A DNA stretch of 64,000 nt, taken from NCBI RefSeq assembly GCF_011393335.1, contig NZ_CP049865.1:2684722-2748721 (forward strand). Reading direction: 5' to 3'. Below, piece after piece: positions 1 to 64,000 of the stretch. Under the pieces are notes generated by a model, which worked only from the letters and a program-made list of their open reading frames with translations, was not told the origin of the DNA and did not search any database. The stretch is from Propioniciclava coleopterorum (GTDB lineage: Bacteria > Actinomycetota > Actinomycetes > Propionibacteriales > Propionibacteriaceae). The translations under genes and the position numbers were made by a program. How positions within the stretch are numbered: the stretch's first letter is position 1; each line of letters begins with the position of its first letter.

Positions 1-2
1 TC

Positions 3-1109
3 AGCGGGTTCCCGATGCCGGACGACTACCCGGACTACCCGAGCCACCGGCAGATCCTCGGCTACCTGCGGGCGTTCGCCGACCACCACGGCCTGACCGG
101 GCGGATCCGGTTCGGCACCGAGGTCACCTCGCTCGCGCCCGAGGCGTCGAGGTGGCGGGTCGGCTTCGCCGACGGCACCACGGCCGAGCACTCCGCGGTG
201 ATCGTCTGCACGGGTGCCCAGTGGACGCCGCTGGCGCCGAGCATCGAGGGCTTCACCGGCGAGGTGCGGCACTCGGTGACCTACCGGTCGGCCGACGAGT
301 TCGCCGGCCGGCGCGTCCTGATCGTGGGCGGGGGCAACTCGGCGTGCGACATCGCCTGCGACGCCGCCCGGACGGCGGCGCACGCCAGCATCAGCATGCG
401 GCGCGGGTACTGGTTCATCCCCAAGCACGTGTTCGGCGTGCCGTCCGACATCGTCGGCGGTGCCGGCTCGTTCCTGCCCAAGCGCCTCGAGCGGGCCCTG
501 CTGCAGCCGCTGCTGCGCCTCCTGGTGGGCGACCTGACGCGCGTGGGGCTGCAGAAGCCCGACCACAAGCTGTTCGAGACCCACCCCGTCCTCAACGACC
601 AGTTGCTGCACCACCTGCGCCACGGCGACGTGACGCCGCGGGTGGGCGTCCGCGGGGCCGACGGCGCGACGGTGACCTTCACCGACGGCACCAGCGCGCC
701 GTTCGACCTCATCCTGCTCGCCACCGGGTACCAGCACGCGGTGCCGTTCGCCCAGGACCTGTTCGGCGACCCGCAGCATCCCGACGACCTCTACCTGAAC
801 GCGTTCTCGCGGCGGCACCCCGGCCTGTACGCCGTCGGGTTCACCGAGACGAACTCGGGCGCCTACCACCTGTTCGACAAGCAGGCGCACCTCGTCGCCG
901 GCTACCTGGGCGAGCGGGCTGCCGGCACCCAGATGGCCGCGCGGTTCGCCGAGCGGATCCGCAGCGACCGGCCGCGCCTGAGCAACGGGCTGCGGTTCGA
1001 CTCCTCGCCGCGCCACCGCGGCTACGTGGACGCCGACGCCTTCGTCGCGTACCTGGACCGCACCGGCGCCGAGTTCGGGTGGGCCGTCGGCTCGGAGGCG
1101 GCCCGATGA
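3..1109 (+). CDS. Flavin-containing monooxygenase-like NAD(P)/FAD oxidoreductase, 5' end outside window
   Basis: The reading frame is open from the left edge, so the N-terminal FAD-binding Rossmann segment lies upstream and the first visible ATG (15) is probably internal. The FMO fingerprint FTGEVRHSVTY is present (FxGxxxHxxxY), followed directly by the second, NADPH-binding Rossmann motif VLIVGGGNSACDIA. ATGYQ near the middle is the usual FMO/BVMO ATG motif. Such enzymes insert one oxygen atom into soft nucleophiles or ketones in the cytosol using FAD and NADPH; the substrate cannot be told. The stop overlaps the next start as ATGA, so it is translationally coupled to the following SDR and the two may act on the same compound. 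Confidence 0.85.
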   Translation, partial: SGFPMPDDYPDYPSHRQILGYLRAFADHHGLTGRIRFGTEVTSLAPEASRWRVGFADGTTAEHSAVIVCTGAQWTPLAPSIEGFTGEVRHSVTYRSADEFAGRRVLIVGGGNSACDIACDAARTAAHASISMRRGYWFIPKHVFGVPSDIVGGAGSFLPKRLERALLQPLLRLLVGDLTRVGLQKPDHKLFETHPVLNDQLLHHLRHGDVTPRVGVRGADGATVTFTDGTSAPFDLILLATGYQHAVPFAQDLFGDPQHPDDLYLNAFSRRHPGLYAVGFTETNSGAYHLFDKQAHLVAGYLGERAAGTQMAARFAERIRSDRPRLSNGLRFDSSPRHRGYVDADAFVAYLDRTGAEFGWAVGSEAAR

Positions 1110-1977
1110 GCTACGACTACCGGGGCAAGGTGATCGCGATCACGGGCGGGGCCGGGGGCATCGCGGCCGCGTTCCTCCACCCGGCCGCCGAGCGCGGCGC
1201 CACCCTGGCCGTCATCGACGTGCGCGCCGAGCGCGCCGGCGAGGCCGTCGCGGCGCTGCCCGGCGCCGGCCACCGCGCGTACGCGTGCGACCTGACCGAC
1301 GAGTCCCAGGTGGAGCGGCTGATCGCGGCGCTGCAGCGCGACTTCGGACGCCTCGACGTGCTCATCAACAACGTCGGCATGACCAGCGCGGAGCGGTTCG
1401 ACGAGCGCGACGTCGCGAGCATCCGCCGCGAACTGGAGGTCAACCTGATCTCGCCGCTGGTGCTGACCCGGCTGGCCGTCCCGCTGCTGCGGGCCGCGCC
1501 CGACCCGCGCGTCATCACCACGGTGTCGCTGGGCGGGATCATGCCGCTGGGGAGACCCCGATCTACACCGCGTCCAAGTTCGGGCTGCGCGGGGCGATGC
1601 TGTCCATCGGCCTGGACCTGGCGTCCAAGGGGATCACGGTGAGCTCGGTGCTGCCGTCGGCCACCGACACCCCGATGCTGCGGCGCGAGGCCGTCGAGGG
1701 CGGCAACAGCCTGCAGTTCCAGGACCCGCCGCTGCCGCCGGCCGCCGTCGCCCGGGCGATGATGGGGCTGCTGGACCGGCCGCGCCTGGAGGCGTACCCG
1801 CGGCTGTCGGAGTCGCTGCTGGTCCGGTTCGGCACCCTGTTCCCCAACCAGCTGCCGCGGCTCATGTCCCTGTTCCGGCGCAAGGGCGAGCGCGGCCTGG
1901 ACGCCTACCTGCGCGGGCTGGAGGCCCAGGGGCTGGCGCGCCGAACGGCGGCGGGGTGGGAACTCGTCGAAGGCTGA
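1106..1977 (+). CDS. Short-chain dehydrogenase/reductase, one-base frameshift as sequenced
   Basis: This is a classical SDR of about 290 residues. The cofactor motif ITGGAGGIA is near residue 8, NNVG replaces NNAG, a catalytic Ser sits in TVSLGG, and the YTASK active site follows. The frame breaks in the G run at 1549-1552: restoring one G gives MPLGETPIYTASKFG and rejoins the downstream frame up to the stop at 1977. The total length is one base short of a whole number of codons, which fits a single deletion. The ATGA overlap with the upstream monooxygenase suggests a two-gene operon, perhaps oxidation followed by carbonyl/alcohol interconversion. The substrate is unknown. The cofactor loop reads GIAAAF rather than GIGxA, a mild oddity. 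Confidence 0.85.
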
Positions 1978-2010
1978 GGCGGTACCCGGCGGTCGGCCCG
2001 CGCCCAGCCC

Positions 2011-2619
2011 TCAGCCCTTCGCCAGCGTGGAGACCACCAGATCGCGGATCACGGCGGCGTCCTCGATCCGGGGGGCGGTGCACAGCATCGTGACCAGCAT
2101 CTTGGTCTCGGGGTCGAAGATATTCACTTCCCAGCCGCGCATGCCCGCCGCCACCTCGTCGGGGCGGCTCACCAGCACGGCCTGGCCGACCGGCGTCTGC
2201 ACGCGCTCGACCGTCCCGAGCTCGCGGCCCATGGCGTCGGCCACCGCTTGGAGGTGCTCGTCGGTGGGCTCGGCCATGTCCTCGGCGCCGGAGATCATGA
2301 CCATGGCCGGGATGGTCCCGTCGGGACGCAGCACCGTGGGCGCGTTGAGCAGCCACTCGGTCGAGGGCATGGCGTCGCCGTCCTTGACCTCGCCGGAGCG
2401 TTCCATGCCGGGAACGATGTACGCGGACCCCTTGGGCACCTGGAACGTCCAGCCGACGTCGGACAGACCGATCCGGGCGCCGGGCTCCACGACGAACGCC
2501 GCCGGCTGCCCGGGCAGCGCCGGGCCGGGCCCGGGCAGGGCGGGTGCGGCGCAGCCGCCCAGCGTCAGCGCGCCGACGAGGGCGGGGAGGATCAGGGTGG
2601 CCAGGCGGGAGCGGGTCAT
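2011..2619 (-). CDS. Secreted lipoprotein of unknown function
   Basis: A 202-residue protein starts with a short basic stretch, a hydrophobic core and the lipobox LGGC at about residues 20-23, so it should be exported and lipid-anchored outside the membrane. A Pro/Gly/Ala linker follows, then a mixed alpha/beta domain with a single further Cys near the C-terminus (VTMLCTAP). I do not recognise the family. The overall style, a signal, a low-complexity linker and a compact domain ending in IRDLVVSTL, resembles the neighbouring lipoprotein, and the two may be distant paralogues. A TAGGCT box lies 7 bases before the ATG, so it is probably a leaderless single gene. Confidence 0.8.
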   Translation of the reverse strand: MTRSRLATLILPALVGALTLGGCAAPALPGPGPALPGQPAAFVVEPGARIGLSDVGWTFQVPKGSAYIVPGMERSGEVKDGDAMPSTEWLLNAPTVLRPDGTIPAMVMISGAEDMAEPTDEHLQAVADAMGRELGTVERVQTPVGQAVLVSRPDEVAAGMRGWEVNIFDPETKMLVTMLCTAPRIEDAAVIRDLVVSTLAKG

Positions 2620-2626
2620 GCCGCCG

Positions 2627-2632
2627 AGCCTA
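2627..2632 (-). promoter_or_regulatory. Putative -10 box TAGGCT, leaderless lipoprotein start
   Basis: TAGGCT ends 7 bases before the ATG at 2619 and there is no Shine-Dalgarno sequence between them. Transcription starting 6-8 bases downstream would begin at the start codon. Confidence 0.5.
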
Positions 2633-2682
2633 AAGGGGCCCTCGCGGGGCGGGCCAGCGGCGCCGCCCCGCGGACGCCGCGC

Positions 2683-3408
2683 TCAGGGCAGCGTGAGCGT
2701 GTCGAGCACCAGGCGCGAGGTCGCCCGGGCGGCGGCGTCGCTGGAAGCGGTGACGGTGATGACCAACGCCTCGCCCGAGGACAGGAAGTTGATCGCGACG
2801 CCGTGCGCCGTGGGGCCCTCCGCGTCGATGGAGTACCGCACGACGGTCGCCCGCGTCCCCGACGGGGTGGTCAGCTTCTCGACGGCGCCGACGTCCCACC
2901 CGAGCTTGGTGAACTCGTTGCGGAAGATCTCCTCGCCCGGCACGATGCCGAAGTCGTTGAGGCGGGTGACGTTGATGCTGTCGGTGAACCCGGGGCGCAC
3001 CTCGCCCACCGCCATGAGCTCCATCTCCTCCTCGATGAGGGCGATGACCTCCTCCTCGGACATGCCCAGCGCGTCGGCCAGGGTCGACACCTCGGGCGGC
3101 AGGTCGCCCTTGCCGTCGCGGCGGGTCAGGATCCGAGAGTCCACGACGGTCCAGTCGTCCGGCAGCGCGAAGGAGATCTCGGACCGGGTGGTGGTGACCA
3201 TGGTCGAGCCGGCGGGCAGCGTGGGGGTGGGCGTCGGCGTCGCGGTGGGTGTCGCCGTCGGCGTGGCGGTACCGGCGGGCGCGGCCGGGGTGGTGCGCAC
3301 GGGGACGGGGGCCGGGCGGCGCCCCGCGCCGAGGAACGAAGTGACGCTGCACCCCGACGTGAGGGCCGCGACCAGGAGCGCGGCCACCAGCGCGCGCAGG
3401 GGTGTCAT
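2683..3408 (-). CDS. Secreted lipoprotein with Pro/Thr linker, unknown function
   Basis: A 241-residue protein has an N-terminal hydrophobic segment and lipobox LTSGC (Cys near residue 20). A Thr/Pro/Ala tether at roughly residues 38-66 carries repeated TPTAT units, which would hold the domain away from the membrane or span the cell-wall layer. The folded part runs from about residue 75 with a beta-rich beginning (ISFALPDDWTVV), an acidic helix (SEEEVIALIEEEMELM) and a C-terminal helix ending LVLDTLTLP. I cannot assign a family. It sits immediately upstream of the other lipoprotein on the same strand but each has its own TAGGCT box, so co-transcription is uncertain. Confidence 0.8.
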   Translation of the reverse strand: MTPLRALVAALLVAALTSGCSVTSFLGAGRRPAPVPVRTTPAAPAGTATPTATPTATPTPTPTLPAGSTMVTTTRSEISFALPDDWTVVDSRILTRRDGKGDLPPEVSTLADALGMSEEEVIALIEEEMELMAVGEVRPGFTDSINVTRLNDFGIVPGEEIFRNEFTKLGWDVGAVEKLTTPSGTRATVVRYSIDAEGPTAHGVAINFLSSGEALVITVTASSDAAARATSRLVLDTLTLP

Positions 3409-3414
3409 GGGCGC

Positions 3415-3420
3415 AGCCTA
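3415..3420 (-). promoter_or_regulatory. Putative -10 box TAGGCT, leaderless lipoprotein start
   Basis: The box ends 6 bases before the ATG at 3408, with no ribosome-binding site in the gap. Confidence 0.5.
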
Positions 3421-3479
3421 GGGGCGGGCGACCACCCCGCGACAGCCCCGGATCGCGAACACGCTGGCAGGATGGCGGC

Positions 3480-4079
3480 ATGGAGATTCACAGCGCAGTC
3501 GTGGGCACCATGGAGAACAACGCCTACCTGCTCATCGAGGGCGGACAGGGCCTGCTGATCGACGCCGCCGCCGACCCGCTGGCGCTGCTGGCGATGATCG
3601 GGGACACCCCGGTCGAGGCGCTCGTCACGACGCACCGGCACCGCGACCACGTCCAGGCGCTGGCGGCCGTCGCGAGCCACACGGGAGCCCGCCTGGTCGC
3701 CGGCGCCCCGGACGCCGACGCCATCGAAGGCGAGACCGGCGTGACCATCGACGACCGGGTCTGGGACGGCGACACGGTCCGGGTCGGGGACGTCGAACTG
3801 GAGGTGATCGGGCTGGTCGGGCACACGCCCGGCTCCATCGCGCTGGCGTACACGCCGGCCGACGGCCCGGTGCACCTGTTCACCGGGGATTCGCTGTTCC
3901 CCGGCGGCGTCGGGAAGACGGGGTCCACGGACGACTTCACCCGCCTGCTGGACGACGTCGAGGCCAAGCTGTTCGACCGCTTCGGCGACGACACCGTGGT
4001 CCAGCCGGGCCACGGGCTGCCCACGACGCTGGGCGCGGAGCGCCCGCACCTGGCGGAGTGGCGCGAGCGCGGCTGGTGA
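3480..4079 (+). CDS. Metallo-beta-lactamase fold hydrolase, glyoxalase II-like
   Basis: A 199-residue single-domain protein of the metallo-beta-lactamase fold. The metal site motif is HRHRDH at about residues 53-58; further ligands are expected at GHTPGS, the Asp in FTGDSLF, and VQPGHG near the C-terminus. Small bacterial members of this type hydrolyse thioesters or related esters and are often called glyoxalase II-like, but the substrate is not shown here. I chose the ATG at 3480 because MEIHSAVVGTMENNAYLL is the family's normal N-terminus; the upstream in-frame stretch is unrelated. A CAGGAT hexamer lies 6 bases before the ATG. The same neighbourhood, upstream of uvrA, is common in actinobacteria. 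Confidence 0.88.
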   Translation: MEIHSAVVGTMENNAYLLIEGGQGLLIDAAADPLALLAMIGDTPVEALVTTHRHRDHVQALAAVASHTGARLVAGAPDADAIEGETGVTIDDRVWDGDTVRVGDVELEVIGLVGHTPGSIALAYTPADGPVHLFTGDSLFPGGVGKTGSTDDFTRLLDDVEAKLFDRFGDDTVVQPGHGLPTTLGAERPHLAEWRERGW

Positions 4080-4109
4080 CGCAGCGACGCCGTCGGGCCG
4101 CTCCGCACC

Positions 4110-4199
4110 GAGAAAATCAACCACGACGCACTCGAGCCCCGATCCGGGGGTGATCCGACGGGCTGAAGGGCCGTGACTGCGCCGACGTTGATTTTTCCG
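4110..4199. repeat. Imperfect inverted repeat between convergent genes, possible bidirectional terminator
   Basis: GAAAATCAAC at about 4111-4120 faces GTTGATTTTTC at about 4188-4198, so both strands end in a T-rich tract. Between them AGCCC/GGGCT and GATC/GATC pairs could nest inside the same stem. It lies between a plus-strand and a minus-strand gene that converge here, where a terminator is expected. The unusually AT-rich arms stand out in this GC-rich sequence. Confidence 0.45.
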
Positions 4200-4208
4200 G
4201 CGGCGGCG

Positions 4209-4260
4209 GTGAGCGTCAGCCGGCGAGCGGGAGGGTGAGCGTCAGCCGGCGAGCGGGAAG
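4209..4260. repeat. 26-bp tandem duplication of a gene's 3' end including its stop codon
   Basis: Copy one is 4209-4234 and copy two 4235-4260, differing at one position. Copy two holds the last codons and stop of the minus-strand isomerase-family gene; copy one repeats them in untranslated sequence just beyond the stop. Confidence 0.85.
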
Positions 4261-5003
4261 GTGATCGGGGCGGGGGAGTCGAGTTCGTCGTCCTCGTCCG
4301 CGTCGGACGACCCGTCGACCTCCCACGTCAGGCCGTCGCCGTCGGTGCGGCCGGTGAGCCAGGCCCACAGCGCGGCGTCCGGGCCGGAGACCGCGCGCCG
4401 CTCGCCCACGCCGCCGAGCGAGGCGGTGACGCCCGCGTCGGAGGAGATGTCCACGGCGGGCAGCGAGGGGTCATCGCGCATGAGCAGGACCGTCCACTCC
4501 AGCAGCCAGCCGGCGGGGATCGGGTCGACGTCCTGCCAGGAGAAGTCGGTGTTGAGGTCGAGGTGGTGCAGGATCAGCTCCTGCAGCCGGATGAGGGTGA
4601 CGACCGACAGCGGGAACTCCCCGGCGGGGAGCCGGACCGGCACCATCCAGTCCTCGACGCGGTCCATCAGGCGCGCCAGCTCGCCGGCCGCGGTGTCCAG
4701 GTCGACGTGCAGGTCCAGCCCGGAGCGCTCGGCGCCGCGCTCGATGTCGTTGTACTTCAGGCTGGCCGAGGGGTACAGCGGGGCGGGGTCGCCGGACAGG
4801 GACGCGGCGATCAGCCGGCGCAGCGCGTCGGCGTTGCGGGCGATGTGGGTGGCGACGTGCGCGCGGCTCCACCCGGGCAGCAGGGACGCGGAGCGCCACT
4901 GCTCCTCGTCGAGTTCGATGGTGTCCCGCAGCAGCGACTGCGTGGCCAACGCGATCCTCTTCAGCGGAGGGCCGACCTGGCCCTGGTTGAGGATCGCAAG
5001 CAT
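4242..5003 (-). CDS. Maleylpyruvate isomerase-family (DinB-like) mycothiol-dependent protein
   Basis: A 253-residue protein with the MDMPI N-terminal helical bundle. [20 protein letters not shown] at about residues 42-61 and [11 protein letters not shown] near residue 140 supply the histidines expected to bind the divalent metal. Family members use mycothiol, the actinobacterial thiol, for isomerisation or detoxification transfers in the cytosol; the actual substrate is not known. The C-terminal part is acidic (DADEDDELD) before the end. TAGGGT lies 6 bases before the ATG, so the mRNA is probably leaderless. The last 26 bases are duplicated beyond the stop. It is divergent from uvrA. Confidence 0.82.
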
Positions 5004-5009
5004 GGTGTC

Positions 5010-5015
5010 ACCCTA
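5010..5015 (-). promoter_or_regulatory. Putative -10 box TAGGGT, leaderless
   Basis: The box ends 6 bases before the ATG at 5003 of the MDMPI-family gene, with no ribosome-binding site. Confidence 0.5.
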
Positions 5016-5073
5016 GCCCGGCAGCCGGGGGCCCCGGGGGAAAGCCCACCCAAGAATTGTCTGAGGGACGGCC

Positions 5074-5079
5074 TACCAT
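5074..5079 (+). promoter_or_regulatory. Putative -10 box TACCAT of uvrA
   Basis: TACCAT ends 7 bases before the GTG at 5087. The in-frame ATG at 5078 overlaps this box, so if the box is real that ATG would not be transcribed and GTG 5087 is the start. Confidence 0.5.
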
Positions 5080-5086
5080 GGGTCGG

Positions 5087-7935
<2,849 letters not shown>

Positions 7936-8008
7936 GCCACGCGATAGCGGCGTTCAAAGCGGTGCACAACGTCCGCGCCGCCGGTGCCTGACGCGCGGGC
8001 CGGTTCGG

Positions 8009-8425
8009 CTAGGCGCTCGACACCTTGACGTCCGCGCCGTCCAGGACGGCCTTGGCGGGCTTCAGCGGCTTGGTGGCCGGCCCGTTGGTGACCGAGCCGT
8101 CGGCGATCGAGAAGCGCGCACCGTGGCAGCGGCACACGATCTCGGCGCCCTCGATCGCCGCCACCGGGCAGCCCTGGTGCGTGCACATCTTGTTGAACGC
8201 CTTGTACTCGCCCGCGGTCGGCTGGGTCACGACGAAGGACGCGTTGTCGAGGATCTTCCCGCCGCCCACCGGGATGCTGTCGGCCGGGACCGCGAGCGCG
8301 TTGCCCGCCGGCGGGGCGCCCGGCGAGGCGCTCGGCGCGCTGCAGCCGGCGGTCGCGGCGGCGGTGCCGACGGCGACGGCGGTGAGGCCGGCGGAGGTGA
8401 GGAAGGTGCGTCGGTCCGAAGTCAT
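8009..8425 (-). CDS. Rieske [2Fe-2S] lipoprotein with Tat-type signal
   Basis: A 138-residue exported protein. The N-terminus has a twin-arginine motif (SDRRTFL), a hydrophobic stretch and the lipobox-like TAGC at about residue 28, suggesting folded Tat export and lipid anchoring. The Rieske cluster ligands are CTHQGCP and CRCHGARF, two Cys and two His, with the second box lacking the usual Pro-Ser (CPCHGS). It probably carries electrons on the outer membrane face, but it is not beside cytochrome bc1 genes and no partner is visible. The same small gene sits between uvrA and uvrC in many actinobacteria. Its TAGGGT promoter box lies back-to-back with that of uvrC. Confidence 0.9.
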
Positions 8426-8431
8426 GGGTGC

Positions 8432-8437
8432 ACCCTA
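8432..8437 (-). promoter_or_regulatory. Putative -10 box TAGGGT of the Rieske lipoprotein
   Basis: The box ends 6 bases before the ATG at 8425. It is only 7 bases from the oppositely directed uvrC box, so the two promoters should compete for polymerase. Confidence 0.5.
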
Positions 8438-8444
8438 GCCCGCC

Positions 8445-8450
8445 TAAGCT
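8445..8450 (+). promoter_or_regulatory. Putative -10 box TAAGCT of uvrC
   Basis: The box ends 7 bases before the uvrC ATG at 8458, with no Shine-Dalgarno sequence in between. Confidence 0.5.
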
Positions 8451-8457
8451 GGGCGGC

Positions 8458-10416
8458 ATGGCTGACCCGGCGACCTACCGTCCCGCTCCCGGGACGATCC
8501 CCACCCAGCCCGGGGTGTACCGGTTCAGCGACCCCGACGGCACCGTCATCTACGTGGGCAAGGCCAAGAACCTGCGCCAGCGCCTCAACTCCTACTTCGC
8601 CGACCCGGCCGGGCTGCACTTCCGCACCCAGACGATGGTGCGGACGGCGTCCAGGGTCGAGTGGACCGTCGTGCAGAACGAGTTGGAGTCGCTCCAGCTC
8701 GAGTACACCTGGATCAAGCAGTACGACCCGCGGTTCAACATCAAGTACCGCGACGACAAGACCTACCCGTGGGTGTGCGTCACCTGGTCGGAGGAGTTCC
8801 CGCGCGTCTTCGTCGGGCGGGGCGCACACAAGAAGGGCTACCGCTACTTCGGCCCCTACGCCCAGGCCTGGGCGATCCGCGACACCGTCGACTCGCTGCT
8901 GCGCGTGTTCCCGATGCGTTCGTGCAGCGGGGGAGTGTTCCGCAGCGCCAAGGCGAGCGGACGCCCCTGCCTGCTCGGCTACATCGGCAAGTGCTCCGCG
9001 CCGTGCGTCGGCCGGGTCTCCGCCGAGGAGCACCGCGAGATCGTCGAGGAGATGTGCGACTTCCTCGCCGGCAACACCAACCGGATCGTCCGGCGCATGA
9101 AGCAGGCCATGCAGCAGGCCTCCGACGACCTGGAGTTCGAGCGCGCCGCCGTGCTGCGCGACCAGCTCGGCGCCCTGCAGTCGGCCACCGAGCGGAACGC
9201 GATCGTGCTGCCCGACGGCACCGACGCGGACGTGATCGCGCTGGCCTCCGACGAGCTGGAGGTGGCGATCCAGGTCTTCCACGTCCGCGGCGGACGCGTG
9301 CGCGGCGAGCGGGGCTGGGTCGCGGACCGCTCCGACGACTCCACCCTGGAGGAGCTCATCGAGACGTTCTGCCTCCAGCTGTACGCCGGCCCGGACGGCT
9401 CGGTCACCTCAGGCGCCGTGCCGCGGGAGGTGCTGCTGCCGGTGCCCCCGGCGTCCGGCGGCGCGCTGGCGGACCTGCTGACCGAGGCGCGCGGCGCCCG
9501 GGTGCGGGTCAACGTGCCGCGGCGCGGCGACAAGCGCGTCCTGATGGACACCGTCGCCCGCAACGCCGCCGAGGCGCTCATGCTGCACAAGACCAAGCGC
9601 GCCTCCGACCTCTCCACCCGCAACCGGGCGTTGGAGGAGCTGGAGGAGGCCCTCGGGCTGGACACCCCGCCGCTGCGCATCGAGTGCTACGACATCTCCC
9701 ACCTCCAGGGCACCGAGGTCGTCGGCTCCATGGTGGTGTTCGAGGACGGCCTGCCGCGCAAGTCGGAGTACCGGCGCTTCCTGATCAGGACGGTCGAGGG
9801 CAGCAACGACGTGGGGGCGATGCACGAGGTCATCACGCGCCGCTTCCGCCGCTACCTGGAGGACCAGGCGTCCCTGACCGGCGAGGACGCCGTCCTCAAG
9901 GACGCCACCACCGGCGCCGCGCGCAAGTTCGCCTACAAGCCGTCCCTGCTCGTCGTGGACGGCGGCGCGCCGCAGGTGGCCGCCGCCCGCGCGGCGATGG
10001 ACGAGCTCGGCGTCACCGACGTGCCGGTGATCGGGCTGGCGAAGCGGCTGGAGGAGGTCTGGCTGCCCGAGGAGGAGTTCCCGCTCATCCTGCCGCGGAC
10101 GTCCGAGGGGCTGTACCTGCTGCAGCGCGCCCGCGACGAGGCGCACCGCTTCGCCATCACGCACCACCGCGGCCGGCGCAGCAAGTCGATGGTGGACTCG
10201 CTGCTCGACGGCGTGCCGGGGCTGGGCGAGCTGCGCCGCAAGGCGCTCATCAAGCACTTCGGCTCGGTGAAGCGGCTGCGGGCGGCGCACCTGGAGGACA
10301 TCGCCGCCGTGCCGGGCATCGGCCCCAAGACGGCGCTGGCCATCAAACTGGCGCTGGACGAGCAGCCCGCGGGCGAGGCGATCAACACCGCCACCGGCGA
10401 GGTCATCGAGGGCTGA
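8458..10416 (+). CDS. uvrC: Excinuclease ABC subunit C
   Basis: UvrC makes both incisions around a lesion in nucleotide excision repair. The 652-residue protein has the N-terminal GIY-YIG nuclease (QPGVYRF and [14 protein letters not shown] near residues 20-45), the Cys-rich [13 protein letters not shown] stretch, and a UVR motif region around [15 protein letters not shown] that contacts UvrB. The RNase H-like nuclease half follows ([20 protein letters not shown] and [11 protein letters not shown]). The C-terminal tandem helix-hairpin-helix is [16 protein letters not shown] and [13 protein letters not shown]. The full-length frame is intact. It starts a rightward run with rapZ, yvcK and whiA, the standard actinobacterial order. 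Confidence 0.97.
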
Positions 10417-10448
10417 GCGCGGCGGCCGGACGCCGACCGCGGACCCGC

Positions 10449-10454
10449 CATAAT
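10449..10454 (+). promoter_or_regulatory. Putative -10 box CATAAT of rapZ
   Basis: CATAAT ends 6 bases before the ATG at 10461, without a ribosome-binding site. It matches the leaderless pattern of neighbours although the first base is C. Confidence 0.4.
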
Positions 10455-10460
10455 GGCGCC

Positions 10461-11324
10461 ATGACCGAACCCGCGATCAGGTTCCTCGCCATCACCGGCA
10501 TGTCGGGCGCCGGACGCCGCAGCGCCGCCCACACGCTGGAGGACCTCGGCTGGTACGTCGCCGACAACCTGCCCCCGACCATGCTGCCCGCGTTCGTCGA
10601 CACCGCCGCGGCCGCGGGCTACGACCGGGTCGCGGTGGTGCTCGACGTCCGCACGCGGGCCGAGTTCGACGACATCCCCGCGGCCTTCGACGCGCTGCAG
10701 GCGAAGGGGATCCTCCCGCAGATCCTGTTCATCGAGGCGAGCGACGCCGTGATCGTGCGCCGGCAGGAGTCCGTGCGCCGCCCGCACCCGCTGCAGGGCG
10801 ACGGGGCGCTGCTGGACGGCATCCGCCGGGAGCGCGAGATGCTCGCGACCCTGCGGGCGGCCGCCGACATGGTCGTGGACACCTCCGACCTCAACGTCCA
10901 CCAGCTCGCCAACAAGGTCGCCTACGCCTTCAACTCCTCCGACGACCGCGAGCTCAAGCTCACCCTGATGTCGTTCGGCTTCAAGAACGGGCTGCCGATC
11001 GACGCCGACATGGTGCTCGACGTCCGGTTCCTGCCCAACCCGCACTGGGTGCCGGAGCTCCGGCCCCAGACCGGCCTGTCGCAGGCGGTGTCGCGGTACG
11101 TTCTCGGCCAGGACGCGGCGCAGGCGTGGCTGGACGGGGTGATCGAGACGCTGCACGCCGTCCTGCCCGGCTATGTGCAGGAGGGCAAGCGGCACGCCAC
11201 GGTCGCGATCGGCTGCACCGGCGGCAAGCACCGGTCCACGGCCATGACCGAGGAACTGGCGAGCAGACTCCGCGACGAGGGGGTCGCCGTCCACGTCGAG
11301 CACCGGGATCTGGGGCTGGAATGA
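10461..11324 (+). CDS. rapZ: RapZ-family nucleotide-binding protein (YvcJ)
   Basis: A 287-residue P-loop protein of the RapZ/YvcJ family. In E. coli RapZ controls amino-sugar synthesis through small RNAs; in Gram-positives and actinobacteria the partner is unclear. The P-loop is GMSGAGRRSA, with Arg where most P-loops have Lys; actinobacterial homologues commonly carry this Arg. The C-terminal half holds the family signature FGFKNGLP and CTGGKHRS. Translation is coupled to yvcK by an ATGA overlap. The rapZ-yvcK-whiA trio is conserved across Gram-positive genomes, which suggests shared regulation of cell-envelope or division functions. Confidence 0.93.
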   Translation: MTEPAIRFLAITGMSGAGRRSAAHTLEDLGWYVADNLPPTMLPAFVDTAAAAGYDRVAVVLDVRTRAEFDDIPAAFDALQAKGILPQILFIEASDAVIVRRQESVRRPHPLQGDGALLDGIRREREMLATLRAAADMVVDTSDLNVHQLANKVAYAFNSSDDRELKLTLMSFGFKNGLPIDADMVLDVRFLPNPHWVPELRPQTGLSQAVSRYVLGQDAAQAWLDGVIETLHAVLPGYVQEGKRHATVAIGCTGGKHRSTAMTEELASRLRDEGVAVHVEHRDLGLE

Positions 11325-12277
11325 ACGCGCCGCTGTCGGAACGCCTCCCCAACGTCGTCGCGCTCGGCGGCGGGCACGGCCTGGCCGCGTCCCTGCAGGC
11401 GCTGCGACGCGTCACCTCGAACCTCACCGCGGTCGTCACCGTCGCCGACGACGGGGGCTCCTCGGGACGCCTGCGCGAGCAGTTCGACATCCTGCCGCCC
11501 GGCGACCTGCGGATGGCGCTGGCCGCCCTGTGCGGCGACGACCACGAGGGCCGGCTGTGGGCCGACGTGCTGCAGTCCCGGTTCGGCGGCGCGGGCCCGC
11601 TGTCCGGGCACGCCATCGGCAACCTGCTGATCGCCGGCATCTGGGAGCGGCTCGGCGACGCCGTCTCCGGGCTCGACATGGTGGCGCGGCTGCTCGAGGT
11701 GCAGGGCCGCGTCCTGCCGATGGCCTCGGTGCCGCTCGACATCGAGGCCGACGTGCTGGGCGCCGACCCCGAGCATCCGGACGTGCTGAGCCTGGTGCAC
11801 GGCCAGGCGCGCGTCGCGGTGTGCCCGGGCGAGGTCATGGAGGTGCGGCTGGTGCCGACCGATCCTCCGGCCTGCCCCGAGTCGGTCGAGGCGATCCGCC
11901 AGGCCGACCACATCGTGCTGGGGCCCGGCTCGTGGTTCACGTCGGTCCTCGTGCACCTGCTGGTCCCCGAGTTGGCCGAGGCGATCACCACGACCTCGGC
12001 GCGCCGGATCCTCACCATGAACCTGGTGCCCGCCGACGAGACGGCCGGGTTCTCGCCGTCGCATCACCTCGAGGTGCTGGCCGAGCACGCCCCGACCCTG
12101 CGGCTGGACACCATCGTGTGCGACCCCACCTACGCCGACGGCGACCCGGACCTTCCCCGGCACGCGGCCGCCCTGGGCGCCGAACTCGTGATCGCCCCGC
12201 TGCGCGCCTCCGACGGCAGCCCGCGTCACGACGTGAACCGGCTCGCATCGGTCTACTCCGACTTGATCGGCCGATAG
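11321..12277 (+). CDS. yvcK: YvcK/CofD-like gluconeogenesis and morphology factor
   Basis: A 318-residue protein related to CofD (2-phospho-L-lactate transferase) but of the YvcK branch, which in Bacillus and mycobacteria is needed for growth on gluconeogenic carbon and for cell shape, and binds UDP-sugars. The N-terminus carries [18 protein letters not shown] and [11 protein letters not shown], the nucleotide-binding loops; [18 protein letters not shown] is the second conserved block. The start overlaps the rapZ stop by ATGA. The stop codon TAG at 12275 is also the first half of the putative whiA -10 box. Confidence 0.92.
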
Positions 12278-12280
12278 GCT
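12275..12280 (+). promoter_or_regulatory. Putative -10 box TAGGCT of whiA, overlapping the yvcK stop
   Basis: TAGGCT begins with the yvcK stop codon TAG and ends 7 bases before the whiA ATG. Confidence 0.5.
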
Positions 12281-12287
12281 CGCGCTC

Positions 12288-13271
12288 ATGGCATTGACAC
12301 CCGAGGTGAAGGCGGAGCTGGCTGCGGTCCCCGTGACGAAGCCGGCCTGCCGCAAGGCGGAGGTGGCCGCGCTGCTGCGCTTCGCGGGCAGCCTCCACAT
12401 CGCGGGCGGCAAGATCATGGTCGAGGTCGACCTCGACACCGGCGCCGCCGCGCGCCGCCTGCGCACCGCCATCGCCGACCTGTTCGGCCTCACCTGCGAG
12501 TTCGTCGTCGTCACCCCGACGGGGCTGCGGCGCGGCACCCGCTACGTCGTGCGCCTCATCCGCGACGGCGACTCCCTGGCCCGCCAGACCGGGCTGATCG
12601 ACTCCCGCGGCCGCCCCGTCCGGGGCATGCCGGCCGCCGTGGTCGGCGGCGGGCTCGACGTGGCCACCGCCGTGTGGCGGGGCGCGTTCCTGGCCCACGG
12701 CTCGCTGACCGAGCCCGGGCGCTCGATGTCGATGGAGGTCACCTGCCCGGGGTCGGAGGCCGCGCTCGCGCTCGTGGGCGCCGCCCGCCGCCTGGGCGTC
12801 AGCGCGAAGGCCCGCGAGGTCCGCGGCGTCGACCGCGTCGTGATCCGCGACGGGGACGCCATCGCCACCATGCTCACCCGGCTGGGCGCCCACGAGACCC
12901 TCCTGAAGTGGGAGGAGCGCCGGATGCGGCGCGAGATCAAGGCGTCCGCGAACCGGCTGGCCAACTTCGACGACGCCAACCTGCGCCGCTCGGCCCGCGC
13001 CGCCGTCGCGGCGGGCGCCCGGGTGGAGCGGGCGCTGGAGATCCTCGGCGAGGACGTCCCCGAGCATCTGCGCACCGCCGGCATGCTGCGCCTGGAGCAC
13101 AAGCAGGCCAGCCTGGAGGAACTGGGGCAACTGCACGAGCCCCCGCTGACCAAGGACGCCGTCGCGGGACGCATCCGCCGGCTGCTCGCCACCGCGGACA
13201 AGCGGGCGGCCGAAGACGGGATTCCGGGCACCGAGGCCAACCTCACGCCCGACATGTTGGAGGACGATTAG
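12288..13271 (+). CDS. whiA: DNA-binding protein WhiA
   Basis: A 327-residue WhiA. In Streptomyces it works with WhiB to switch on cell-division and chromosome-segregation genes during sporulation; non-sporulating actinobacteria keep it for division control. The N-terminal half is a degenerate LAGLIDADG homing-endonuclease fold ([29 protein letters not shown]). The linker is [20 protein letters not shown]. The C-terminal helix-turn-helix is [20 protein letters not shown] with GRIRRLL. The position directly before gap matches other actinobacteria. Start ATG 12288 is supported by the promoter spacing and by the family N-terminus. Confidence 0.96.
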
Positions 13272-13353
13272 CCGTCGCGGATCACGTCGTGGACGCCGTG
13301 GGTCACCTGCTGGACAACCTTCGTTCGGGCCGTCGGGCCGGTCATCTTTCGAT

Positions 13354-13359
13354 ACGATA
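13354..13359 (+). promoter_or_regulatory. Candidate -10 box TACGAT upstream of gap
   Basis: TACGAT sits about 60 bases before the gap start. No convincing -35 hexamer was found at 16-18 bases. Unlike many genes here, gap has a leader with AAGGAG before its ATG, which fits a highly translated gene. Confidence 0.4.
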
Positions 13360-13390
13360 GGAGACGTCCAGTTCTCGTCCCGAGCGGTGA

Positions 13391-14425
<1,035 letters not shown>

Positions 14426-14458
14426 TCCCACTCACGCAACCCTGAAAGGCGTACCCAG

Positions 14459-15652
<1,194 letters not shown>

Positions 15653-15655
15653 ATC

Positions 15656-16438
15656 GTGGCGAACCGCACCCCGCTGATGGCGGGCAACTGGAAGATGAAC
15701 CTCAACCACGTCGAGGCGGCCGGGCTGGTGCAGAAGCTCGCCTGGACGCTGGCCGACGCCAAGTACGACGCGAGCAAGTCCGCGGCGGCCGTCATCGTGC
15801 CGTTCACCGACCTGCGCACCGTCCAGACGCTCATCGAGGGCGACAAGCTGCCGCTGCAGTTCGGCGCGCAGGACGTCTCGACGCACGGCTCGGGCGCCTA
15901 CACCGGTGAGATCTCGGCCGACATGCTGGCCAAGCTCAACTGCGACTACGTCGTGGTCGGGCACTCGGAGCGGCGCGACTACCACGCCGAGACCGACGAG
16001 ATCATCAACGAGAAGGCGAAGGTCGTCCTGGCGGCCGGCATCACCCCGATCATCTGCGTGGGGGAGAAGCTCGACATCCGCAAGGCCGGCGAGCAGGTGC
16101 CCTTCGTGCTGGCCCAGGTCGACAAGGTGCTCGCCGGGCTGACCGCCGAGCAGGTCGCCGGCTCCGTCATCGCCTACGAGCCCGTGTGGGCCATCGGCAC
16201 CGGCGAGGTGGCGACCCCCGAGGACGCGCAGGAGGTCTGCGGCGCGATCCGCGTCCGGGTGGCCGAACTGCTCGGCCAGGAGGCCGCCGACAAGGTCCGC
16301 ATCCAGTACGGCGGCTCGGTGAAGTCCAGCAACGTGGTCGACATCATGGCGCAGCCGGACGTCGACGGCGCCCTGGTGGGCGGCGCGAGCCTGGACGCCG
16401 AGGAGTTCGCCAAGATCGTGCTGTTCTACGCGGCCTGA
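15656..16438 (+). CDS. tpiA: Triosephosphate isomerase
   Basis: TpiA interconverts dihydroxyacetone phosphate and glyceraldehyde 3-phosphate. The protein is 260 residues with GTG start. It has AGNWKMNLN (catalytic Asn and Lys near residues 11-13), VVGHSERR (catalytic His), [11 protein letters not shown] (catalytic Glu), and the phosphate loops [11 protein letters not shown] and [11 protein letters not shown]. It is the last gene of the gap-pgk-tpiA unit and is followed directly by a strong hairpin terminator. Confidence 0.98.
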
Positions 16439-16451
16439 TCCGATCCCTGCG

Positions 16452-16481
16452 AGGGGCCCCGACCGAATGGTCGGGGCCCCT
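16452..16481 (+). terminator. Hairpin terminator after tpiA
   Basis: A perfect 13-bp stem (AGGGGCCCCGACC and its complement) closes over the loop GAAT 13 bases after the tpiA stop. No long T-run follows, as is usual in actinobacteria. It separates the glycolytic unit from secG. Confidence 0.8.
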
Positions 16482-16493
16482 TCGCTTCTGGGT

Positions 16494-16499
16494 TAGAAT
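16494..16499 (+). promoter_or_regulatory. Putative -10 box TAGAAT of secG
   Basis: TAGAAT ends 6 bases before the GTG at 16506, so the expected transcription start coincides with the start codon. Confidence 0.55.
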
Positions 16500-16505
16500 G
16501 AGCGG

Positions 16506-16787
16506 GTGATTGTCGTGCCCATGCTGACGTGGCCCATCCTGACCGTGTCGATCCTGTTGATCATCACGTCGCTGGCCCTGTCGATGTTCGTCCTGCTGCA
16601 CAAGAACCGCGGCGGGGGCATGTCCGACCTCTTCGGTGGCGGCATGTCGTCGAGCATGGGCGGCACCTCCGTCGCCGAGCGCAACCTCGACCGGCTCACG
16701 ATCACCGTCGGCCTGCTGTGGCTCGCCTGCATCCTGGGCCTGCTGACGCTGTACCGCTGGTTCCCGGAGGTCGGCGTCCTCGGCTGA
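16506..16787 (+). CDS. secG: Protein-export membrane protein SecG
   Basis: SecG is the small accessory subunit of the SecYEG translocon. The 93-residue protein has two membrane helices, about residues 8-30 (LTVSILLIITSLALSMFVLL) and 64-84 (TITVGLLWLACILGLLTLY). Between them is the Gly/Met/Ser loop with LHKNRGGGMSDLFGGG that marks the family. GTG 16506 is the start; it lies 6 bases after TAGAAT with no ribosome-binding site, so translation is likely leaderless. Its place between tpiA and rbpA is conserved in actinobacteria. Confidence 0.95.
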   Translation: MIVVPMLTWPILTVSILLIITSLALSMFVLLHKNRGGGMSDLFGGGMSSSMGGTSVAERNLDRLTITVGLLWLACILGLLTLYRWFPEVGVLG

Positions 16788-16841
16788 GGGCCCCTCATCA
16801 CCCCTGCTTGATCAACACAGTCTTTCCAGAGAGGTTCTTCC

Positions 16842-17198
16842 GTGGTCGGTGGTAGTGCGATCCGTGGTTCCCGCGTCGGTGCGGGACCGATGGGCGAGGC
16901 CGAGCGTGGGGACGCCGCGCCGCGCCTCTACATCTCCTTCTTCTGCAGCAACGGGCACGAGACGCGGCCCGCGTTCGCTGCCGACGCGGTGATCCCCGAG
17001 GAGTGGGACTGCCCGCGCTGCGGGCTTCCGACGAACCGGGACGCCGAGAACCCGCCGCCCCCGCCGAAGATCACGCCGTACAAGACGCACCTGGCCTACG
17101 TGAAGGAGCGCCGCTCCGACGACGAGGCCAAGGCGATCCTGGCCGAGGCGCTGGACTCGCTGCGCAACCGGCGTGCGGCCGGCGAGGTCATCTACTGA
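16842..17198 (+). CDS. rbpA: RNA polymerase-binding protein RbpA
   Basis: RbpA is an actinobacterial activator that binds the sigma factor and core polymerase and stabilises the open promoter complex. The 118-residue protein has the N-terminal tail VGGSAIRGSRVGAGP, the central Zn-ribbon-like fold FFCSNGH with CPRCG, and the C-terminal helix PYKTHLAYVKERRSDDEA that contacts sigma domain 2. Start GTG 16842 is preceded by AGAGAGG. It follows secG after about 55 bases. Its presence fits the abundance of promoters that lack a recognisable -35 element here. Confidence 0.96.
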   Translation: MVGGSAIRGSRVGAGPMGEAERGDAAPRLYISFFCSNGHETRPAFAADAVIPEEWDCPRCGLPTNRDAENPPPPPKITPYKTHLAYVKERRSDDEAKAILAEALDSLRNRRAAGEVIY

Positions 17199-17212
17199 CC
17201 GACCGGTGCTTC

Positions 17213-17587
17213 GTGCTCAGCGTTGATCCCGGCCTGGCGGCGCCGCCATACGAGCAGCTCAAGGCGCAGATCGCCGCCGCGCGCGCGTCGGGGGAGTACC
17301 CGGCCGGGCACCGGCTCGCGCCGGTGCGGCAACTCGCGGCCGAGCTGGGGCTGGCGCCCAACACGGTCGCGCGCGCCTACCGCGAGCTCGAGGCGGACGG
17401 CGTGATCCAGACGCGCGGGCGCGCCGGGTCGTTCGTCACCGGCACCGACGAGGGCCGCGTCCGGGCCGCGGACGCCGCCGCGCGCGGCTACCTGGACCAG
17501 GCGCTGGGGTTGGGGCTGAGCCTGCGCGAGGCGCTGGGCGCCGTCGCGCGTGCCGCCGAGCAGCGGTCGGCGTCCGGGGCGGGCTAG
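17213..17587 (+). CDS. Short GntR-family (YtrA-like) transcriptional regulator
   Basis: A 124-residue regulator made almost entirely of a GntR-type winged helix: YEQLKAQIAAARASGEYPAG, LAPVRQLAAELGLAPNTVAR and the wing LEADGVIQTRGRAGSFV. Only a short helical tail follows, so it has no ligand-binding domain and belongs to the YtrA-like short class, which usually represses ABC-transporter or stress genes. No partner is adjacent, so the target is unknown. It starts at GTG 17213, 15 bases after the rbpA stop, and may be co-transcribed. Its stop overlaps the end of the convergent pgl gene by 4 bases. Confidence 0.85.
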   Translation: MLSVDPGLAAPPYEQLKAQIAAARASGEYPAGHRLAPVRQLAAELGLAPNTVARAYRELEADGVIQTRGRAGSFVTGTDEGRVRAADAAARGYLDQALGLGLSLREALGAVARAAEQRSASGAG

Positions 17588-18312
17588 AAGCTGCAGGAGT
17601 GGTAGGGCAGCAGGCCGGCGGCTGAGCGGTCCAGGAGCCACAGCGTGGTGTCGGTGCCCCGCACCACCCCCGCGGGGATCTCCGGGTCGCCCGCGATCGA
17701 CTCGGCGACGGCCTCGGCCTTGTCCTCACCCGCCACGAGGTACCAGACCTGGCGGCTCCGGTTGAGCGTGTCGACGGTCATGCTGATCCGCGACGGCGGC
17801 CCGAGCGGGGCGTCGCTCACCCCGATGACGGAGTGGGCCTGCTCGGCGAACGAGGGATGGTGCGGGAAGATGGACGCCACGTGGCCGTCCACCCCCATGC
17901 CCAGCAGCGTGATGTCGAAGCGGGTCTCGCCCAACTCCTTGGCGTAGGCCGCGGCGGAGGCGTCGTTGTCGGCGATGCCGTCCGCGGCCGGCATCGGGTG
18001 GGTCAGCGAGGGCGTCATGGGGAGCTTGCGGGCCAGGATCGCCAGCGTGTACCCGGCGTGCCGGTCGGGGTCCTCGGTGGGGACGAACCGCTCGTCGCCC
18101 CACCAGATCTCGATGCGGGACTGGTCCAGGTCGGACGCGTCCACGAGCTCGGTGAACGCCTCGTAGATCCGGTTGGCGATCCGGCCACCGGTCAGGCACA
18201 GCCGCGCGGGTCCGTCCTGGGCGGCCTGGATCGCGACCAGCCGGCGCATCAGCCGCTCCGCCGTCGCCTCCGTGAGGTCGGCACTGGTCGCGTACCGCCA
18301 GACCCGCTCCAT
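17584..18312 (-). CDS. pgl: 6-phosphogluconolactonase
   Basis: Pgl hydrolyses 6-phosphogluconolactone in the oxidative pentose-phosphate pathway. The protein is 242 residues with the family motifs LCLTGGRIAN (usually LxGGxT, slightly altered here), IWWGDERFVP and LLGMGVDGHVASIFP. It is the last gene of tal-zwf-opcA-pgl. The opcA stop and the pgl ATG are separated by one base (TGA-C-ATG), showing coupling. Its 3' end overlaps the convergent GntR gene. Confidence 0.94.
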   Translation of the reverse strand: MERVWRYATSADLTEATAERLMRRLVAIQAAQDGPARLCLTGGRIANRIYEAFTELVDASDLDQSRIEIWWGDERFVPTEDPDRHAGYTLAILARKLPMTPSLTHPMPAADGIADNDASAAAYAKELGETRFDITLLGMGVDGHVASIFPHHPSFAEQAHSVIGVSDAPLGPPSRISMTVDTLNRSRQVWYLVAGEDKAEAVAESIAGDPEIPAGVVRGTDTTLWLLDRSAAGLLPYHSCSF

Positions 18313-18313
18313 G

Positions 18314-19237
18314 TCACACCCCCTGGGTGAGCTCCGCCAACGATTCGTCCGCTGCCAACTCTGCCATGGACGCCGCGAACACGTGGTCGGCCTCCAGTAC
18401 CCGCAGCTCTTCAGTGATCAGTGCGGCGATGTCGCGGCGGCGCAGCGCGACCGCGAGCGTGGGGGAGCCCGGCGCCGCGAAGGTCGCCATCTTGCCGTCG
18501 GTGCGGGCCACCTTGATCTCGCCCTCGTCGGTGGTGAGCGTCACCTCGGTGATGCCCGGGCCGGCGTTGGGCTCGAACCGGACCTCGGTGCCCAGCCGCG
18601 AACGCAGCCACGCCGCGAGCAGCAGCCCGGGCGCGTTGCCGTCGGCGGCGTGCACCGACGCCGACTTCACCGTGCCGCGGGGCTGATCCAGCGCCGAGGC
18701 CAGCAGGGCGCGCCACGGGGTCAGCCGCGTCCAGGTCAGGTCGGTGTCGCCGGGGGCCAGGCAGCCGGCGCGGGCCACCAGGCCGGCCACCGGGTCGTCC
18801 TCGCCCATCGCGTCGGTGATGCGGCGCGAGGCCAGCGCCCCGACCGGATCCTGCGACGGGTGGGCGGGGGACTGCCCCGGCCACCACGCGATCACGGGGC
18901 TGTCGGGCAGCAGCAGCGGCAGCAACGCGGACGCCTTGTGCTGGGCGACCTCGCCGTGGAACTTCAGCGTGATGACCTCGCCGGGGATGCCCTCCCCGAC
19001 CTGGATCTCGGCGTCCATGCGGTCCGAGCGCGACGAGCCGTCGGTGGCCAGGATGATGCGCGAGGGGTGCTCGCGGCCGGCCTCGAGGCAGGCGTCCATC
19101 ACCTCGTCGACGTCGGACGGCTGCGGCATCACCAGCAGCGTGAACACCATGCCGGACGCCGCGCCCAGGTTGTGCCGGATCTCGCTGATCGCGGTCTGGA
19201 TGCCCGCCGAGGTGGTCCCCTTGATGGTCTTGATCAT
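18314..19237 (-). CDS. opcA: Glucose-6-phosphate dehydrogenase assembly protein OpcA
   Basis: OpcA is required for full activity of glucose-6-phosphate dehydrogenase in cyanobacteria and actinobacteria. The 307-residue protein starts MIKTIKGTTSAGIQTAISEI after the ribosome-binding site AGGAGG. The conserved VIAWWPGQSP block and the C-terminal LAVALRRRDIAALITEELR are visible. Read literally, zwf runs into opcA as one open frame, but that is produced by a missing base in zwf: the true zwf stop TAG is at 19248 and opcA has its own start 10 bases later. It is coupled to pgl downstream. Confidence 0.93.
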   Translation of the reverse strand: MIKTIKGTTSAGIQTAISEIRHNLGAASGMVFTLLVMPQPSDVDEVMDACLEAGREHPSRIILATDGSSRSDRMDAEIQVGEGIPGEVITLKFHGEVAQHKASALLPLLLPDSPVIAWWPGQSPAHPSQDPVGALASRRITDAMGEDDPVAGLVARAGCLAPGDTDLTWTRLTPWRALLASALDQPRGTVKSASVHAADGNAPGLLLAAWLRSRLGTEVRFEPNAGPGITEVTLTTDEGEIKVARTDGKMATFAAPGSPTLAVALRRRDIAALITEELRVLEADHVFAASMAELAADESLAELTQGV

Positions 19238-19247
19238 CGTCGTCCTC

Positions 19248-20782
19248 CTACGGCCGTCGCCAGACGAAGCCGTCGCGCTCCAGCATGGTCTTGCCACTCG
19301 GGGGCCCCACGTGCCGGCCGCGTACCCCTCGGGCTGATGGTCCTTGCCGGCCCAGTAGTCCAGGATCGGGTCCAGGATCTTCCAGCTCAGCTCGACCTCG
19401 GTGTGCTGCGGGAACAGGGGCGGGTCGCCCAGCATCACGTCCAGGATGAGGCGTTCGTACGCCTCCGGGCTCGACTCGGCGAAGCTCGTGCCGTAGTTGA
19501 AGTCCATCGTCACGTCGCGGATCTCCATCTGGGTGGCCGGCACCTTCGCGCCGAACCGCAGCGCCACGCCCTCGTCTGGCTGGATGCGCAGCACCAGTGC
19601 GTTGGCGCCGAGCTGCTCGGTGTCGTTGAGGTGGAACGGCAGGTGCGGTGCGGACTGCATCATCAGCGCCACCTCCGTCACCCGGCGCGGCATCCGCTTG
19701 GCCGAACGCAGGTAGAACGGCACCCCTGCCCACCGGCGGTTGTCGATGTCGACGCGGAAGGAGGCGTAGGTCTCGGTCTGGGAGTCGGCGGGGATGCCGT
19801 CCTCCTCCAGGTACCCCTTGACCCGCTGGCCGCCCGCCCAGCCGGCGGTGTACTGGCCGCGGGCGGTGTGGGACTTCAGGTTGCGGGGGGCGCGCGCGGC
19901 GGCAAGCACCTTCTCCTTCTCGGCGCGCAGGTTGCCCGGCTCGAACGAGCTCGGCTCCTCCATTCCGACGAGCGCCAGCAGCTGCAGCAGGTGGTTCTGG
20001 ATGACGTCGCGGGCGGCGCCGATGCCGTCGTAGTAGCCGGCGCGGCCGCCGATGCCGATGTCCTCGGCCATCGTGATCTGGACGTGGCTGACGTAGTTGC
20101 GGTTCCAGATCGGCTCGAACAGCTGGTTGGCGAAGCGCAGCGCCAGCAGGTTCTGCACCGTCTCCTTGCCGAGGTAGTGGTCGATGCGGAACACCTCGTT
20201 GGAGTTGAACACGCTCGAGACGCGCTCCTCCAGCTCGCGGGCGCTCGCCAGGTCGTGGCCGAACGGCTTCTCGATGACGACGCGGTTCCACGGCTTGGTG
20301 GCGGACTTGTCGACGAGCTGATGCTTGCGGAGCTGCTCGATCACCTGGTCGAAGCCGGCCGGCGGGATCGAGAGGTAGTAGACGTGGTTGCCCTCGGTGC
20401 CCTGGGACTCATCCACCTCGCGCAGCGTCTCGCGGAGGTTCTCGAAGCCGTCGTCGGAGTTGAAGGCGCCCGACACGAAGCGCAGGCCGTCGGCGAGCTG
20501 CTGGAACACCTCGGCGCGGAACGGCGTCCGGGCGTGGTTCTTCACGGATTCGCGGACGTACTCGGTGAACTGCTCGGCGTCCCAGTCGCGGCGGCCGTAG
20601 CCGACCAGCGCGAAGCCGGGCGGGAGCAGTCCGCGGTTGGCGAGGTCGTAGATGGCGGGCAGGAGCTTCTTCTGCGCCAGATCGCCGGTCACCCCGAACA
20701 TCACCAGGGCGCAGGGCCCGGGCACTCGGGGCAACCGGCGATCGGTCGCGTCGCGCAAAGGATTGGCGGCGGAATCGGTCAC
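19248..20782 (-). CDS. zwf: Glucose-6-phosphate dehydrogenase, one-base frameshift as sequenced
   Basis: Zwf oxidises glucose 6-phosphate with NADP+. The protein is about 511 residues. The cofactor motif is VTGDLAQKK near residue 33, the active-site RIDHYLGKE is near residue 198, and EKPFG precedes it. At the run of G at 19300-19304 one base is missing: restoring it gives GTWGPPSGKTMLERDGFVWR and the normal ending WRRP at 19248. Without it the frame reads into opcA. The GTG start has TAGGAT 6 bases upstream. It is followed closely by opcA and pgl and preceded by tal, giving a full route from glucose 6-phosphate. Confidence 0.95.
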
Positions 20783-20788
20783 CCGGTG

Positions 20789-20794
20789 ATCCTA
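20789..20794 (-). promoter_or_regulatory. Putative -10 box TAGGAT of zwf
   Basis: The box ends 6 bases before the GTG at 20782. It lies between tal and zwf, so zwf-opcA-pgl may be transcribed separately from tal. Confidence 0.5.
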
Positions 20795-20816
20795 GCCACC
20801 CTCAGCGGAATCGGTT

Positions 20817-21902
20817 TCAGGCGTTCGCGGCCTCCAGGGCCCCCTTGACGGTGGCCTGCAGTTCGTGCCAGCTCACGATGAACTTGTCGACGCCCTCGGT
20901 CTCGAGCACCTCGAAGACCTCCGGCAGGTCGACGCCGGCGGCGGCCACCTCGGCCAGCACCTCGGCGCCGTGCGCGGCCTTGCCCTGGATGGACGGGCCG
21001 ACCTCGCCGTGGTCGGCGAAGGCGAGCAGCGTCTTCTCCGGCATCGTGTTGACGACGCCGTCGGCGACCAGGTCGGAGACGTAGAGCGTGTCGGGGTAGG
21101 CCGGGTCCTTGGTGCCCGTGGACGCCCACAGCGGACGCTGCACGTTGGCGCCCTGCGCGGCCAGCGCCTGGTAGCGCTCGGAGCCGAACACCTCGTCGTA
21201 GGCGCCGAGGGCGACCTCGGCGTTGGCGATGGCGGCCTTGCCCTTGAGCTCGTCCTTGCCGAGCGCCGCGAGGCGCTTGTCGATCTCGGAGTCGACGCGG
21301 CTGATGAAGAACGACGCCACGGAGTGGATGCCCGACAGGTCGATGCCGGCGGCGGCGGCCTTCTCGAGGCCGGCCAGGTAGGCGTCCATGACCTCGCGGT
21401 AGCGCTCCTCGGAGAAGATCAGCGTGACGTTGACCGAGATGCCGGCCGCGATCGTCTCGGTGATGGCCGGCAGGCCCGCCTTGGTCGCGGGGATCTTGAT
21501 GAGGACGTTGTCGCGGTCCACGAGCCCGTGGAGCTCCTTGGCCTGCGCGATGGTGGCCTCGGTGTCGTGGGCCAGGGTCGGGGCGACCTCGATGGAGACG
21601 CGGCCGTCGAAGCCCTTCGTCGCGCGGTAGGCGTCGGCGAACAGGTCGCAGGCGTCGCGCACGTCGGTGGTGGTGCAGGCCGTGATGGCCTCGTCGACGT
21701 CGGTCAGCCCCTGGAGCTGCTCGGCGTAGTCGGCGCCCTTGGCCAGCGCCGCCGCGAAGATGGTGGGGTTGGTCGTGACGCCCGACACGTAGTAATCGGC
21801 GATCATCTCGGCGAGGTTCCCGCTCTTGAGGCGGCCCCGGGACAGGTCGTCGAGCCAGATCGAGACCCCGGCATCGGCGAGGGCCTTCAGGCGATCATTC
21901 AT
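20817..21902 (-). CDS. tal: Transaldolase
   Basis: Transaldolase moves a dihydroxyacetone unit between sugar phosphates in the non-oxidative pentose-phosphate pathway. The 361-residue protein is of the actinobacterial type, with [16 protein letters not shown] near the start, [12 protein letters not shown], and the Schiff-base lysine in [29 protein letters not shown] and [15 protein letters not shown] are the further conserved blocks. It precedes zwf on the same strand with a 34-base gap. No transketolase gene is next to it; the adjacent gene ctaB is divergent. Confidence 0.96.
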
Positions 21903-22094
21903 GAAGTACTCCTGAGTTGTCTTCCATGGCGTTGCAACGCCTCTTGCTCCGACTCTACTCAGTCGAGCGCGGCTCAGGCCGGGCGGTGGCGATTCCGGGA
22001 TGGGGGCGTGGGCTGTCGTCGCGGGGGCGAGGTAAACTGCCCCGGACGCCGGGTCCTCTCCCGCGTCCGCCGAAGTCATCTGGAGGTTCGCGGC

Positions 22095-23021
22095 ATGCAC
22101 CCAACTCGGACGAGCGCGCCGACGCCGACCGCGCCCGGCCTGAAGGGCACGCTGCTGGCCTACATCGGCCTCACCAAGCCCCGCATCATCGAACTCCTGC
22201 TGGTCACCACGTTTCCGGCGATGTTCCTCGCCGCGCGCGGTTTCCCGTCGCTGGCCCTGGCGACCGTCACCTTCATCGGCGGCACGCTGTCGGCGGCGTC
22301 GGCGAACGTCTTCAACTCGGTGCTGGACGCCGACATCGACGAGCAGATGCGGCGCACGCGTCGGCGTCCGATGGTGCGCGACCAGGTGTCGAAGGGCGCC
22401 GCCTACGCGTTCGGGGTGGTGTTGGGCATCGCCTCGGTGCTGATGCTCGGCTTCGGCGCCAACTGGCTGTCCGCCGGCCTGTCGGTCGCCGCGATCCTGT
22501 ACTACGTCTTCATCTACACCGTGTGGCTCAAGCGCCGCACCCCGATGAACATCGTGTGGGGTGGCGTCGCGGGCTGCTTCCCGCCCCTGATCGGCTGGAC
22601 GGCCGTCACCGGCTCGATCGCCTGGCCGCCGCTGATCCTGTTCCTGATCGTGTTCTTCTGGACGCCGCCGCACACCTGGGCGCTCGGCCTGCGCTACCGC
22701 GAGGACTACGCGGGCGTCGACGTCCCGATGCTCCCCGTGGTCCGCGAGGCGCCCTACGTGGCCCGGCAGATCCTCCTGTACTCGGTGCTCACCGTCGCCA
22801 CCAGCATGGTGCTGTGGCCGGTGGCGCACACCGGGTGGCTGTACCCCGCGGTGGCCGCGGCCTGCGGCGTCGTGCTGATCTGGGAGTCGATCGCGCTCCT
22901 GCGCCGCGCCGACGCCGGCCTGCAGGACGCCAAGCTCGCGCCCATGCGGCTGTTCCACTGGTCCAACAGCTACCTGGCGATCGTCTTCATCGCCGCCGCG
23001 GTGGACGCGCTGTTCTTCTGA
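22095..23021 (+). CDS. ctaB: Protoheme IX farnesyltransferase (heme O synthase)
   Basis: CtaB adds a farnesyl group to heme b, the first step to heme A for cytochrome oxidase. The 308-residue polytopic membrane protein has the prenyl-diphosphate sites [20 protein letters not shown] near residue 70 and [12 protein letters not shown] near residue 205. About eight hydrophobic helices are seen. Its start ATG 22095 is preceded by GGAGG. A TAAACT hexamer near 22032 is a possible -10, leaving a leader of about 55 bases. The partner heme A synthase gene ctaA faces it across the repeat island. Confidence 0.95.
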
Positions 23022-23028
23022 CGTCTTC

Positions 23029-23170
23029 GGCTTCTGAGCCGCTCGGTCTTCTGAGGCGCTTCGTCGTTCTCGAGGGGCTTCGATGTCTGGGCGCTCGGTC
23101 GTCTGAGCCGCCGAGTCTTCTTGAGGGGCTTGGTCGTCTGAGCGGCCCCGGTCACCTGAGCGCCTCGGGG
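23029..23170. repeat. Degenerate minisatellite, about 8 units of 15-19 bp
   Basis: Immediately after ctaB lie about eight irregular units resembling GTCTTCTGAGGCGCTTCG, for example beginning near 23047, 23106 and 23140. The units vary in length, so they are old or drift quickly. They differ from the GGGGGCG units that follow. Confidence 0.6.
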
Positions 23171-23201
23171 TCGGTTGCCCGCCACGCCTGCCGTTCCAGT
23201 C

Positions 23202-23240
23202 GCCCCCGTTTGCGCCAGCCGCCCGCGCAGGAACGGGGGC
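23202..23240. repeat. Hairpin module 1 of the repeat island
   Basis: A 39-base inverted repeat: outer arms GCCCCCGTT and AACGGGGGC, inner arms TGCGC and GCGCA. The inner pair differs from modules 2-4 by a matched change on both sides. Confidence 0.8.
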
Positions 23241-23550
23241 ACCTGGGCTCAGCGGGGGCGTTTGGTTTCAAGCGGGGGCGGTTGGACGCGAGCGGGGGCG
23301 TCTGGTCGCGAACGGGGGCGTCTGGTCGCGAACGGGGGCGTCTGGTCGCGAGCGGGGGCGTCTGGTCGTGAACGGGTGCGTCTGGTCGCGAACCGGGGCA
23401 ACTGGCCGCGAACCAGGGCAATTGGTCGTGGGCGGGGGCGGCGGCTTGGCGACGGCGGGGGCTGCTTGGCGACGGCGGGGGCGGCGATGGCAGCGGCCGT
23501 GTTGCTGGGGTCCTGGTGTTCTCGCTCCCGCGGTCTGGGCTGTTGCAGTT

Positions 23551-23589
23551 GCCCCCGTTTGCGTCAGACGCCCACGCAGGAACGGGGGC
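23551..23589. repeat. Hairpin module 2 of the repeat island
   Basis: Outer arms GCCCCCGTT/AACGGGGGC and inner arms TGCGT/ACGCA, the same geometry as module 1. Confidence 0.8.
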
Positions 23590-23834
23590 GTCTGGCGCAA
23601 CCGGGGGCGACTGGTCGCAAGCGCGGGCGTTTGGTCGCGAACGGGGGCGTTGGTCGTAATCGGGGGCGTCTGGTCGCGAACGGGGCGTCTGGTCGCGAAC
23701 CGGGGCAACTGGTCGCGAACGGGAGCGTTTGGTCGTGAGCGGGGGCCGCTTGGCGACGGCGGGGGCGGCGATGGCAGCGGGCGTGTTGCTGGAGTCCTGG
23801 TGTTCTCGCTCCCGCGGTCTGGGCTGTTGCAGTT

Positions 23835-23873
23835 GCCCCCGCTTGCGTCAGACGCCCACGCAGGAACGGGGGC
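23835..23873. repeat. Hairpin module 3 of the repeat island
   Basis: The same layout with inner arms TGCGT/ACGCA. One outer-arm base is changed (GCCCCCGCT), giving a single mismatch. Confidence 0.75.
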
Positions 23874-24059
23874 GTCTGGCCCAACCGGGGGCGACCGGTC
23901 GCAGCGCGGGCGTTTGGTCGCGAACGGGGGCGTCTGTCGCGAACGGGGGCGTTGGGGCGAAGGCGCGGGCGGTGGCGACTGGCAAGGTGCGGTGGGTGGC
24001 TGCGGGTGTGTCGTTGGAGTCCTGCTGTTCTCGCTTCCGCGGTCTGGGCTGTTGCAGTT

Positions 24060-24098
24060 GCCCCCGTTTGCGTCAGACGCCCACGCAGGAACGGGGGC
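24060..24098. repeat. Hairpin module 4 of the repeat island
   Basis: Outer arms GCCCCCGTT/AACGGGGGC and inner arms TGCGT/ACGCA are fully paired. Confidence 0.8.
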
Positions 24099-24289
24099 GT
24101 CTGGCGTAAGCGGGGGCGACTGGTTGCGAGCGGGGGCGTTTGGTTGCGAGCGGGGGCGGTTGGTTGCGACCGGGGGCGGTTCGTCGCGAGCGGGGGCGTT
24201 TGGTCGTAAGCGGGGGCGGTTCGTCGCAAGCGGGGGCGTCTGGCGCAAGCGGGATGTCCGGCGTGTGTGGGCGAGCGCGGGGATGGGGG

Positions 24290-24390
24290 ACGCGCGAAGC
24301 GGCGTCGGAAGCGCGAAGCGGCGTCGGACGCGCGGGATGCGTCGGACGCGCGGGGTCGCGTCGGACGCGCGGAGTCGCGTCGGACGAAAG
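24290..24390. repeat. Third minisatellite family, units of 17-19 bp
   Basis: About five units resembling GCGTCGGACGCGCGGGGTC follow one another between the 20-bp island and the end of ctaA. They are unrelated in core sequence to the two families to the left. Confidence 0.65.
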
Positions 24391-24395
24391 GGCGC

Positions 24396-24416
24396 CCCGG
24401 GGCTCGATGCCCCGGG
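24396..24416 (-). terminator. Hairpin terminator after ctaA
   Basis: An 8-bp perfect stem CCCGGGGC/GCCCCGGG with loop TCGAT lies 28 bases beyond the ctaA stop on the minus strand. Confidence 0.6.
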
Positions 24417-24443
24417 CCTCGATGCGCCGGGCCTCGGCGGGTG

Positions 24444-25355
24444 TCAGGACGCGTGCAGGTGGACGTCGCGGGCGGGGCGGTACCACGCGGGGGCGTCCGG
24501 GACGGTGCGGAAGTACAGGTGGCCCAACGCGGCGGCGAACAGCGTGGTGCCGACCATGTGGGCGAACACCATGCCCATCGGCAGGTGCGTGAAGTACTGG
24601 ACGTACCCGATGACGCCCTGCAGCAGGATCACCGCCAGCAGGCCCAGCCACAGGCGACGGGCGCGCGGCTGCGCCCAGGCCCACCACAGTCCCAGCAGCG
24701 TCAGCGCGACGATCGCCCAGACGGCCCAGGCGTGGATCTTGGCGGTCCACTCGGCGGACAGGCCGTTGCGCTGGGCGGCGCCGTCGCCGGCGTGCGGGCC
24801 GGCGCCGGTCACCACGACGCCGAGCGCCACGACGACCATGCCGAGCCAGAACACGACCGTCGTGAGCGTGACGAGTCGGTTCGGGACCGGCACGGGACGC
24901 AGGCCGTAGGCGTCGCGGACCAGCACCACGCACATCAGGATCAGCGCCATCGACACCACCATGTGCAGGCCGACGACCCACGGGTTGAGCTGCATCAGCA
25001 CCGACACCCCGCCGATGACGGCCTGGGCGATGATGCCGAGGCCGACGCCGAACGCGAGGACGGGCATCCGCTCGGTGACCGCGCCGGCCTTCCACGCCCG
25101 GTAGGCGGTGATGAACATCCCCAGGGCGATCGCGGCGAGCACGAAGGTCAGCGTCCGGTTGCCGAACTCGATGAGGCCGTGCAGGCCGTCCTCGGGGCGG
25201 GGGACGTACGAGCCGGGCTGGCACTGCGGCCAGGTGGCGCAGCCCAGCCCCGACTTGGTGAGCCGGACCAGCGCGCCGGTCCAGACGATCGCCATGTTGG
25301 CCACCAGGGACGCCACGGCCCAGCGGCGCAGCCAGGTGAGGTTCAACTGGTCCAT
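24444..25355 (-). CDS. ctaA: Heme A synthase (CtaA/COX15)
   Basis: CtaA oxidises the heme O methyl group to make heme A. The 303-residue polytopic protein has about eight helices. The N-terminal loop SGLGCATWPQC carries the cysteine pair seen in Gram-positive CtaA, followed by EFGNRTLTF (usually EYxHR; here Gly-Asn replaces the first heme-ligand His region). Later histidines are at VVGLHMVVSM, AKIHAWAVWA and VFAHMVG. The start ATG 25355 overlaps the end of the ABC permease gene by 13 bases, so it is the last gene of an ABC ATPase-permease-ctaA unit. The exporter may serve heme or cytochrome assembly, but that is inference from position. Confidence 0.92.
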   Translation of the reverse strand: MDQLNLTWLRRWAVASLVANMAIVWTGALVRLTKSGLGCATWPQCQPGSYVPRPEDGLHGLIEFGNRTLTFVLAAIALGMFITAYRAWKAGAVTERMPVLAFGVGLGIIAQAVIGGVSVLMQLNPWVVGLHMVVSMALILMCVVLVRDAYGLRPVPVPNRLVTLTTVVFWLGMVVVALGVVVTGAGPHAGDGAAQRNGLSAEWTAKIHAWAVWAIVALTLLGLWWAWAQPRARRLWLGLLAVILLQGVIGYVQYFTHLPMGMVFAHMVGTTLFAAALGHLYFRTVPDAPAWYRPARDVHLHAS

Positions 25356-26104
25356 CGGAATGCCTTTCGAGCGACGGCGAGTGCGAGGGCCGCCCAGGCG
25401 GCCGAGATGACGACGAGGAACGGCTGGAAGCCGCCGGTGGCCGCGGCGCGCAGGCTCTCGCCCAGCGCCCCGGACGGGAGCAGGAGCAGCGGGAGTCGGA
25501 GGGCGTCCGGGTACGCCGCCAGCGGCAGCACCAGGGCGCCGCCGGCCGCGACGAGCAGGTAGATCAGGTTGGCGACGGCGAGGGTCGCCTCGGCGCGCAG
25601 CCGGCCGGCCAGGGCCAGCGCGAAGCACGCGAACGTGACCAGGGAGAACACCGAGGCCAGCACGGCGAGCGCGACCTGCCCGGGGTTCGCCTCCGGACGC
25701 CAACCCAGCGCGAACGCGACCGCCGCGATCACCGCGACCTGCCCCAGGGCGATCGCGGTCGTGGCCAGCGCCTTGCCCGCGACGAGGTCGGTGCGGGTCA
25801 GCGGCGTGGCCGCCAGCCGCTCCAGGACGCCGTTGCGCCGCTCGAAGGCCGTGTTGATCGCCAGCGACGTGAACGAGGTCGACCACAGCGCCAGCGCGAT
25901 CACCGACGCCGGGAAGGCGCGGGCGTCCAGGCCGAAGCGCCCGCCCCAGAGCATCCCGGCCACGAGCAGGCCCAGCGGGATGACCAGGGACAGCAGCAAC
26001 TGTTCGCCGTTGCGCAGCAGCAGGGACGCCTCCAGCGCGGCGTGCCGCAGCACGCGGCGGCCCTGCGGCGCGACGCCGCTGCGCGGGGACAGGTCGAGGC
26101 TCAC
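25343..26104 (-). CDS. ABC-2 type transporter permease
   Basis: A 253-residue membrane protein of the ABC-2 exporter class with six predicted helices, for example LLLSLVIPLGLLVAGML near residue 35 and VALAVLASVFSLVTFACFAL near residue 145. The conserved linker ERRNGVLERLAATPLTRTDL (ERExGTLE-like) follows the second helix. The GTG start overlaps the ATPase stop as GTGA, and its own end overlaps ctaA. In actinobacteria this pair often sits beside heme A genes; the cargo is not established. Confidence 0.88.
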   Translation of the reverse strand: MSLDLSPRSGVAPQGRRVLRHAALEASLLLRNGEQLLLSLVIPLGLLVAGMLWGGRFGLDARAFPASVIALALWSTSFTSLAINTAFERRNGVLERLAATPLTRTDLVAGKALATTAIALGQVAVIAAVAFALGWRPEANPGQVALAVLASVFSLVTFACFALALAGRLRAEATLAVANLIYLLVAAGGALVLPLAAYPDALRLPLLLLPSGALGESLRAAATGGFQPFLVVISAAWAALALAVARKAFRWTS

Positions 26105-26808
26105 GGCGCCTCCGTGGTGTGGGCGAGGAAGACGTCCTCCAGGGACGCGTCCCTGGTCAGGTCGGGCACGGTGCCGTCGATGACGACGCGGCCGGCGTCC
26201 ATGATCCACACGTGGTCGGCCAGTTCGGCGGCCTCGTCCATGGCGTGGGTGGTCAGCAGGACGGCCACGCCGGCGTCCGCCAGGTCCCGGATGAGCGCCC
26301 AGGCGCGGCGGCGGGCGTGCGGGTCCATGCCGGCGGTCGGCTCGTCGAGCAGGACGAGCTCGGGGCGTCCGACGAGCGCGCCGGCGAGGTTGATCGCCTG
26401 CTGCTGCCCGCCCGACAGCCGCCGGTACGGCGTCTTGAGCGACAGGTCGATGCCGATGCGCTCCGCGAGCGCCTCGACGGGCTGGGGGTGCGCGTACAGC
26501 GAGGCCAGGTAGCGCAGCAGTTCGCCGGGCCGGACGCCGGACCACGCGCCGGTCGCCTGCGGCATCAGGCCGATGCGGGCCAGGGCGTCGGGGTGGCCGG
26601 CGGGCAGGCCCAGGGTGGTGACGGTGCCGGCGTCGGCGCGCAGGAGCCCGGTCAGGACACGGACCGTCGTGGTCTTGCCCGCCCCGTTGGGCCCCAGCAG
26701 CGCCGTGACGGCGCCTGGTTGGGCCTCGAAGGACAACCCTCGGAGGACGTCACGTCCCCCGAGGGTCACCTCGAGCCCGGAGCTGATCAGAGCGGGCGAG
26801 GACGGCAC
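26101..26808 (-). CDS. ABC transporter ATP-binding protein
   Basis: A 235-residue ATPase with Walker A LLGPNGAGKTTTVRVL near residue 38, signature LSGGQQQAINLAGALVGRPE, Walker B LVLLDEPTAGMDP and the H-loop LLTTHAMDEA. It powers the ABC-2 permease encoded next, to which it is coupled by a 4-base overlap. The GTG start lies 6 bases after TAGTCT, a promoter box inside the end of hppA, and only 4 bases after the hppA stop, so it may be both read through and independently started. Confidence 0.93.
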   Translation of the reverse strand: MPSSPALISSGLEVTLGGRDVLRGLSFEAQPGAVTALLGPNGAGKTTTVRVLTGLLRADAGTVTTLGLPAGHPDALARIGLMPQATGAWSGVRPGELLRYLASLYAHPQPVEALAERIGIDLSLKTPYRRLSGGQQQAINLAGALVGRPELVLLDEPTAGMDPHARRRAWALIRDLADAGVAVLLTTHAMDEAAELADHVWIMDAGRVVIDGTVPDLTRDASLEDVFLAHTTEAP

Positions 26809-26812
26809 CCGT

Positions 26813-29285
<2,473 letters not shown>

Positions 29286-29348
29286 GATGACTCCTGCTGA
29301 TGCGTGTTCCAGGGCGACGTTGGGTCGTCCACTACAGACGTTAGTACT

Positions 29349-29361
29349 AGTCGTGACGACT
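29349..29361. promoter_or_regulatory. Palindrome in the hppA-sufR divergent intergenic region
   Basis: AGTCGTGACGACT is a perfect 6-bp inverted repeat around a single G, in the space between hppA and sufR. It is a candidate regulator site, possibly for SufR itself; no consensus is available here to decide. Confidence 0.35.
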
Positions 29362-29481
29362 GGAGTCCGGGCGGGGAAGTTGCCGGGGGTTGCCGCCCCG
29401 ACCACCTGCCGGGCGGCGAGTTTGCGTCTGGCGCTGATTTTGCAAGAATGGTGTTGTCAAATACGAGGGAGGGAGGCGCTG

Positions 29482-30162
29482 ATGTCCAGCCAGGACGCGA
29501 TGCCGCTGACCGACTCCGACGTCCTCGAGGCGTCGACCCGCGAACGGGTCGCCCGTTCGATCCTGCAGGAGGGGCCCTCGACCGCCGCCGAACTGGCGGA
29601 GCGCCTCGACCTGACCCCGGCGGCCGTCCGCCGGCACCTGGCGGCGCTCATCGAGTCCGGCGACCTCGAGGCGCGCGACCAGCGCGTCTACGGGCAGCGC
29701 GGACGCGGGCGTCCGGCCAAGGTGTTCTGCCTGACCGACGAGGGGCGCAGCGAGTTCTACCAGGCGTACGACCAACTGGCCATCCAGGCGCTGCAGTTCC
29801 TGCGCGCCGAGGGCGGACAGCAGGCGATCACCGCCTTCGCCGACCAGGTGATGGAGGAGGTCCGGCGCAGGTTCGGCGCCGAGGGGTCGGAATACTCCAG
29901 CCCCGCCGACGCGTTGACTGAAGTACTCAACGAGCAGGGGTACGTCGCGTCGCTCAAGCCGGTGGCCTCCGGCACCCAGCTGTGCCAGTACCACTGCCCG
30001 GTGGCGCACGTGGCGCGGGAGTTCCCCGAGCTCTGCGCCGCGGAGACCCGAGTTTTTTCCGAACTACTGGGGAGCCACGTTCAGCGGCTCGCCACGATTG
30101 CACACGGAGACGGGGTGTGCACCACGCACATCCCACACCCTGTCGAGAGGACGATCTCATGA
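29482..30162 (+). CDS. sufR: SufR-type iron-sulfur sensing repressor of the suf operon
   Basis: A 226-residue regulator. The N-terminal winged helix ([53 protein letters not shown]) resembles ArsR/DeoR types. The C-terminal half has the cysteine set [18 protein letters not shown] plus GVCTTH, the pattern that binds a [4Fe-4S] cluster in SufR. When clusters are plentiful it represses the suf operon; cluster loss relieves repression. The ATG is preceded by GGGAGG. It ends in an ATGA overlap with sufB, placing it inside the operon it should control, as in mycobacteria. Confidence 0.92.
30099..30121 (+). repeat. Inverted repeat in the 3' end of sufR
   Basis: TGCACAC and GTGTGCA (7-bp perfect arms, 9-base loop) lie 38 bases before the sufB start. 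It could be an RNA hairpin setting the sufR/sufB ratio, an operator, or chance. Confidence 0.35.
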
Positions 30163-31595
30163 CCCAGACCCAGGCACCCGGCCTCGGTTCGACCCAGGAC
30201 GAGCACCTGGAGGCGCTCGGCAAGTACCGGTTCGGCTGGCACGACCAGGACTCCGCCGGCGCTTCGGCCCGACGCGGCCTCAACGAGGACGTCGTGCGCG
30301 ACATCTCGAACCGCAAGGGCGAGCCCGAGTGGATGCTGGAGCGCCGCCTGCGCGGCCTGAAGCTCTTCGGGCGCAAGCCGATGCCCTCGTGGGGCGCGGA
30401 CCTGTCCGACATCGACTTCGACAACATCAAGTACTACGTGAAGTCCACCGAGAAGCAGGCCACCAGCTGGGAGGACCTGCCCGAGGACATCAAGAACACC
30501 TACGACCGCCTGGGCATCCCCGAGGCCGAGAAGGCGCGGCTCGTCGCCGGCGTCGCGGCCCAGTACGAGTCCGAGGTCGTCTACCACAAGATCAACGAGG
30601 AGCTCGAGCGCCAGGGCGTCGTCTTCCTCGACACCGACACCGCGCTGAAGGAGCACCCGGAGCTCTTCCAGGAGTACTTCGGCACCGTCATCCCGACCGG
30701 CGACAACAAGTTCGCCTCGCTGAACACCGCGGTGTGGTCGGGCGGCTCGTTCATCTACGTGCCCAAGGGCGTCCACGTGTCGATCCCGCTGCAGGCCTAC
30801 TTCCGGATCAACACCGAGAACATGGGCCAGTTCGAGCGGACGCTGATCATCGCCGACGAGGACTCCTACGTCCACTACGTCGAGGGCTGCACCGCCCCGA
30901 TCTACAAGTCGGACTCGCTGCACTCGGCCGTCGTCGAGATCGTCGTGAAGAAGGGCGCCCGCGTCCGCTACACCACGATCCAGAACTGGTCGAACAACGT
31001 CTACAACCTCGTCACCAAGCGCGCGACCTGCGAGGCCGGCGCGACGATGGAGTGGATCGACGGCAACATCGGCTCGAAGGTCACCATGAAGTACCCGGCC
31101 GTGTGGCTGCTGGGCGACCACGCCAAGGGCGAGACGCTGTCGATCGCGTTCGCCGGCGAGGGTCAGCACCAGGACACCGGCTCGAAGATGGTGCACGCGG
31201 CGCCGCACACCTCGAGCTCCATCATCTCCAAGTCGGTGGCGCGCGGCGGCGGGCGGGCGTCCTACCGCGGCCTGGTCGAGGTGCAGCCGCAGGCGCACCA
31301 CAGCGCCTCGAGCGTGAAGTGCGACGCGCTGCTGGTCGACACGATCAGCCGCTCCGACACGTACCCCTACGTCGACGTCCAGGTGGACGACGTGTCCATG
31401 GCCCACGAGGCGACCGTCTCGAAGGTGTCCGAGGACCAGCTCTTCTACCTGATGCAGCGCGGGATGGGCGAGGACGAGGCCATGGCCATGATCGTCCGCG
31501 GCTTCGTGGAGCCGATCGCCCGCGAGCTCCCCATGGAGTACGCGCTGGAGCTGAACCGACTGATCGAGCTGCAGATGGAAGGAGCCGTGGGCTGA
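30159..31595 (+). CDS. sufB: Fe-S cluster assembly scaffold protein SufB
   Basis: SufB is the core scaffold of the SufBC2D complex, where iron-sulfur clusters are built. The protein is 478 residues, the usual length. [35 protein letters not shown] (with the conserved Cys) and [10 protein letters not shown] (the Cys thought to accept sulfur) are all present, and no intein interrupts it. The C-terminus [20 protein letters not shown] is the SufB/D dimer region. It overlaps sufR by 4 bases and is followed by sufD 25 bases later. Confidence 0.97.
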
Positions 31596-31620
31596 CGCCC
31601 GCGGGGAGGAAACGAACAAC

Positions 31621-32805
31621 GTGAGCGTGACTGAAGTTCCCAACGTGGCCGGTGCGATCGAGACGATCGAGTCGCACCTGCATCCCAAGCCCAGCTTCGA
31701 CCTGGCTGACCACCCGATGCCGGACGGCCGCGAGGAGGTGTGGCGGTTCACCCCGCTGCGCCGCATCAAGGCCCTCCTCGAGCCGGCCCCGGACGCCGAC
31801 GTGCTGACCGTCGACGTCGAGGCCCCCGACGGCGTCGAGATCTCCGAGGCCGCCGCCGGCGAGGCGCCGCGGGGCACCGTGCTGGTGCCCGGCGACCGCA
31901 TCGCGGCGCTGGCCGACGACGGCGCGCCGACCGCCCAGGTCGTGCGCATCCCCGCGAACGCGGAGCTGTCCGAGCCCGTCCGGCTGCACCTGCGGGGCAC
32001 GGACGCCGCGGGTCGCGTCAACCGGGTCAACGTCATCGTGGCGGAGCCCAACTCCAAGGCGACCGTCGTGCTGCGGCACACCGGGTCGGCGCAGGTGCTG
32101 GAGAACGTCGAGATCGACGTCCAGCCGGGCGCCAACCTGACCGTCGTGTCGCTGCAGGACTGGGCCGACGACGCCCTGCACGCCGGCGAGCACACCGCCC
32201 GCGTGGGCCGCGACGCCACCTACCGGCACGTCAACGTCAGCTTCGGCGGCGACGTGACCCGGCTGCACACCAACGTGTTCTACGACGGCCCCGGCGGCCG
32301 CGCCGAGATGTTCGGCGTCTACTTCGCCGACGCCGGCCAGCACATCGAGCACCGGCTCTTCGTGGACCACAACGCGCCCGAGACCTACAGCCACGTGGAC
32401 TACCGCGGCGCGCTGCAGGGCAAGGACGCGCACACGGTCTGGGTCGGCGACGTGCTGATCCGCAAGGTCGCCGAGAACATCGAGACCTACGAGACCAACA
32501 AGAACCTGGTGCTCACCGAGGGGGCGCGCGCCGACTCGGTGCCGAACCTGGAGATCGAGACCGGCGAGATCGTGGGCGCGGGACACTCCTCGACCACCGG
32601 CCGGTTCGACGACGAGCAGCTGTTCTACCTCACGAGCCGCGGCATCGACCCCGACGAGGCCAAGCGCCTGGTCGTGATGGGCTTCTTCGTGGAGATCATC
32701 CGCCGCATCGGCATCCCGGACGTCGAGGAGCGCCTGATCGCCGAGGTCGAGCGCGAGCTCGCCTCGACCATCGGAACCGCGAAGTCGGTCCCGGAGGCTT
32801 CGTGA
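31621..32805 (+). CDS. sufD: Fe-S cluster assembly protein SufD
   Basis: SufD pairs with SufB in the scaffold and is needed for iron entry. The 394-residue protein begins VSVTEVPNVAGAIETIESHL from GTG 31621, preceded by GAGGAAACGAAC. The SufD beta-helix core is seen, with NVSFGGDVTRLHTNVFYDGP, the conserved HVDYRGALQGKDAHTVWVGD and the C-terminal FYLTSRGIDPDEAKRLVVMG. The stop overlaps the next gene as GTGA, continuing the tightly packed operon. Confidence 0.96.
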   Translation: MSVTEVPNVAGAIETIESHLHPKPSFDLADHPMPDGREEVWRFTPLRRIKALLEPAPDADVLTVDVEAPDGVEISEAAAGEAPRGTVLVPGDRIAALADDGAPTAQVVRIPANAELSEPVRLHLRGTDAAGRVNRVNVIVAEPNSKATVVLRHTGSAQVLENVEIDVQPGANLTVVSLQDWADDALHAGEHTARVGRDATYRHVNVSFGGDVTRLHTNVFYDGPGGRAEMFGVYFADAGQHIEHRLFVDHNAPETYSHVDYRGALQGKDAHTVWVGDVLIRKVAENIETYETNKNLVLTEGARADSVPNLEIETGEIVGAGHSSTTGRFDDEQLFYLTSRGIDPDEAKRLVVMGFFVEIIRRIGIPDVEERLIAEVERELASTIGTAKSVPEAS

Positions 32806-33131
32806 GCTGGGCGTTCGCCTGCCCCGCTACCGAGCTGGAGGAGGACAAGCCGTACTCGGTCGACGTCGAGGGCACCCTGGTCGCCCTCGTCTCGACCGAG
32901 GGCGAGCTGTTCGCCATCCGTGACGAATGCAGCCATCAGGCCGTGATGCTGAGCCTGGGTGAGGTCGAGGACTGCACCCTGGAGTGCTTCGCGCACGGCA
33001 GCCGTTTCGACCTGCGCACCGGCGAGGCCCTCGACCTGCCCGCCACGCAGCCCGTCCCCGTCTATCCCGTCAAGATCGAGGCCGACGACATCTACGTCGA
33101 CCTCGAGAACCCGATCACACAGGAGTTCTGA
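32802..33131 (+). CDS. Rieske-type ferredoxin in the suf operon
   Basis: A 109-residue soluble protein of the non-heme iron oxygenase ferredoxin type. It carries the [2Fe-2S] ligands ECSHQAVML and CFAHGSRFD (two Cys and two His). Such a gene is regularly found between sufD and sufC in actinobacteria, and likely provides electrons or acts as an early cluster acceptor for the SUF machinery; its exact role is not established. The GTG start overlaps the sufD stop by GTGA; sufC follows after 6 bases. Confidence 0.92.
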   Translation: MSWAFACPATELEEDKPYSVDVEGTLVALVSTEGELFAIRDECSHQAVMLSLGEVEDCTLECFAHGSRFDLRTGEALDLPATQPVPVYPVKIEADDIYVDLENPITQEF

Positions 33132-33137
33132 ACCACC

Positions 33138-33894
<757 letters not shown>

Positions 33895-33902
<8 letters not shown>

Positions 33903-35172
33903 TCGAGCCGCTGCGCAGGCGCTGCCCGCCCGCGTCCGGTCCGATTTCCCCATCCTGGACCGGACGGTGGGCGGCGCGCCGCTGGCCTACCTCGACTCGG
34001 CGAACACGTCGCAGAAGCCCCGCGTCGTCATCGACGCGCTGGCGGAGCACTACGCCGAGCACAACGCCAACGTCGCCCGCGCCATGCACACGCTCGGCGC
34101 GGAGGCGTCGGCCGGCTTCGAGGGCGGCCGGTCGAAGGTCGCCACGTTCGTGGGCGCGACGCGCCCCGAGGAGATCGTCTTCACCAAGAACGCGTCCGAG
34201 GCACTGAACCTCGCCGCGCACACCCTCGGTGAGCACGTGCGCCTGGGCCCGGGCGACGAGGTCGTCATCTCGGTGCTGGAGCACCACTCCAACATCGTCC
34301 CCTGGCAGCTGCTGTGCCGCCGCACCGGCGCCACGCTGCGCTGGTTCGACATCACCGACGAGGGGCGCCTCGACCTGGCAGGGGCGGACGCCGCGGGCCT
34401 CATCAACGAGCGCACCAAGATCGTGTCGGTGGCGTGGGTGTCCAACGTGCTCGGCACGGTCACCCCGGTCGCCGACATCGTGGCGCGCGCGCACGCCGTC
34501 GGGGCGATCGCCGTCCTGGACGCCTCGCAGGCCGTCCCGCAGTTCGCGGTCGACCTGCCCGCCACCGGCGCCGACCTGGTCGCGTTCACCGGCCACAAGA
34601 TGGTCGGGCCGACCGGCATCGGCGTGCTGTGGGGCCGCTACGACCTGCTCGCCGACCTGCCGCCGTTCCTCGGCGGCGGCGAGATGATCGAGGTCGTCAC
34701 CATGGAAGGCTCCACGTTCGCGCCGCCGCCGGCCCGCTTCGAGGCCGGGACGCCGCCGATCGCGGAGGCCGTCGCGCTCGGCGCCGCCGCCGACTACCTC
34801 ACCGGGGTCGGCATGGACGCCGTCGCGCAGCACGAGCACGCCATCACCGCCTACGCGCTCGAGCGGCTGCAGGCCGTCGAGGGGCTGCGGATCCTCGGGC
34901 CCACCGAGCCGGTCGACCGCGGGGGAGCGATCTCGTTCACGCTCACCAGCGAGGACGGCTTCGACATCCACCCGCACGACACCATGCAGATGCTCGACGC
35001 CCGGGGGGTCGCCGTGCGCGGCGGCCATCACTGCGCGCGGCCGCTGCACAAGCGCCTCGGCGTCCAGTCGTCGACCCGCGCGTCGTTCTACCTGTACACG
35101 ACGCCGCAGGAGATCGACCAGCTGGGCGAGGCGCTCGACTACACCCGCGACTTCTTCGGGAGGCACCGATGA
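33895..35172 (+). CDS. sufS: Cysteine desulfurase SufS
   Basis: SufS removes sulfur from cysteine using pyridoxal phosphate and passes it to SufU. The 425-residue protein has the PLP lysine in AFTGHKMVGPTGIG near residue 235 and the catalytic persulfide cysteine in RGGHHCARPLHKRLG near residue 380, the short group-II loop. YLDSANTSQKP near the start is typical. Start ATG 33895 overlaps the sufC end and the stop overlaps sufU as ATGA. Confidence 0.97.
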
Positions 35173-35627
35173 GCGTCGAGCAGATGTACCAGGAGATCAT
35201 CCTCGACCACTACAAGGAGAAGCACCACGCCGGGCTCCGCGAGCCCTTCGAGGCGCAGGTGCATCACGTCAACCCGTCGTGCGGCGACGAGATCGACCTG
35301 CGCGTCCACCTGGACGGCGACCGGGTCGCCGACGTCAGCTACGACGCGGAGGGCTGCTCCATCTCGCAGGCGTCCACCTCGGTGATGGCCGACCTGGTGA
35401 TCGGGCGTACCGTGGAGGAGGCGCTGGCCATCGAGGCGGCGTTCCACGAGATGATGCACAGCCAGGGCAGGGCCGAGCCCGACGAGGACGTCCTGGAGGA
35501 CGGGATCGCCTTCCTCGGCGTCTCCCAGTTCCCGGCGCGCGTGAAGTGCGCGCTGCTGGGCTGGTCGGCCTGGAAGGACGCCGCCGCGCAGGCGCTGGCG
35601 TCGAACGAACAGCAGGAGGAAGCATGA
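35169..35627 (+). CDS. sufU: SufU zinc-dependent sulfurtransferase
   Basis: SufU accepts persulfide sulfur from SufS in Gram-positive-type SUF systems. The 152-residue IscU-like protein has the three cysteines with the metal-binding aspartate: NPSCGDEIDL, AEGCSISQAS and RVKCALLGW. The insertion between the second and third Cys, with MHSQGRAEPDEDVLEDG, is typical of SufU and absent from IscU. It overlaps both sufS and the following gene by ATGA, so the whole set is one transcript. Confidence 0.96.
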   Translation: MSVEQMYQEIILDHYKEKHHAGLREPFEAQVHHVNPSCGDEIDLRVHLDGDRVADVSYDAEGCSISQASTSVMADLVIGRTVEEALAIEAAFHEMMHSQGRAEPDEDVLEDGIAFLGVSQFPARVKCALLGWSAWKDAAAQALASNEQQEEA

Positions 35628-36007
35628 CCGAGACCCCCCGCCCCTCGGACCTGGTGAAGGACACCTTCCCGGACGCCGCGGCCGCCCCGGGCGCCGACGT
35701 CGCGTCCATCGAAGACCTCGAGGAGGCCATGCGCGACGTGGTCGACCCCGAGCTGATGGTCAACGTCGTCGACCTGGGCCTGGTCTACGGCATCACGGTC
35801 GACGAGGACAACAACGCCACGATCGACATGACGCTGACGTCGCCGACCTGCCCGCTGACCGACCGCCTGGAGTACGACACCCAGGTGGCGCTGTCGCCGC
35901 TGGTCAACTCGGCGACGATCAACTGGGTCTGGCTGCCGCCGTGGACCCTGGACAACATCACCGACGACGGCCGCGAGCAGCTGCGCGCCATCGGCTACAA
36001 CCTGTAG
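35624..36007 (+). CDS. sufT: SufT/MIP18-family (DUF59) iron-sulfur assembly factor
   Basis: A 127-residue protein of the DUF59/MIP18 family. An N-terminal extension of about 30 residues precedes the domain, which starts SIEDLEEAMRDVVDPELMV and includes VDLGLVYGI and the conserved cysteine in MTLTSPTCPLTD. Homologues help mature iron-sulfur proteins under high demand. It is the last gene of the suf operon, coupled to sufU by ATGA, and is followed by a strong hairpin. Confidence 0.93.
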   Translation: MTETPRPSDLVKDTFPDAAAAPGADVASIEDLEEAMRDVVDPELMVNVVDLGLVYGITVDEDNNATIDMTLTSPTCPLTDRLEYDTQVALSPLVNSATINWVWLPPWTLDNITDDGREQLRAIGYNL

Positions 36008-36015
36008 CGCCGTCA

Positions 36016-36054
36016 CACGAACGCCCGCCCGGGACGCCCGGGCGGGCGTTCGTG
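36016..36054. terminator. Perfect 18-bp hairpin after the suf operon
   Basis: Arms 36016-36033 and 36037-36054 are perfect complements (CACGAACGCCCGCCCGGG) with the loop ACG, 9 bases after the sufT stop. It lies before the end of the convergent AI-2E-family gene, so it may stop transcription from the left and, further on, from the right. Confidence 0.85.
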
Positions 36055-36145
36055 CGTCCGGTGCGCCGCGGTGCGGGTGGCCGAGGGCGCCGGGGGCTCG
36101 ACGCCGACGCGTCCCCCGGACGGCGTGCGCGGTGGGGCGGCCGGG

Positions 36146-37390
36146 CTAGGAGGTCGCGGAGTCGCGAGGCGTCGGGGAGCCGGGCGAGCCGTCCGCGTCG
36201 GCGGCCGGGTCGGTGGCCGCCGGGGCCGGGCCGGGGACGGCGTCCGGGGCGGCGGGCCGCGACGCGGGCGTGCCGTGGTGGTGGTCCTCGTCGGACGCCG
36301 GGACGCGCGGGTCGGCCATCGCGGGGTCGTTGGAGATGAACGCGTTCAGCCAGCGCATCTGCGGGTCGTGGTCGACGAGGATCGCCTTGGCCAGCAGCGT
36401 CATCGGCAGCGCCAGCAGGGCGCCGAGCGCGCCGATCACCGAGCTCCACAGCAGCAGCGACAGGAACGACACCAGCGCGGTGACGCCGACGGCGTCCCCG
36501 TTGAACTTGGGCTGGATGATCGACTGGATCACGAAGTTGACCACCGAGTAGATGATCACGACCAGCAGCGCTGTCAGCGGGTCGTTGGCCAGCAGCGCCA
36601 TGATGGCGGGCGGCACGAGGCCGATGACGAAGCCGACGTTGGGGATGTAGTTGGTCAGGAACGCGAGGATGCCCCACACCAGCGCGAGCGGCACGTTGAG
36701 GAACTCCAGCGCGATCACGTCGATGATCGCGACGATGAGGCCGAAGATCGTCGACACCACCCAGTACCGGCGCACGCCTGCGATGAAGTCGGCGATCGAG
36801 TGCCAGATGCGCGGCTGGTAGCGCTTCAGCGCGTCGTTGCGGCCGCCGAACGTGTCGGTGTCGAACGCCATCATGAAGATCATCACGATGATGACGGTGA
36901 GCATCGTCACGATGTTGGTGACGCTGCCCAGGGCGCTGGTCAGGATGCCGGTGAAGCTCGCCGGGTTGAGCGTCTTGAGCTGGTCCAGCACCTGCTGCTC
37001 GGAGATCCCGAACTGACTCAGCCACGACACCGTCTGGTGGTACAGCGTCCAGAACTGCCGCTGGTACTGCGGGAGTTCCTGCACCAGCGCGGTGATCGAC
37101 CACACCAGCGCGAAGAAGAACGCGGACAGGATCGCGAACACGACGATCGCCAGGATGATCTGGGCCAGCAACTTCGGGACGCCCTTGCGGATCAGGAGCG
37201 TCTGGATCGGGTACGCGGCGATGAACAGGTTCAGCGTCAGCATCAGGGGGCCGATGATGTCGGCGTACTGGTGCATCCCGAACAGCACCACGAGCGCGCA
37301 GGTGAGCGTCAGCAGGATCGTGGTGACCGCGGGAATGACGACGCGCCTACTGCGCGGGGGCGTCGCGGCTGTGTCGCTGGGCTGTGCCAT
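36146..37390 (-). CDS. AI-2E family transporter (PerM-like permease)
   Basis: A 414-residue membrane protein with about eight helices and the family's C-terminal region AFLTNYIPNVGFVIGLVPPA and VIQSIIQPKFNGDAVGVTAL. The family was named for autoinducer-2 export, but many members are Na+/H+ antiporters or unknown, so the name should not be read as function. The C-terminal tail of about 60 residues is hydrophilic, with HHHG and a Pro/Ala/Asp-rich stretch. ATG 37390 is preferred because TAGGCT lies 7 bases upstream; a GTG at 37429 is an in-frame alternative. It is divergent from the M20 gene. Confidence 0.88.
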   Translation of the reverse strand: MAQPSDTAATPPRSRRVVIPAVTTILLTLTCALVVLFGMHQYADIIGPLMLTLNLFIAAYPIQTLLIRKGVPKLLAQIILAIVVFAILSAFFFALVWSITALVQELPQYQRQFWTLYHQTVSWLSQFGISEQQVLDQLKTLNPASFTGILTSALGSVTNIVTMLTVIIVMIFMMAFDTDTFGGRNDALKRYQPRIWHSIADFIAGVRRYWVVSTIFGLIVAIIDVIALEFLNVPLALVWGILAFLTNYIPNVGFVIGLVPPAIMALLANDPLTALLVVIIYSVVNFVIQSIIQPKFNGDAVGVTALVSFLSLLLWSSVIGALGALLALPMTLLAKAILVDHDPQMRWLNAFISNDPAMADPRVPASDEDHHHGTPASRPAAPDAVPGPAPAATDPAADADGSPGSPTPRDSATS

Positions 37391-37397
37391 GGAGGAG

Positions 37398-37403
37398 AGC
37401 CTA
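37398..37403 (-). promoter_or_regulatory. Putative -10 box TAGGCT of the AI-2E-family gene
   Basis: The box ends 7 bases before ATG 37390. The region just before the ATG reads CTCTCCTCC, the opposite of a ribosome-binding site, which supports leaderless translation. Confidence 0.5.
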
Positions 37404-37480
37404 GGCGGTGCGAACGACGTGTCGCGCACCGCCCACGCTTCCCTAGACTCGGGTCGACCACCCGATCATCCGGAGGAATG

Positions 37481-38695
37481 ATGCGCGACTACACCGCGGA
37501 CGCACGCGAGCTCCACACCGAGATCACGGAGCTGCGCCACCGGCTGCACTCCCATCCCGAGACGGGCAACGACGTGCCCTGGACGCAGTCGGTCGTCCTG
37601 GACGCCCTGGCGGGCCTGGACCTCGAGGTCACGAAGGGCACCGGCTCCACGTCCGTGACGGCGGTGCTGCGCGGCGGGGCCGCGCCGGACGGCGAGCGTC
37701 CCATCGTGCTGCTGCGCGCCGACATGGACGGCCTGCCCGTGCAGGAGGAGACCGGCTGGGAGCACGCGTCGCAGCGCGCCGGCTTCATGCACGGCTGCGG
37801 CCACGACGTCCACACCTCCTCGCTGGTGGGGGCCGCGCGGCTGCTGCACGCCCGCCGCGACGAGCTTCCCGGCGACGTCGTGTTCATGTTCCAGCCCGGC
37901 GAGGAGCTCCTCACCGGCGCGCCGATCATGATCGCCGAGGGCGTCCTGGACGCCGCGGGCCGGCGCGCCGACCGGGCGTTCGGCATGCACGTGTTCAGCT
38001 CGATCTTCCCCGCGGGCACCTGGTCGACCCGTCCCGGGCCGATCATGGCGGCCAGCGACTCGCTCACCGTCGACCTGGTCGGCAAGGGTGGCCACGGCTC
38101 GGCCCCGCACCTGGCCAACGACCCCGTGCCGGTGATGGCGGAGGTGATCTCGGCGATCCAGACGGTGATCGCGAAGAAGTTCGCCGCCACGGACCCCGTC
38201 ATCATCAACGTCGGCGTCGCGTCAGCGGGGGAGGCCCGCAACGTCATCCCCGAGCGCTGCCACCTCGACATGTCCATCCGGACGTTCTCCGACGGCGCCC
38301 GCGACCGCATCGAGCAGGTGCTGCCCGCCCTGGTGGAGGGGATCGCGTCCGCCCACGGCGTCCGGGCGGAGATGGTGTACGCCCGCGGCGTCGGCCCCAC
38401 GGTCTGCGACCCCGAGCAGGCCGCGTTCGCCGAGCGGGTGATCCGCGGCGTGGTCGGCGACCGCTACTTCGAGCTGGAGTCGCCGCTGGGCGGCTCGGAG
38501 GACTTCTCCGAGGTGCTCAACCTGGTGCCGGGGGCGTTCATCGCGTACTCGGGCGTCCCGGCGGGCACCGACCTGGCCGACACCACCTACAACCACTCGG
38601 CGACCGCGTTCTTCGACGACGCGGTCCTGCCCGAGGCGATGGCGGTGTACGCGACGCTGGCGCACGAGGCGCTGGACGAGCTCGCCGCGTCCTGA
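37481..38695 (+). CDS. M20 family amidohydrolase / N-acyl amino acid deacylase
   Basis: A 404-residue cytosolic metallopeptidase-fold hydrolase with HRLHSHPETGN near the start, the metal-binding HGCGHDVH near residue 105, the general base in FMFQPGEE, and the lid dimerisation region GKGGHGSAPHLANDP. LGGSEDFSEV supplies the last metal site. Such enzymes remove acyl groups from amino acids or related amides (hippurate hydrolase type). GGAGG lies 4 bases before ATG 37481; a second ATG at 37478 is in frame but too close. A paralogue, broken by frameshifts, lies at 47.8-49.0 kb. Confidence 0.9.
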   Translation: MRDYTADARELHTEITELRHRLHSHPETGNDVPWTQSVVLDALAGLDLEVTKGTGSTSVTAVLRGGAAPDGERPIVLLRADMDGLPVQEETGWEHASQRAGFMHGCGHDVHTSSLVGAARLLHARRDELPGDVVFMFQPGEELLTGAPIMIAEGVLDAAGRRADRAFGMHVFSSIFPAGTWSTRPGPIMAASDSLTVDLVGKGGHGSAPHLANDPVPVMAEVISAIQTVIAKKFAATDPVIINVGVASAGEARNVIPERCHLDMSIRTFSDGARDRIEQVLPALVEGIASAHGVRAEMVYARGVGPTVCDPEQAAFAERVIRGVVGDRYFELESPLGGSEDFSEVLNLVPGAFIAYSGVPAGTDLADTTYNHSATAFFDDAVLPEAMAVYATLAHEALDELAAS

Positions 38696-38781
38696 GCCGG
38701 GCCGGGCGGCCGGCGGCGATCGATCCTCGCCGGACGGCCGCCGCCGGATCACCCCGGTTCGGGTTGGGGACGGCGGGACGG

Positions 38782-38787
38782 TAGAGT
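38782..38787 (+). promoter_or_regulatory. Putative -10 box TAGAGT of the ABC-F gene
   Basis: The box ends 8 bases before the GTG at 38796, and no ribosome-binding site intervenes. Confidence 0.45.
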
Positions 38788-38795
38788 GGATCCTC

Positions 38796-40397
38796 GTGAT
38801 TGTTGCGCGCGATGTGTCCGTGGCCGTCGGCGCCCGCACCCTCCTGGAGCCCACCAGCTTCCAGATCGCCACCGGTGACCGCATCGGCCTCGTGGGCCGC
38901 AACGGCGCCGGCAAGACGACCCTGACCAAGATCCTGGCCGGCGAGGGACAGCCGGCGTCCGGACTGGTCACCAACTCGGGCCTGGTCGGCTACCTGCCGC
39001 AGGACCCGCGCACCGGCGACCCCGACCAGCTCGCCCGCGACCGCATCCTGTCGGCGCGCGGCCTGGACGGCATCCTGAAGCGGCTCGCGACGACGTCGCA
39101 CGCCATCGCGGACGCCGTCACCGACGAGGCCCGCGACGACGCCATGCGCCGCTACGCCCGCGCCGAGGCCGAGCTGACCGCTGCGGGCGGCTACGGCGCC
39201 GAGTCCGAGGCGGCGCGGATCGCCGCCAACCTGGGGCTGCCCGACCGCGTCCTCACCCAGCCGATCCGCACCCTGTCGGGCGGCCAGCGCCGCCGCGTCG
39301 AGCTGGCCCGCATCCTGTTCTCGGGCGCCGACACGCTGCTGCTGGACGAGCCCACCAACCACCTCGACGCCGACTCGGTCGTGTGGCTGCGCGGCTTCCT
39401 GGCCGGCTACCCGGGCGGCATCCTCGTCATCAGCCACGACACCGGCCTGCTGGACGCCGTGGTCACGAAGGTCTACCACCTGGACGCCAACCGCGCCGAG
39501 ATGGACCAGTACAACCTCGACTGGAAGAAGTACCTGGTCCAGCGCGAGACCGACGAGAAGCGCCGCCGCCGCGAGCGCGCCAACGCCGAGAAGAAGGCGT
39601 CCCGGCTGCTGGAGCAGGCCGCGAAGATGGGCGCCAAGGCGACCAAGGCCGTGGCCGCGCAGAACATGGCCCGGCGCGCCGAGAAGCTGCTCGCCGCCAC
39701 CGAGGGGGAGCGCGCCCAGGACCGGGTCGCGAAGATCCGGTTCCCCGAGCCCGCCTCGTGCGGCCGGGTGCCGCTGACCGCCGAGAGCCTGTCGAAGAGC
39801 TACGGCAGCCTCGAGGTGTTCACCGGCGTCGACCTGGCGATCGACCGCGGCGCCAACGTGGTCGTGCTGGGGCTCAACGGCGCCGGCAAGACGACGCTGC
39901 TGCGCATCCTGGCCGGCCTGGAGGAGCCCGACACCGGCGAGGTCGTCCCGGGCCACGGCCTCAAGCTGGGCTACTACGCCCAGGAGCACGAGACGATCGA
40001 CGTGGGCCGCAGCGTCCTGGACAACATGGTCTCGGCGTCGCCGAACCTCGACGACACCCAGGTGCGCAAGATTCTCGGCTCGTTCCTGTTCACCGGCGAC
40101 GACGTCGACAAGCCCGCCCGCGTGCTCTCGGGCGGCGAGAAGACCCGGCTCGCGCTGGCGATGCTCGTCGTGAGCTCCGCCAACGTCCTGCTGCTCGACG
40201 AGCCCACCAACAACCTCGACCCCGCCTCGCGCGCCGAGGTGCTGGATGCCATCCGCACCTACGCCGGCGCCGTCGTCCTCGTCACCCACGACGAGGGCGC
40301 CGTCGAGGCGCTGCAGCCCGACCGCGTCCTGCTCCTGCCCGACGGCGACGAGGACCTGTGGAGCCCGGAGTACACCGAGCTGATCTCCCTGGCCTGA
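38796..40397 (+). CDS. ABC-F family ATPase (ribosome-associated)
   Basis: A 533-residue protein with two ABC ATPase domains and no membrane part. The domains are Walker A GRNGAGKTTLTKIL with LSGGQRRRVELARILF, and GLNGAGKTTLLRILAG with LSGGEKTRLALAMLV. Both Walker B strings read LLLDEPTN. The linker, rich in Arg, Lys and Glu (TDEKRRRRERANAEKKASRL), is the P-site tRNA interaction motif of ABC-F proteins, which bind the ribosome E site to rescue stalled translation or protect from antibiotics. The close actinobacterial relatives are housekeeping rather than resistance factors, as far as sequence can suggest. Confidence 0.93.
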   Translation: MIVARDVSVAVGARTLLEPTSFQIATGDRIGLVGRNGAGKTTLTKILAGEGQPASGLVTNSGLVGYLPQDPRTGDPDQLARDRILSARGLDGILKRLATTSHAIADAVTDEARDDAMRRYARAEAELTAAGGYGAESEAARIAANLGLPDRVLTQPIRTLSGGQRRRVELARILFSGADTLLLDEPTNHLDADSVVWLRGFLAGYPGGILVISHDTGLLDAVVTKVYHLDANRAEMDQYNLDWKKYLVQRETDEKRRRRERANAEKKASRLLEQAAKMGAKATKAVAAQNMARRAEKLLAATEGERAQDRVAKIRFPEPASCGRVPLTAESLSKSYGSLEVFTGVDLAIDRGANVVVLGLNGAGKTTLLRILAGLEEPDTGEVVPGHGLKLGYYAQEHETIDVGRSVLDNMVSASPNLDDTQVRKILGSFLFTGDDVDKPARVLSGGEKTRLALAMLVVSSANVLLLDEPTNNLDPASRAEVLDAIRTYAGAVVLVTHDEGAVEALQPDRVLLLPDGDEDLWSPEYTELISLA

Positions 40398-40602
40398 CCC
40401 CCGGACGCCCGTCGGACGGGGGCGCGCCTCGCACACGACGCGAAGGTAAGGGGGCGTGCTGCGCGCACGACGCCGGGTCGCCCGGACGCCGCCGCGCGGA
40501 TCTGCCGAATCGGTCCCGCCCCCGCGCCGGAGGTGATGGGATGAACGGCGGATCCCAGGCGACGATCCCGTCGCGTCCCGTTTCTCCCGGAGGTACCGAC
40601 CC

Positions 40603-41553
40603 GTGCCCACGACCACCCATCGCCGCGTCTCGCGGTGGGCCGCCATCCTGATCTTCGTGACCGTCACGCTCGGCGGCGTCGTGTGCGCGACCGACTCCAG
40701 TTCGGCGTGCCCCGCGTGGCCGGTCTGCTACGCCGACCAGGTCGGCCCGGCGCTGCAGGCGGGGTGGCTGGAGAACCCGATCATCGAGTTCGTGCACCGG
40801 GCGATCAGCTTCGCCGGGCTGGTGCTGCTGGGCGTCTCGGGCCGGCTCGGACGCCGCAGCGCGGACGCGCGGGTGCGCGTCCTGCCCTGGGTGGCGCTCG
40901 GCTGCGCCGTCGGGTCGGCGGTGTTCGGGATGATGATCATCCTGTTCACGCTGCCGTTCGCCCTGGGGCTGCTGGACCTGGGCTTCGCTCTGGTCGCGAT
41001 GGTGCTCGCGATCGTCACCGACCGCGCGCTCCGCGCCGAGCGCCGCGCCTCCTCCGAGCCGTTCCTGGCCCGGCTCGCCGCAGGCACGCTGGTCCTGCTC
41101 GGCGCCATGCACCTGCTGGGCAGCGTGGTCGCGGGCACGACCGCGGGCGGCGTCCAGTCCTACACCCGCTGCCTGAGCTGGCCGCTGTGGCAGATCCACG
41201 ACATCGACCGGCTGCCCGCGCTGCAGGTGCTGCGGATCGGGATGGCGCTGTCGGCCATCGTCCTCATCGCCGCCGTGACCGCGCTCGCCGCGCGGCGGCC
41301 CGCCGTCCGGGTGCCCGCGTTCGTGGCGGCGGGCTGCCTGGCCGTGGAGCTCGCGCTGGGCGCGCTCATCACCACCGCCGGCCTGGCGCCGACCCAGACC
41401 AACGGCATCGACGCCACCATCGCGGTGCTCTACTCCGTCGCCGCGGTCGCGATCATGGGCGCCCTGGCCTGGGTGCTGGGGGCGGCGCTCCCCGCGGCCG
41501 ACGACGGCGCCGACGACCACGCACTCGCACGGCTGGTCGCGCAGGCGGGCTGA
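40603..41553 (+). CDS. Second COX15/CtaA-family heme protein
   Basis: A 316-residue polytopic protein of the CtaA family, distinct from the ctaA at 24.4 kb. The first loop has CPAWPVC, the cysteine pair spacing of Gram-positive CtaA, then EFVHRAISFAG, which keeps the EFxHR heme-ligand motif that the other copy has altered. Later histidines are at GAMHLLGS and WQIHDIDR. It starts at GTG 40603 after a good ribosome-binding site (GGAGG, 9 bases). It may be a heme O oxygenase or a paralogue with other heme-handling duty. The 205-base space before it shows nothing definite. Confidence 0.8.
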   Translation: MPTTTHRRVSRWAAILIFVTVTLGGVVCATDSSSACPAWPVCYADQVGPALQAGWLENPIIEFVHRAISFAGLVLLGVSGRLGRRSADARVRVLPWVALGCAVGSAVFGMMIILFTLPFALGLLDLGFALVAMVLAIVTDRALRAERRASSEPFLARLAAGTLVLLGAMHLLGSVVAGTTAGGVQSYTRCLSWPLWQIHDIDRLPALQVLRIGMALSAIVLIAAVTALAARRPAVRVPAFVAAGCLAVELALGALITTAGLAPTQTNGIDATIAVLYSVAAVAIMGALAWVLGAALPAADDGADDHALARLVAQAG

Positions 41554-41647
41554 CCGCGCGGTCGGTCCGGCAACGGTGCGGTCACGATCGGTCGTCGGCG
41601 GGTCACCGTTGCGCATCGCCCCCTCCCGCGGGGCGGCCGCCGCGCCC

Positions 41648-41653
41648 TACCGT
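41648..41653 (+). promoter_or_regulatory. Putative -10 box TACCGT of the DUF2330 gene
   Basis: The box ends 6 bases before the ATG at 41660, with no ribosome-binding site. Confidence 0.45.
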
Positions 41654-41659
41654 GGCACC

Positions 41660-42757
41660 ATGGCTCGCTTCCGTGGTCGTGCTGCCGCCCTGCTCGCCCT
41701 GGCCGCCCTCGTCGCGGGGGTGCTGGTCGGTGCCGCTCCGGCGCACGCGTGCGCGTGCGGGGGCTACGTGGGGCCGCCCGGGGCGTCGGTGGCGGTGCAG
41801 TCCGAGTCGGCCGCCCTCGCCCTGGTCGACGGGCGCGAGACGATCGTGCTGTCGATGGGGGCCGTCACCGAGGCCGACGACGTCGCGCTGCTGATCCCGA
41901 CCCCGGCGCCCGCCGAGGTCGCCCGCGGCGGCGCCGGCGTCTTCGTCGAGTTGGCCGGGGTCACCGCCCCGACGCCGCGCGTCGAGTACGACTGGTGGGG
42001 CACCGGCGGCGACGGGACGTCCGCGGGCGCCGCCCCGCAGGCCACCGGCGCGCCCGTCACCGTGCTGACGCAGGTGCAGTTGGGCGAACTCGAGGTCACC
42101 ACCCTGGCGGCGTCCGACGCGGACGCGCTCGCGGGCTGGCTGGCGGCGCACGGGTACGTCATGCGGGACGGGCTGGCGGCCGCGGTGCGGCCCTACGTCG
42201 CCGAGGGCTGGTCGTACGCGGCGGTCCGGCTGCGGCCGGAGGCGGCGGCCACCGTTTCGGGCGAGATGCAGCCCCTGGTGCTCACGTTCGACGCCGACGA
42301 GCTGGTCTACCCGATGCGGCTCTCGGCGGCGGCGTCCACCGCCCAGCACGTCCGCACCTACGTGTTCGGCGCGCACCGCGTGGACCGCACCGACGCCCAG
42401 GCCCACACCGCGGTGCTGCACTTCGCCGCTCCGGTCGCCCCGTCCGACTTCGCCGACCCGCAGCTCGCCCGGTTCGCCGAGGCCGGCTTCCTGACCGCGC
42501 ACGACCAGACGTTCCGCGACCCGGTCGCCCAGATCACCGCCGACTTCGCGTTCGCCAACGCCGACCAGGACGCCGTGTTCCGGCCGGAGTACCGGGTCAC
42601 GCAGGCGGTGACGCTGCTCGGCCTGCCCGCGGGTCCGGTTCTGGTCGCGCTCGGCGTCCTCGCGGCCGCCGGTGCCGCGATGGCCGTCGCGGCGCGGCGC
42701 CGGAACCAGGCGGAGGCCGGGGACATCCCCGGCGTCCGGGACGCGGGGCGCCAGTAA
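41660..42757 (+). CDS. DUF2330 domain secreted, membrane-anchored protein
   Basis: A 365-residue exported protein. A cleavable signal peptide (LLALAALVAGVLVGAAPAHA) is followed at once by CACGGYV, the cysteine-rich start of DUF2330 proteins. The extracellular domain is beta-rich and acidic, and a single C-terminal helix (GPVLVALGVLAAAGAAMAVA) with a basic end anchors it. The function of the family is unknown. The stop TAA at 42755 is the first half of the putative promoter box of the next gene. Confidence 0.85.
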   Translation: MARFRGRAAALLALAALVAGVLVGAAPAHACACGGYVGPPGASVAVQSESAALALVDGRETIVLSMGAVTEADDVALLIPTPAPAEVARGGAGVFVELAGVTAPTPRVEYDWWGTGGDGTSAGAAPQATGAPVTVLTQVQLGELEVTTLAASDADALAGWLAAHGYVMRDGLAAAVRPYVAEGWSYAAVRLRPEAAATVSGEMQPLVLTFDADELVYPMRLSAAASTAQHVRTYVFGAHRVDRTDAQAHTAVLHFAAPVAPSDFADPQLARFAEAGFLTAHDQTFRDPVAQITADFAFANADQDAVFRPEYRVTQAVTLLGLPAGPVLVALGVLAAAGAAMAVAARRRNQAEAGDIPGVRDAGRQ

Positions 42758-42760
42758 CCT
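42755..42760 (+). promoter_or_regulatory. Putative -10 box TAACCT of the DUF456 gene, overlapping the upstream stop
   Basis: TAACCT begins with the DUF2330 stop codon TAA and ends 6 bases before GTG 42767. Confidence 0.45.
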
Positions 42761-42766
42761 GGGGAC

Positions 42767-43258
42767 GTGCCCGAAGCCTTCATCGCCGCCCTGTGCATCA
42801 TCCTGGCCATCGTCGGGATCTGCGGGGTCGTCGTCCCCGTCCTTCCCGGCTCCATCACCGTCGCGGTTTCGCTGCTCGTCTGGGCGATCTGGGGCGGCTC
42901 GTCGTGGGGCTGGGTCGCCTTCGGCGTCGGGATCGTGCTGCTGGCGGTGGGGTTCGCCTCCCAGTACGTGCTGACCGGCCGACGGCTCAAGGAGCGCTCG
43001 ATCCCCAGCCGCTCGGTCGTCATCGGCCTCGTCTGCGGCGTCATCGGCCTGTTCGTCATCCCGTTCCTGGGGCTGCCGCTGGGCTTCGCCCTGGGGCTGT
43101 GGCTCGCCGAATACGCCCGGGTGCGGGACCCGAAGGAGGCGACCTCGACGAGCTGGGCCGCCCTGAAGTCGGTCGGCCTGGGCATGGCGGTCGAACTCGG
43201 CTGCGCCCTGACGGCCGGCGGCGTGCTGCTCGCCAGCATCCTCACCACCGTCTTCTGA
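42767..43258 (+). CDS. DUF456 family membrane protein
   Basis: A 163-residue protein with about five hydrophobic helices and the Gly-rich helices typical of DUF456 (VVVPVLPGSITVAVSLLVW; FVIPFLGLPLGFALGLWLAE). No biochemical function is established for the family. The GTG start sits 9 bases after the DUF2330 stop, and there is no ribosome-binding site, so it may be leaderless. It is followed by about 250 bases without a convincing gene before mmdA; that gap holds a few short inverted repeats and nothing certain. Confidence 0.85.
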   Translation: MPEAFIAALCIILAIVGICGVVVPVLPGSITVAVSLLVWAIWGGSSWGWVAFGVGIVLLAVGFASQYVLTGRRLKERSIPSRSVVIGLVCGVIGLFVIPFLGLPLGFALGLWLAEYARVRDPKEATSTSWAALKSVGLGMAVELGCALTAGGVLLASILTTVF

Positions 43259-43514
43259 GCGGCGCCGCCCCCGTGTGACGAACCGCCCGCGCCGACGCGC
43301 GGGCCCACCCCGCTCCGGGCTGCGCATCACCCCATTCCGCGTGGGCGCATCGCGGCGTTGCGGGCCGCTCCGGGACGCCGTTCTAGTCGCCCCGACAGCA
43401 ACCAGGAACGAGGTTGTTGCATTCGGCGCGGGGGCCGAACACCCCCGCTACGTTGTGTAGTAGATCCCCGGAATGAACCGGGTGAACCCATTCACAACGG
43501 ACGAGGCTGAACCG

Positions 43515-45059
43515 ATGAGTGACCATTTGGCAACGCTGCGTGAGAAGAGACAGAAGGCTCTGGAGGGTGGTGGCGCCAAGCGCATCGACGCGCAGCATGC
43601 GAAGGGCAAGCTGACCGCCCGCGAGCGGCTGTCCATCCTGCTCGACGAGGCGTCCTTCCAGGAGTTGGGCGCCCTGGCGACCCACCACAACACCGACTTC
43701 GGGATGGACGAGCACCGCTACCCCGGCGACGGCATCATCACCGGGTTCGGCAAGATCCAGGGCCGCCGCGTCGCGGTGTTCGCCCAGGACTTCACGGTGC
43801 TCGGCGGCTCCTTCTCCGAGGTGCAGTCCAACAAGATCTCCCGCATCCAGGACCTGGCGATCCAGGCGGGCATCCCGCTGATCGGCCTCAACGACTCCGG
43901 CGGCGCGCGCGTCCAGGAGGGCGTCCGCTCGCTGGCCGCGTACGGCGAGGTGTTCGTCCGCAACGTGCGGGCCTCGGGCGTGATCCCGCAGATCTCGCTC
44001 ATCCTCGGCCCGTGCGCCGGCGGCGCGGTCTACAGCCCGGCGCTGACCGACGTGACGATCATGGTCAACGACACCTCGAACATGTTCCTGACCGGCCCCG
44101 ACATCATCAAGACGGTCACCGGCGAGGACGTCTCGGCCGAGGAACTGGGCGGTGCGCTGGTGCACAACGCGACGTCCGGCGTGGCGCAGGTGATGGCCGC
44201 CAGCGAGCAGGAGGCGCTGTCGCTGACCAAGTCGCTGCTGAGCTACCTGCCGCAGAACAACACCGAGGACCCGCCGCAGCTCGAGCCCTACGACCCGGCC
44301 GACCGGATGGACGAGTCGCTGAACACGATCGTCCCCGACGACGACCGGCTGGCCTACGACATGCGCGACGTGCTCGACATGGTGTTCGACCACGACTCGG
44401 TCTTCGAGCTCCACAAGGAGTGGGCGCAGAACGCGCTGGTCGGGTTCGCCCGTCTCGACGGCAACAGCGTGGGCTTCATCGCGAACCAGCCGCTGGTGAT
44501 GTCGGGCTGCCTCGACATCAACGCCTCGGACAAGATCGCCCGGCACATCACGCTGTGCGACCAGTACAACATCCCGCTCATCACGTTCGTGGACTGCCCG
44601 GGCTACCTGCCCGGCGTCGAGCAGGAGTACAACGGCGTGATCCGGCACGGCGCGAAGATCATCTACGCGTACTGCCAGGCCACGGTCCCGCAGATCTCCC
44701 TGGTGACGCGCAAGGCGATGGGCGGCTCGTACGTCGCCATGAGCTCCAAGCAGATGAACAACGACGTCGCCTTCGCCTGGCCCAGCGCGCAGATCGCGGT
44801 CATGGGCGCCGAGGGGGCGGCCCGGCTGCTGAACCGGCGCGCCATCGAGGCCGCCGAGGACCCCGCCGCCGAGGAGGCCCGGTTCATCGCCGAGTACAAG
44901 GAGAAGTTCTTCAACCCCTACCAGGCCGCCGACGTGGGCCAGATCGACGAGGTCATCGAGCCCCGCGAGACCCGCGCCCGCCTGATCCGTGCTCTGGAGG
45001 TGCTGCGCACCAAGGTGACGCAGACCATCCCCAAGAAGCACGGCCTCTTCCCGGTGTAG
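43515..45059 (+). CDS. mmdA: Methylmalonyl-CoA decarboxylase alpha / carboxyltransferase subunit
   Basis: A 514-residue carboxyltransferase of the family that includes the transcarboxylase 12S subunit, propionyl-CoA carboxylase beta and MmdA. The acyl-CoA and biotin oxyanion holes are GLNDSGGARVQEGVRSLAAY with LGPCAGGAVYSPALTD, and FVDCPGYLPGVEQEYNG with RKAMGGSYVAM. It moves the carboxyl group of methylmalonyl-CoA to biotin. The downstream delta, biotin and beta-pump genes identify the complex as the Na+-translocating decarboxylase rather than a carboxylase. ATG 43515 is chosen as the family start; an upstream in-frame ATG at 43473 would add 14 residues. Confidence 0.93.
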   Translation: MSDHLATLREKRQKALEGGGAKRIDAQHAKGKLTARERLSILLDEASFQELGALATHHNTDFGMDEHRYPGDGIITGFGKIQGRRVAVFAQDFTVLGGSFSEVQSNKISRIQDLAIQAGIPLIGLNDSGGARVQEGVRSLAAYGEVFVRNVRASGVIPQISLILGPCAGGAVYSPALTDVTIMVNDTSNMFLTGPDIIKTVTGEDVSAEELGGALVHNATSGVAQVMAASEQEALSLTKSLLSYLPQNNTEDPPQLEPYDPADRMDESLNTIVPDDDRLAYDMRDVLDMVFDHDSVFELHKEWAQNALVGFARLDGNSVGFIANQPLVMSGCLDINASDKIARHITLCDQYNIPLITFVDCPGYLPGVEQEYNGVIRHGAKIIYAYCQATVPQISLVTRKAMGGSYVAMSSKQMNNDVAFAWPSAQIAVMGAEGAARLLNRRAIEAAEDPAAEEARFIAEYKEKFFNPYQAADVGQIDEVIEPRETRARLIRALEVLRTKVTQTIPKKHGLFPV

Positions 45060-45070
45060 GGGCGAGCACC

Positions 45071-45469
45071 GTGACGATGGACGACCTCCTGTGGGGGTTG
45101 ATGATGATGGTGGTCGGCATGGGCGTCGTGTTCGCCCTGCTGCTGCTGCTGACGCTGGTCCTGACGCTGATCGGACGCCTCGACCGCACCCCGGTGGTCG
45201 AGGAGCCCGAGCCGGTGCCGCTCGAGGCCGTCGCGGCGCTCGCCGAGCTGGATGAGGCGCCCGCGGCGCCCGCGGTCCGGATCATCGCCGACGGCCTGGA
45301 CGAGGACCAGGTGGCCGCGATCACCGTCGCCGTCATCACCCACGCCGAGACGAGGCGCCGCAAGGCCGCCCCTGAAACCCGCGCCCACGCGCCGGGCAGC
45401 CAGCTCTTCGCGAGCCGGTGGCTGTCGGTCGGCCGAGGGCTCCAGAACAACCCCTTCACCCGGAGGTAA
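45071..45469 (+). CDS. mmdD: Methylmalonyl-CoA decarboxylase delta subunit (OadG-like)
   Basis: A 132-residue protein with a single N-terminal membrane helix (LMMMVVGMGVVFALLLLLTL), the hallmark of OadG/MmdD. An acidic Pro-rich linker follows and then a basic C-terminal tail. In the family this subunit holds the carboxyltransferase to the membrane pump. It starts 11 bases after the mmdA stop at GTG 45071, or ATG 45077. The C-terminal region contains EDQVAAITVAVITHAETRRR, which resembles the delta subunit's conserved helix. It is coupled closely to the biotin gene. Confidence 0.85.
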   Translation: MTMDDLLWGLMMMVVGMGVVFALLLLLTLVLTLIGRLDRTPVVEEPEPVPLEAVAALAELDEAPAAPAVRIIADGLDEDQVAAITVAVITHAETRRRKAAPETRAHAPGSQLFASRWLSVGRGLQNNPFTRR

Positions 45470-45474
45470 AGGCG

Positions 45475-46005
45475 ATGCGCCGCTACACCATCACCGTCAA
45501 CGACACCACCAAGGTGGTCGACGTCGAGGCGCTGGGGGCCGACACGTTCCGCGTCCAGTTGGACGGACGCCTCGTGGACGTCCGCCTCGAGGACCACCGC
45601 GACCTGGCCTGGGAGGCGCCGATCACGCCGGCGATCCAGTCCCGCCGCGCGTCCGCCACCCACGGCGTCGTCGCGCCGTCGCCGGACCCGGCCGCCGCGG
45701 CCCCGTCCGCGCCGGCGCCCGCCGCCTCCGCGGGGGCACCCGCCCCAGCCGCGCCGCGGGCCGCCGCCCCGGCGTCCGGTGGGGGAGGCCGCGACAAGAT
45801 GACCGCCCCCATGCCGGGCGTCATCCTCACCATCGACCAGGGCGTCGGCGCCCAGGTCAAGCGGGGCGACACCGTCATGGTCCTGGAGGCCATGAAGATG
45901 AAGAACGAGCTCAAGGCCCCCAAGGACGGGGTGATCGCCGAGATCTACGTCGCCGAGGGCGCGCAGGTGAAGTTCGGCGAGACGCTGGTGAGGTTCGAGG
46001 CCTGA
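45475..46005 (+). CDS. mmdC: Biotin carboxyl carrier subunit (MmdC, 1.3S-like)
   Basis: A 176-residue protein. An N-terminal beta domain (MRRYTITVNDTTKVVDVEAL) is followed by an Ala/Pro-rich hinge at about residues 62-104 and a C-terminal biotinyl domain with VLEAMKMKNELKAP; the Lys in AMKM is biotinylated. The long flexible hinge lets biotin swing between MmdA and MmdB. The ribosome-binding site GGAGG lies 8 bases before the ATG. Its arrangement after mmdD and before mmdB is the classic gene order. Confidence 0.95.
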   Translation: MRRYTITVNDTTKVVDVEALGADTFRVQLDGRLVDVRLEDHRDLAWEAPITPAIQSRRASATHGVVAPSPDPAAAAPSAPAPAASAGAPAPAAPRAAAPASGGGGRDKMTAPMPGVILTIDQGVGAQVKRGDTVMVLEAMKMKNELKAPKDGVIAEIYVAEGAQVKFGETLVRFEA

Positions 46006-46006
46006 C

Positions 46007-47128
46007 ATGAGTCCCGAAACCCTCCACTACCTGCTGCAGGGGGTCCAGAACGTCACCTGGCAGAGCCTGGTGATGATCGCGGTGGGCCTGCTGCTGATCT
46101 GGCTCGCGGTCAAGAAGGAGTACGAACCCCTTCTGCTGCTGCCGATCGGCGCGGGCGCCGTCCTGGCGAACCTGCCTCTGTCCCCGATGGTCGGCGAGCA
46201 CGGCGCGCTGACCGTCCTCTACAACATGGGCGTCGGGAACGAGCTGTTCCCGCTGCTCATCTTCGTCGGCATCGGCGCCATGACCGACTTCGGGCCGCTG
46301 CTGGAGAACCCGAAGATGGTGCTGCTGGGCGGCGCCGGCCAGTTCGGCATCTTCCTGACGCTGCTGCTGGCGCTGTTCCTGGGGTTCAACCACAACCAGG
46401 CGGCGTCCATCGGCATCATCGGCGCCATCGACGGGCCGACGTCGATCTACGTGTCGAACAAGCTCGCACCCGAGCTCGTCGCCCCCATCACCGTGGCGGC
46501 CTACTCCTACATGAGCCTGGTGCCGATCATCATGCCCCCGATCATGCGGGCGCTGACGACGGCCAAGGAGCGGGCGATCAAGATGCCCTACACCAGCCGC
46601 GAGATCAGCCAGCGCACCCGCATCCTGTTCCCGATCATCGTCACCATCGTGGTGGGCACCCTGGTGCCGTTCGCGACGCCGCTGATCGGCATGCTGATGC
46701 TGGGCAACCTGATGCGCGAGTCGAAGGTCGTCGAGCGCCTGACCGGGGCGGCGTCCAACGAACTGGCCAACATCGTCACCCTGTTCCTGGGCCTGGCGAT
46801 CGGCTCGACGATGGTGGGCGCGAGCTTCATCAACGTCTCGACCATGCTGATCCTGGTGCTCGGCCTCGTGGCGTTCTGCCTCGACACCGTGATGGGCGTG
46901 CTGTTCGGCAAGCTGATGAACCTGTTCTCGGGCGGCAAGTTCAACCCGCTCATCGGCGCGGCCGGCATCTCGGCCTTCCCGATGGCGGCCCGCGTCGTGC
47001 AGCGCGAGGCGCAGCGGGAGAACTTCGACAACTTCATCCTGATGCACGCGATGGGCGCGAACGCGGCCGGTCAGGTGGCCTCGGTGGTCGCCGGCGGCGT
47101 CCTGCTGGCCCTGATGGGCGCCGCCTGA
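46007..47128 (+). CDS. mmdB: Sodium ion-translocating decarboxylase beta subunit
   Basis: A 373-residue membrane protein of the OadB/MmdB/GcdB family that decarboxylates carboxybiotin and pumps Na+ outward. The Na+ site motif GAIDGPTSIYVSNKLAP near residue 140 holds the Asp equivalent to OadB D203. The second ion region FNPLIGAAGISAFPMAAR is complete. The start follows mmdC by one base. It is the last gene of the cluster and is followed by a hairpin. Together these four genes turn methylmalonyl-CoA decarboxylation into a sodium gradient. Confidence 0.95.
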   Translation: MSPETLHYLLQGVQNVTWQSLVMIAVGLLLIWLAVKKEYEPLLLLPIGAGAVLANLPLSPMVGEHGALTVLYNMGVGNELFPLLIFVGIGAMTDFGPLLENPKMVLLGGAGQFGIFLTLLLALFLGFNHNQAASIGIIGAIDGPTSIYVSNKLAPELVAPITVAAYSYMSLVPIIMPPIMRALTTAKERAIKMPYTSREISQRTRILFPIIVTIVVGTLVPFATPLIGMLMLGNLMRESKVVERLTGAASNELANIVTLFLGLAIGSTMVGASFINVSTMLILVLGLVAFCLDTVMGVLFGKLMNLFSGGKFNPLIGAAGISAFPMAARVVQREAQRENFDNFILMHAMGANAAGQVASVVAGGVLLALMGAA

Positions 47129-47140
47129 CGCTCGCACGCG

Positions 47141-47175
47141 CGACGGCCCGTCCCCTCCGTGGGGGCGGGCCGTCG
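47141..47175 (+). terminator. Hairpin terminator after mmdB
   Basis: A GC-rich stem of about 15 bp (ACGGCCCG-type arms with one G-T pair) over the loop TCCGT, beginning 13 bases after the stop. Confidence 0.75.
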
Positions 47176-47278
47176 TCGCGCGTGCTGCCGGACGCCGCGG
47201 TGCCGCGGGGCTGGGACGCGGCGGTGGCTGCGGCGGGACGCCGTGGCTCGTGGGGGCCGGGTGTGATTGGCTGACGCC

Positions 47279-47644
47279 ATGAGCGACGGCGTCCGCAACG
47301 TGACCCAGGCCCTGGCGGGCGTGCAGCAGCCCTGGCAGCCGCACCGGCTGGTCAGCGTCAACGACTACGACGTGAAAGTGGTCAAGCTGCACGGCGAGTT
47401 CGTGTGGCACAGCCACCCCGACACCGACGAGCTCTTCCACGTGATCCGCGGCGAGCTGACGATCCAGCTCCGCGACGGCGACGTGCTGCTCGGCCCCGGC
47501 GACGTGTACGTGGTGCCGCGGGGCGTCGAGCACTGCCCGCGCGCGGACGCCGAGGTCGAGGCCCTGCTGATCGAGCCGCAGGGGACCCTCAACACCGGGG
47601 ACGCCGGCGGCGAGCGGACCTCCCCGCTCCGCGAACTGGACTGA
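47279..47644 (+). CDS. Cupin domain protein
   Basis: A 121-residue single cupin barrel. Motif 1 is WHSHPDTDELFHVIRGELTI and motif 2 is PGDVYVVPRGVEHCPRA, with the expected His, His, Glu and His metal ligands. Small cupins of this kind can be metal-binding enzymes or sensors, and the substrate is not evident. It starts at ATG 47279; no strong ribosome-binding site is seen. The 198 bases after its stop, before the end of the M20 gene on the other strand, show no supported gene. Confidence 0.88.
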   Translation: MSDGVRNVTQALAGVQQPWQPHRLVSVNDYDVKVVKLHGEFVWHSHPDTDELFHVIRGELTIQLRDGDVLLGPGDVYVVPRGVEHCPRADAEVEALLIEPQGTLNTGDAGGERTSPLRELD

Positions 47645-47842
47645 GCGCCCGGCGGGCGCCGAGCCCGCCGACGGCGACGTCGGGCAGGCGCACGCGCCGA
47701 CCCAGAGCTTCGTGGTGGCGGCCTGCGCCTTCCTAGACCCAGCGCAGCAGCAGCGGTACGACCACGGCCAGCACCAGGACGCCCACCGTCACCGTCGCGC
47801 CCACGAGTTGCGGCGACGGGCCCGCCGCCGGTGCCGGACGCG

Positions 47843-49016
47843 TCAGGACGTGAGCAGGTCGGCGGCCGCGACGTAGCTCGCGGCGTAGGTGACGGCGCAC
47901 AGCCGCAGCGCCTCGCGGCCGGGCAGGAAGCGCGCGTGGTGCAGGCCGACGCCCTCGACGGGGCCGGTCCCGACGAAGCTCATCAGCGAGGGCACCGACT
48001 CGCCGTACTCGGAGAAGTCGTCCGAGCCGCACGAGCGGAACGGGGTCTCGGCGACCCGGACGCCGAGGCGGGTCAGGGCGGCGTCCGCACGGGGGACCAG
48101 CAGCGGGCTGTTGACCAGGGCGGGGCCGCCCCGGGTGAAGGTCACCGACGCGGCGGCCCGCGCGCGAGCGCCTGGCCCTCGGCGAGCCGGGTGAGCGCGC
48201 CCTGCAGGACGGCGCGGTCGGCGTCGTGGAAGGTCCGCATCGTGCCGGTGCAGTGCGCGCTCTCGGCGATGATGTTCTCGGCGGTGCCGCCCCGGATGGT
48301 CCCGACCGTGACGACGCTGGGGTGGATCGGGTTGATCACCCGAGCCGCCGCCTCGGGCAGCGCGGCCACGATCGTGGCCAGCACGGTGATGGGGTCGATG
48401 GCGGTGTGCGGGTAGGCGCCGTGGCCGCCGCGTCCGGTGATCGTGATCTCGAAGGTGTCGAACGCCGCGTTCACCGGGCCCTCGCCCGTGGACACCACGC
48501 CGCGCTCGACCGCCGGCTGCACGTGGACGCCGACCATCGCCTGCACGTCCTCGTCGTCGAGCATCCCGGACGCGATCACGTCCCGGCCCCGGGCGGGTTG
48601 CTCTCCTCGCGGGGCTGCAGGATCGGGACCAGGCCGACCGGCAGGCCGGGGTCGGCGTCCTGGATGGCGGCGAGCACCGCCCACAGCGCGGCCATGTGGA
48701 CGTCGTGCCCGCACGCGTGCATGATGCCGCGGCGCTGCGAGGCCCACTCGACCCCGGTGGCCTCGGTGATGGGCAGGGCGTCCAGTTCGGCGCGCAGCCC
48801 GACCGCGGGCCCGGCGGGGCCGAGGCGTCCGAACGCGCCGGTGTCGGCCAGCGGCAGCCACTCCAGCCAGGGGGCGGCGGTGGTGAAGGCGTCCCGGGTG
48901 TCGGCCTCGTCGCCGCCCAGGTGCGGGTCGGCGTGCAGCGCGCGGCGCAGCGAGGCGGCCTCGGGCAGGACGGCGTCGATGCCGGAGACGAGTCGGGCGA
49001 GGAGATCGTCGTTCAC
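47843..49016 (-). CDS. M20 family amidohydrolase, two one-base frameshifts as sequenced
   Basis: This reads as a 391-residue M20 hydrolase once one base is added at 48587-48590 and another at 48157-48159. The three pieces then join: N-terminus with MHACGHDVHMAAL, the lid region GRGGHGAYPHTAIDPI, and the C-terminal SCGSDDFSEYG metal site. It is a paralogue of the enzyme at 37.5 kb. Catalytic residues are all present, so the breaks are likely sequencing errors. The GTG 49016 start is preceded by TAGGCT that overlaps the nnr stop. The piece between breaks carries the normal LQPREE base region. Confidence 0.88.
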
Positions 49017-49023
49017 CCGGACG

Positions 49024-49029
49024 AGCCTA
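49024..49029 (-). promoter_or_regulatory. Putative -10 box TAGGCT of the M20 gene, overlapping the nnr stop
   Basis: On the minus strand the first three bases are the stop codon TAG of the nnr gene; the box ends 7 bases before GTG 49016. Confidence 0.5.
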
Positions 49030-50439
49030 GTGCTGCAGCGCGACGATGGCGTCCGGCAGGCCGCGCGTGGCGACCTCCTCGGGCGTGCGGGGGCCGGGCA
49101 GCGCGTGGGCGGCGCGGGCCTGCAGCGAGGCGGCCAGCGCGCCGGCCCGCCACGGGTCGAGCCCGGCGGCGAGCAGCGTGCCGGCGATCCCGGCGAGGGT
49201 GTCGCCGGACCCGGCAGTCGCGGTCCACGCCGGGCCGGGCTCGGCGATCAGGACGCCGCCGTCGGGGGCGACGCTGTACTGGGTGGCCCCCTTGAGCAGG
49301 ACGTGCGCCCCGGTGCGCGCGGCGGCGTCCCGGGCGTGCTCGATCGGCTCGGCCTCCACGTCGGCCCGCGGGACGCCGAGCAGCCGCGCCAGCTCGCCGG
49401 CGTGCGGGGTCAGCAGGCTGCCGTCGGGCAGCGCGGCCGGCAGGGCGGCGAGCGCCCCGGCGTCCAGCACCGTCGGGACGCCGTCGGCGAGGCGGCGGGC
49501 CAGCCGGTCGGGGTCGGCGTCCGGCCAGCCGGAGCCGCACACCCACGCCTGGACGCGGCCGGGGTCGGCCCCCTCGAGCGGGGCGACGACGCTGGGGAAG
49601 GCGGCCAGCACGGCGTCGCGCGCCGGGCCGACGTAGCGCACCATGCCGGCGCCGGCGTGCAGCGCGCCGCCCACCCCGAGCAGCGCGGCGCCGGGGTAGC
49701 CCGCTGAGCCTGTGTCGATCCCGACCACGCCGCGGGAGTACTTGTCGCTGAGCGGGCCGGGCCAGGGGTACCAGGCGCGCAGGTCGTCGGCGGTGACCAG
49801 CCAGGTGTCGGTGGCGGGCGGCTCGACGCCGATGTCGACGAGGTCGACCCGCCCGCACGCGGACGCCGCGGGTTGGGCCACCTGGGCGAGCTTGCGCGCG
49901 ATGAACGTCACCGTCACGTCGGCGACGAAGCTGGGATGGGCCCGCGCCGAGTCGGCGACCAGGCCGCTGGGCAGGTCGACGCTCACGACCGGCACGGACG
50001 CCTCCGCCGCGGCCCGCGCGACCGCCAGGGCGGCGTCCGGCAGGCCGGGGCGGCCGCCGAGCCCCGACAGCCCGTCGAGGACGACGCCCACCCCGGTGGC
50101 GTACAGCAGCGCCGCCGCCGCGTCGATCACGACGGCGCCCTCGCCGAGCGCGGCCGCGAGGCCGTCCTCGTGGGTGCGGTCGGCGACGGGCCAGACCCAC
50201 AGCGGGACGCGGCGGCCCAGCAGGTCCGACAGTTCCGCGGCGGCGAACAGCGCGTCGCCCGCGTTGTTGCCGGGACCCGCGACCACCAGGACGCCCCACG
50301 ACTCGCGCCCGGCGAGTTGCGCGGCGGCGGCGCGGGCGACGGCGGCCGCGGCGCGCCCCATCAGGTCGCCGCGTGGGTGGGCGTCGAACCAGGACTGCTC
50401 GGCCGCGCGGATCCCGGCGGCGGTGGCGATCGGCTCCAT
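49027..50439 (-). CDS. nnr: Bifunctional NAD(P)HX epimerase / ADP-dependent dehydratase
   Basis: A 470-residue repair enzyme for hydrated NADH and NADPH. The N-terminal half (YjeF_N epimerase) has VVAGPGNNAGDALFAA near residue 52 and the DLPSG loop near residue 155. The C-terminal half (carbohydrate-kinase-like dehydratase) has LLTPHAGELARLLG, HVLLKGATQYSV, and TAGSGDTLAGIAGTLLAAGL with the catalytic Asp. Length and order match the fused bacterial form. It starts at ATG 50439 with TAGGGT 6 bases upstream. Confidence 0.95.
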   Translation of the reverse strand: MEPIATAAGIRAAEQSWFDAHPRGDLMGRAAAAVARAAAAQLAGRESWGVLVVAGPGNNAGDALFAAAELSDLLGRRVPLWVWPVADRTHEDGLAAALGEGAVVIDAAAALLYATGVGVVLDGLSGLGGRPGLPDAALAVARAAAEASVPVVSVDLPSGLVADSARAHPSFVADVTVTFIARKLAQVAQPAASACGRVDLVDIGVEPPATDTWLVTADDLRAWYPWPGPLSDKYSRGVVGIDTGSAGYPGAALLGVGGALHAGAGMVRYVGPARDAVLAAFPSVVAPLEGADPGRVQAWVCGSGWPDADPDRLARRLADGVPTVLDAGALAALPAALPDGSLLTPHAGELARLLGVPRADVEAEPIEHARDAAARTGAHVLLKGATQYSVAPDGGVLIAEPGPAWTATAGSGDTLAGIAGTLLAAGLDPWRAGALAASLQARAAHALPGPRTPEEVATRGLPDAIVALQH

Positions 50440-50445
50440 GGCCGC

Positions 50446-50451
50446 ACCCTA
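50446..50451 (-). promoter_or_regulatory. Putative -10 box TAGGGT of nnr
   Basis: The box ends 6 bases before ATG 50439. Confidence 0.5.
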
Positions 50452-50470
50452 CGACGGGCGGACGCCGCGG

Positions 50471-50564
50471 GCGGCCCCGTCCGGCGCGGCGCTCACCAGG
50501 GGACGCCGAGGATGGCGGAGGCCCCGCCCGCCGCTGTGCTCACCAGGGGACGCCGAGGGTGGCG
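50471..50564. repeat. Approximately 47-bp tandem duplication covering a gene's 3' end
   Basis: The best-matching part, GCTCACCAGGGGACGCCGAG, occurs at 50491 and again at 50538. The right copy contains the last codons and stop of the truncated peptidase gene; the left copy lies beyond the stop. This is the second such 3'-end duplication in the window. Confidence 0.75.
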
Positions 50565-50830
50565 GCCGCCACGCCCAGCGCGGCGCCCACGATCAGCGCC
50601 GGCCCCATCGGGACGTCGGCCTTCGGGTCGCGGGTCCGCACCAGGACGCCGACCGCGACCAGCCCGTGCAGCACCACCCCGGCGACGAGCCCCACGCCGA
50701 CGGCGTCCCAGCCGAACCAGCCGAGCACGGCGCCGAGCAGGAGCGCGAGCTTCACGTCGCCGAAGCCGAGCATGCCGCGGGCCAGCAGGGCGGCCACGTA
50801 GAACCCGACGAACAGCACCACGGCGGCCAG
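50540..50830 (-). pseudogene. Prepilin peptidase (A24), 5'-truncated fragment
   Basis: The C-terminal 95 or so residues of an A24-type prepilin leader peptidase: GMLGFGDVKLALLLGAVLGW has the catalytic GxGD motif, and VPMGPALIVGAALGVAA is the usual last helix. The N-terminal half, including the first catalytic Asp and membrane helices, is missing: upstream of about 50830 the sequence on this strand stops resembling a protein and instead encodes another gene on the opposite strand. The cause may be a deletion, an inversion end or a bad join in the assembly. No start codon can be assigned. Confidence 0.75.
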
Positions 50831-50832
50831 GC

Positions 50833-51360
50833 GGCTCGCTGGTGGTGCGCGGGGCCGTCGACAGCCCGTGGCGCGAGGCCGCCGCCGCGATGGGCGTCCC
50901 GCTGGCCCCGCGGTTCGAGGCCGCCGGCGTGACGCTCACGCCGGTCAAGCCCGAGTTGCCGATCGCGCGGCCCGACCTCACCCCGATCATCGCGGCCGCG
51001 GCGGGGGCGCTCGCGGCGGTGCTGGCCCTGGTCGGCGTGGTGGTGGCGCTGCTGCGGCGGCGTCCGAAGCTGCACGGCTCGCTGGCGATCGCCCGCCAGG
51101 GCGCGACGGTGCGGGAGTTCGTGCTGGACGCGCCGACGGTCGACCTGGCGCGCGCCTGGCCCGGGGCCGGCCTCACCGGCACGCTGCGGCCCGCGACGTC
51201 CCGCGACGGCGTCGAGGCCGTCAGGGTGGTCGCGCGGGCCGGCGGCCAGAAGGTGCGCACCGTGCTGCGCGACGACGAGGCCGTCAACGTGGGCGAGTTG
51301 ACGCTGCGCTGGACCGCGCAGCGCACCCGCACCCTGGAGATGGTGAACGAGGGGCTGTGA
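50833..51360 (+). pseudogene. C-terminal part of a membrane protein, 5' end missing
   Basis: About 175 residues: a short segment with VVRGAVDSPWREAAAAMGVP, one membrane helix (DLTPIIAAAAGALAAVLALV) followed by RRRPKLHG, and a beta-rich cytosolic domain of about 100 residues ending LEMVNEGL. The architecture resembles the C-terminus of actinobacterial membrane-anchored VWA-domain proteins, but that is a weak guess. GTG codons at 50842 and 50845 could start a short product, yet the sequence begins in mid-domain. It starts where the prepilin peptidase fragment ends, head to head, so both look cut at the same point. Confidence 0.6.
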
Positions 51361-51382
51361 CCCCGGCGCCGCGGCGCCGGGG
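51361..51382. terminator. Perfect inverted repeat between convergent genes
   Basis: CCCCGGCGCC and GGCGCCGGGG form a 10-bp stem with a 2-base loop directly after the stop of the plus-strand gene and before the end of the acyl-CoA oxidase gene. It probably ends transcripts from both sides. Confidence 0.7.
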
Positions 51383-51390
51383 CCCGCGGC

Positions 51391-53373
51391 TCACCGCAGG
51401 ATGGCGCTGTTGAGCCACTCCTCGTTGGCGCCCAGGCCCTCCACCAGCGGGATCGCCTGGTGGCTGAGCCGTGCCGACAGGTCGAGCACCTGCTGGCTGA
51501 TCGCCTTGGCGCGGGTGCTGTCGATGCGCTCGTGCTCCAGCAGCCAGCCCTTGTTCTCCTCCAGCACCGTCAGCGCGTACAGGTCGCACACCTGGATCAG
51601 CACCGACTTCACGTACGGGTCGCCCACGGCCTCGATGCCGGCGATGAACGCCTCCAGCACCACCCGGTCGGTGTGGGCGCGCGCCGCCGCCAGCATGTGC
51701 TCCTGGCAGGCGTTGATGGCCGTGAACGAGTCCTCGGTGGACGCCTTGCCCGCCGCCCGCATCCGCTTGGCCAGCCCCTCCAGGGTGTGGCGCTCGCGGT
51801 CCTCGAACATCTGGACGTGCCAGCCGCGGGAGGTGAGCTGCGCCGACTCGGGGCGGCGCGCCGCGCTCGCGACGAGCCGGTCGATGACGGCTCGGGCGGT
51901 CGTCCGCTCCAGGACCGTCTCGCCGACCATGCGGGCCGTGGCCTGCGCGGTGCCGCGCAGGTCCATGTCGCCCCAGGTCTGCTTGTAGCCCTGCAGCAGC
52001 GACTTGGCGACGAGCTGCAGCAGCACCGTGTTGTCGCCCTCGAACGTGGCGAACACGTCGGCGTCCTGCCGCAGCATCGTGAGGCCGTTCTCGCTCATGT
52101 AGCCCGCCCCGCCGCACGCCTCGCGGCACACCTGGATGGTGTCGTTGGCCCAGCGCGTCAGCACGGCCTTCATGGCGGCGGCGCGGCTCTCCAGCTCGCG
52201 GGAGGCCTTCGGGTCGGAGCCCGCGGCGTCCGTGACGCGCTGCAGTTGGTCCATCAGCTCGTTCATGGCGAAGCCGTAGGCGTAGGCCTTGGCGATGTTG
52301 GGCAGCAGCTTGCGCTGGTGGGTCTGGTAGTCCAGCAGGCGGATCTCCTCGCCGAGGCCCGGCGCGCGGAACTGGGTGCGCTTCGTGGCGTACCGGGTCG
52401 CGATCGACAGCGCCTTGCGCGCCGCGGACGCCGCCCCGCCGCCCACGCAGATCCGGCCGCGGACCAGCGTGCCGAGCATCGTGAAGAAGCGGGCGTTCTT
52501 GCTGGCGATCGCCGACTCGTAGACGCCCTCGTCGTTGACGCCGCCGTAGCGGTTCAGCAGCTGGCGGCGCGGGATCCGGACGTGGTCGAAGGCCAGGGTG
52601 CCGTTGTCGACGCCGAGCAGGCCGCCCTTGTGGCCCTGGTCGCCGATCGTGACGCCGGCCGCCGGGGTGAGGTCCTCCTCGCGGATCCGGACCATCGCCA
52701 CGTGCACGCCCTGGTTCTCGCCGGCGACGAGGAGCTGGCCGAAGACCGCCGCCCACTTGCCGTCCTTGGCCGCGTTGCCGATGTAGGCCTTGCGGGCCGT
52801 CGGAGTGGGGGAGTCCACCTCGAACTCGTCGGTGTCGGGCAGGTAGGTGATGGTGGTCTCCAGCGACTGCACGTCGGAGCCGTGGCCGAGCTCGGTCATG
52901 GCGAAGCAGCCCGTGATCGAGCAGTCCATGGTGCCGGGCAGGTACGTCTCGTGGTGCCACTGGGTGCCCAGGTTGTTGATGGCGCCGCCGAACAGCCCGT
53001 GCTGCACGCCGGACTTGATCGTGAGGCTCAGGTCGCCCAGCGCGAGCATCTCGAACTGCGCCACGGAGTCTGCCTGGTTCCCGATCCCGCCCAGAGCGGC
53101 CGGGAAGCCCGCGACGAGGTGGCCGCGCTCCACGAGCGAGACCATCTGCGCCAGCGCCCACTCCCGGGCGGTCTCCAGGTCCCAGGTGGGGTCGCGCACG
53201 ACGTCGGCGGCGGAGATGGTGTCGCGCCAGCGCTGCTTGAGGTCGTGGTAGCGGCCGTCCAGCGCGCGGCGCAGCGCCTCGCCGGTGGGCGAGACGCGTC
53301 CGGCTGCCGGCCGCGGGGCGGGCGCCCGTCCGGCGGGGGTGTCGGTGTGCGCGTCGTGGGTCGTGGTGGTCAT
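51391..53373 (-). CDS. Acyl-CoA oxidase / acyl-CoA dehydrogenase family protein
   Basis: A 660-residue flavoprotein of the acyl-CoA oxidase architecture: an N-terminal helical region, a middle beta domain with GCFAMTELGHGSDVQSLET and the FAD loop GDQGHKGGLLGVDNG, and an extended double helical C-terminus. The catalytic base region is ATFEGDNTVLLQLVAK. The length and the TELGHGS motif are typical of peroxisomal-type oxidases, which pass electrons to O2, but some actinobacterial homologues act as dehydrogenases. AAGGAG precedes the ATG. It follows a TetR gene on the same strand by 4 bases. Opposite lie the thiolase, reductase and dehydratase of a beta-oxidation or synthesis module. Confidence 0.88.
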   Translation of the reverse strand: MTTTTHDAHTDTPAGRAPAPRPAAGRVSPTGEALRRALDGRYHDLKQRWRDTISAADVVRDPTWDLETAREWALAQMVSLVERGHLVAGFPAALGGIGNQADSVAQFEMLALGDLSLTIKSGVQHGLFGGAINNLGTQWHHETYLPGTMDCSITGCFAMTELGHGSDVQSLETTITYLPDTDEFEVDSPTPTARKAYIGNAAKDGKWAAVFGQLLVAGENQGVHVAMVRIREEDLTPAAGVTIGDQGHKGGLLGVDNGTLAFDHVRIPRRQLLNRYGGVNDEGVYESAIASKNARFFTMLGTLVRGRICVGGGAASAARKALSIATRYATKRTQFRAPGLGEEIRLLDYQTHQRKLLPNIAKAYAYGFAMNELMDQLQRVTDAAGSDPKASRELESRAAAMKAVLTRWANDTIQVCREACGGAGYMSENGLTMLRQDADVFATFEGDNTVLLQLVAKSLLQGYKQTWGDMDLRGTAQATARMVGETVLERTTARAVIDRLVASAARRPESAQLTSRGWHVQMFEDRERHTLEGLAKRMRAAGKASTEDSFTAINACQEHMLAAARAHTDRVVLEAFIAGIEAVGDPYVKSVLIQVCDLYALTVLEENKGWLLEHERIDSTRAKAISQQVLDLSARLSHQAIPLVEGLGANEEWLNSAILR

Positions 53374-53377
53374 GGGA

Positions 53378-54019
53378 TCAGGACTCCTTCGTCGGTTCCA
53401 TGGGTCGGGCCGTGGCGGGTTGGGCGTCGAACGCGGGCGTGAACAGGTCGCCGATGAAGGCGACGATGTCGGCGCGCGGGCGGCGCAGGTCGGTGAGGAT
53501 CCAGCGGTCGGCCACCGCCCAGGTGAAGCCGACGACGCCGTGCCCCCAGGTGTTGGCCGGGGACGGATCCAGGTCGTGGGCGACCAGCCAGCGCGCGAGC
53601 GCCGCGGACACCTGGTCGCCGATGCGGTTGGTGATGCCGAGCACCGGGTCGGGGCTGCCCCCGGGCCGGTTGGTGACGAACCGGTAGATCTCGCCGTCCA
53701 CCTCGACGACGCGCAGGTACGCGTCCGCGAGGCCGGTGACGAGTTCCTGCGGCGGGCGGTCGGTCGCCAGGGCGTCCGACAGGCTGCCCCAGATGAACGC
53801 GTGCACGGACTCGACCACGGCCTCGTACAGGCCGCTGCGGTCGCCGAAGTGCCGGTAGAAGACGGTCTTGGACGTGCCCGCCTCCGCGGCGATGTCGTCC
53901 ATGCCGACGGCGTGGCCGTGCCGGCGGATCGCCCTGAGCGTCGCCTCGACGAGCTCGCGGCGACGCGTGGCGTTGTGCCGGGCCCACCGCGTGGTGCGGC
54001 CGTCAACCGAGGTCGTCAT
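53378..54019 (-). CDS. TetR-family transcriptional regulator
   Basis: A 213-residue TetR regulator with the N-terminal helix-turn-helix region RRELVEATLRAIRRHGHAVG, DDIAAEAGTSKTVFYRHFGD. It lies between the acyl-CoA oxidase (downstream, same strand) and the thiolase operon (divergent), so it probably represses both in answer to an acyl-CoA; this is inference from position. ATG 54019 is preferred over a start at 54040 because TACCCT lies 7 bases before it and the upstream extension is not conserved-looking. Confidence 0.85.
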   Translation of the reverse strand: MTTSVDGRTTRWARHNATRRRELVEATLRAIRRHGHAVGMDDIAAEAGTSKTVFYRHFGDRSGLYEAVVESVHAFIWGSLSDALATDRPPQELVTGLADAYLRVVEVDGEIYRFVTNRPGGSPDPVLGITNRIGDQVSAALARWLVAHDLDPSPANTWGHGVVGFTWAVADRWILTDLRRPRADIVAFIGDLFTPAFDAQPATARPMEPTKES

Positions 54020-54026
54020 GCACAGC

Positions 54027-54032
54027 AGGGTA
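54027..54032 (-). promoter_or_regulatory. Putative -10 box TACCCT of the TetR gene
   Basis: The box ends 7 bases before ATG 54019, in the 75-base divergent region shared with the thiolase gene. Confidence 0.4.
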
Positions 54033-54094
54033 TCCGACACTTCAAGTACCTGCTACCGTCGGTGTCGAACAATTTTTCTCATCGAGGAGACTCC

Positions 54095-55339
54095 ATGGCT
54101 GAGCTGAACGCCGTCGTGGTCGGCGGCAACCGCACCCCGTTCGTCAAGGCCGGGGGCGCGTACGCGAAGGCGTCCAACGTGGACATGCTGACCGCGGCGA
54201 TCGACGGCCTCGTGGCCCGGTTCGGCCTGGCGGGGGAGAAGATCGACGAGGTCGCCGCCGGCGCGGTGCTCAAGCACACCCGCGACTTCAACCTCACCCG
54301 CGAGGCGGTGCTCGGCTCGGCGTTGTCGCCGCACACGCCCGCCTGCGACCTGCAGCAGGCCTGCGGCACCGGCCTGGAGGCCGTCATCTACGCGTCCAAC
54401 AAGATCCGGCTCGGCCAGGCCCGCACCGGCATCGCCGGCGGCGTCGACTCGGCCTCGGACGCCCCCATCGTCGTGAGCGAGGGCCTGCGGCACGCGCTGC
54501 TGCGCGCCAACCACGCCCGCTCGCTGCCCGAGCGCCTCAAGGCGCTGGCCGGCATCCGGCCCGTCGACCTGGCGCCCGTGCCGCCCGCGGTGCTCGAGCC
54601 GCGCACCGGCCTGTCGATGGGCGAGAGCCAGGCGCTCACCACCGCGAAGTGGGGCATCACCCGCGAGGCGCAGGACGAGCTGGCCGCGGCCTCGCACGCC
54701 CGGCTCGCCGCCGCCTGGGACGCCGGCTTCTTCGACGACCTGGTCACCCCGTTCCTCAAGGTGAGCCGCGACGGCATCCTGCGCCCCGACACGTCGGTGG
54801 AGAAGCTGGCCAAGCTCAAGCCGGTCTTCGGCGGCCCCGAGGGCACCATGACCGCCGGCAACTCCACCGCGCTGACCGACGGCGCGGCGGTCGTCCTGCT
54901 CGCCGAGGAGGGCCACGCCCGCGAGCGGCACTGGCCGGTGCTGGCCCGGGTGGTCGACTCCCAGGTCGCGGCGTCCGACTACGTCACCGGCACCGAGGAC
55001 CTGCTGCTCGCCCCGACCCGCGCGATCCCCGAACTGCTGGAGCGCAACGGGCTGAGCCTGGCCGACTTCGACTTCGTCGAGATCCACGAGGCGTTCGCGT
55101 CCACGGTGCTCGCCACGCTCGCCGCGCTGGAGAAGGCCGGCGTCGGCACCGTCGACCGCGCCCGCCTCAACGTGCACGGCAGTTCGCTGGCCGCCGGGCA
55201 CCCGTTCGCCGCCACCGGCGGCCGGATCGTCGCCTCGCTGGCCAAGATGCTGCACGCCAAGGGCGCCGGCTCGAAGGGCCTCATCTCGATCTGTGCCGCC
55301 GGCGGCATGGGCGTCACCGCGATCCTGGAGGGCTGCTGA
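54095..55339 (+). CDS. Acetyl-CoA C-acetyltransferase (thiolase), FadA2-like
   Basis: A 414-residue thiolase. The first active Cys is in QQACGTGLEAVIYA near residue 92, the catalytic His in VEIHEAFASTVLA, and the second Cys in ISICAAGGMGVTAI. The QQACGTG string and the length match the mycobacterial FadA2 type. It cleaves or forms 3-ketoacyl-CoA. ATG 54095 is preceded by GAGGAG. The reductase gene begins one base after its stop, and the MaoC dehydratase follows, so the three enzymes form a module for 3-ketoacyl, 3-hydroxyacyl and enoyl intermediates. Confidence 0.93.
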   Translation: MAELNAVVVGGNRTPFVKAGGAYAKASNVDMLTAAIDGLVARFGLAGEKIDEVAAGAVLKHTRDFNLTREAVLGSALSPHTPACDLQQACGTGLEAVIYASNKIRLGQARTGIAGGVDSASDAPIVVSEGLRHALLRANHARSLPERLKALAGIRPVDLAPVPPAVLEPRTGLSMGESQALTTAKWGITREAQDELAAASHARLAAAWDAGFFDDLVTPFLKVSRDGILRPDTSVEKLAKLKPVFGGPEGTMTAGNSTALTDGAAVVLLAEEGHARERHWPVLARVVDSQVAASDYVTGTEDLLLAPTRAIPELLERNGLSLADFDFVEIHEAFASTVLATLAALEKAGVGTVDRARLNVHGSSLAAGHPFAATGGRIVASLAKMLHAKGAGSKGLISICAAGGMGVTAILEGC

Positions 55340-55340
55340 C

Positions 55341-56740
55341 ATGAGCGTGCTGGAGACCCTGTTCCGTTCCCCGGTCGGCCAGAAGGTCGCCGCCAAGGCG
55401 GGCCTGGCCGAGCCGCCGACGCTGCGCCGCGGCCGCGTCGCGCCGCTGGGCGAGGTGCTGCTGGCCGACCTGCCCGGCGGCGGCATCGGCCGCGCCACCC
55501 TGGACGCCCTCGGCGTCGCCCACGGCGAGCCGCTGCGCGACGTCGCCGACGCCCGGACGCCCGACGAGAAGGGCCGGCCGCAGCCGCCGCGCTACGAGCG
55601 CAAGCCCGGCGCGCTGGTGATCGACGCCACCGGCGTCCGCACCATCGCCGAGCTCGAGGGGCTGCGCCAGGTGCTGCGTCCGGTGATGAAGCGGCTCGAG
55701 CCGTCCGGGCGGATCGTCATCCTCGCCGCCGACGCGTCCGCGGTCGAGGGCCTGGAGGCCAAGGCGGTCGCCCAGGGCATCGACGGCATCAACCGCACCG
55801 TCGGCAAGGAACTGCGCGACGGCGCCACCTCGAACCTGCTCTTCCTGAAGGCGGGCGTCGAGGCGGCCGACCTGACCTCGACGCTGTCGTTCCTGCTGCA
55901 GGGCCGCTCCGCGTTCGTCGACGGCCAGACCTGGCGGATCGCCCCCGCAAGGCCGGGGACGCCGTCGGCGCCGGCTACGACCCCGCGCGTCCGTTCGCGG
56001 ACCGCATCGTCGTGGTCACCGGCGCCGCCCGCGGCATCGGCGCGGCCATCGCCCAGACGTTCGCCCGCGACGGCGCCAAGCTGGTCGTGGTCGACGTGCC
56101 GCAGGCCGGGGACGCGCTCGCGAAGGTCGCCAACGGGCTGCACGGCTCGGCGCTCCAGCTCGACATCACCGCGCCGGACGCCGGCGAGCGGATCGCCGCC
56201 CACGTGGCGCAGGTGCACGGCCCCGACGCGAGGATCTGGGCGATCGTGCACAACGCCGGCATCACCCGCGACAAGATGCTCGCCAACCTGGACGAGAAGC
56301 TGTGGGGCGCGGTGCTGCAGGTGAACCTGGCCGCCGAGATCGCCATGAACGCCGTCCTGCTGGGGGATCTGCCCGGCGGGCTGGCCGACAACGCGCGGAT
56401 CGTCGGGATCGCGTCCACCTCGGGCGTGGCCGGCAACAAGGGCCAGACCAACTACGCGGCGTCCAAGGCGGGCGTGATGGGGCTGGTGTGGGCGCAGGCC
56501 GAGGAACTGGCCGACCGGCCGGTGACGGTGAACGCGGTCGCGCCCGGCTTCATCGAGACCGACATGACCGCGGCGATCCCGTTCGTGCCGCGCGAGATCT
56601 TCCGGCGCACCAACTCGCTGTCCCAGGGCGGCCAGCCCGTCGACGTCGCCGAGACCATCGCGTACTTCTGCGACCCGGCCTCGGGCGGCGTCAACGGGCA
56701 GGTCGTCCGGGTGTGCGGCCAGAACCTGGTGGGCGCCTGA
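55341..56740 (+). CDS. High-molecular-weight 3-oxoacyl reductase (FabG4-like), one-base frameshift as sequenced
   Basis: A two-part SDR of about 466 residues. The N-terminal domain of about 200 residues is a flavodoxin-like degenerate SDR (GALVIDATGVRTIAELEGL). The C-terminal domain is catalytic, with VTGAARGIGAAIAQTFARDG, HNAGITRD and NYAASKAGVMGL (Tyr and Lys), and GFIETDM. The frame breaks near 55942-55950; adding one base restores AGDAVGAGYDPARPFADRIV between the domains. Mycobacterial FabG4 has the same size and neighbours and reduces 3-ketoacyl-CoA with NADH. The stop overlaps the next start (TGATG). Confidence 0.9.
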
Positions 56741-57599
56741 TGACCGACGTCGTCTACCCCGACCTGCCCGCCGGCGGCCCGCTGCTGGTCCGCTCGCTGG
56801 CCCGGATCGGCCGCACCCCGAAGCGGGTGTCGTCCCTGCCCCGGTGAGCGCCACCGTGAGCGGGCACACCCAGGACGTCGCCCGGCTCGCCGCCTACGAC
56901 GAGGTGTGCGGGTTCACGCTGCGCGACGCCGTCCCCGCGACCTGGCTGCACGTGCTCACGTTCAGCCTGCAACTGGCCGTGATGAGCCGGCGCGACTTCC
57001 CGTTCGGGCTCGCGGGGCTCGTGCACGTCTCCAACGACATGTCGCTGCTGCGTCCGGTCGGGGTGGCCGACGAGCTCGACCTGCTGGTGCGTCCCGGGGA
57101 GCTCACCGCCCACAAGCGCGGGGCGCTGTTCGAGCTGGTGGGGGAGGCGCGGGTCGGCGGCGAGGTCGCCTGGCGCGGCGTCAGCCGCTACCTCGCCCGC
57201 GGCGTCCAGGCGCCCGGCGACGTGCCCGAGGTTCCCCGGCTCGCCGTCCCGGACGCCCCCGCGGGGCAGCGCTGGCGGCTGCCCGCCGACCTGGGCCGGC
57301 GCTACGCCGCCGTCTCGGGCGACGTCAACCCGATCCACCTGTCCAACCTGGCCGCGAAGGCGTTCGGGTTCCCGCGCGCGATCATCCACGGCATGTGGAC
57401 CCACGCCCGCGCCCTGGCCGCACTCGAAGGCGCGCTGCCCCCGGCGTACCGGGTCGCGGTGGACTTCACCAAGCCCATCCTGCTGCCCGGGAAGGTCGGC
57501 TTCGCCGCCGCCCCGGACGCCGACGCGACGGCGTTCGCGGTGCTGGGCCGGGAGGACAAGCCGCACCTGATCGGGCGCGTGGAGCCGCTCGCGCCCTAG
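56740..57599 (+). CDS. MaoC-like 3-hydroxyacyl dehydratase (HtdX-like), one-base frameshift as sequenced
   Basis: A 286-residue double hot-dog protein once one C is restored at 56839-56842, joining LARIGRTPKRVSSLP to VSATVSGHTQD. The hydratase-2 motif AVSGDVNPIHLSNLAAKAFG, with the catalytic Asp and His, is near residue 190, and IIHGMWTHARAL follows. The N-terminal half is the non-catalytic hot-dog. As in the mycobacterial HtdX locus it follows fabG4 and fadA2. It dehydrates 3-hydroxyacyl-CoA or hydrates enoyl-CoA. The stop TAG is the first half of the putative promoter box of the kinase downstream. Confidence 0.88.
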
Positions 57600-57602
57600 G
57601 CT
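57597..57602 (+). promoter_or_regulatory. Putative -10 box TAGGCT of the PfkB kinase, overlapping the upstream stop
   Basis: TAGGCT begins with the dehydratase stop codon TAG and ends 7 bases before ATG 57610. Confidence 0.5.
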
Positions 57603-57609
57603 GCGGCCC

Positions 57610-58556
57610 ATGCCTCGCATCATCCACACCGGGCAGGCGCTGGTGGACGCCACCGCGATGGTCCCCGCGCTGCCCGCCCGCGGCCAGAACGTGATGGCCG
57701 GCGGCTGGAGCCAGGAGGCCGGCGGCGCGGTCAACATCCTGGCCGCCGCCGCCCGCTCCGGCGCGGCCTGCGTCCACGCCGGAGCCATCGGCACCGGGCC
57801 CAACGGCGACCTGGTTCGCGAGGCCCTCGAACGCGAGGGCGTCACGTGGTGCGCCCCGGCGGTCGAGGGCGCCGACACCGCGCTGTGCGTCGTCCTGGTC
57901 GAGCCGTCGGCCGAGCGCACGTTCGTCACCACCTTGGGCGCGGAGCGCCGGCTGAGCGTCGCGGGCCTGGACGCCGCGGCGGCGTCCCCGGCGACCTGGT
58001 GTGCCTCACCGGCTACTCCCTGGCCGTGCCCTCGACGCGCGACCCGCTGCTGGCCTGGCTGCCGACCCTGCCGACCGGCGTCGAGGTCGTCCTGGACCCC
58101 GGCGCGGTGTTCGCGACGCTGCCCGCGGCGCTGCAGGAGCGCGTCCTGGCGGCGACGACGGTGTGGACGTCCAACCAGGAGGAGGCCACCGCGCTGACCG
58201 GGGTGGACGGCATGGCCACGGCGGCCGACGCGGTCGCGGAGCGGCTGCCCGCCGGCGCGGTGTCGATCGTGCGGGACGGGCCCGAGGGCTGCGCGGTGCG
58301 CGCCGCGGGCCTGACCGAGGTGGTGTCGGGCTTCCCGCAGGAGCCGGTCGACACCAACGGCGCCGGGGACGCGCACACCGGCGTCCTGCTGGCGGAGCGG
58401 GCCGCGGGCGCGGACTGGGTGACCGCGTGCCTGCGCGCCAACGTCGCGGGCGCGATCAAGGTGACCCGCCGCGGCCCCGCGACGGCGCCGAACCGCGCCG
58501 AGATCGACGCGTTCCTGGCCGGCATCACACCAGGCCGAGGTACTCCTCGAGCGTGA
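57610..58556 (+). CDS. PfkB-family carbohydrate kinase, one-base frameshift as sequenced
   Basis: A 315-residue ribokinase-like sugar kinase. QEAGGAVNILAAAARSGAAC (first PfkB motif) is near residue 37 and PVDTNGAGDAHTGVL (second motif, catalytic Asp) near residue 255; WTSNQEEATALTG is the conserved Asn-Glu loop. The frame breaks near 57985-57992 and one added base gives ASPGDLVCLTGYS. The substrate sugar cannot be told; no transporter or isomerase lies beside it. The last 32 bases overlap the end of the convergent CapA-VanY gene. Confidence 0.88.
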
Positions 58557-60418
58557 TGCCGGGCGTCTTGGCCATCGCGGCGGCGACCTCGACGCCGACG
58601 TAGCGGATGTGCCAGGGCTCGTGGTCCACGCCGGTGATGTGCCGCTTGCCCTCGGGGTAGCGGATGATGAAGCCGTACCTGGCCGCGTTCGCGGCCACCC
58701 ATCCGGCCTGCTTGGTCGCGGCGAACTTGTAGCCCTGCATGCTGGTGCCGTCCGACAGGTCCAGCGAGAGCCCCGTCTGGTGCTCGCTGTGGCCCGCCTC
58801 CGCGTAGTAGCGCCGCGCCCCCTCGCCGTACTTGGCGTAGGCGCGCTTGAAGCTGGCGTCCTGCACCGCCCACGAGCGGTACCCGCTGCGGACCGCCAGC
58901 GGCATCTTGGCCGCCTTCGCGTCGGCGAACATCTGGTTCAGCGCCGCGCGCACCTCGGGCTTGAGGCCGTCGGTCTCCTTCGACCAGGCCGGGGTGTAGT
59001 TCTTCGTGAGCGGGTAGCTGCTGCTGATGACCGGGACGCCCTTGAACTCGTACGGGGTGTCGCGGGCCGGCTGCCTGGCCGGGGCGGTCTTCGCGGCGCC
59101 GGGGGCCGGGGCTGGGGGCTGCGCGGCGGGGGGCTGCGCGTTGGGGGCTGCGCGGCGGCGTCCGGGCGGGCGCGGCGCCGGGCCGGGCGGTCGCCAGCTT
59201 GGAGCAGCCCTGGACGGCCGCGCGGTCGGCTCGCATCTGGTCGGCGGTCGCGGGGTCGGCCACCGGGATGCCGGACGTGGGGATGCTGAGCGGCTGCCAG
59301 GCGTCCTTGGCGACCACCGAGCCGGCCTTGCCGCGCTCGGCCGGCGGCAGGCCGCGGCGGGCCTGGACGGCCGCCTTGTCGATGTCGAGGGTCAGCACGC
59401 CGGTCGAGCGGCCCGGGAAGGTCGTGTTGAGGAACCACACGAAGTTGCCCAGCCCGTAGCCGACGTAGGTGTTGCCCTGCCAGCCCGAGCCCATCACGCG
59501 GTGGGAGTGCCCGCCCACGACGATGTCGGCGCCCGCCTCGGCGAGCCGCTGCGCCGCGGTGGTCTGCGGCGCGGTCGGGCAGAGCTCCTTCTCGGTGCCC
59601 CAGTGCGGCACCACGACGACGACGTCGTAGCGGGCGGCGGCGTCCCGGACGGCCGCGGTGATCGCGTCCAGCTCGACCATGCTCGCCACGCCCGGCTTGT
59701 TCTCGCCCGCGGTGAAGCCGGCGGTGGTCTGCTCGCGCAACTGGGTGGCGGCCAGGACGGCGACGCTCACCCCGTCCACGACCGTGACGGCGGGCGCGAA
59801 CGCCTCGGCCCTGTTCGCGCCGATGCCCGCGATCTTGACCGGGCTGGACGCCTTCGCCGCCAGGGTGTCCTTCAGGCCGGCCGCACCGAAGTCGACGGCG
59901 TGGTTGTTGGCCATGGACACCACGTCGACGCCGGCCTCGGCCAGCGTCGTGAGGGCCGAGGGCGGCGCCGCGAACGTGAACTGTTTGCCGCCCAGGGGCG
60001 CGCCCGTCGCGGTGATGGCGGTCTCGAGGTTGAGCACCGTGATGTCGGCGCCGGACAGGTACGGCTTGAGCCCGGCCAGCCCCTGGGGGTCGGCGGCCAC
60101 GGGGGTGAGTTGGTTGGCGAAGTGGGTGTCGCCGGCGAACGAAATGGTCACCGGGTCCGTGCCGGTGATCGGCGCGGGCGCGGGCGCCGGGGGAGCGGGC
60201 GGGGCCGGCTGCGGTGCCTCCGCGTCCGGGGCGGCCGTGGTGGGGACCGGTTGTGGGGCGTCAGGCTGGGTGAGGGCGTCCGCGGGTGTCACCACGGCGG
60301 GGGTGGCGGGCGGCGCGATCAGGCCGGCGACGGCGTTCACGCCGGAGGCGGTGCCCCAGATGAGGCCGGCCACGCCGACGAGCACCACGGCGCGACGCAG
60401 GGCGTAGTTGGGGGCCAC
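58525..60418 (-). CDS. CapA metallophosphatase fused to a VanY-type D,D-carboxypeptidase, two one-base frameshifts in the linker
   Basis: An N-terminal membrane anchor (residues about 10-33) and a Pro/Ala linker precede a CapA/PgsA domain with ISFAGDTHFANQL, LNLETAITATG, VSMANNHAVDFG, VPHWGTEKELC and VVGGHSHRVMG. A second Pro/Ala/Gln-rich linker follows, then an M15 peptidase with AVRSGYRSW, SEHQTGLSLDLSDG and EPWHIRYVG. The two domains are in different frames; adding one base near 59164-59170 and one near 59143-59147, both in G/C runs of the linker, joins them into about 631 residues. The peptidase part has no start codon or signal of its own, which supports a single fused exported protein. 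AAGGAAGGAG precedes GTG 60418. Confidence 0.75.
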
Positions 60419-60489
60419 GGCGCTCCTTCCTTCCTCGGCAGGCTAGCCGCGGCGGCGTCCCGCCCCCGGCGCGGCGCGCCGGGGCAGAG

Positions 60490-60630
60490 GCGCTTGGGCG
60501 CTGCTGGGGGTGATCCGTGTGGGTGCGGGCTGCTTGGGGCGCGCTGGGGCTGAGCCGTGTGGGGCGTGCGCCCATGGCCGAGCCGCTCAAGCGAACCGCT
60601 GGGGACGAGCCGTGTGGCGGCGCGCGCTGT
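60490..60630. repeat. Degenerate repeat in the CapA-permease intergenic region
   Basis: Three copies resembling GCTGGGGCTGAGCCGTGTGG start near 60502, 60543 and 60598. The 456-base region between the divergent genes contains no supported gene; apart from these copies only a GATGAT hexamer 7 bases before the permease ATG is notable. Confidence 0.55.
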
Positions 60631-60874
60631 TTGGACCGTGCGTCGGGTGGTGCTGGTGGCCGGCGATGGCGCCGTCGGCCCCACTTGAGTGACGTTGTGA
60701 ACAGATGGCGCGCGTGGCGTGCGCGAGCCCGCCCCGGCGGTCGGTGGTGAGTGTCGGGCTGGGGTGCTGACCGTGAGGTGGAGGCGTGGGCCGCGAGGGC
60801 GCCGATCGCCCGTGGGCGGCGTGTCCCGGAGGGGTACTGATGGCCGCGGTCGTCCGCATGGGATGATCTCGCCC

Positions 60875-62395
60875 ATGACAACGCCCGAACCGGTGAATCA
60901 GACCTCCGCGGCCGGCTTCGACGAAGCCACCAAGGCGCGGCTCATCGAGACCAACGGCATCGACATCATCAGCGAGTCCGAGCGCACGGCGAAGCCGCGC
61001 GACCTGTTCTGGCCGTGGTTCGCGGCCAACGTGTCCGTGTTCGGCATGAGCTACGCCGCCTTCATCTACGGCTTCGGGGTGTCCTTCGTCCAGGGCGTCG
61101 TCGTCACCGTGATCGGCGTCGTCGTGTCGTTCCTGCTGTGCGGCATCATCGCGATCGCCGGCAAGCGCGGCTCGGTGCCCACGATGGTGCTGTCGCGGGC
61201 CGCGTTCGGCGTCCACGGGCAGAAGGTGCCCGGCGTCGTGAGCTGGTTCCTGTCGATCGGCTGGGAGACGTTCCTGGCGATCATGGCGGTGCTGGCCACC
61301 GGCACGGTGTTCGCGCGGCTGGGGTTCGGCGAGGGCAACGGGATCAAGATCGTGGCCGCGGTCGCGGTGGCCGCCCTGATCGTCGCCGCCGCCGTGCTGG
61401 GCTACCACACGATCATGAAGCTGCAGTCGGTGCTCACCTGGATCACCGGCGCGATCACGATCGTCTACATGGCGCTGACGTTCAGCCACATCAACTGGTC
61501 GGCCGTCCTGGCCATCCCCAACGGCGACGTCGCCGCCGTGATCGGCGCCCTGACCATGGTGATGACCGGCTTCGGGCTCGGCTGGATCAACATCGCCGCC
61601 GACTGGTCGCGCTACCAGCACCGCGACGCCCCCAACGGCCAGATCGTGCTGTGGAACACCCTGGGCGGCTCGGTCGCGCCCGTGATCCTGGTGATCTACG
61701 GCCTGCTGCTCGCGGGGTCCGACCCGGCCCTGGCCGAGGGCATCACCGCAGACCCGATCGGCACGCTGGCCGGCATCCTGCCCATCTGGGTCCTGATCCC
61801 GTTCTGGCTGACCGCCGTGCTCGCGCTCGTCTCGGGCGCCGTGCTGGGCATCTACTCGTCGGGCCTGACGCTGCTGAGCCTCGGCATCCGGATCCCGCGT
61901 CCGGCCGCCGCCCTGATCGACGGCATCATCCTCACGCTGGGCACCATCTGGGTGGTGTTCTTCGCCGAGAGCTTCCTCGGCCCGTTCCAGAGCTTCCTGC
62001 TCATCCTGGGCGTCCCGATGGCCGCGTGGGCCGGCATCCTGATCGCCGACATCCTCACCCGCCGCGAGCCTTACGACGAGGCCGCGCTCTTCGACGCGTC
62101 CGGACGCTACGGCGCCTTCGACTGGCTGTCCATCGGCACTCTGGTGGGCGCGACGATCATCGGCTGGGGCCTGGTGGTCAACAACTTCGCCGGCGACGCC
62201 CCCTGGGCCAACTGGCAGGGCTACCTGCTGCAGCCGCTCGGCCTGGGCACCCGCACGGTCGTGGACGGTGTCGAGCAGTGGGACGGCTCGTGGCCGTGGG
62301 CCAACCTCGGCGTCCTGTTCGCGCTGGTGCTCGGCTTCGTCATCACCTGGTTCGGACGCCGCGGCACCATCGCCCGGCAGGAGGGCCGGGCGTGA
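60875..62395 (+). CDS. NCS1 family nucleobase/hydantoin-type permease
   Basis: A 506-residue membrane transporter with 12 predicted helices. The N-terminal RDLFWPWFAANVSVFGMSYA and the loops RAAFGVHGQKVPG and ADWSRYQHRD are typical of the cytosine/purine permease (CodB-like) family. The tail after the last helix is short and basic. It probably imports a nucleobase, allantoin or hydantoin with a cation. The cysteine hydrolase that follows overlaps it by GTGA, and together they may form an uptake-and-breakdown pair, for example of a carbamoyl or amide compound. Confidence 0.88.
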   Translation: MTTPEPVNQTSAAGFDEATKARLIETNGIDIISESERTAKPRDLFWPWFAANVSVFGMSYAAFIYGFGVSFVQGVVVTVIGVVVSFLLCGIIAIAGKRGSVPTMVLSRAAFGVHGQKVPGVVSWFLSIGWETFLAIMAVLATGTVFARLGFGEGNGIKIVAAVAVAALIVAAAVLGYHTIMKLQSVLTWITGAITIVYMALTFSHINWSAVLAIPNGDVAAVIGALTMVMTGFGLGWINIAADWSRYQHRDAPNGQIVLWNTLGGSVAPVILVIYGLLLAGSDPALAEGITADPIGTLAGILPIWVLIPFWLTAVLALVSGAVLGIYSSGLTLLSLGIRIPRPAAALIDGIILTLGTIWVVFFAESFLGPFQSFLLILGVPMAAWAGILIADILTRREPYDEAALFDASGRYGAFDWLSIGTLVGATIIGWGLVVNNFAGDAPWANWQGYLLQPLGLGTRTVVDGVEQWDGSWPWANLGVLFALVLGFVITWFGRRGTIARQEGRA

Positions 62396-63240
62396 CCCGG
62401 CGCGAGGATCCGGCCGCAGCGGCCTTGGCGCCGGATCCGGCGTCCGGGCCGGTGCTGGTGTCCGAGCCGGAGTCGGAGTCCGGGCCGTGGCTCGTCGTGA
62501 TCGACGGTCAGCGGATCTTCGCCGACCCCGCCAGCGACTGGGGCTCCCCGATGTGGCCGGACGCCGCCGCCCGGATCGCGGAACTGCTGCCGCGCTTCGC
62601 CGGCCGCACGATCTTCACGCGCTGGGTGCCGCCCGCGCCCGGGGAGCGCGTCGGCTCCTGGGACGCCTACATGGCCGCCTGGCCGTTCGCCGATCGCCCC
62701 GCGTCCGACCCGATGTTCGACCTGGTTCCGGAGTTGGCCGGCGCGGGCGCGGATGCTCCCGCTCCGTCCGGCGCCGAGGCGGCCGACACCCCCGCTGCGT
62801 TGCCGGCGACGGTGGATGCGCCCGCTCCGGCGAGGGGGGATCTGCGCGCGGAGGCGGGTCCCGCTCGGGTGGGCGCGGATGCTCCCGCTGCGTCCCGTGC
62901 CGAGTTGGATGATGCCCCCGCTCCCGCGAGGGTGGATGAGAGCGTAAGCCCCGCGCCGGCGGGCGCGACGGTGGTGGATGCGCCCACCTTCGGCAAGTGG
63001 GACGCGCTCGCACCGCTGGTGGGGCCCGCTCCCGAGCTCGTGATCACCGGGGTCTCGACCGACTGCTGCGTGATCTCGACGGTGCTGCCCGCCGCGGACG
63101 CGGGGGCCACGATCACGGTGGTCACCGACGCCTGCGCCGGCTCCACCCCGGAGAACCACGCCGCCGCGTGCACGGTGATGGGCCTCTATCCGCCGCAGGT
63201 CACGCTCACCACGACCGCGGAGCTCCTGGGCTCCCTCTGA
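62392..63240 (+). CDS. Isochorismatase-like cysteine hydrolase with a low-complexity insertion
   Basis: A 282-residue protein of the isochorismatase-like superfamily, 60-90 residues longer than usual. WLVVIDGQRIFAD supplies the catalytic Asp near residue 36, TFGKWDAL the Lys, and GVSTDCCVISTVL the nucleophilic Cys, with DACAGSTPENH following. Between DPMFDLVPELAG and TFGKWD an insert of about 85 residues is built of irregular repeats of DAPAPARV-type segments. The DNA of this insert has different codon preference, with many GCT and CCC codons. The enzyme likely hydrolyses an amide taken up by the coupled NCS1 permease. The GTG start overlaps the permease stop. Confidence 0.85.
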   Translation: MTRREDPAAAALAPDPASGPVLVSEPESESGPWLVVIDGQRIFADPASDWGSPMWPDAAARIAELLPRFAGRTIFTRWVPPAPGERVGSWDAYMAAWPFADRPASDPMFDLVPELAGAGADAPAPSGAEAADTPAALPATVDAPAPARGDLRAEAGPARVGADAPAASRAELDDAPAPARVDESVSPAPAGATVVDAPTFGKWDALAPLVGPAPELVITGVSTDCCVISTVLPAADAGATITVVTDACAGSTPENHAAACTVMGLYPPQVTLTTTAELLGSL

Positions 63241-63359
63241 AACCACGCCGCTGCGTGCACTGCGAGGGGTCTGTGCGCGGATCGCGCTCAGCACGTCGGA
63301 GTCCGTGGCTCCGGAGCGCTCGCCCGGCGCCGCTGCTCAGTCTGCCGCTGGCTCGACCC

Positions 63360-63510
63360 GCCGCGCTCTCGGCCGAGTCGCCCCTGCTTGGGACGAGTCG
63401 CCCCGGCTTGGGACCTGTCGCCCCCGCTTGGGACCTGTCGCCCCCGCTTGGGACGAGTCGCCCGCGTTGGATGCAGGCGCCCCCGTAGGAAAGGGGGCAT
63501 CTGGCACGAA
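63360..63510. repeat. Second 20-bp repeat array with hairpin
   Basis: About five units at 20-base spacing, such as TCGCCCCCGCTTGGGACCTG, run from about 63377 to 63476. They end in GCCCCCGTAGGAAAGGGGGC and ATCTGGC, which recalls the hairpin and unit of the 23-24 kb island in reverse order. No gene is seen from 63241 to the window end. Confidence 0.7.
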
Positions 63511-63674
63511 AGGGGGCGACTGTGCGGGCGTGGCGTCACTATCGCCACGATGCGTGGTGCGGAGCCAGGCACTCGACGCGGGTCTCGGCATGGGGCCTCC
63601 GGAATCCGCGGCGCATCCGATTGACCGGGTGAGTCCGTGTCGTTCTGGTGCCTCGACTTCGATGCGCCGTTCGA

Positions 63675-63995
63675 GGAAGCCCTAGTCAGCGCATGTTGGG
63701 CTCTGCGCCACGTGCGCTCGGGGCACCAGAGCGACGCGTCCGTCTCGCGCGGGGTGCGTCGCGCCGGCCGAGGACGTCCTCTGCTTCGTCGTTGATCTCG
63801 GCCAGCGGCGCACCCGTCCGCGGTGCATGGTTTCGGCGATCGGAGGCGTCGAGTGCTTGCTCAGGATCGTGAGTGGGCTGCCAGCTCAACTGCATGCGTC
63901 GCTCTCGTGCCTGGAGAACGGGGCAGCGTGGGCGGAAGCCCTTGTCAGCATGTGTTGGGCGAATGCGCCGAGCGCGCTCGGGGCACCAGAGCGAC
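63675..63995. repeat. Pair of imperfect direct repeats about 60 bp long
   Basis: The segments at about 63675-63732 and 63936-63995 share GTCAGC, TGTTGGGC and the longer GCGCTCGGGGCACCAGAGCG. The second reaches the window edge, so the series may continue. No coding function was recognised between them. Confidence 0.65.
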
Positions 63996-64000
63996 ACGGA

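Follow-up and report, generated by a model that had tools for sequence, protein, structure and literature searches.

A dispersed hairpin-plus-array repeat family in Propioniciclava coleopterorum and its pairing with a putative AbiEi-Vsr repeat-spreading protein

The enzymes best studied in connection with the dispersed palindromes of bacteria are the RAYTs, and other dispersed intergenic elements, such as streptococcal BOX and enterobacterial BIME, carry an internal module of variable copy number, as do the elements described here; we know of no link between BOX or BIME and the AbiEi-Vsr gene family considered below. REP sequences, in the part of PMC3733652 that describes them, are palindromes of 20 to 40 bp with a GTAG or CGTC tag at one end, compared with about 56 to 70 nt or longer for the elements of this study, and one large REP group is said there to be without a dedicated transposase. 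RAYT genes, according to a portion of PMC2817692, are flanked by two matched repeats of which copies lie dispersed in the same genome, the repeats vary with the gene, and the similarities of genes and repeats are correlated. AbiEi antitoxins are reported in an excerpt of PMC7319586 to bind 23-bp inverted repeats in their promoters. A literature search over titles and abstract openings, mostly non-subscription, returned no paper tying AbiEi or Vsr-like proteins to dispersed repeats among the matches listed.

We analysed a window of 64,000 nt (2684722-2748721 of the contig) from the Propioniciclava coleopterorum genome, in which an island of repeats lies between ctaB and ctaA. The comparisons below, made on sequence, render it fairly probable that this island belongs, as a non-autonomous copy, to a dispersed hairpin-plus-array family, with an AbiEi-Vsr protein as its putative repeat-spreading enzyme. 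The upstream neighbour ctaB (22095..23021, plus strand; heme o synthase) and ctaA (24444..25355, minus strand; COX15-CtaA by Pfam, while an NCBIfam search gave no family for the product) converge on the island, as an earlier, sequence-only reading of this DNA had it. Four modules make up the island, which totals 29 scored units; in each, a long hairpin leads into direct 20-bp units. The module hairpin, of about 66 to 70 nt, has a left arm of two C-rich anti-units, a tip, and a right arm made of a 19-bp unit and the first 20-bp unit; since this left arm is part of the element, the island starts at 23197, not at 23231. All modules lie on the plus strand. Hairpin 1 (23197..23268) spans two C-rich anti-units, the tip, the first 19-bp unit and the start of the array, and array run 1 (23232..23430) comprises 10 scored units of the AACGGGGGCGTCTGGTCGCG type in register, with one 19-bp step and then eight exact 20-bp steps. 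The in-register 20-bp repetition read earlier from the letters is real; the eleven units counted there are 10 by our scoring. The array does restart, as had been noted, past three further hairpins: hairpin 2 (23546..23617) leads into run 2 (23581..23737), hairpin 3 (23830..23901) into run 3 (23865..23961), and hairpin 4 (24055..24126) into run 4 (24090..24248), the last with a spacing of 19 bp and then six of 20 bp. Folding as DNA, carried out on hairpins 2 and 4 of the island, gave -35.2 kcal/mol (z -8.1 versus shuffles) and -33.2 kcal/mol (z -7.2), respectively. The linker before hairpin 2 (23463..23545) repeats the local flank; over its last 60 bp it matches the linkers preceding hairpins 3 and 4 at 97% and 85% identity, respectively. 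With these 60-bp stretches 85 to 97% alike, whole modules were therefore duplicated locally. Tandem Repeats Finder reported a period of 20 and larger periods for the island, one of them 284 bp. The unit pattern, with at most three mismatches, has 14 matches in the window versus a mean of 0.06 in shuffles, and a second element of the same family, a hairpin with 5 scored units, lies on the minus strand at 63359..63526. The remainder of the ctaB-ctaA gap (24288-24436) contains two other tandem repeats, a 19-bp one of the GGACGCGCGAAGCCGCGTC type and a 15-bp one, which by eye are unrelated to the 20-bp unit.

Searches with a hairpin model and a unit profile demonstrate a family spread over the single 3671901-bp contig of the genome, with at least 39 elements, 581 units and a summed length of 17879 bp. 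The model was built from 41 hairpins, its matches were grouped by eye into 39 elements, and element boundaries for the unit and gap counts were set by hand from the array sequences; the figure of 39 is a minimum because, of the 5660 hairpin candidates in this genome, 150 were scored. The sequences upstream of the elements are for the most part unrelated to one another, a few pairs excepted, and the element therefore starts at the hairpin. For the sequence-only reading, absence of the unit elsewhere in the genome would have pointed to one-off slippage; the elements are there in this number, as a genome-wide family. That neutral tandem-repeat noise, with slippage in GC-rich gaps giving unrelated arrays, produced the island is accordingly very improbable: the other tandem repeats at 24288-24436 are of the kind such noise would leave, but the 39 elements have hairpin, unit and starting point in common despite their mostly unrelated flanks, unit length is strongly conserved, and the dispersed family contradicts the idea.

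Several details of the elements were observed in passing. The tip of the hairpin is found in either of two opposing orientations, GTTCCTGCGTGGG or CCCACGCAGGAAC (for example, L051 versus L053), as if inverted within the hairpin. Elements L041 and L067 have 406 bp of upstream flank in common at 81% identity, and paired arrays at 2748-2749 kb (L049) enclose inverted repeats of about 100 bp; a second repeat family may be involved.

Other known types of repeat were also considered. The units are contiguous and without unique spacers, which sets them apart from a CRISPR array, and a plasmid-type iteron origin does not agree with at least 39 chromosomal elements and an island placed between ctaB and ctaA. 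The repeat had no match in the sets of viral contigs, plasmids and phages, on which grounds a phage or plasmid origin was rejected; a PHROGs search returned no family for the two gene products submitted. A two-unit pattern had no match in the genome_contigs set, which perhaps lacks the genome itself, while a looser hairpin pattern returned 30 stretches there, with two-sided palindromes, judged by eye, only in the PROP2 and S3R_St_70 contigs; the remaining stretches look like chance matches.

The placement of the elements bears on whether they are host devices at the 3' ends of genes. All 39 sit between genes called with a home-made codon model, by which 18 of the 39 occupy convergent gaps versus 23 of 172 background gaps (Fisher p 1.8e-5) and 5 of 39 divergent gaps versus 46 of 172 (p 0.10). 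Bidirectional terminators, mRNA stabilisers or topological buffers, their arrays grown by slippage and the linked gene incidental, would agree with this intergenic and convergent bias, with the stable folds, and with the contigs of PROP2, where none of the 12 hairpins examined overlaps a called gene and the 10 for which both neighbours were called all lie at most 117 bp from a stop codon. We nevertheless regard such devices as improbable, since the repeat is missing from the same gap in relatives. Of the other 12 members of the genus, 6 have ctaA next after ctaB, with about 12 to 73 bp between match ends and no such repeat; in the remaining 6, ctaA is not adjacent to ctaB in the stretch compared. 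The hairpin model, moreover, matches just 2 of 13 genus genomes at E<=1e-6 (this genome and G009), and host devices do not account for repeats that differ with each gene copy, as described below.

Across the family, at the same threshold, at least 7 of 198 genomes match the hairpin model, this genome and G009 included, in a search that scored 25 candidates per genome under stricter filters than those used here for the own genome. Most matches of the model in relatives are palindromes that keep this plan, two units per arm, in other letters; G018 has arrays on both arms. Three further gaps that hold elements in P. coleopterorum differ in length from those of relatives: 1348 bp versus 111 bp in G007 at 100 kb, 812 bp versus 309 in G007 at 198 kb, and, at 2476 kb, 889 bp versus 604 (G001) and 1766 (G007). 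The three gaps of relatives that were viewed contain no visible repeat of the island type, and as the boundaries are not alignable, these comparisons define neither a target-site duplication, the mark of an insertion sequence or MITE, nor a precise empty site. G004 carries another palindrome, 56 nt long and almost perfect, at about 40 places (80 strand-wise matches), including one after ctaB (L096); it is absent from the four fetched gene loci of G004 and has no match in other genus genomes except a weak, partial one in G008.

The units themselves are unevenly conserved. In the unit profile, positions 6 to 9 (GGGC) are the best kept (95-99%) and positions 2, 5, 11, 18 and 20 are variable, with a C at position 5 in about one third of units when weighted by locus. 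Neighbouring array units differ by 1787 substitutions versus 27 length changes, compared with 263 substitutions versus 110 gap events when duplicated linkers are paired (36 pairs, with 2 skipped as too unlike), a contrast that is indicative because intact units are picked up preferentially by the unit finder and some linker sequence is shared between pairs. Of the functions proposed from the letters, a protein-binding role stays plausible, given the conserved unit length and a 19/20-bp spacing seen again in unrelated repeats next to the associated gene; the idea that the G-rich core returns to the same DNA face holds only approximately, as 20 bp make 1.90 turns at 10.5 bp per turn and drift by about 34 degrees per unit. 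G-quadruplexes are not borne out, with no canonical G3+N1-7 motif on either strand of 23231-24260 and C at position 5 in a third of the units. Nor does a replication-related role agree with the even orientation of the elements (19 plus and 20 minus, by contig strand) or with a largest inter-element gap that is unremarkable, 9002 of 10000 random sets having one at least as large. A conserved RNA element is not argued for, since Rfam gave only sub-threshold microRNA-like matches and hairpin covariation is mixed: 8 pairs have two-sided changes versus 8.7 in shuffles, 43 cells were counted versus 33.2 in shuffles (43 or more in 11 of 500), and 82.0% versus 80.5% are paired. Open reading frames run through the island array, but a coding array was set aside by the reasoning that a 20-bp unit cycles through all frames.

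One element carries a gene. At 489 kb, outside the window, two neighbouring elements in inverted orientation enclose what is the only copy of this gene found in the genome, in the only gene-bearing element found there, a placement between arrays that was matched by random intervals in 10 of 200000 draws. Its product, of 309-333 aa, appears from fold prediction to combine an N-terminal winged helix, an AbiEi-like middle domain and, in the C-terminal third, a Vsr/homing-endonuclease (EDxHD-type) fold, in which the gene family has invariant acidic residues that are probably catalytic. The winged helix and AbiEi-like middle domain liken it to the AbiEi antitoxins of type IV toxin-antitoxin systems (AbiEi 6Y8Q, Rv2827c 1ZEL); the protein here differs in its extra C-terminal nuclease-like domain, in the repeats on both sides and in their genome-wide copies, and neither of its two neighbours at its own locus (Peptidase_S51 and GtrA) is a toxin partner of AbiEii type. 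Compared with Vsr and the EDxHD/Vsr-like homing endonucleases (I-Bth0305I), the domain is fused to an AbiEi-like part and paired with repeats. Members of the gene family that were scanned are recognised only as AbiEi-like. Of 148 genomes sampled from the class, 108 carry the family (E<=1e-20), and a separate search gave 42 matches in 12 of 13 genomes hand-picked partly for their hairpins.

The pairing of gene and repeat extends across the class. The AbiEi-Vsr gene lies between two matched palindromes in G009, G147, G140 and others. In the first family set (29 of the 30 loci taken from the hand-picked genomes, reduced to 28 when L206 was dropped for want of a flank), 24 of 28 share a repeat between both sides at E<=1e-6, the own copy included; without the three loci that had prompted the idea (own, G009 and G147), the count is 21 of 25. 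Matched flanks were also detected at 4 of 13 other family loci, L204 among them, in a test with 700-bp instead of 500-bp flanks in which two of the nine lacking them are poorly testable, and at 25 of 29 fetched top matches of the class set, own copy excluded. Random intervals, not centred on genes, had matched flanks in 1 of 108 cases in G001/G007 and 4 of 200 in G260/G209; flank comparisons between different genomes matched in 22 of 756 and 32 of 812 cases, part of which is expected from related repeats, and loci within one genome are not independent. An earlier, more permissive criterion for flank repeats was dropped, cross-matches reaching 166 of 812 and 312 of 812. In the family set, 11 of 29 loci, own arrays aside, have a long palindrome on each side; by a strict definition, the 29 class loci have one on both sides at 3, on one side at 6 and on neither side at 20. 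Both the repeat family and this class-wide pairing are well supported by the comparisons.

The letters of the flank repeats differ between loci, and a spacing recurs in them. A clear internal direct repeat was found at 29 of 44 loci, with a spacing of 19 bp at 17 of them and of 20 bp at another 10, versus 7.2 of 44 at any spacing in shuffled flank repeats, the 44 being those of 49 matched-flank loci that remain when L220, L224, L226, L236 and L244 are left out. With the four array loci removed, a spacing of 19 or 20 occurs at 15 of 20 family and 10 of 24 class loci versus 0.25 and 0.15 in shuffles; this test, like that of direction, was given 48 loci, L236 being left out. Flank repeats are inverted at 19 of 24 class and 8 of 24 family loci, a direction that means little for palindromes. 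In G004, G018 and G003, too, the gene is flanked by arrays of about 20-22 bp, and in G003 the unit of that array is found beside ctaB as well. After the array adjoining the G018 gene, a 34-base run is nearly all C (L213, 2628-2661). Similar proteins go with similar repeats (n 22, r 0.55, permutation p 0.0002), which may partly reflect shared descent, because same-genome loci are non-independent and the repeats of related genomes cross-match.

Copies of flank repeats away from the gene vary in number. PROP2 has its flank repeat at 15 places, in loci fetched by pattern, none of them beside its six fetched gene loci; a G003 repeat matches 4 places in its relative G007; G009 has one copy away from the gene; and the copies listed in G147 are the flanks of the gene itself. 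In 400-kb samples drawn irrespective of repeats, the sampled genome's own gene-flank repeat occurs 3 times in G260 (two of them 99 bp apart), twice in G209 and twice in G007, although the G260 and G209 copies could flank other copies of the gene; three repeats from genomes outside the sample had no occurrence there. In G001, which is without the gene, none of the tested repeats was found in 315 kb.

In its build the system resembles REP-RAYT, and it may work in a similar way. The AbiEi-Vsr gene likewise stands between two matched repeats of which copies are scattered in the same genome, and the elements are likewise intergenic, downstream of genes or in convergent gaps by the home-made gene calls. 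The differences lie in the enzyme, AbiEi plus Vsr/EDxHD-like and not HUH, and in the repeats, with two units of about 19 bp per arm or long arrays of about 20 bp. PF01797 (RAYT, Y1 HUH) has no match in the own genome or in any of the 13 genus genomes, for which reason a RAYT origin of the repeats was rejected; it is present in genus g23, where no GCCCCCG palindrome was seen in 8 PF01797 loci. PROP2 does carry PF01797 genes; of the two such loci examined there, one (L186) stands between copies of a different palindrome of 35-37 nt and is likely an ordinary REP-RAYT unit. Since the enzyme is unrelated, PF01797 is absent from genome and genus, and the RAYT-type locus of PROP2 has a different palindrome of its own, the system is not a member of REP-RAYT.

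A repeat-spreading mechanism can be proposed in the following steps: (i) the N-terminal winged helix would bind the 19/20-bp units; (ii) the nuclease domain would nick or cut at or near the hairpin; (iii) repair or replication would then copy the repeat into new intergenic sites, often at gene ends; and (iv) repeated breakage and slippage may have lengthened one arm into arrays in P. coleopterorum. Because AbiEi proteins bind inverted repeats, as stated in the cited part of PMC7319586, unit binding is a reasonable supposition, and for the same reason an operator role is the main rival. The flank repeats could be operators through which the protein, AbiEi-like in its N-terminal part, represses its own gene, the dispersed arrays forming a regulon or titrating the protein and spreading by rare recombination instead of through the protein. 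We consider this unlikely as the explanation of the family, albeit less so than host devices at gene ends, since the matched repeats stand on both sides of the gene and not just before it, the preferred convergent gaps (18 of 39 versus 23 of 172) are places where promoters are not expected, and the origin of the 39 copies would be left unexplained. Two-sided placement, dispersal and gene-end location favour a mobiliser or homing-like role. Against such a role stand the loci with no detectable matched flanks (4 of 28 family, 9 of 13 other and 4 of 29 class loci) and the G004 palindrome, which at its roughly 40 places is beside none of the four gene copies of that genome.

To conclude, the AbiEi-Vsr gene-repeat pairs in other actinobacteria point to an unrecognised repeat-spreading system. 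It is possible, and we advance it tentatively, that AbiEi-Vsr fusions form a widespread actinobacterial class of repeat mobilisers unrelated to HUH transposases, in which each copy would recognise, sit between and seed its own 19/20-bp double-unit repeats, some lineages growing long phased arrays. The finding supplies a concrete protein, a candidate binding unit and a predicted spacing for testing, and a second, unrelated enzyme with its own repeats would, if true, suggest that the spreading of repeats has evolved more than once.
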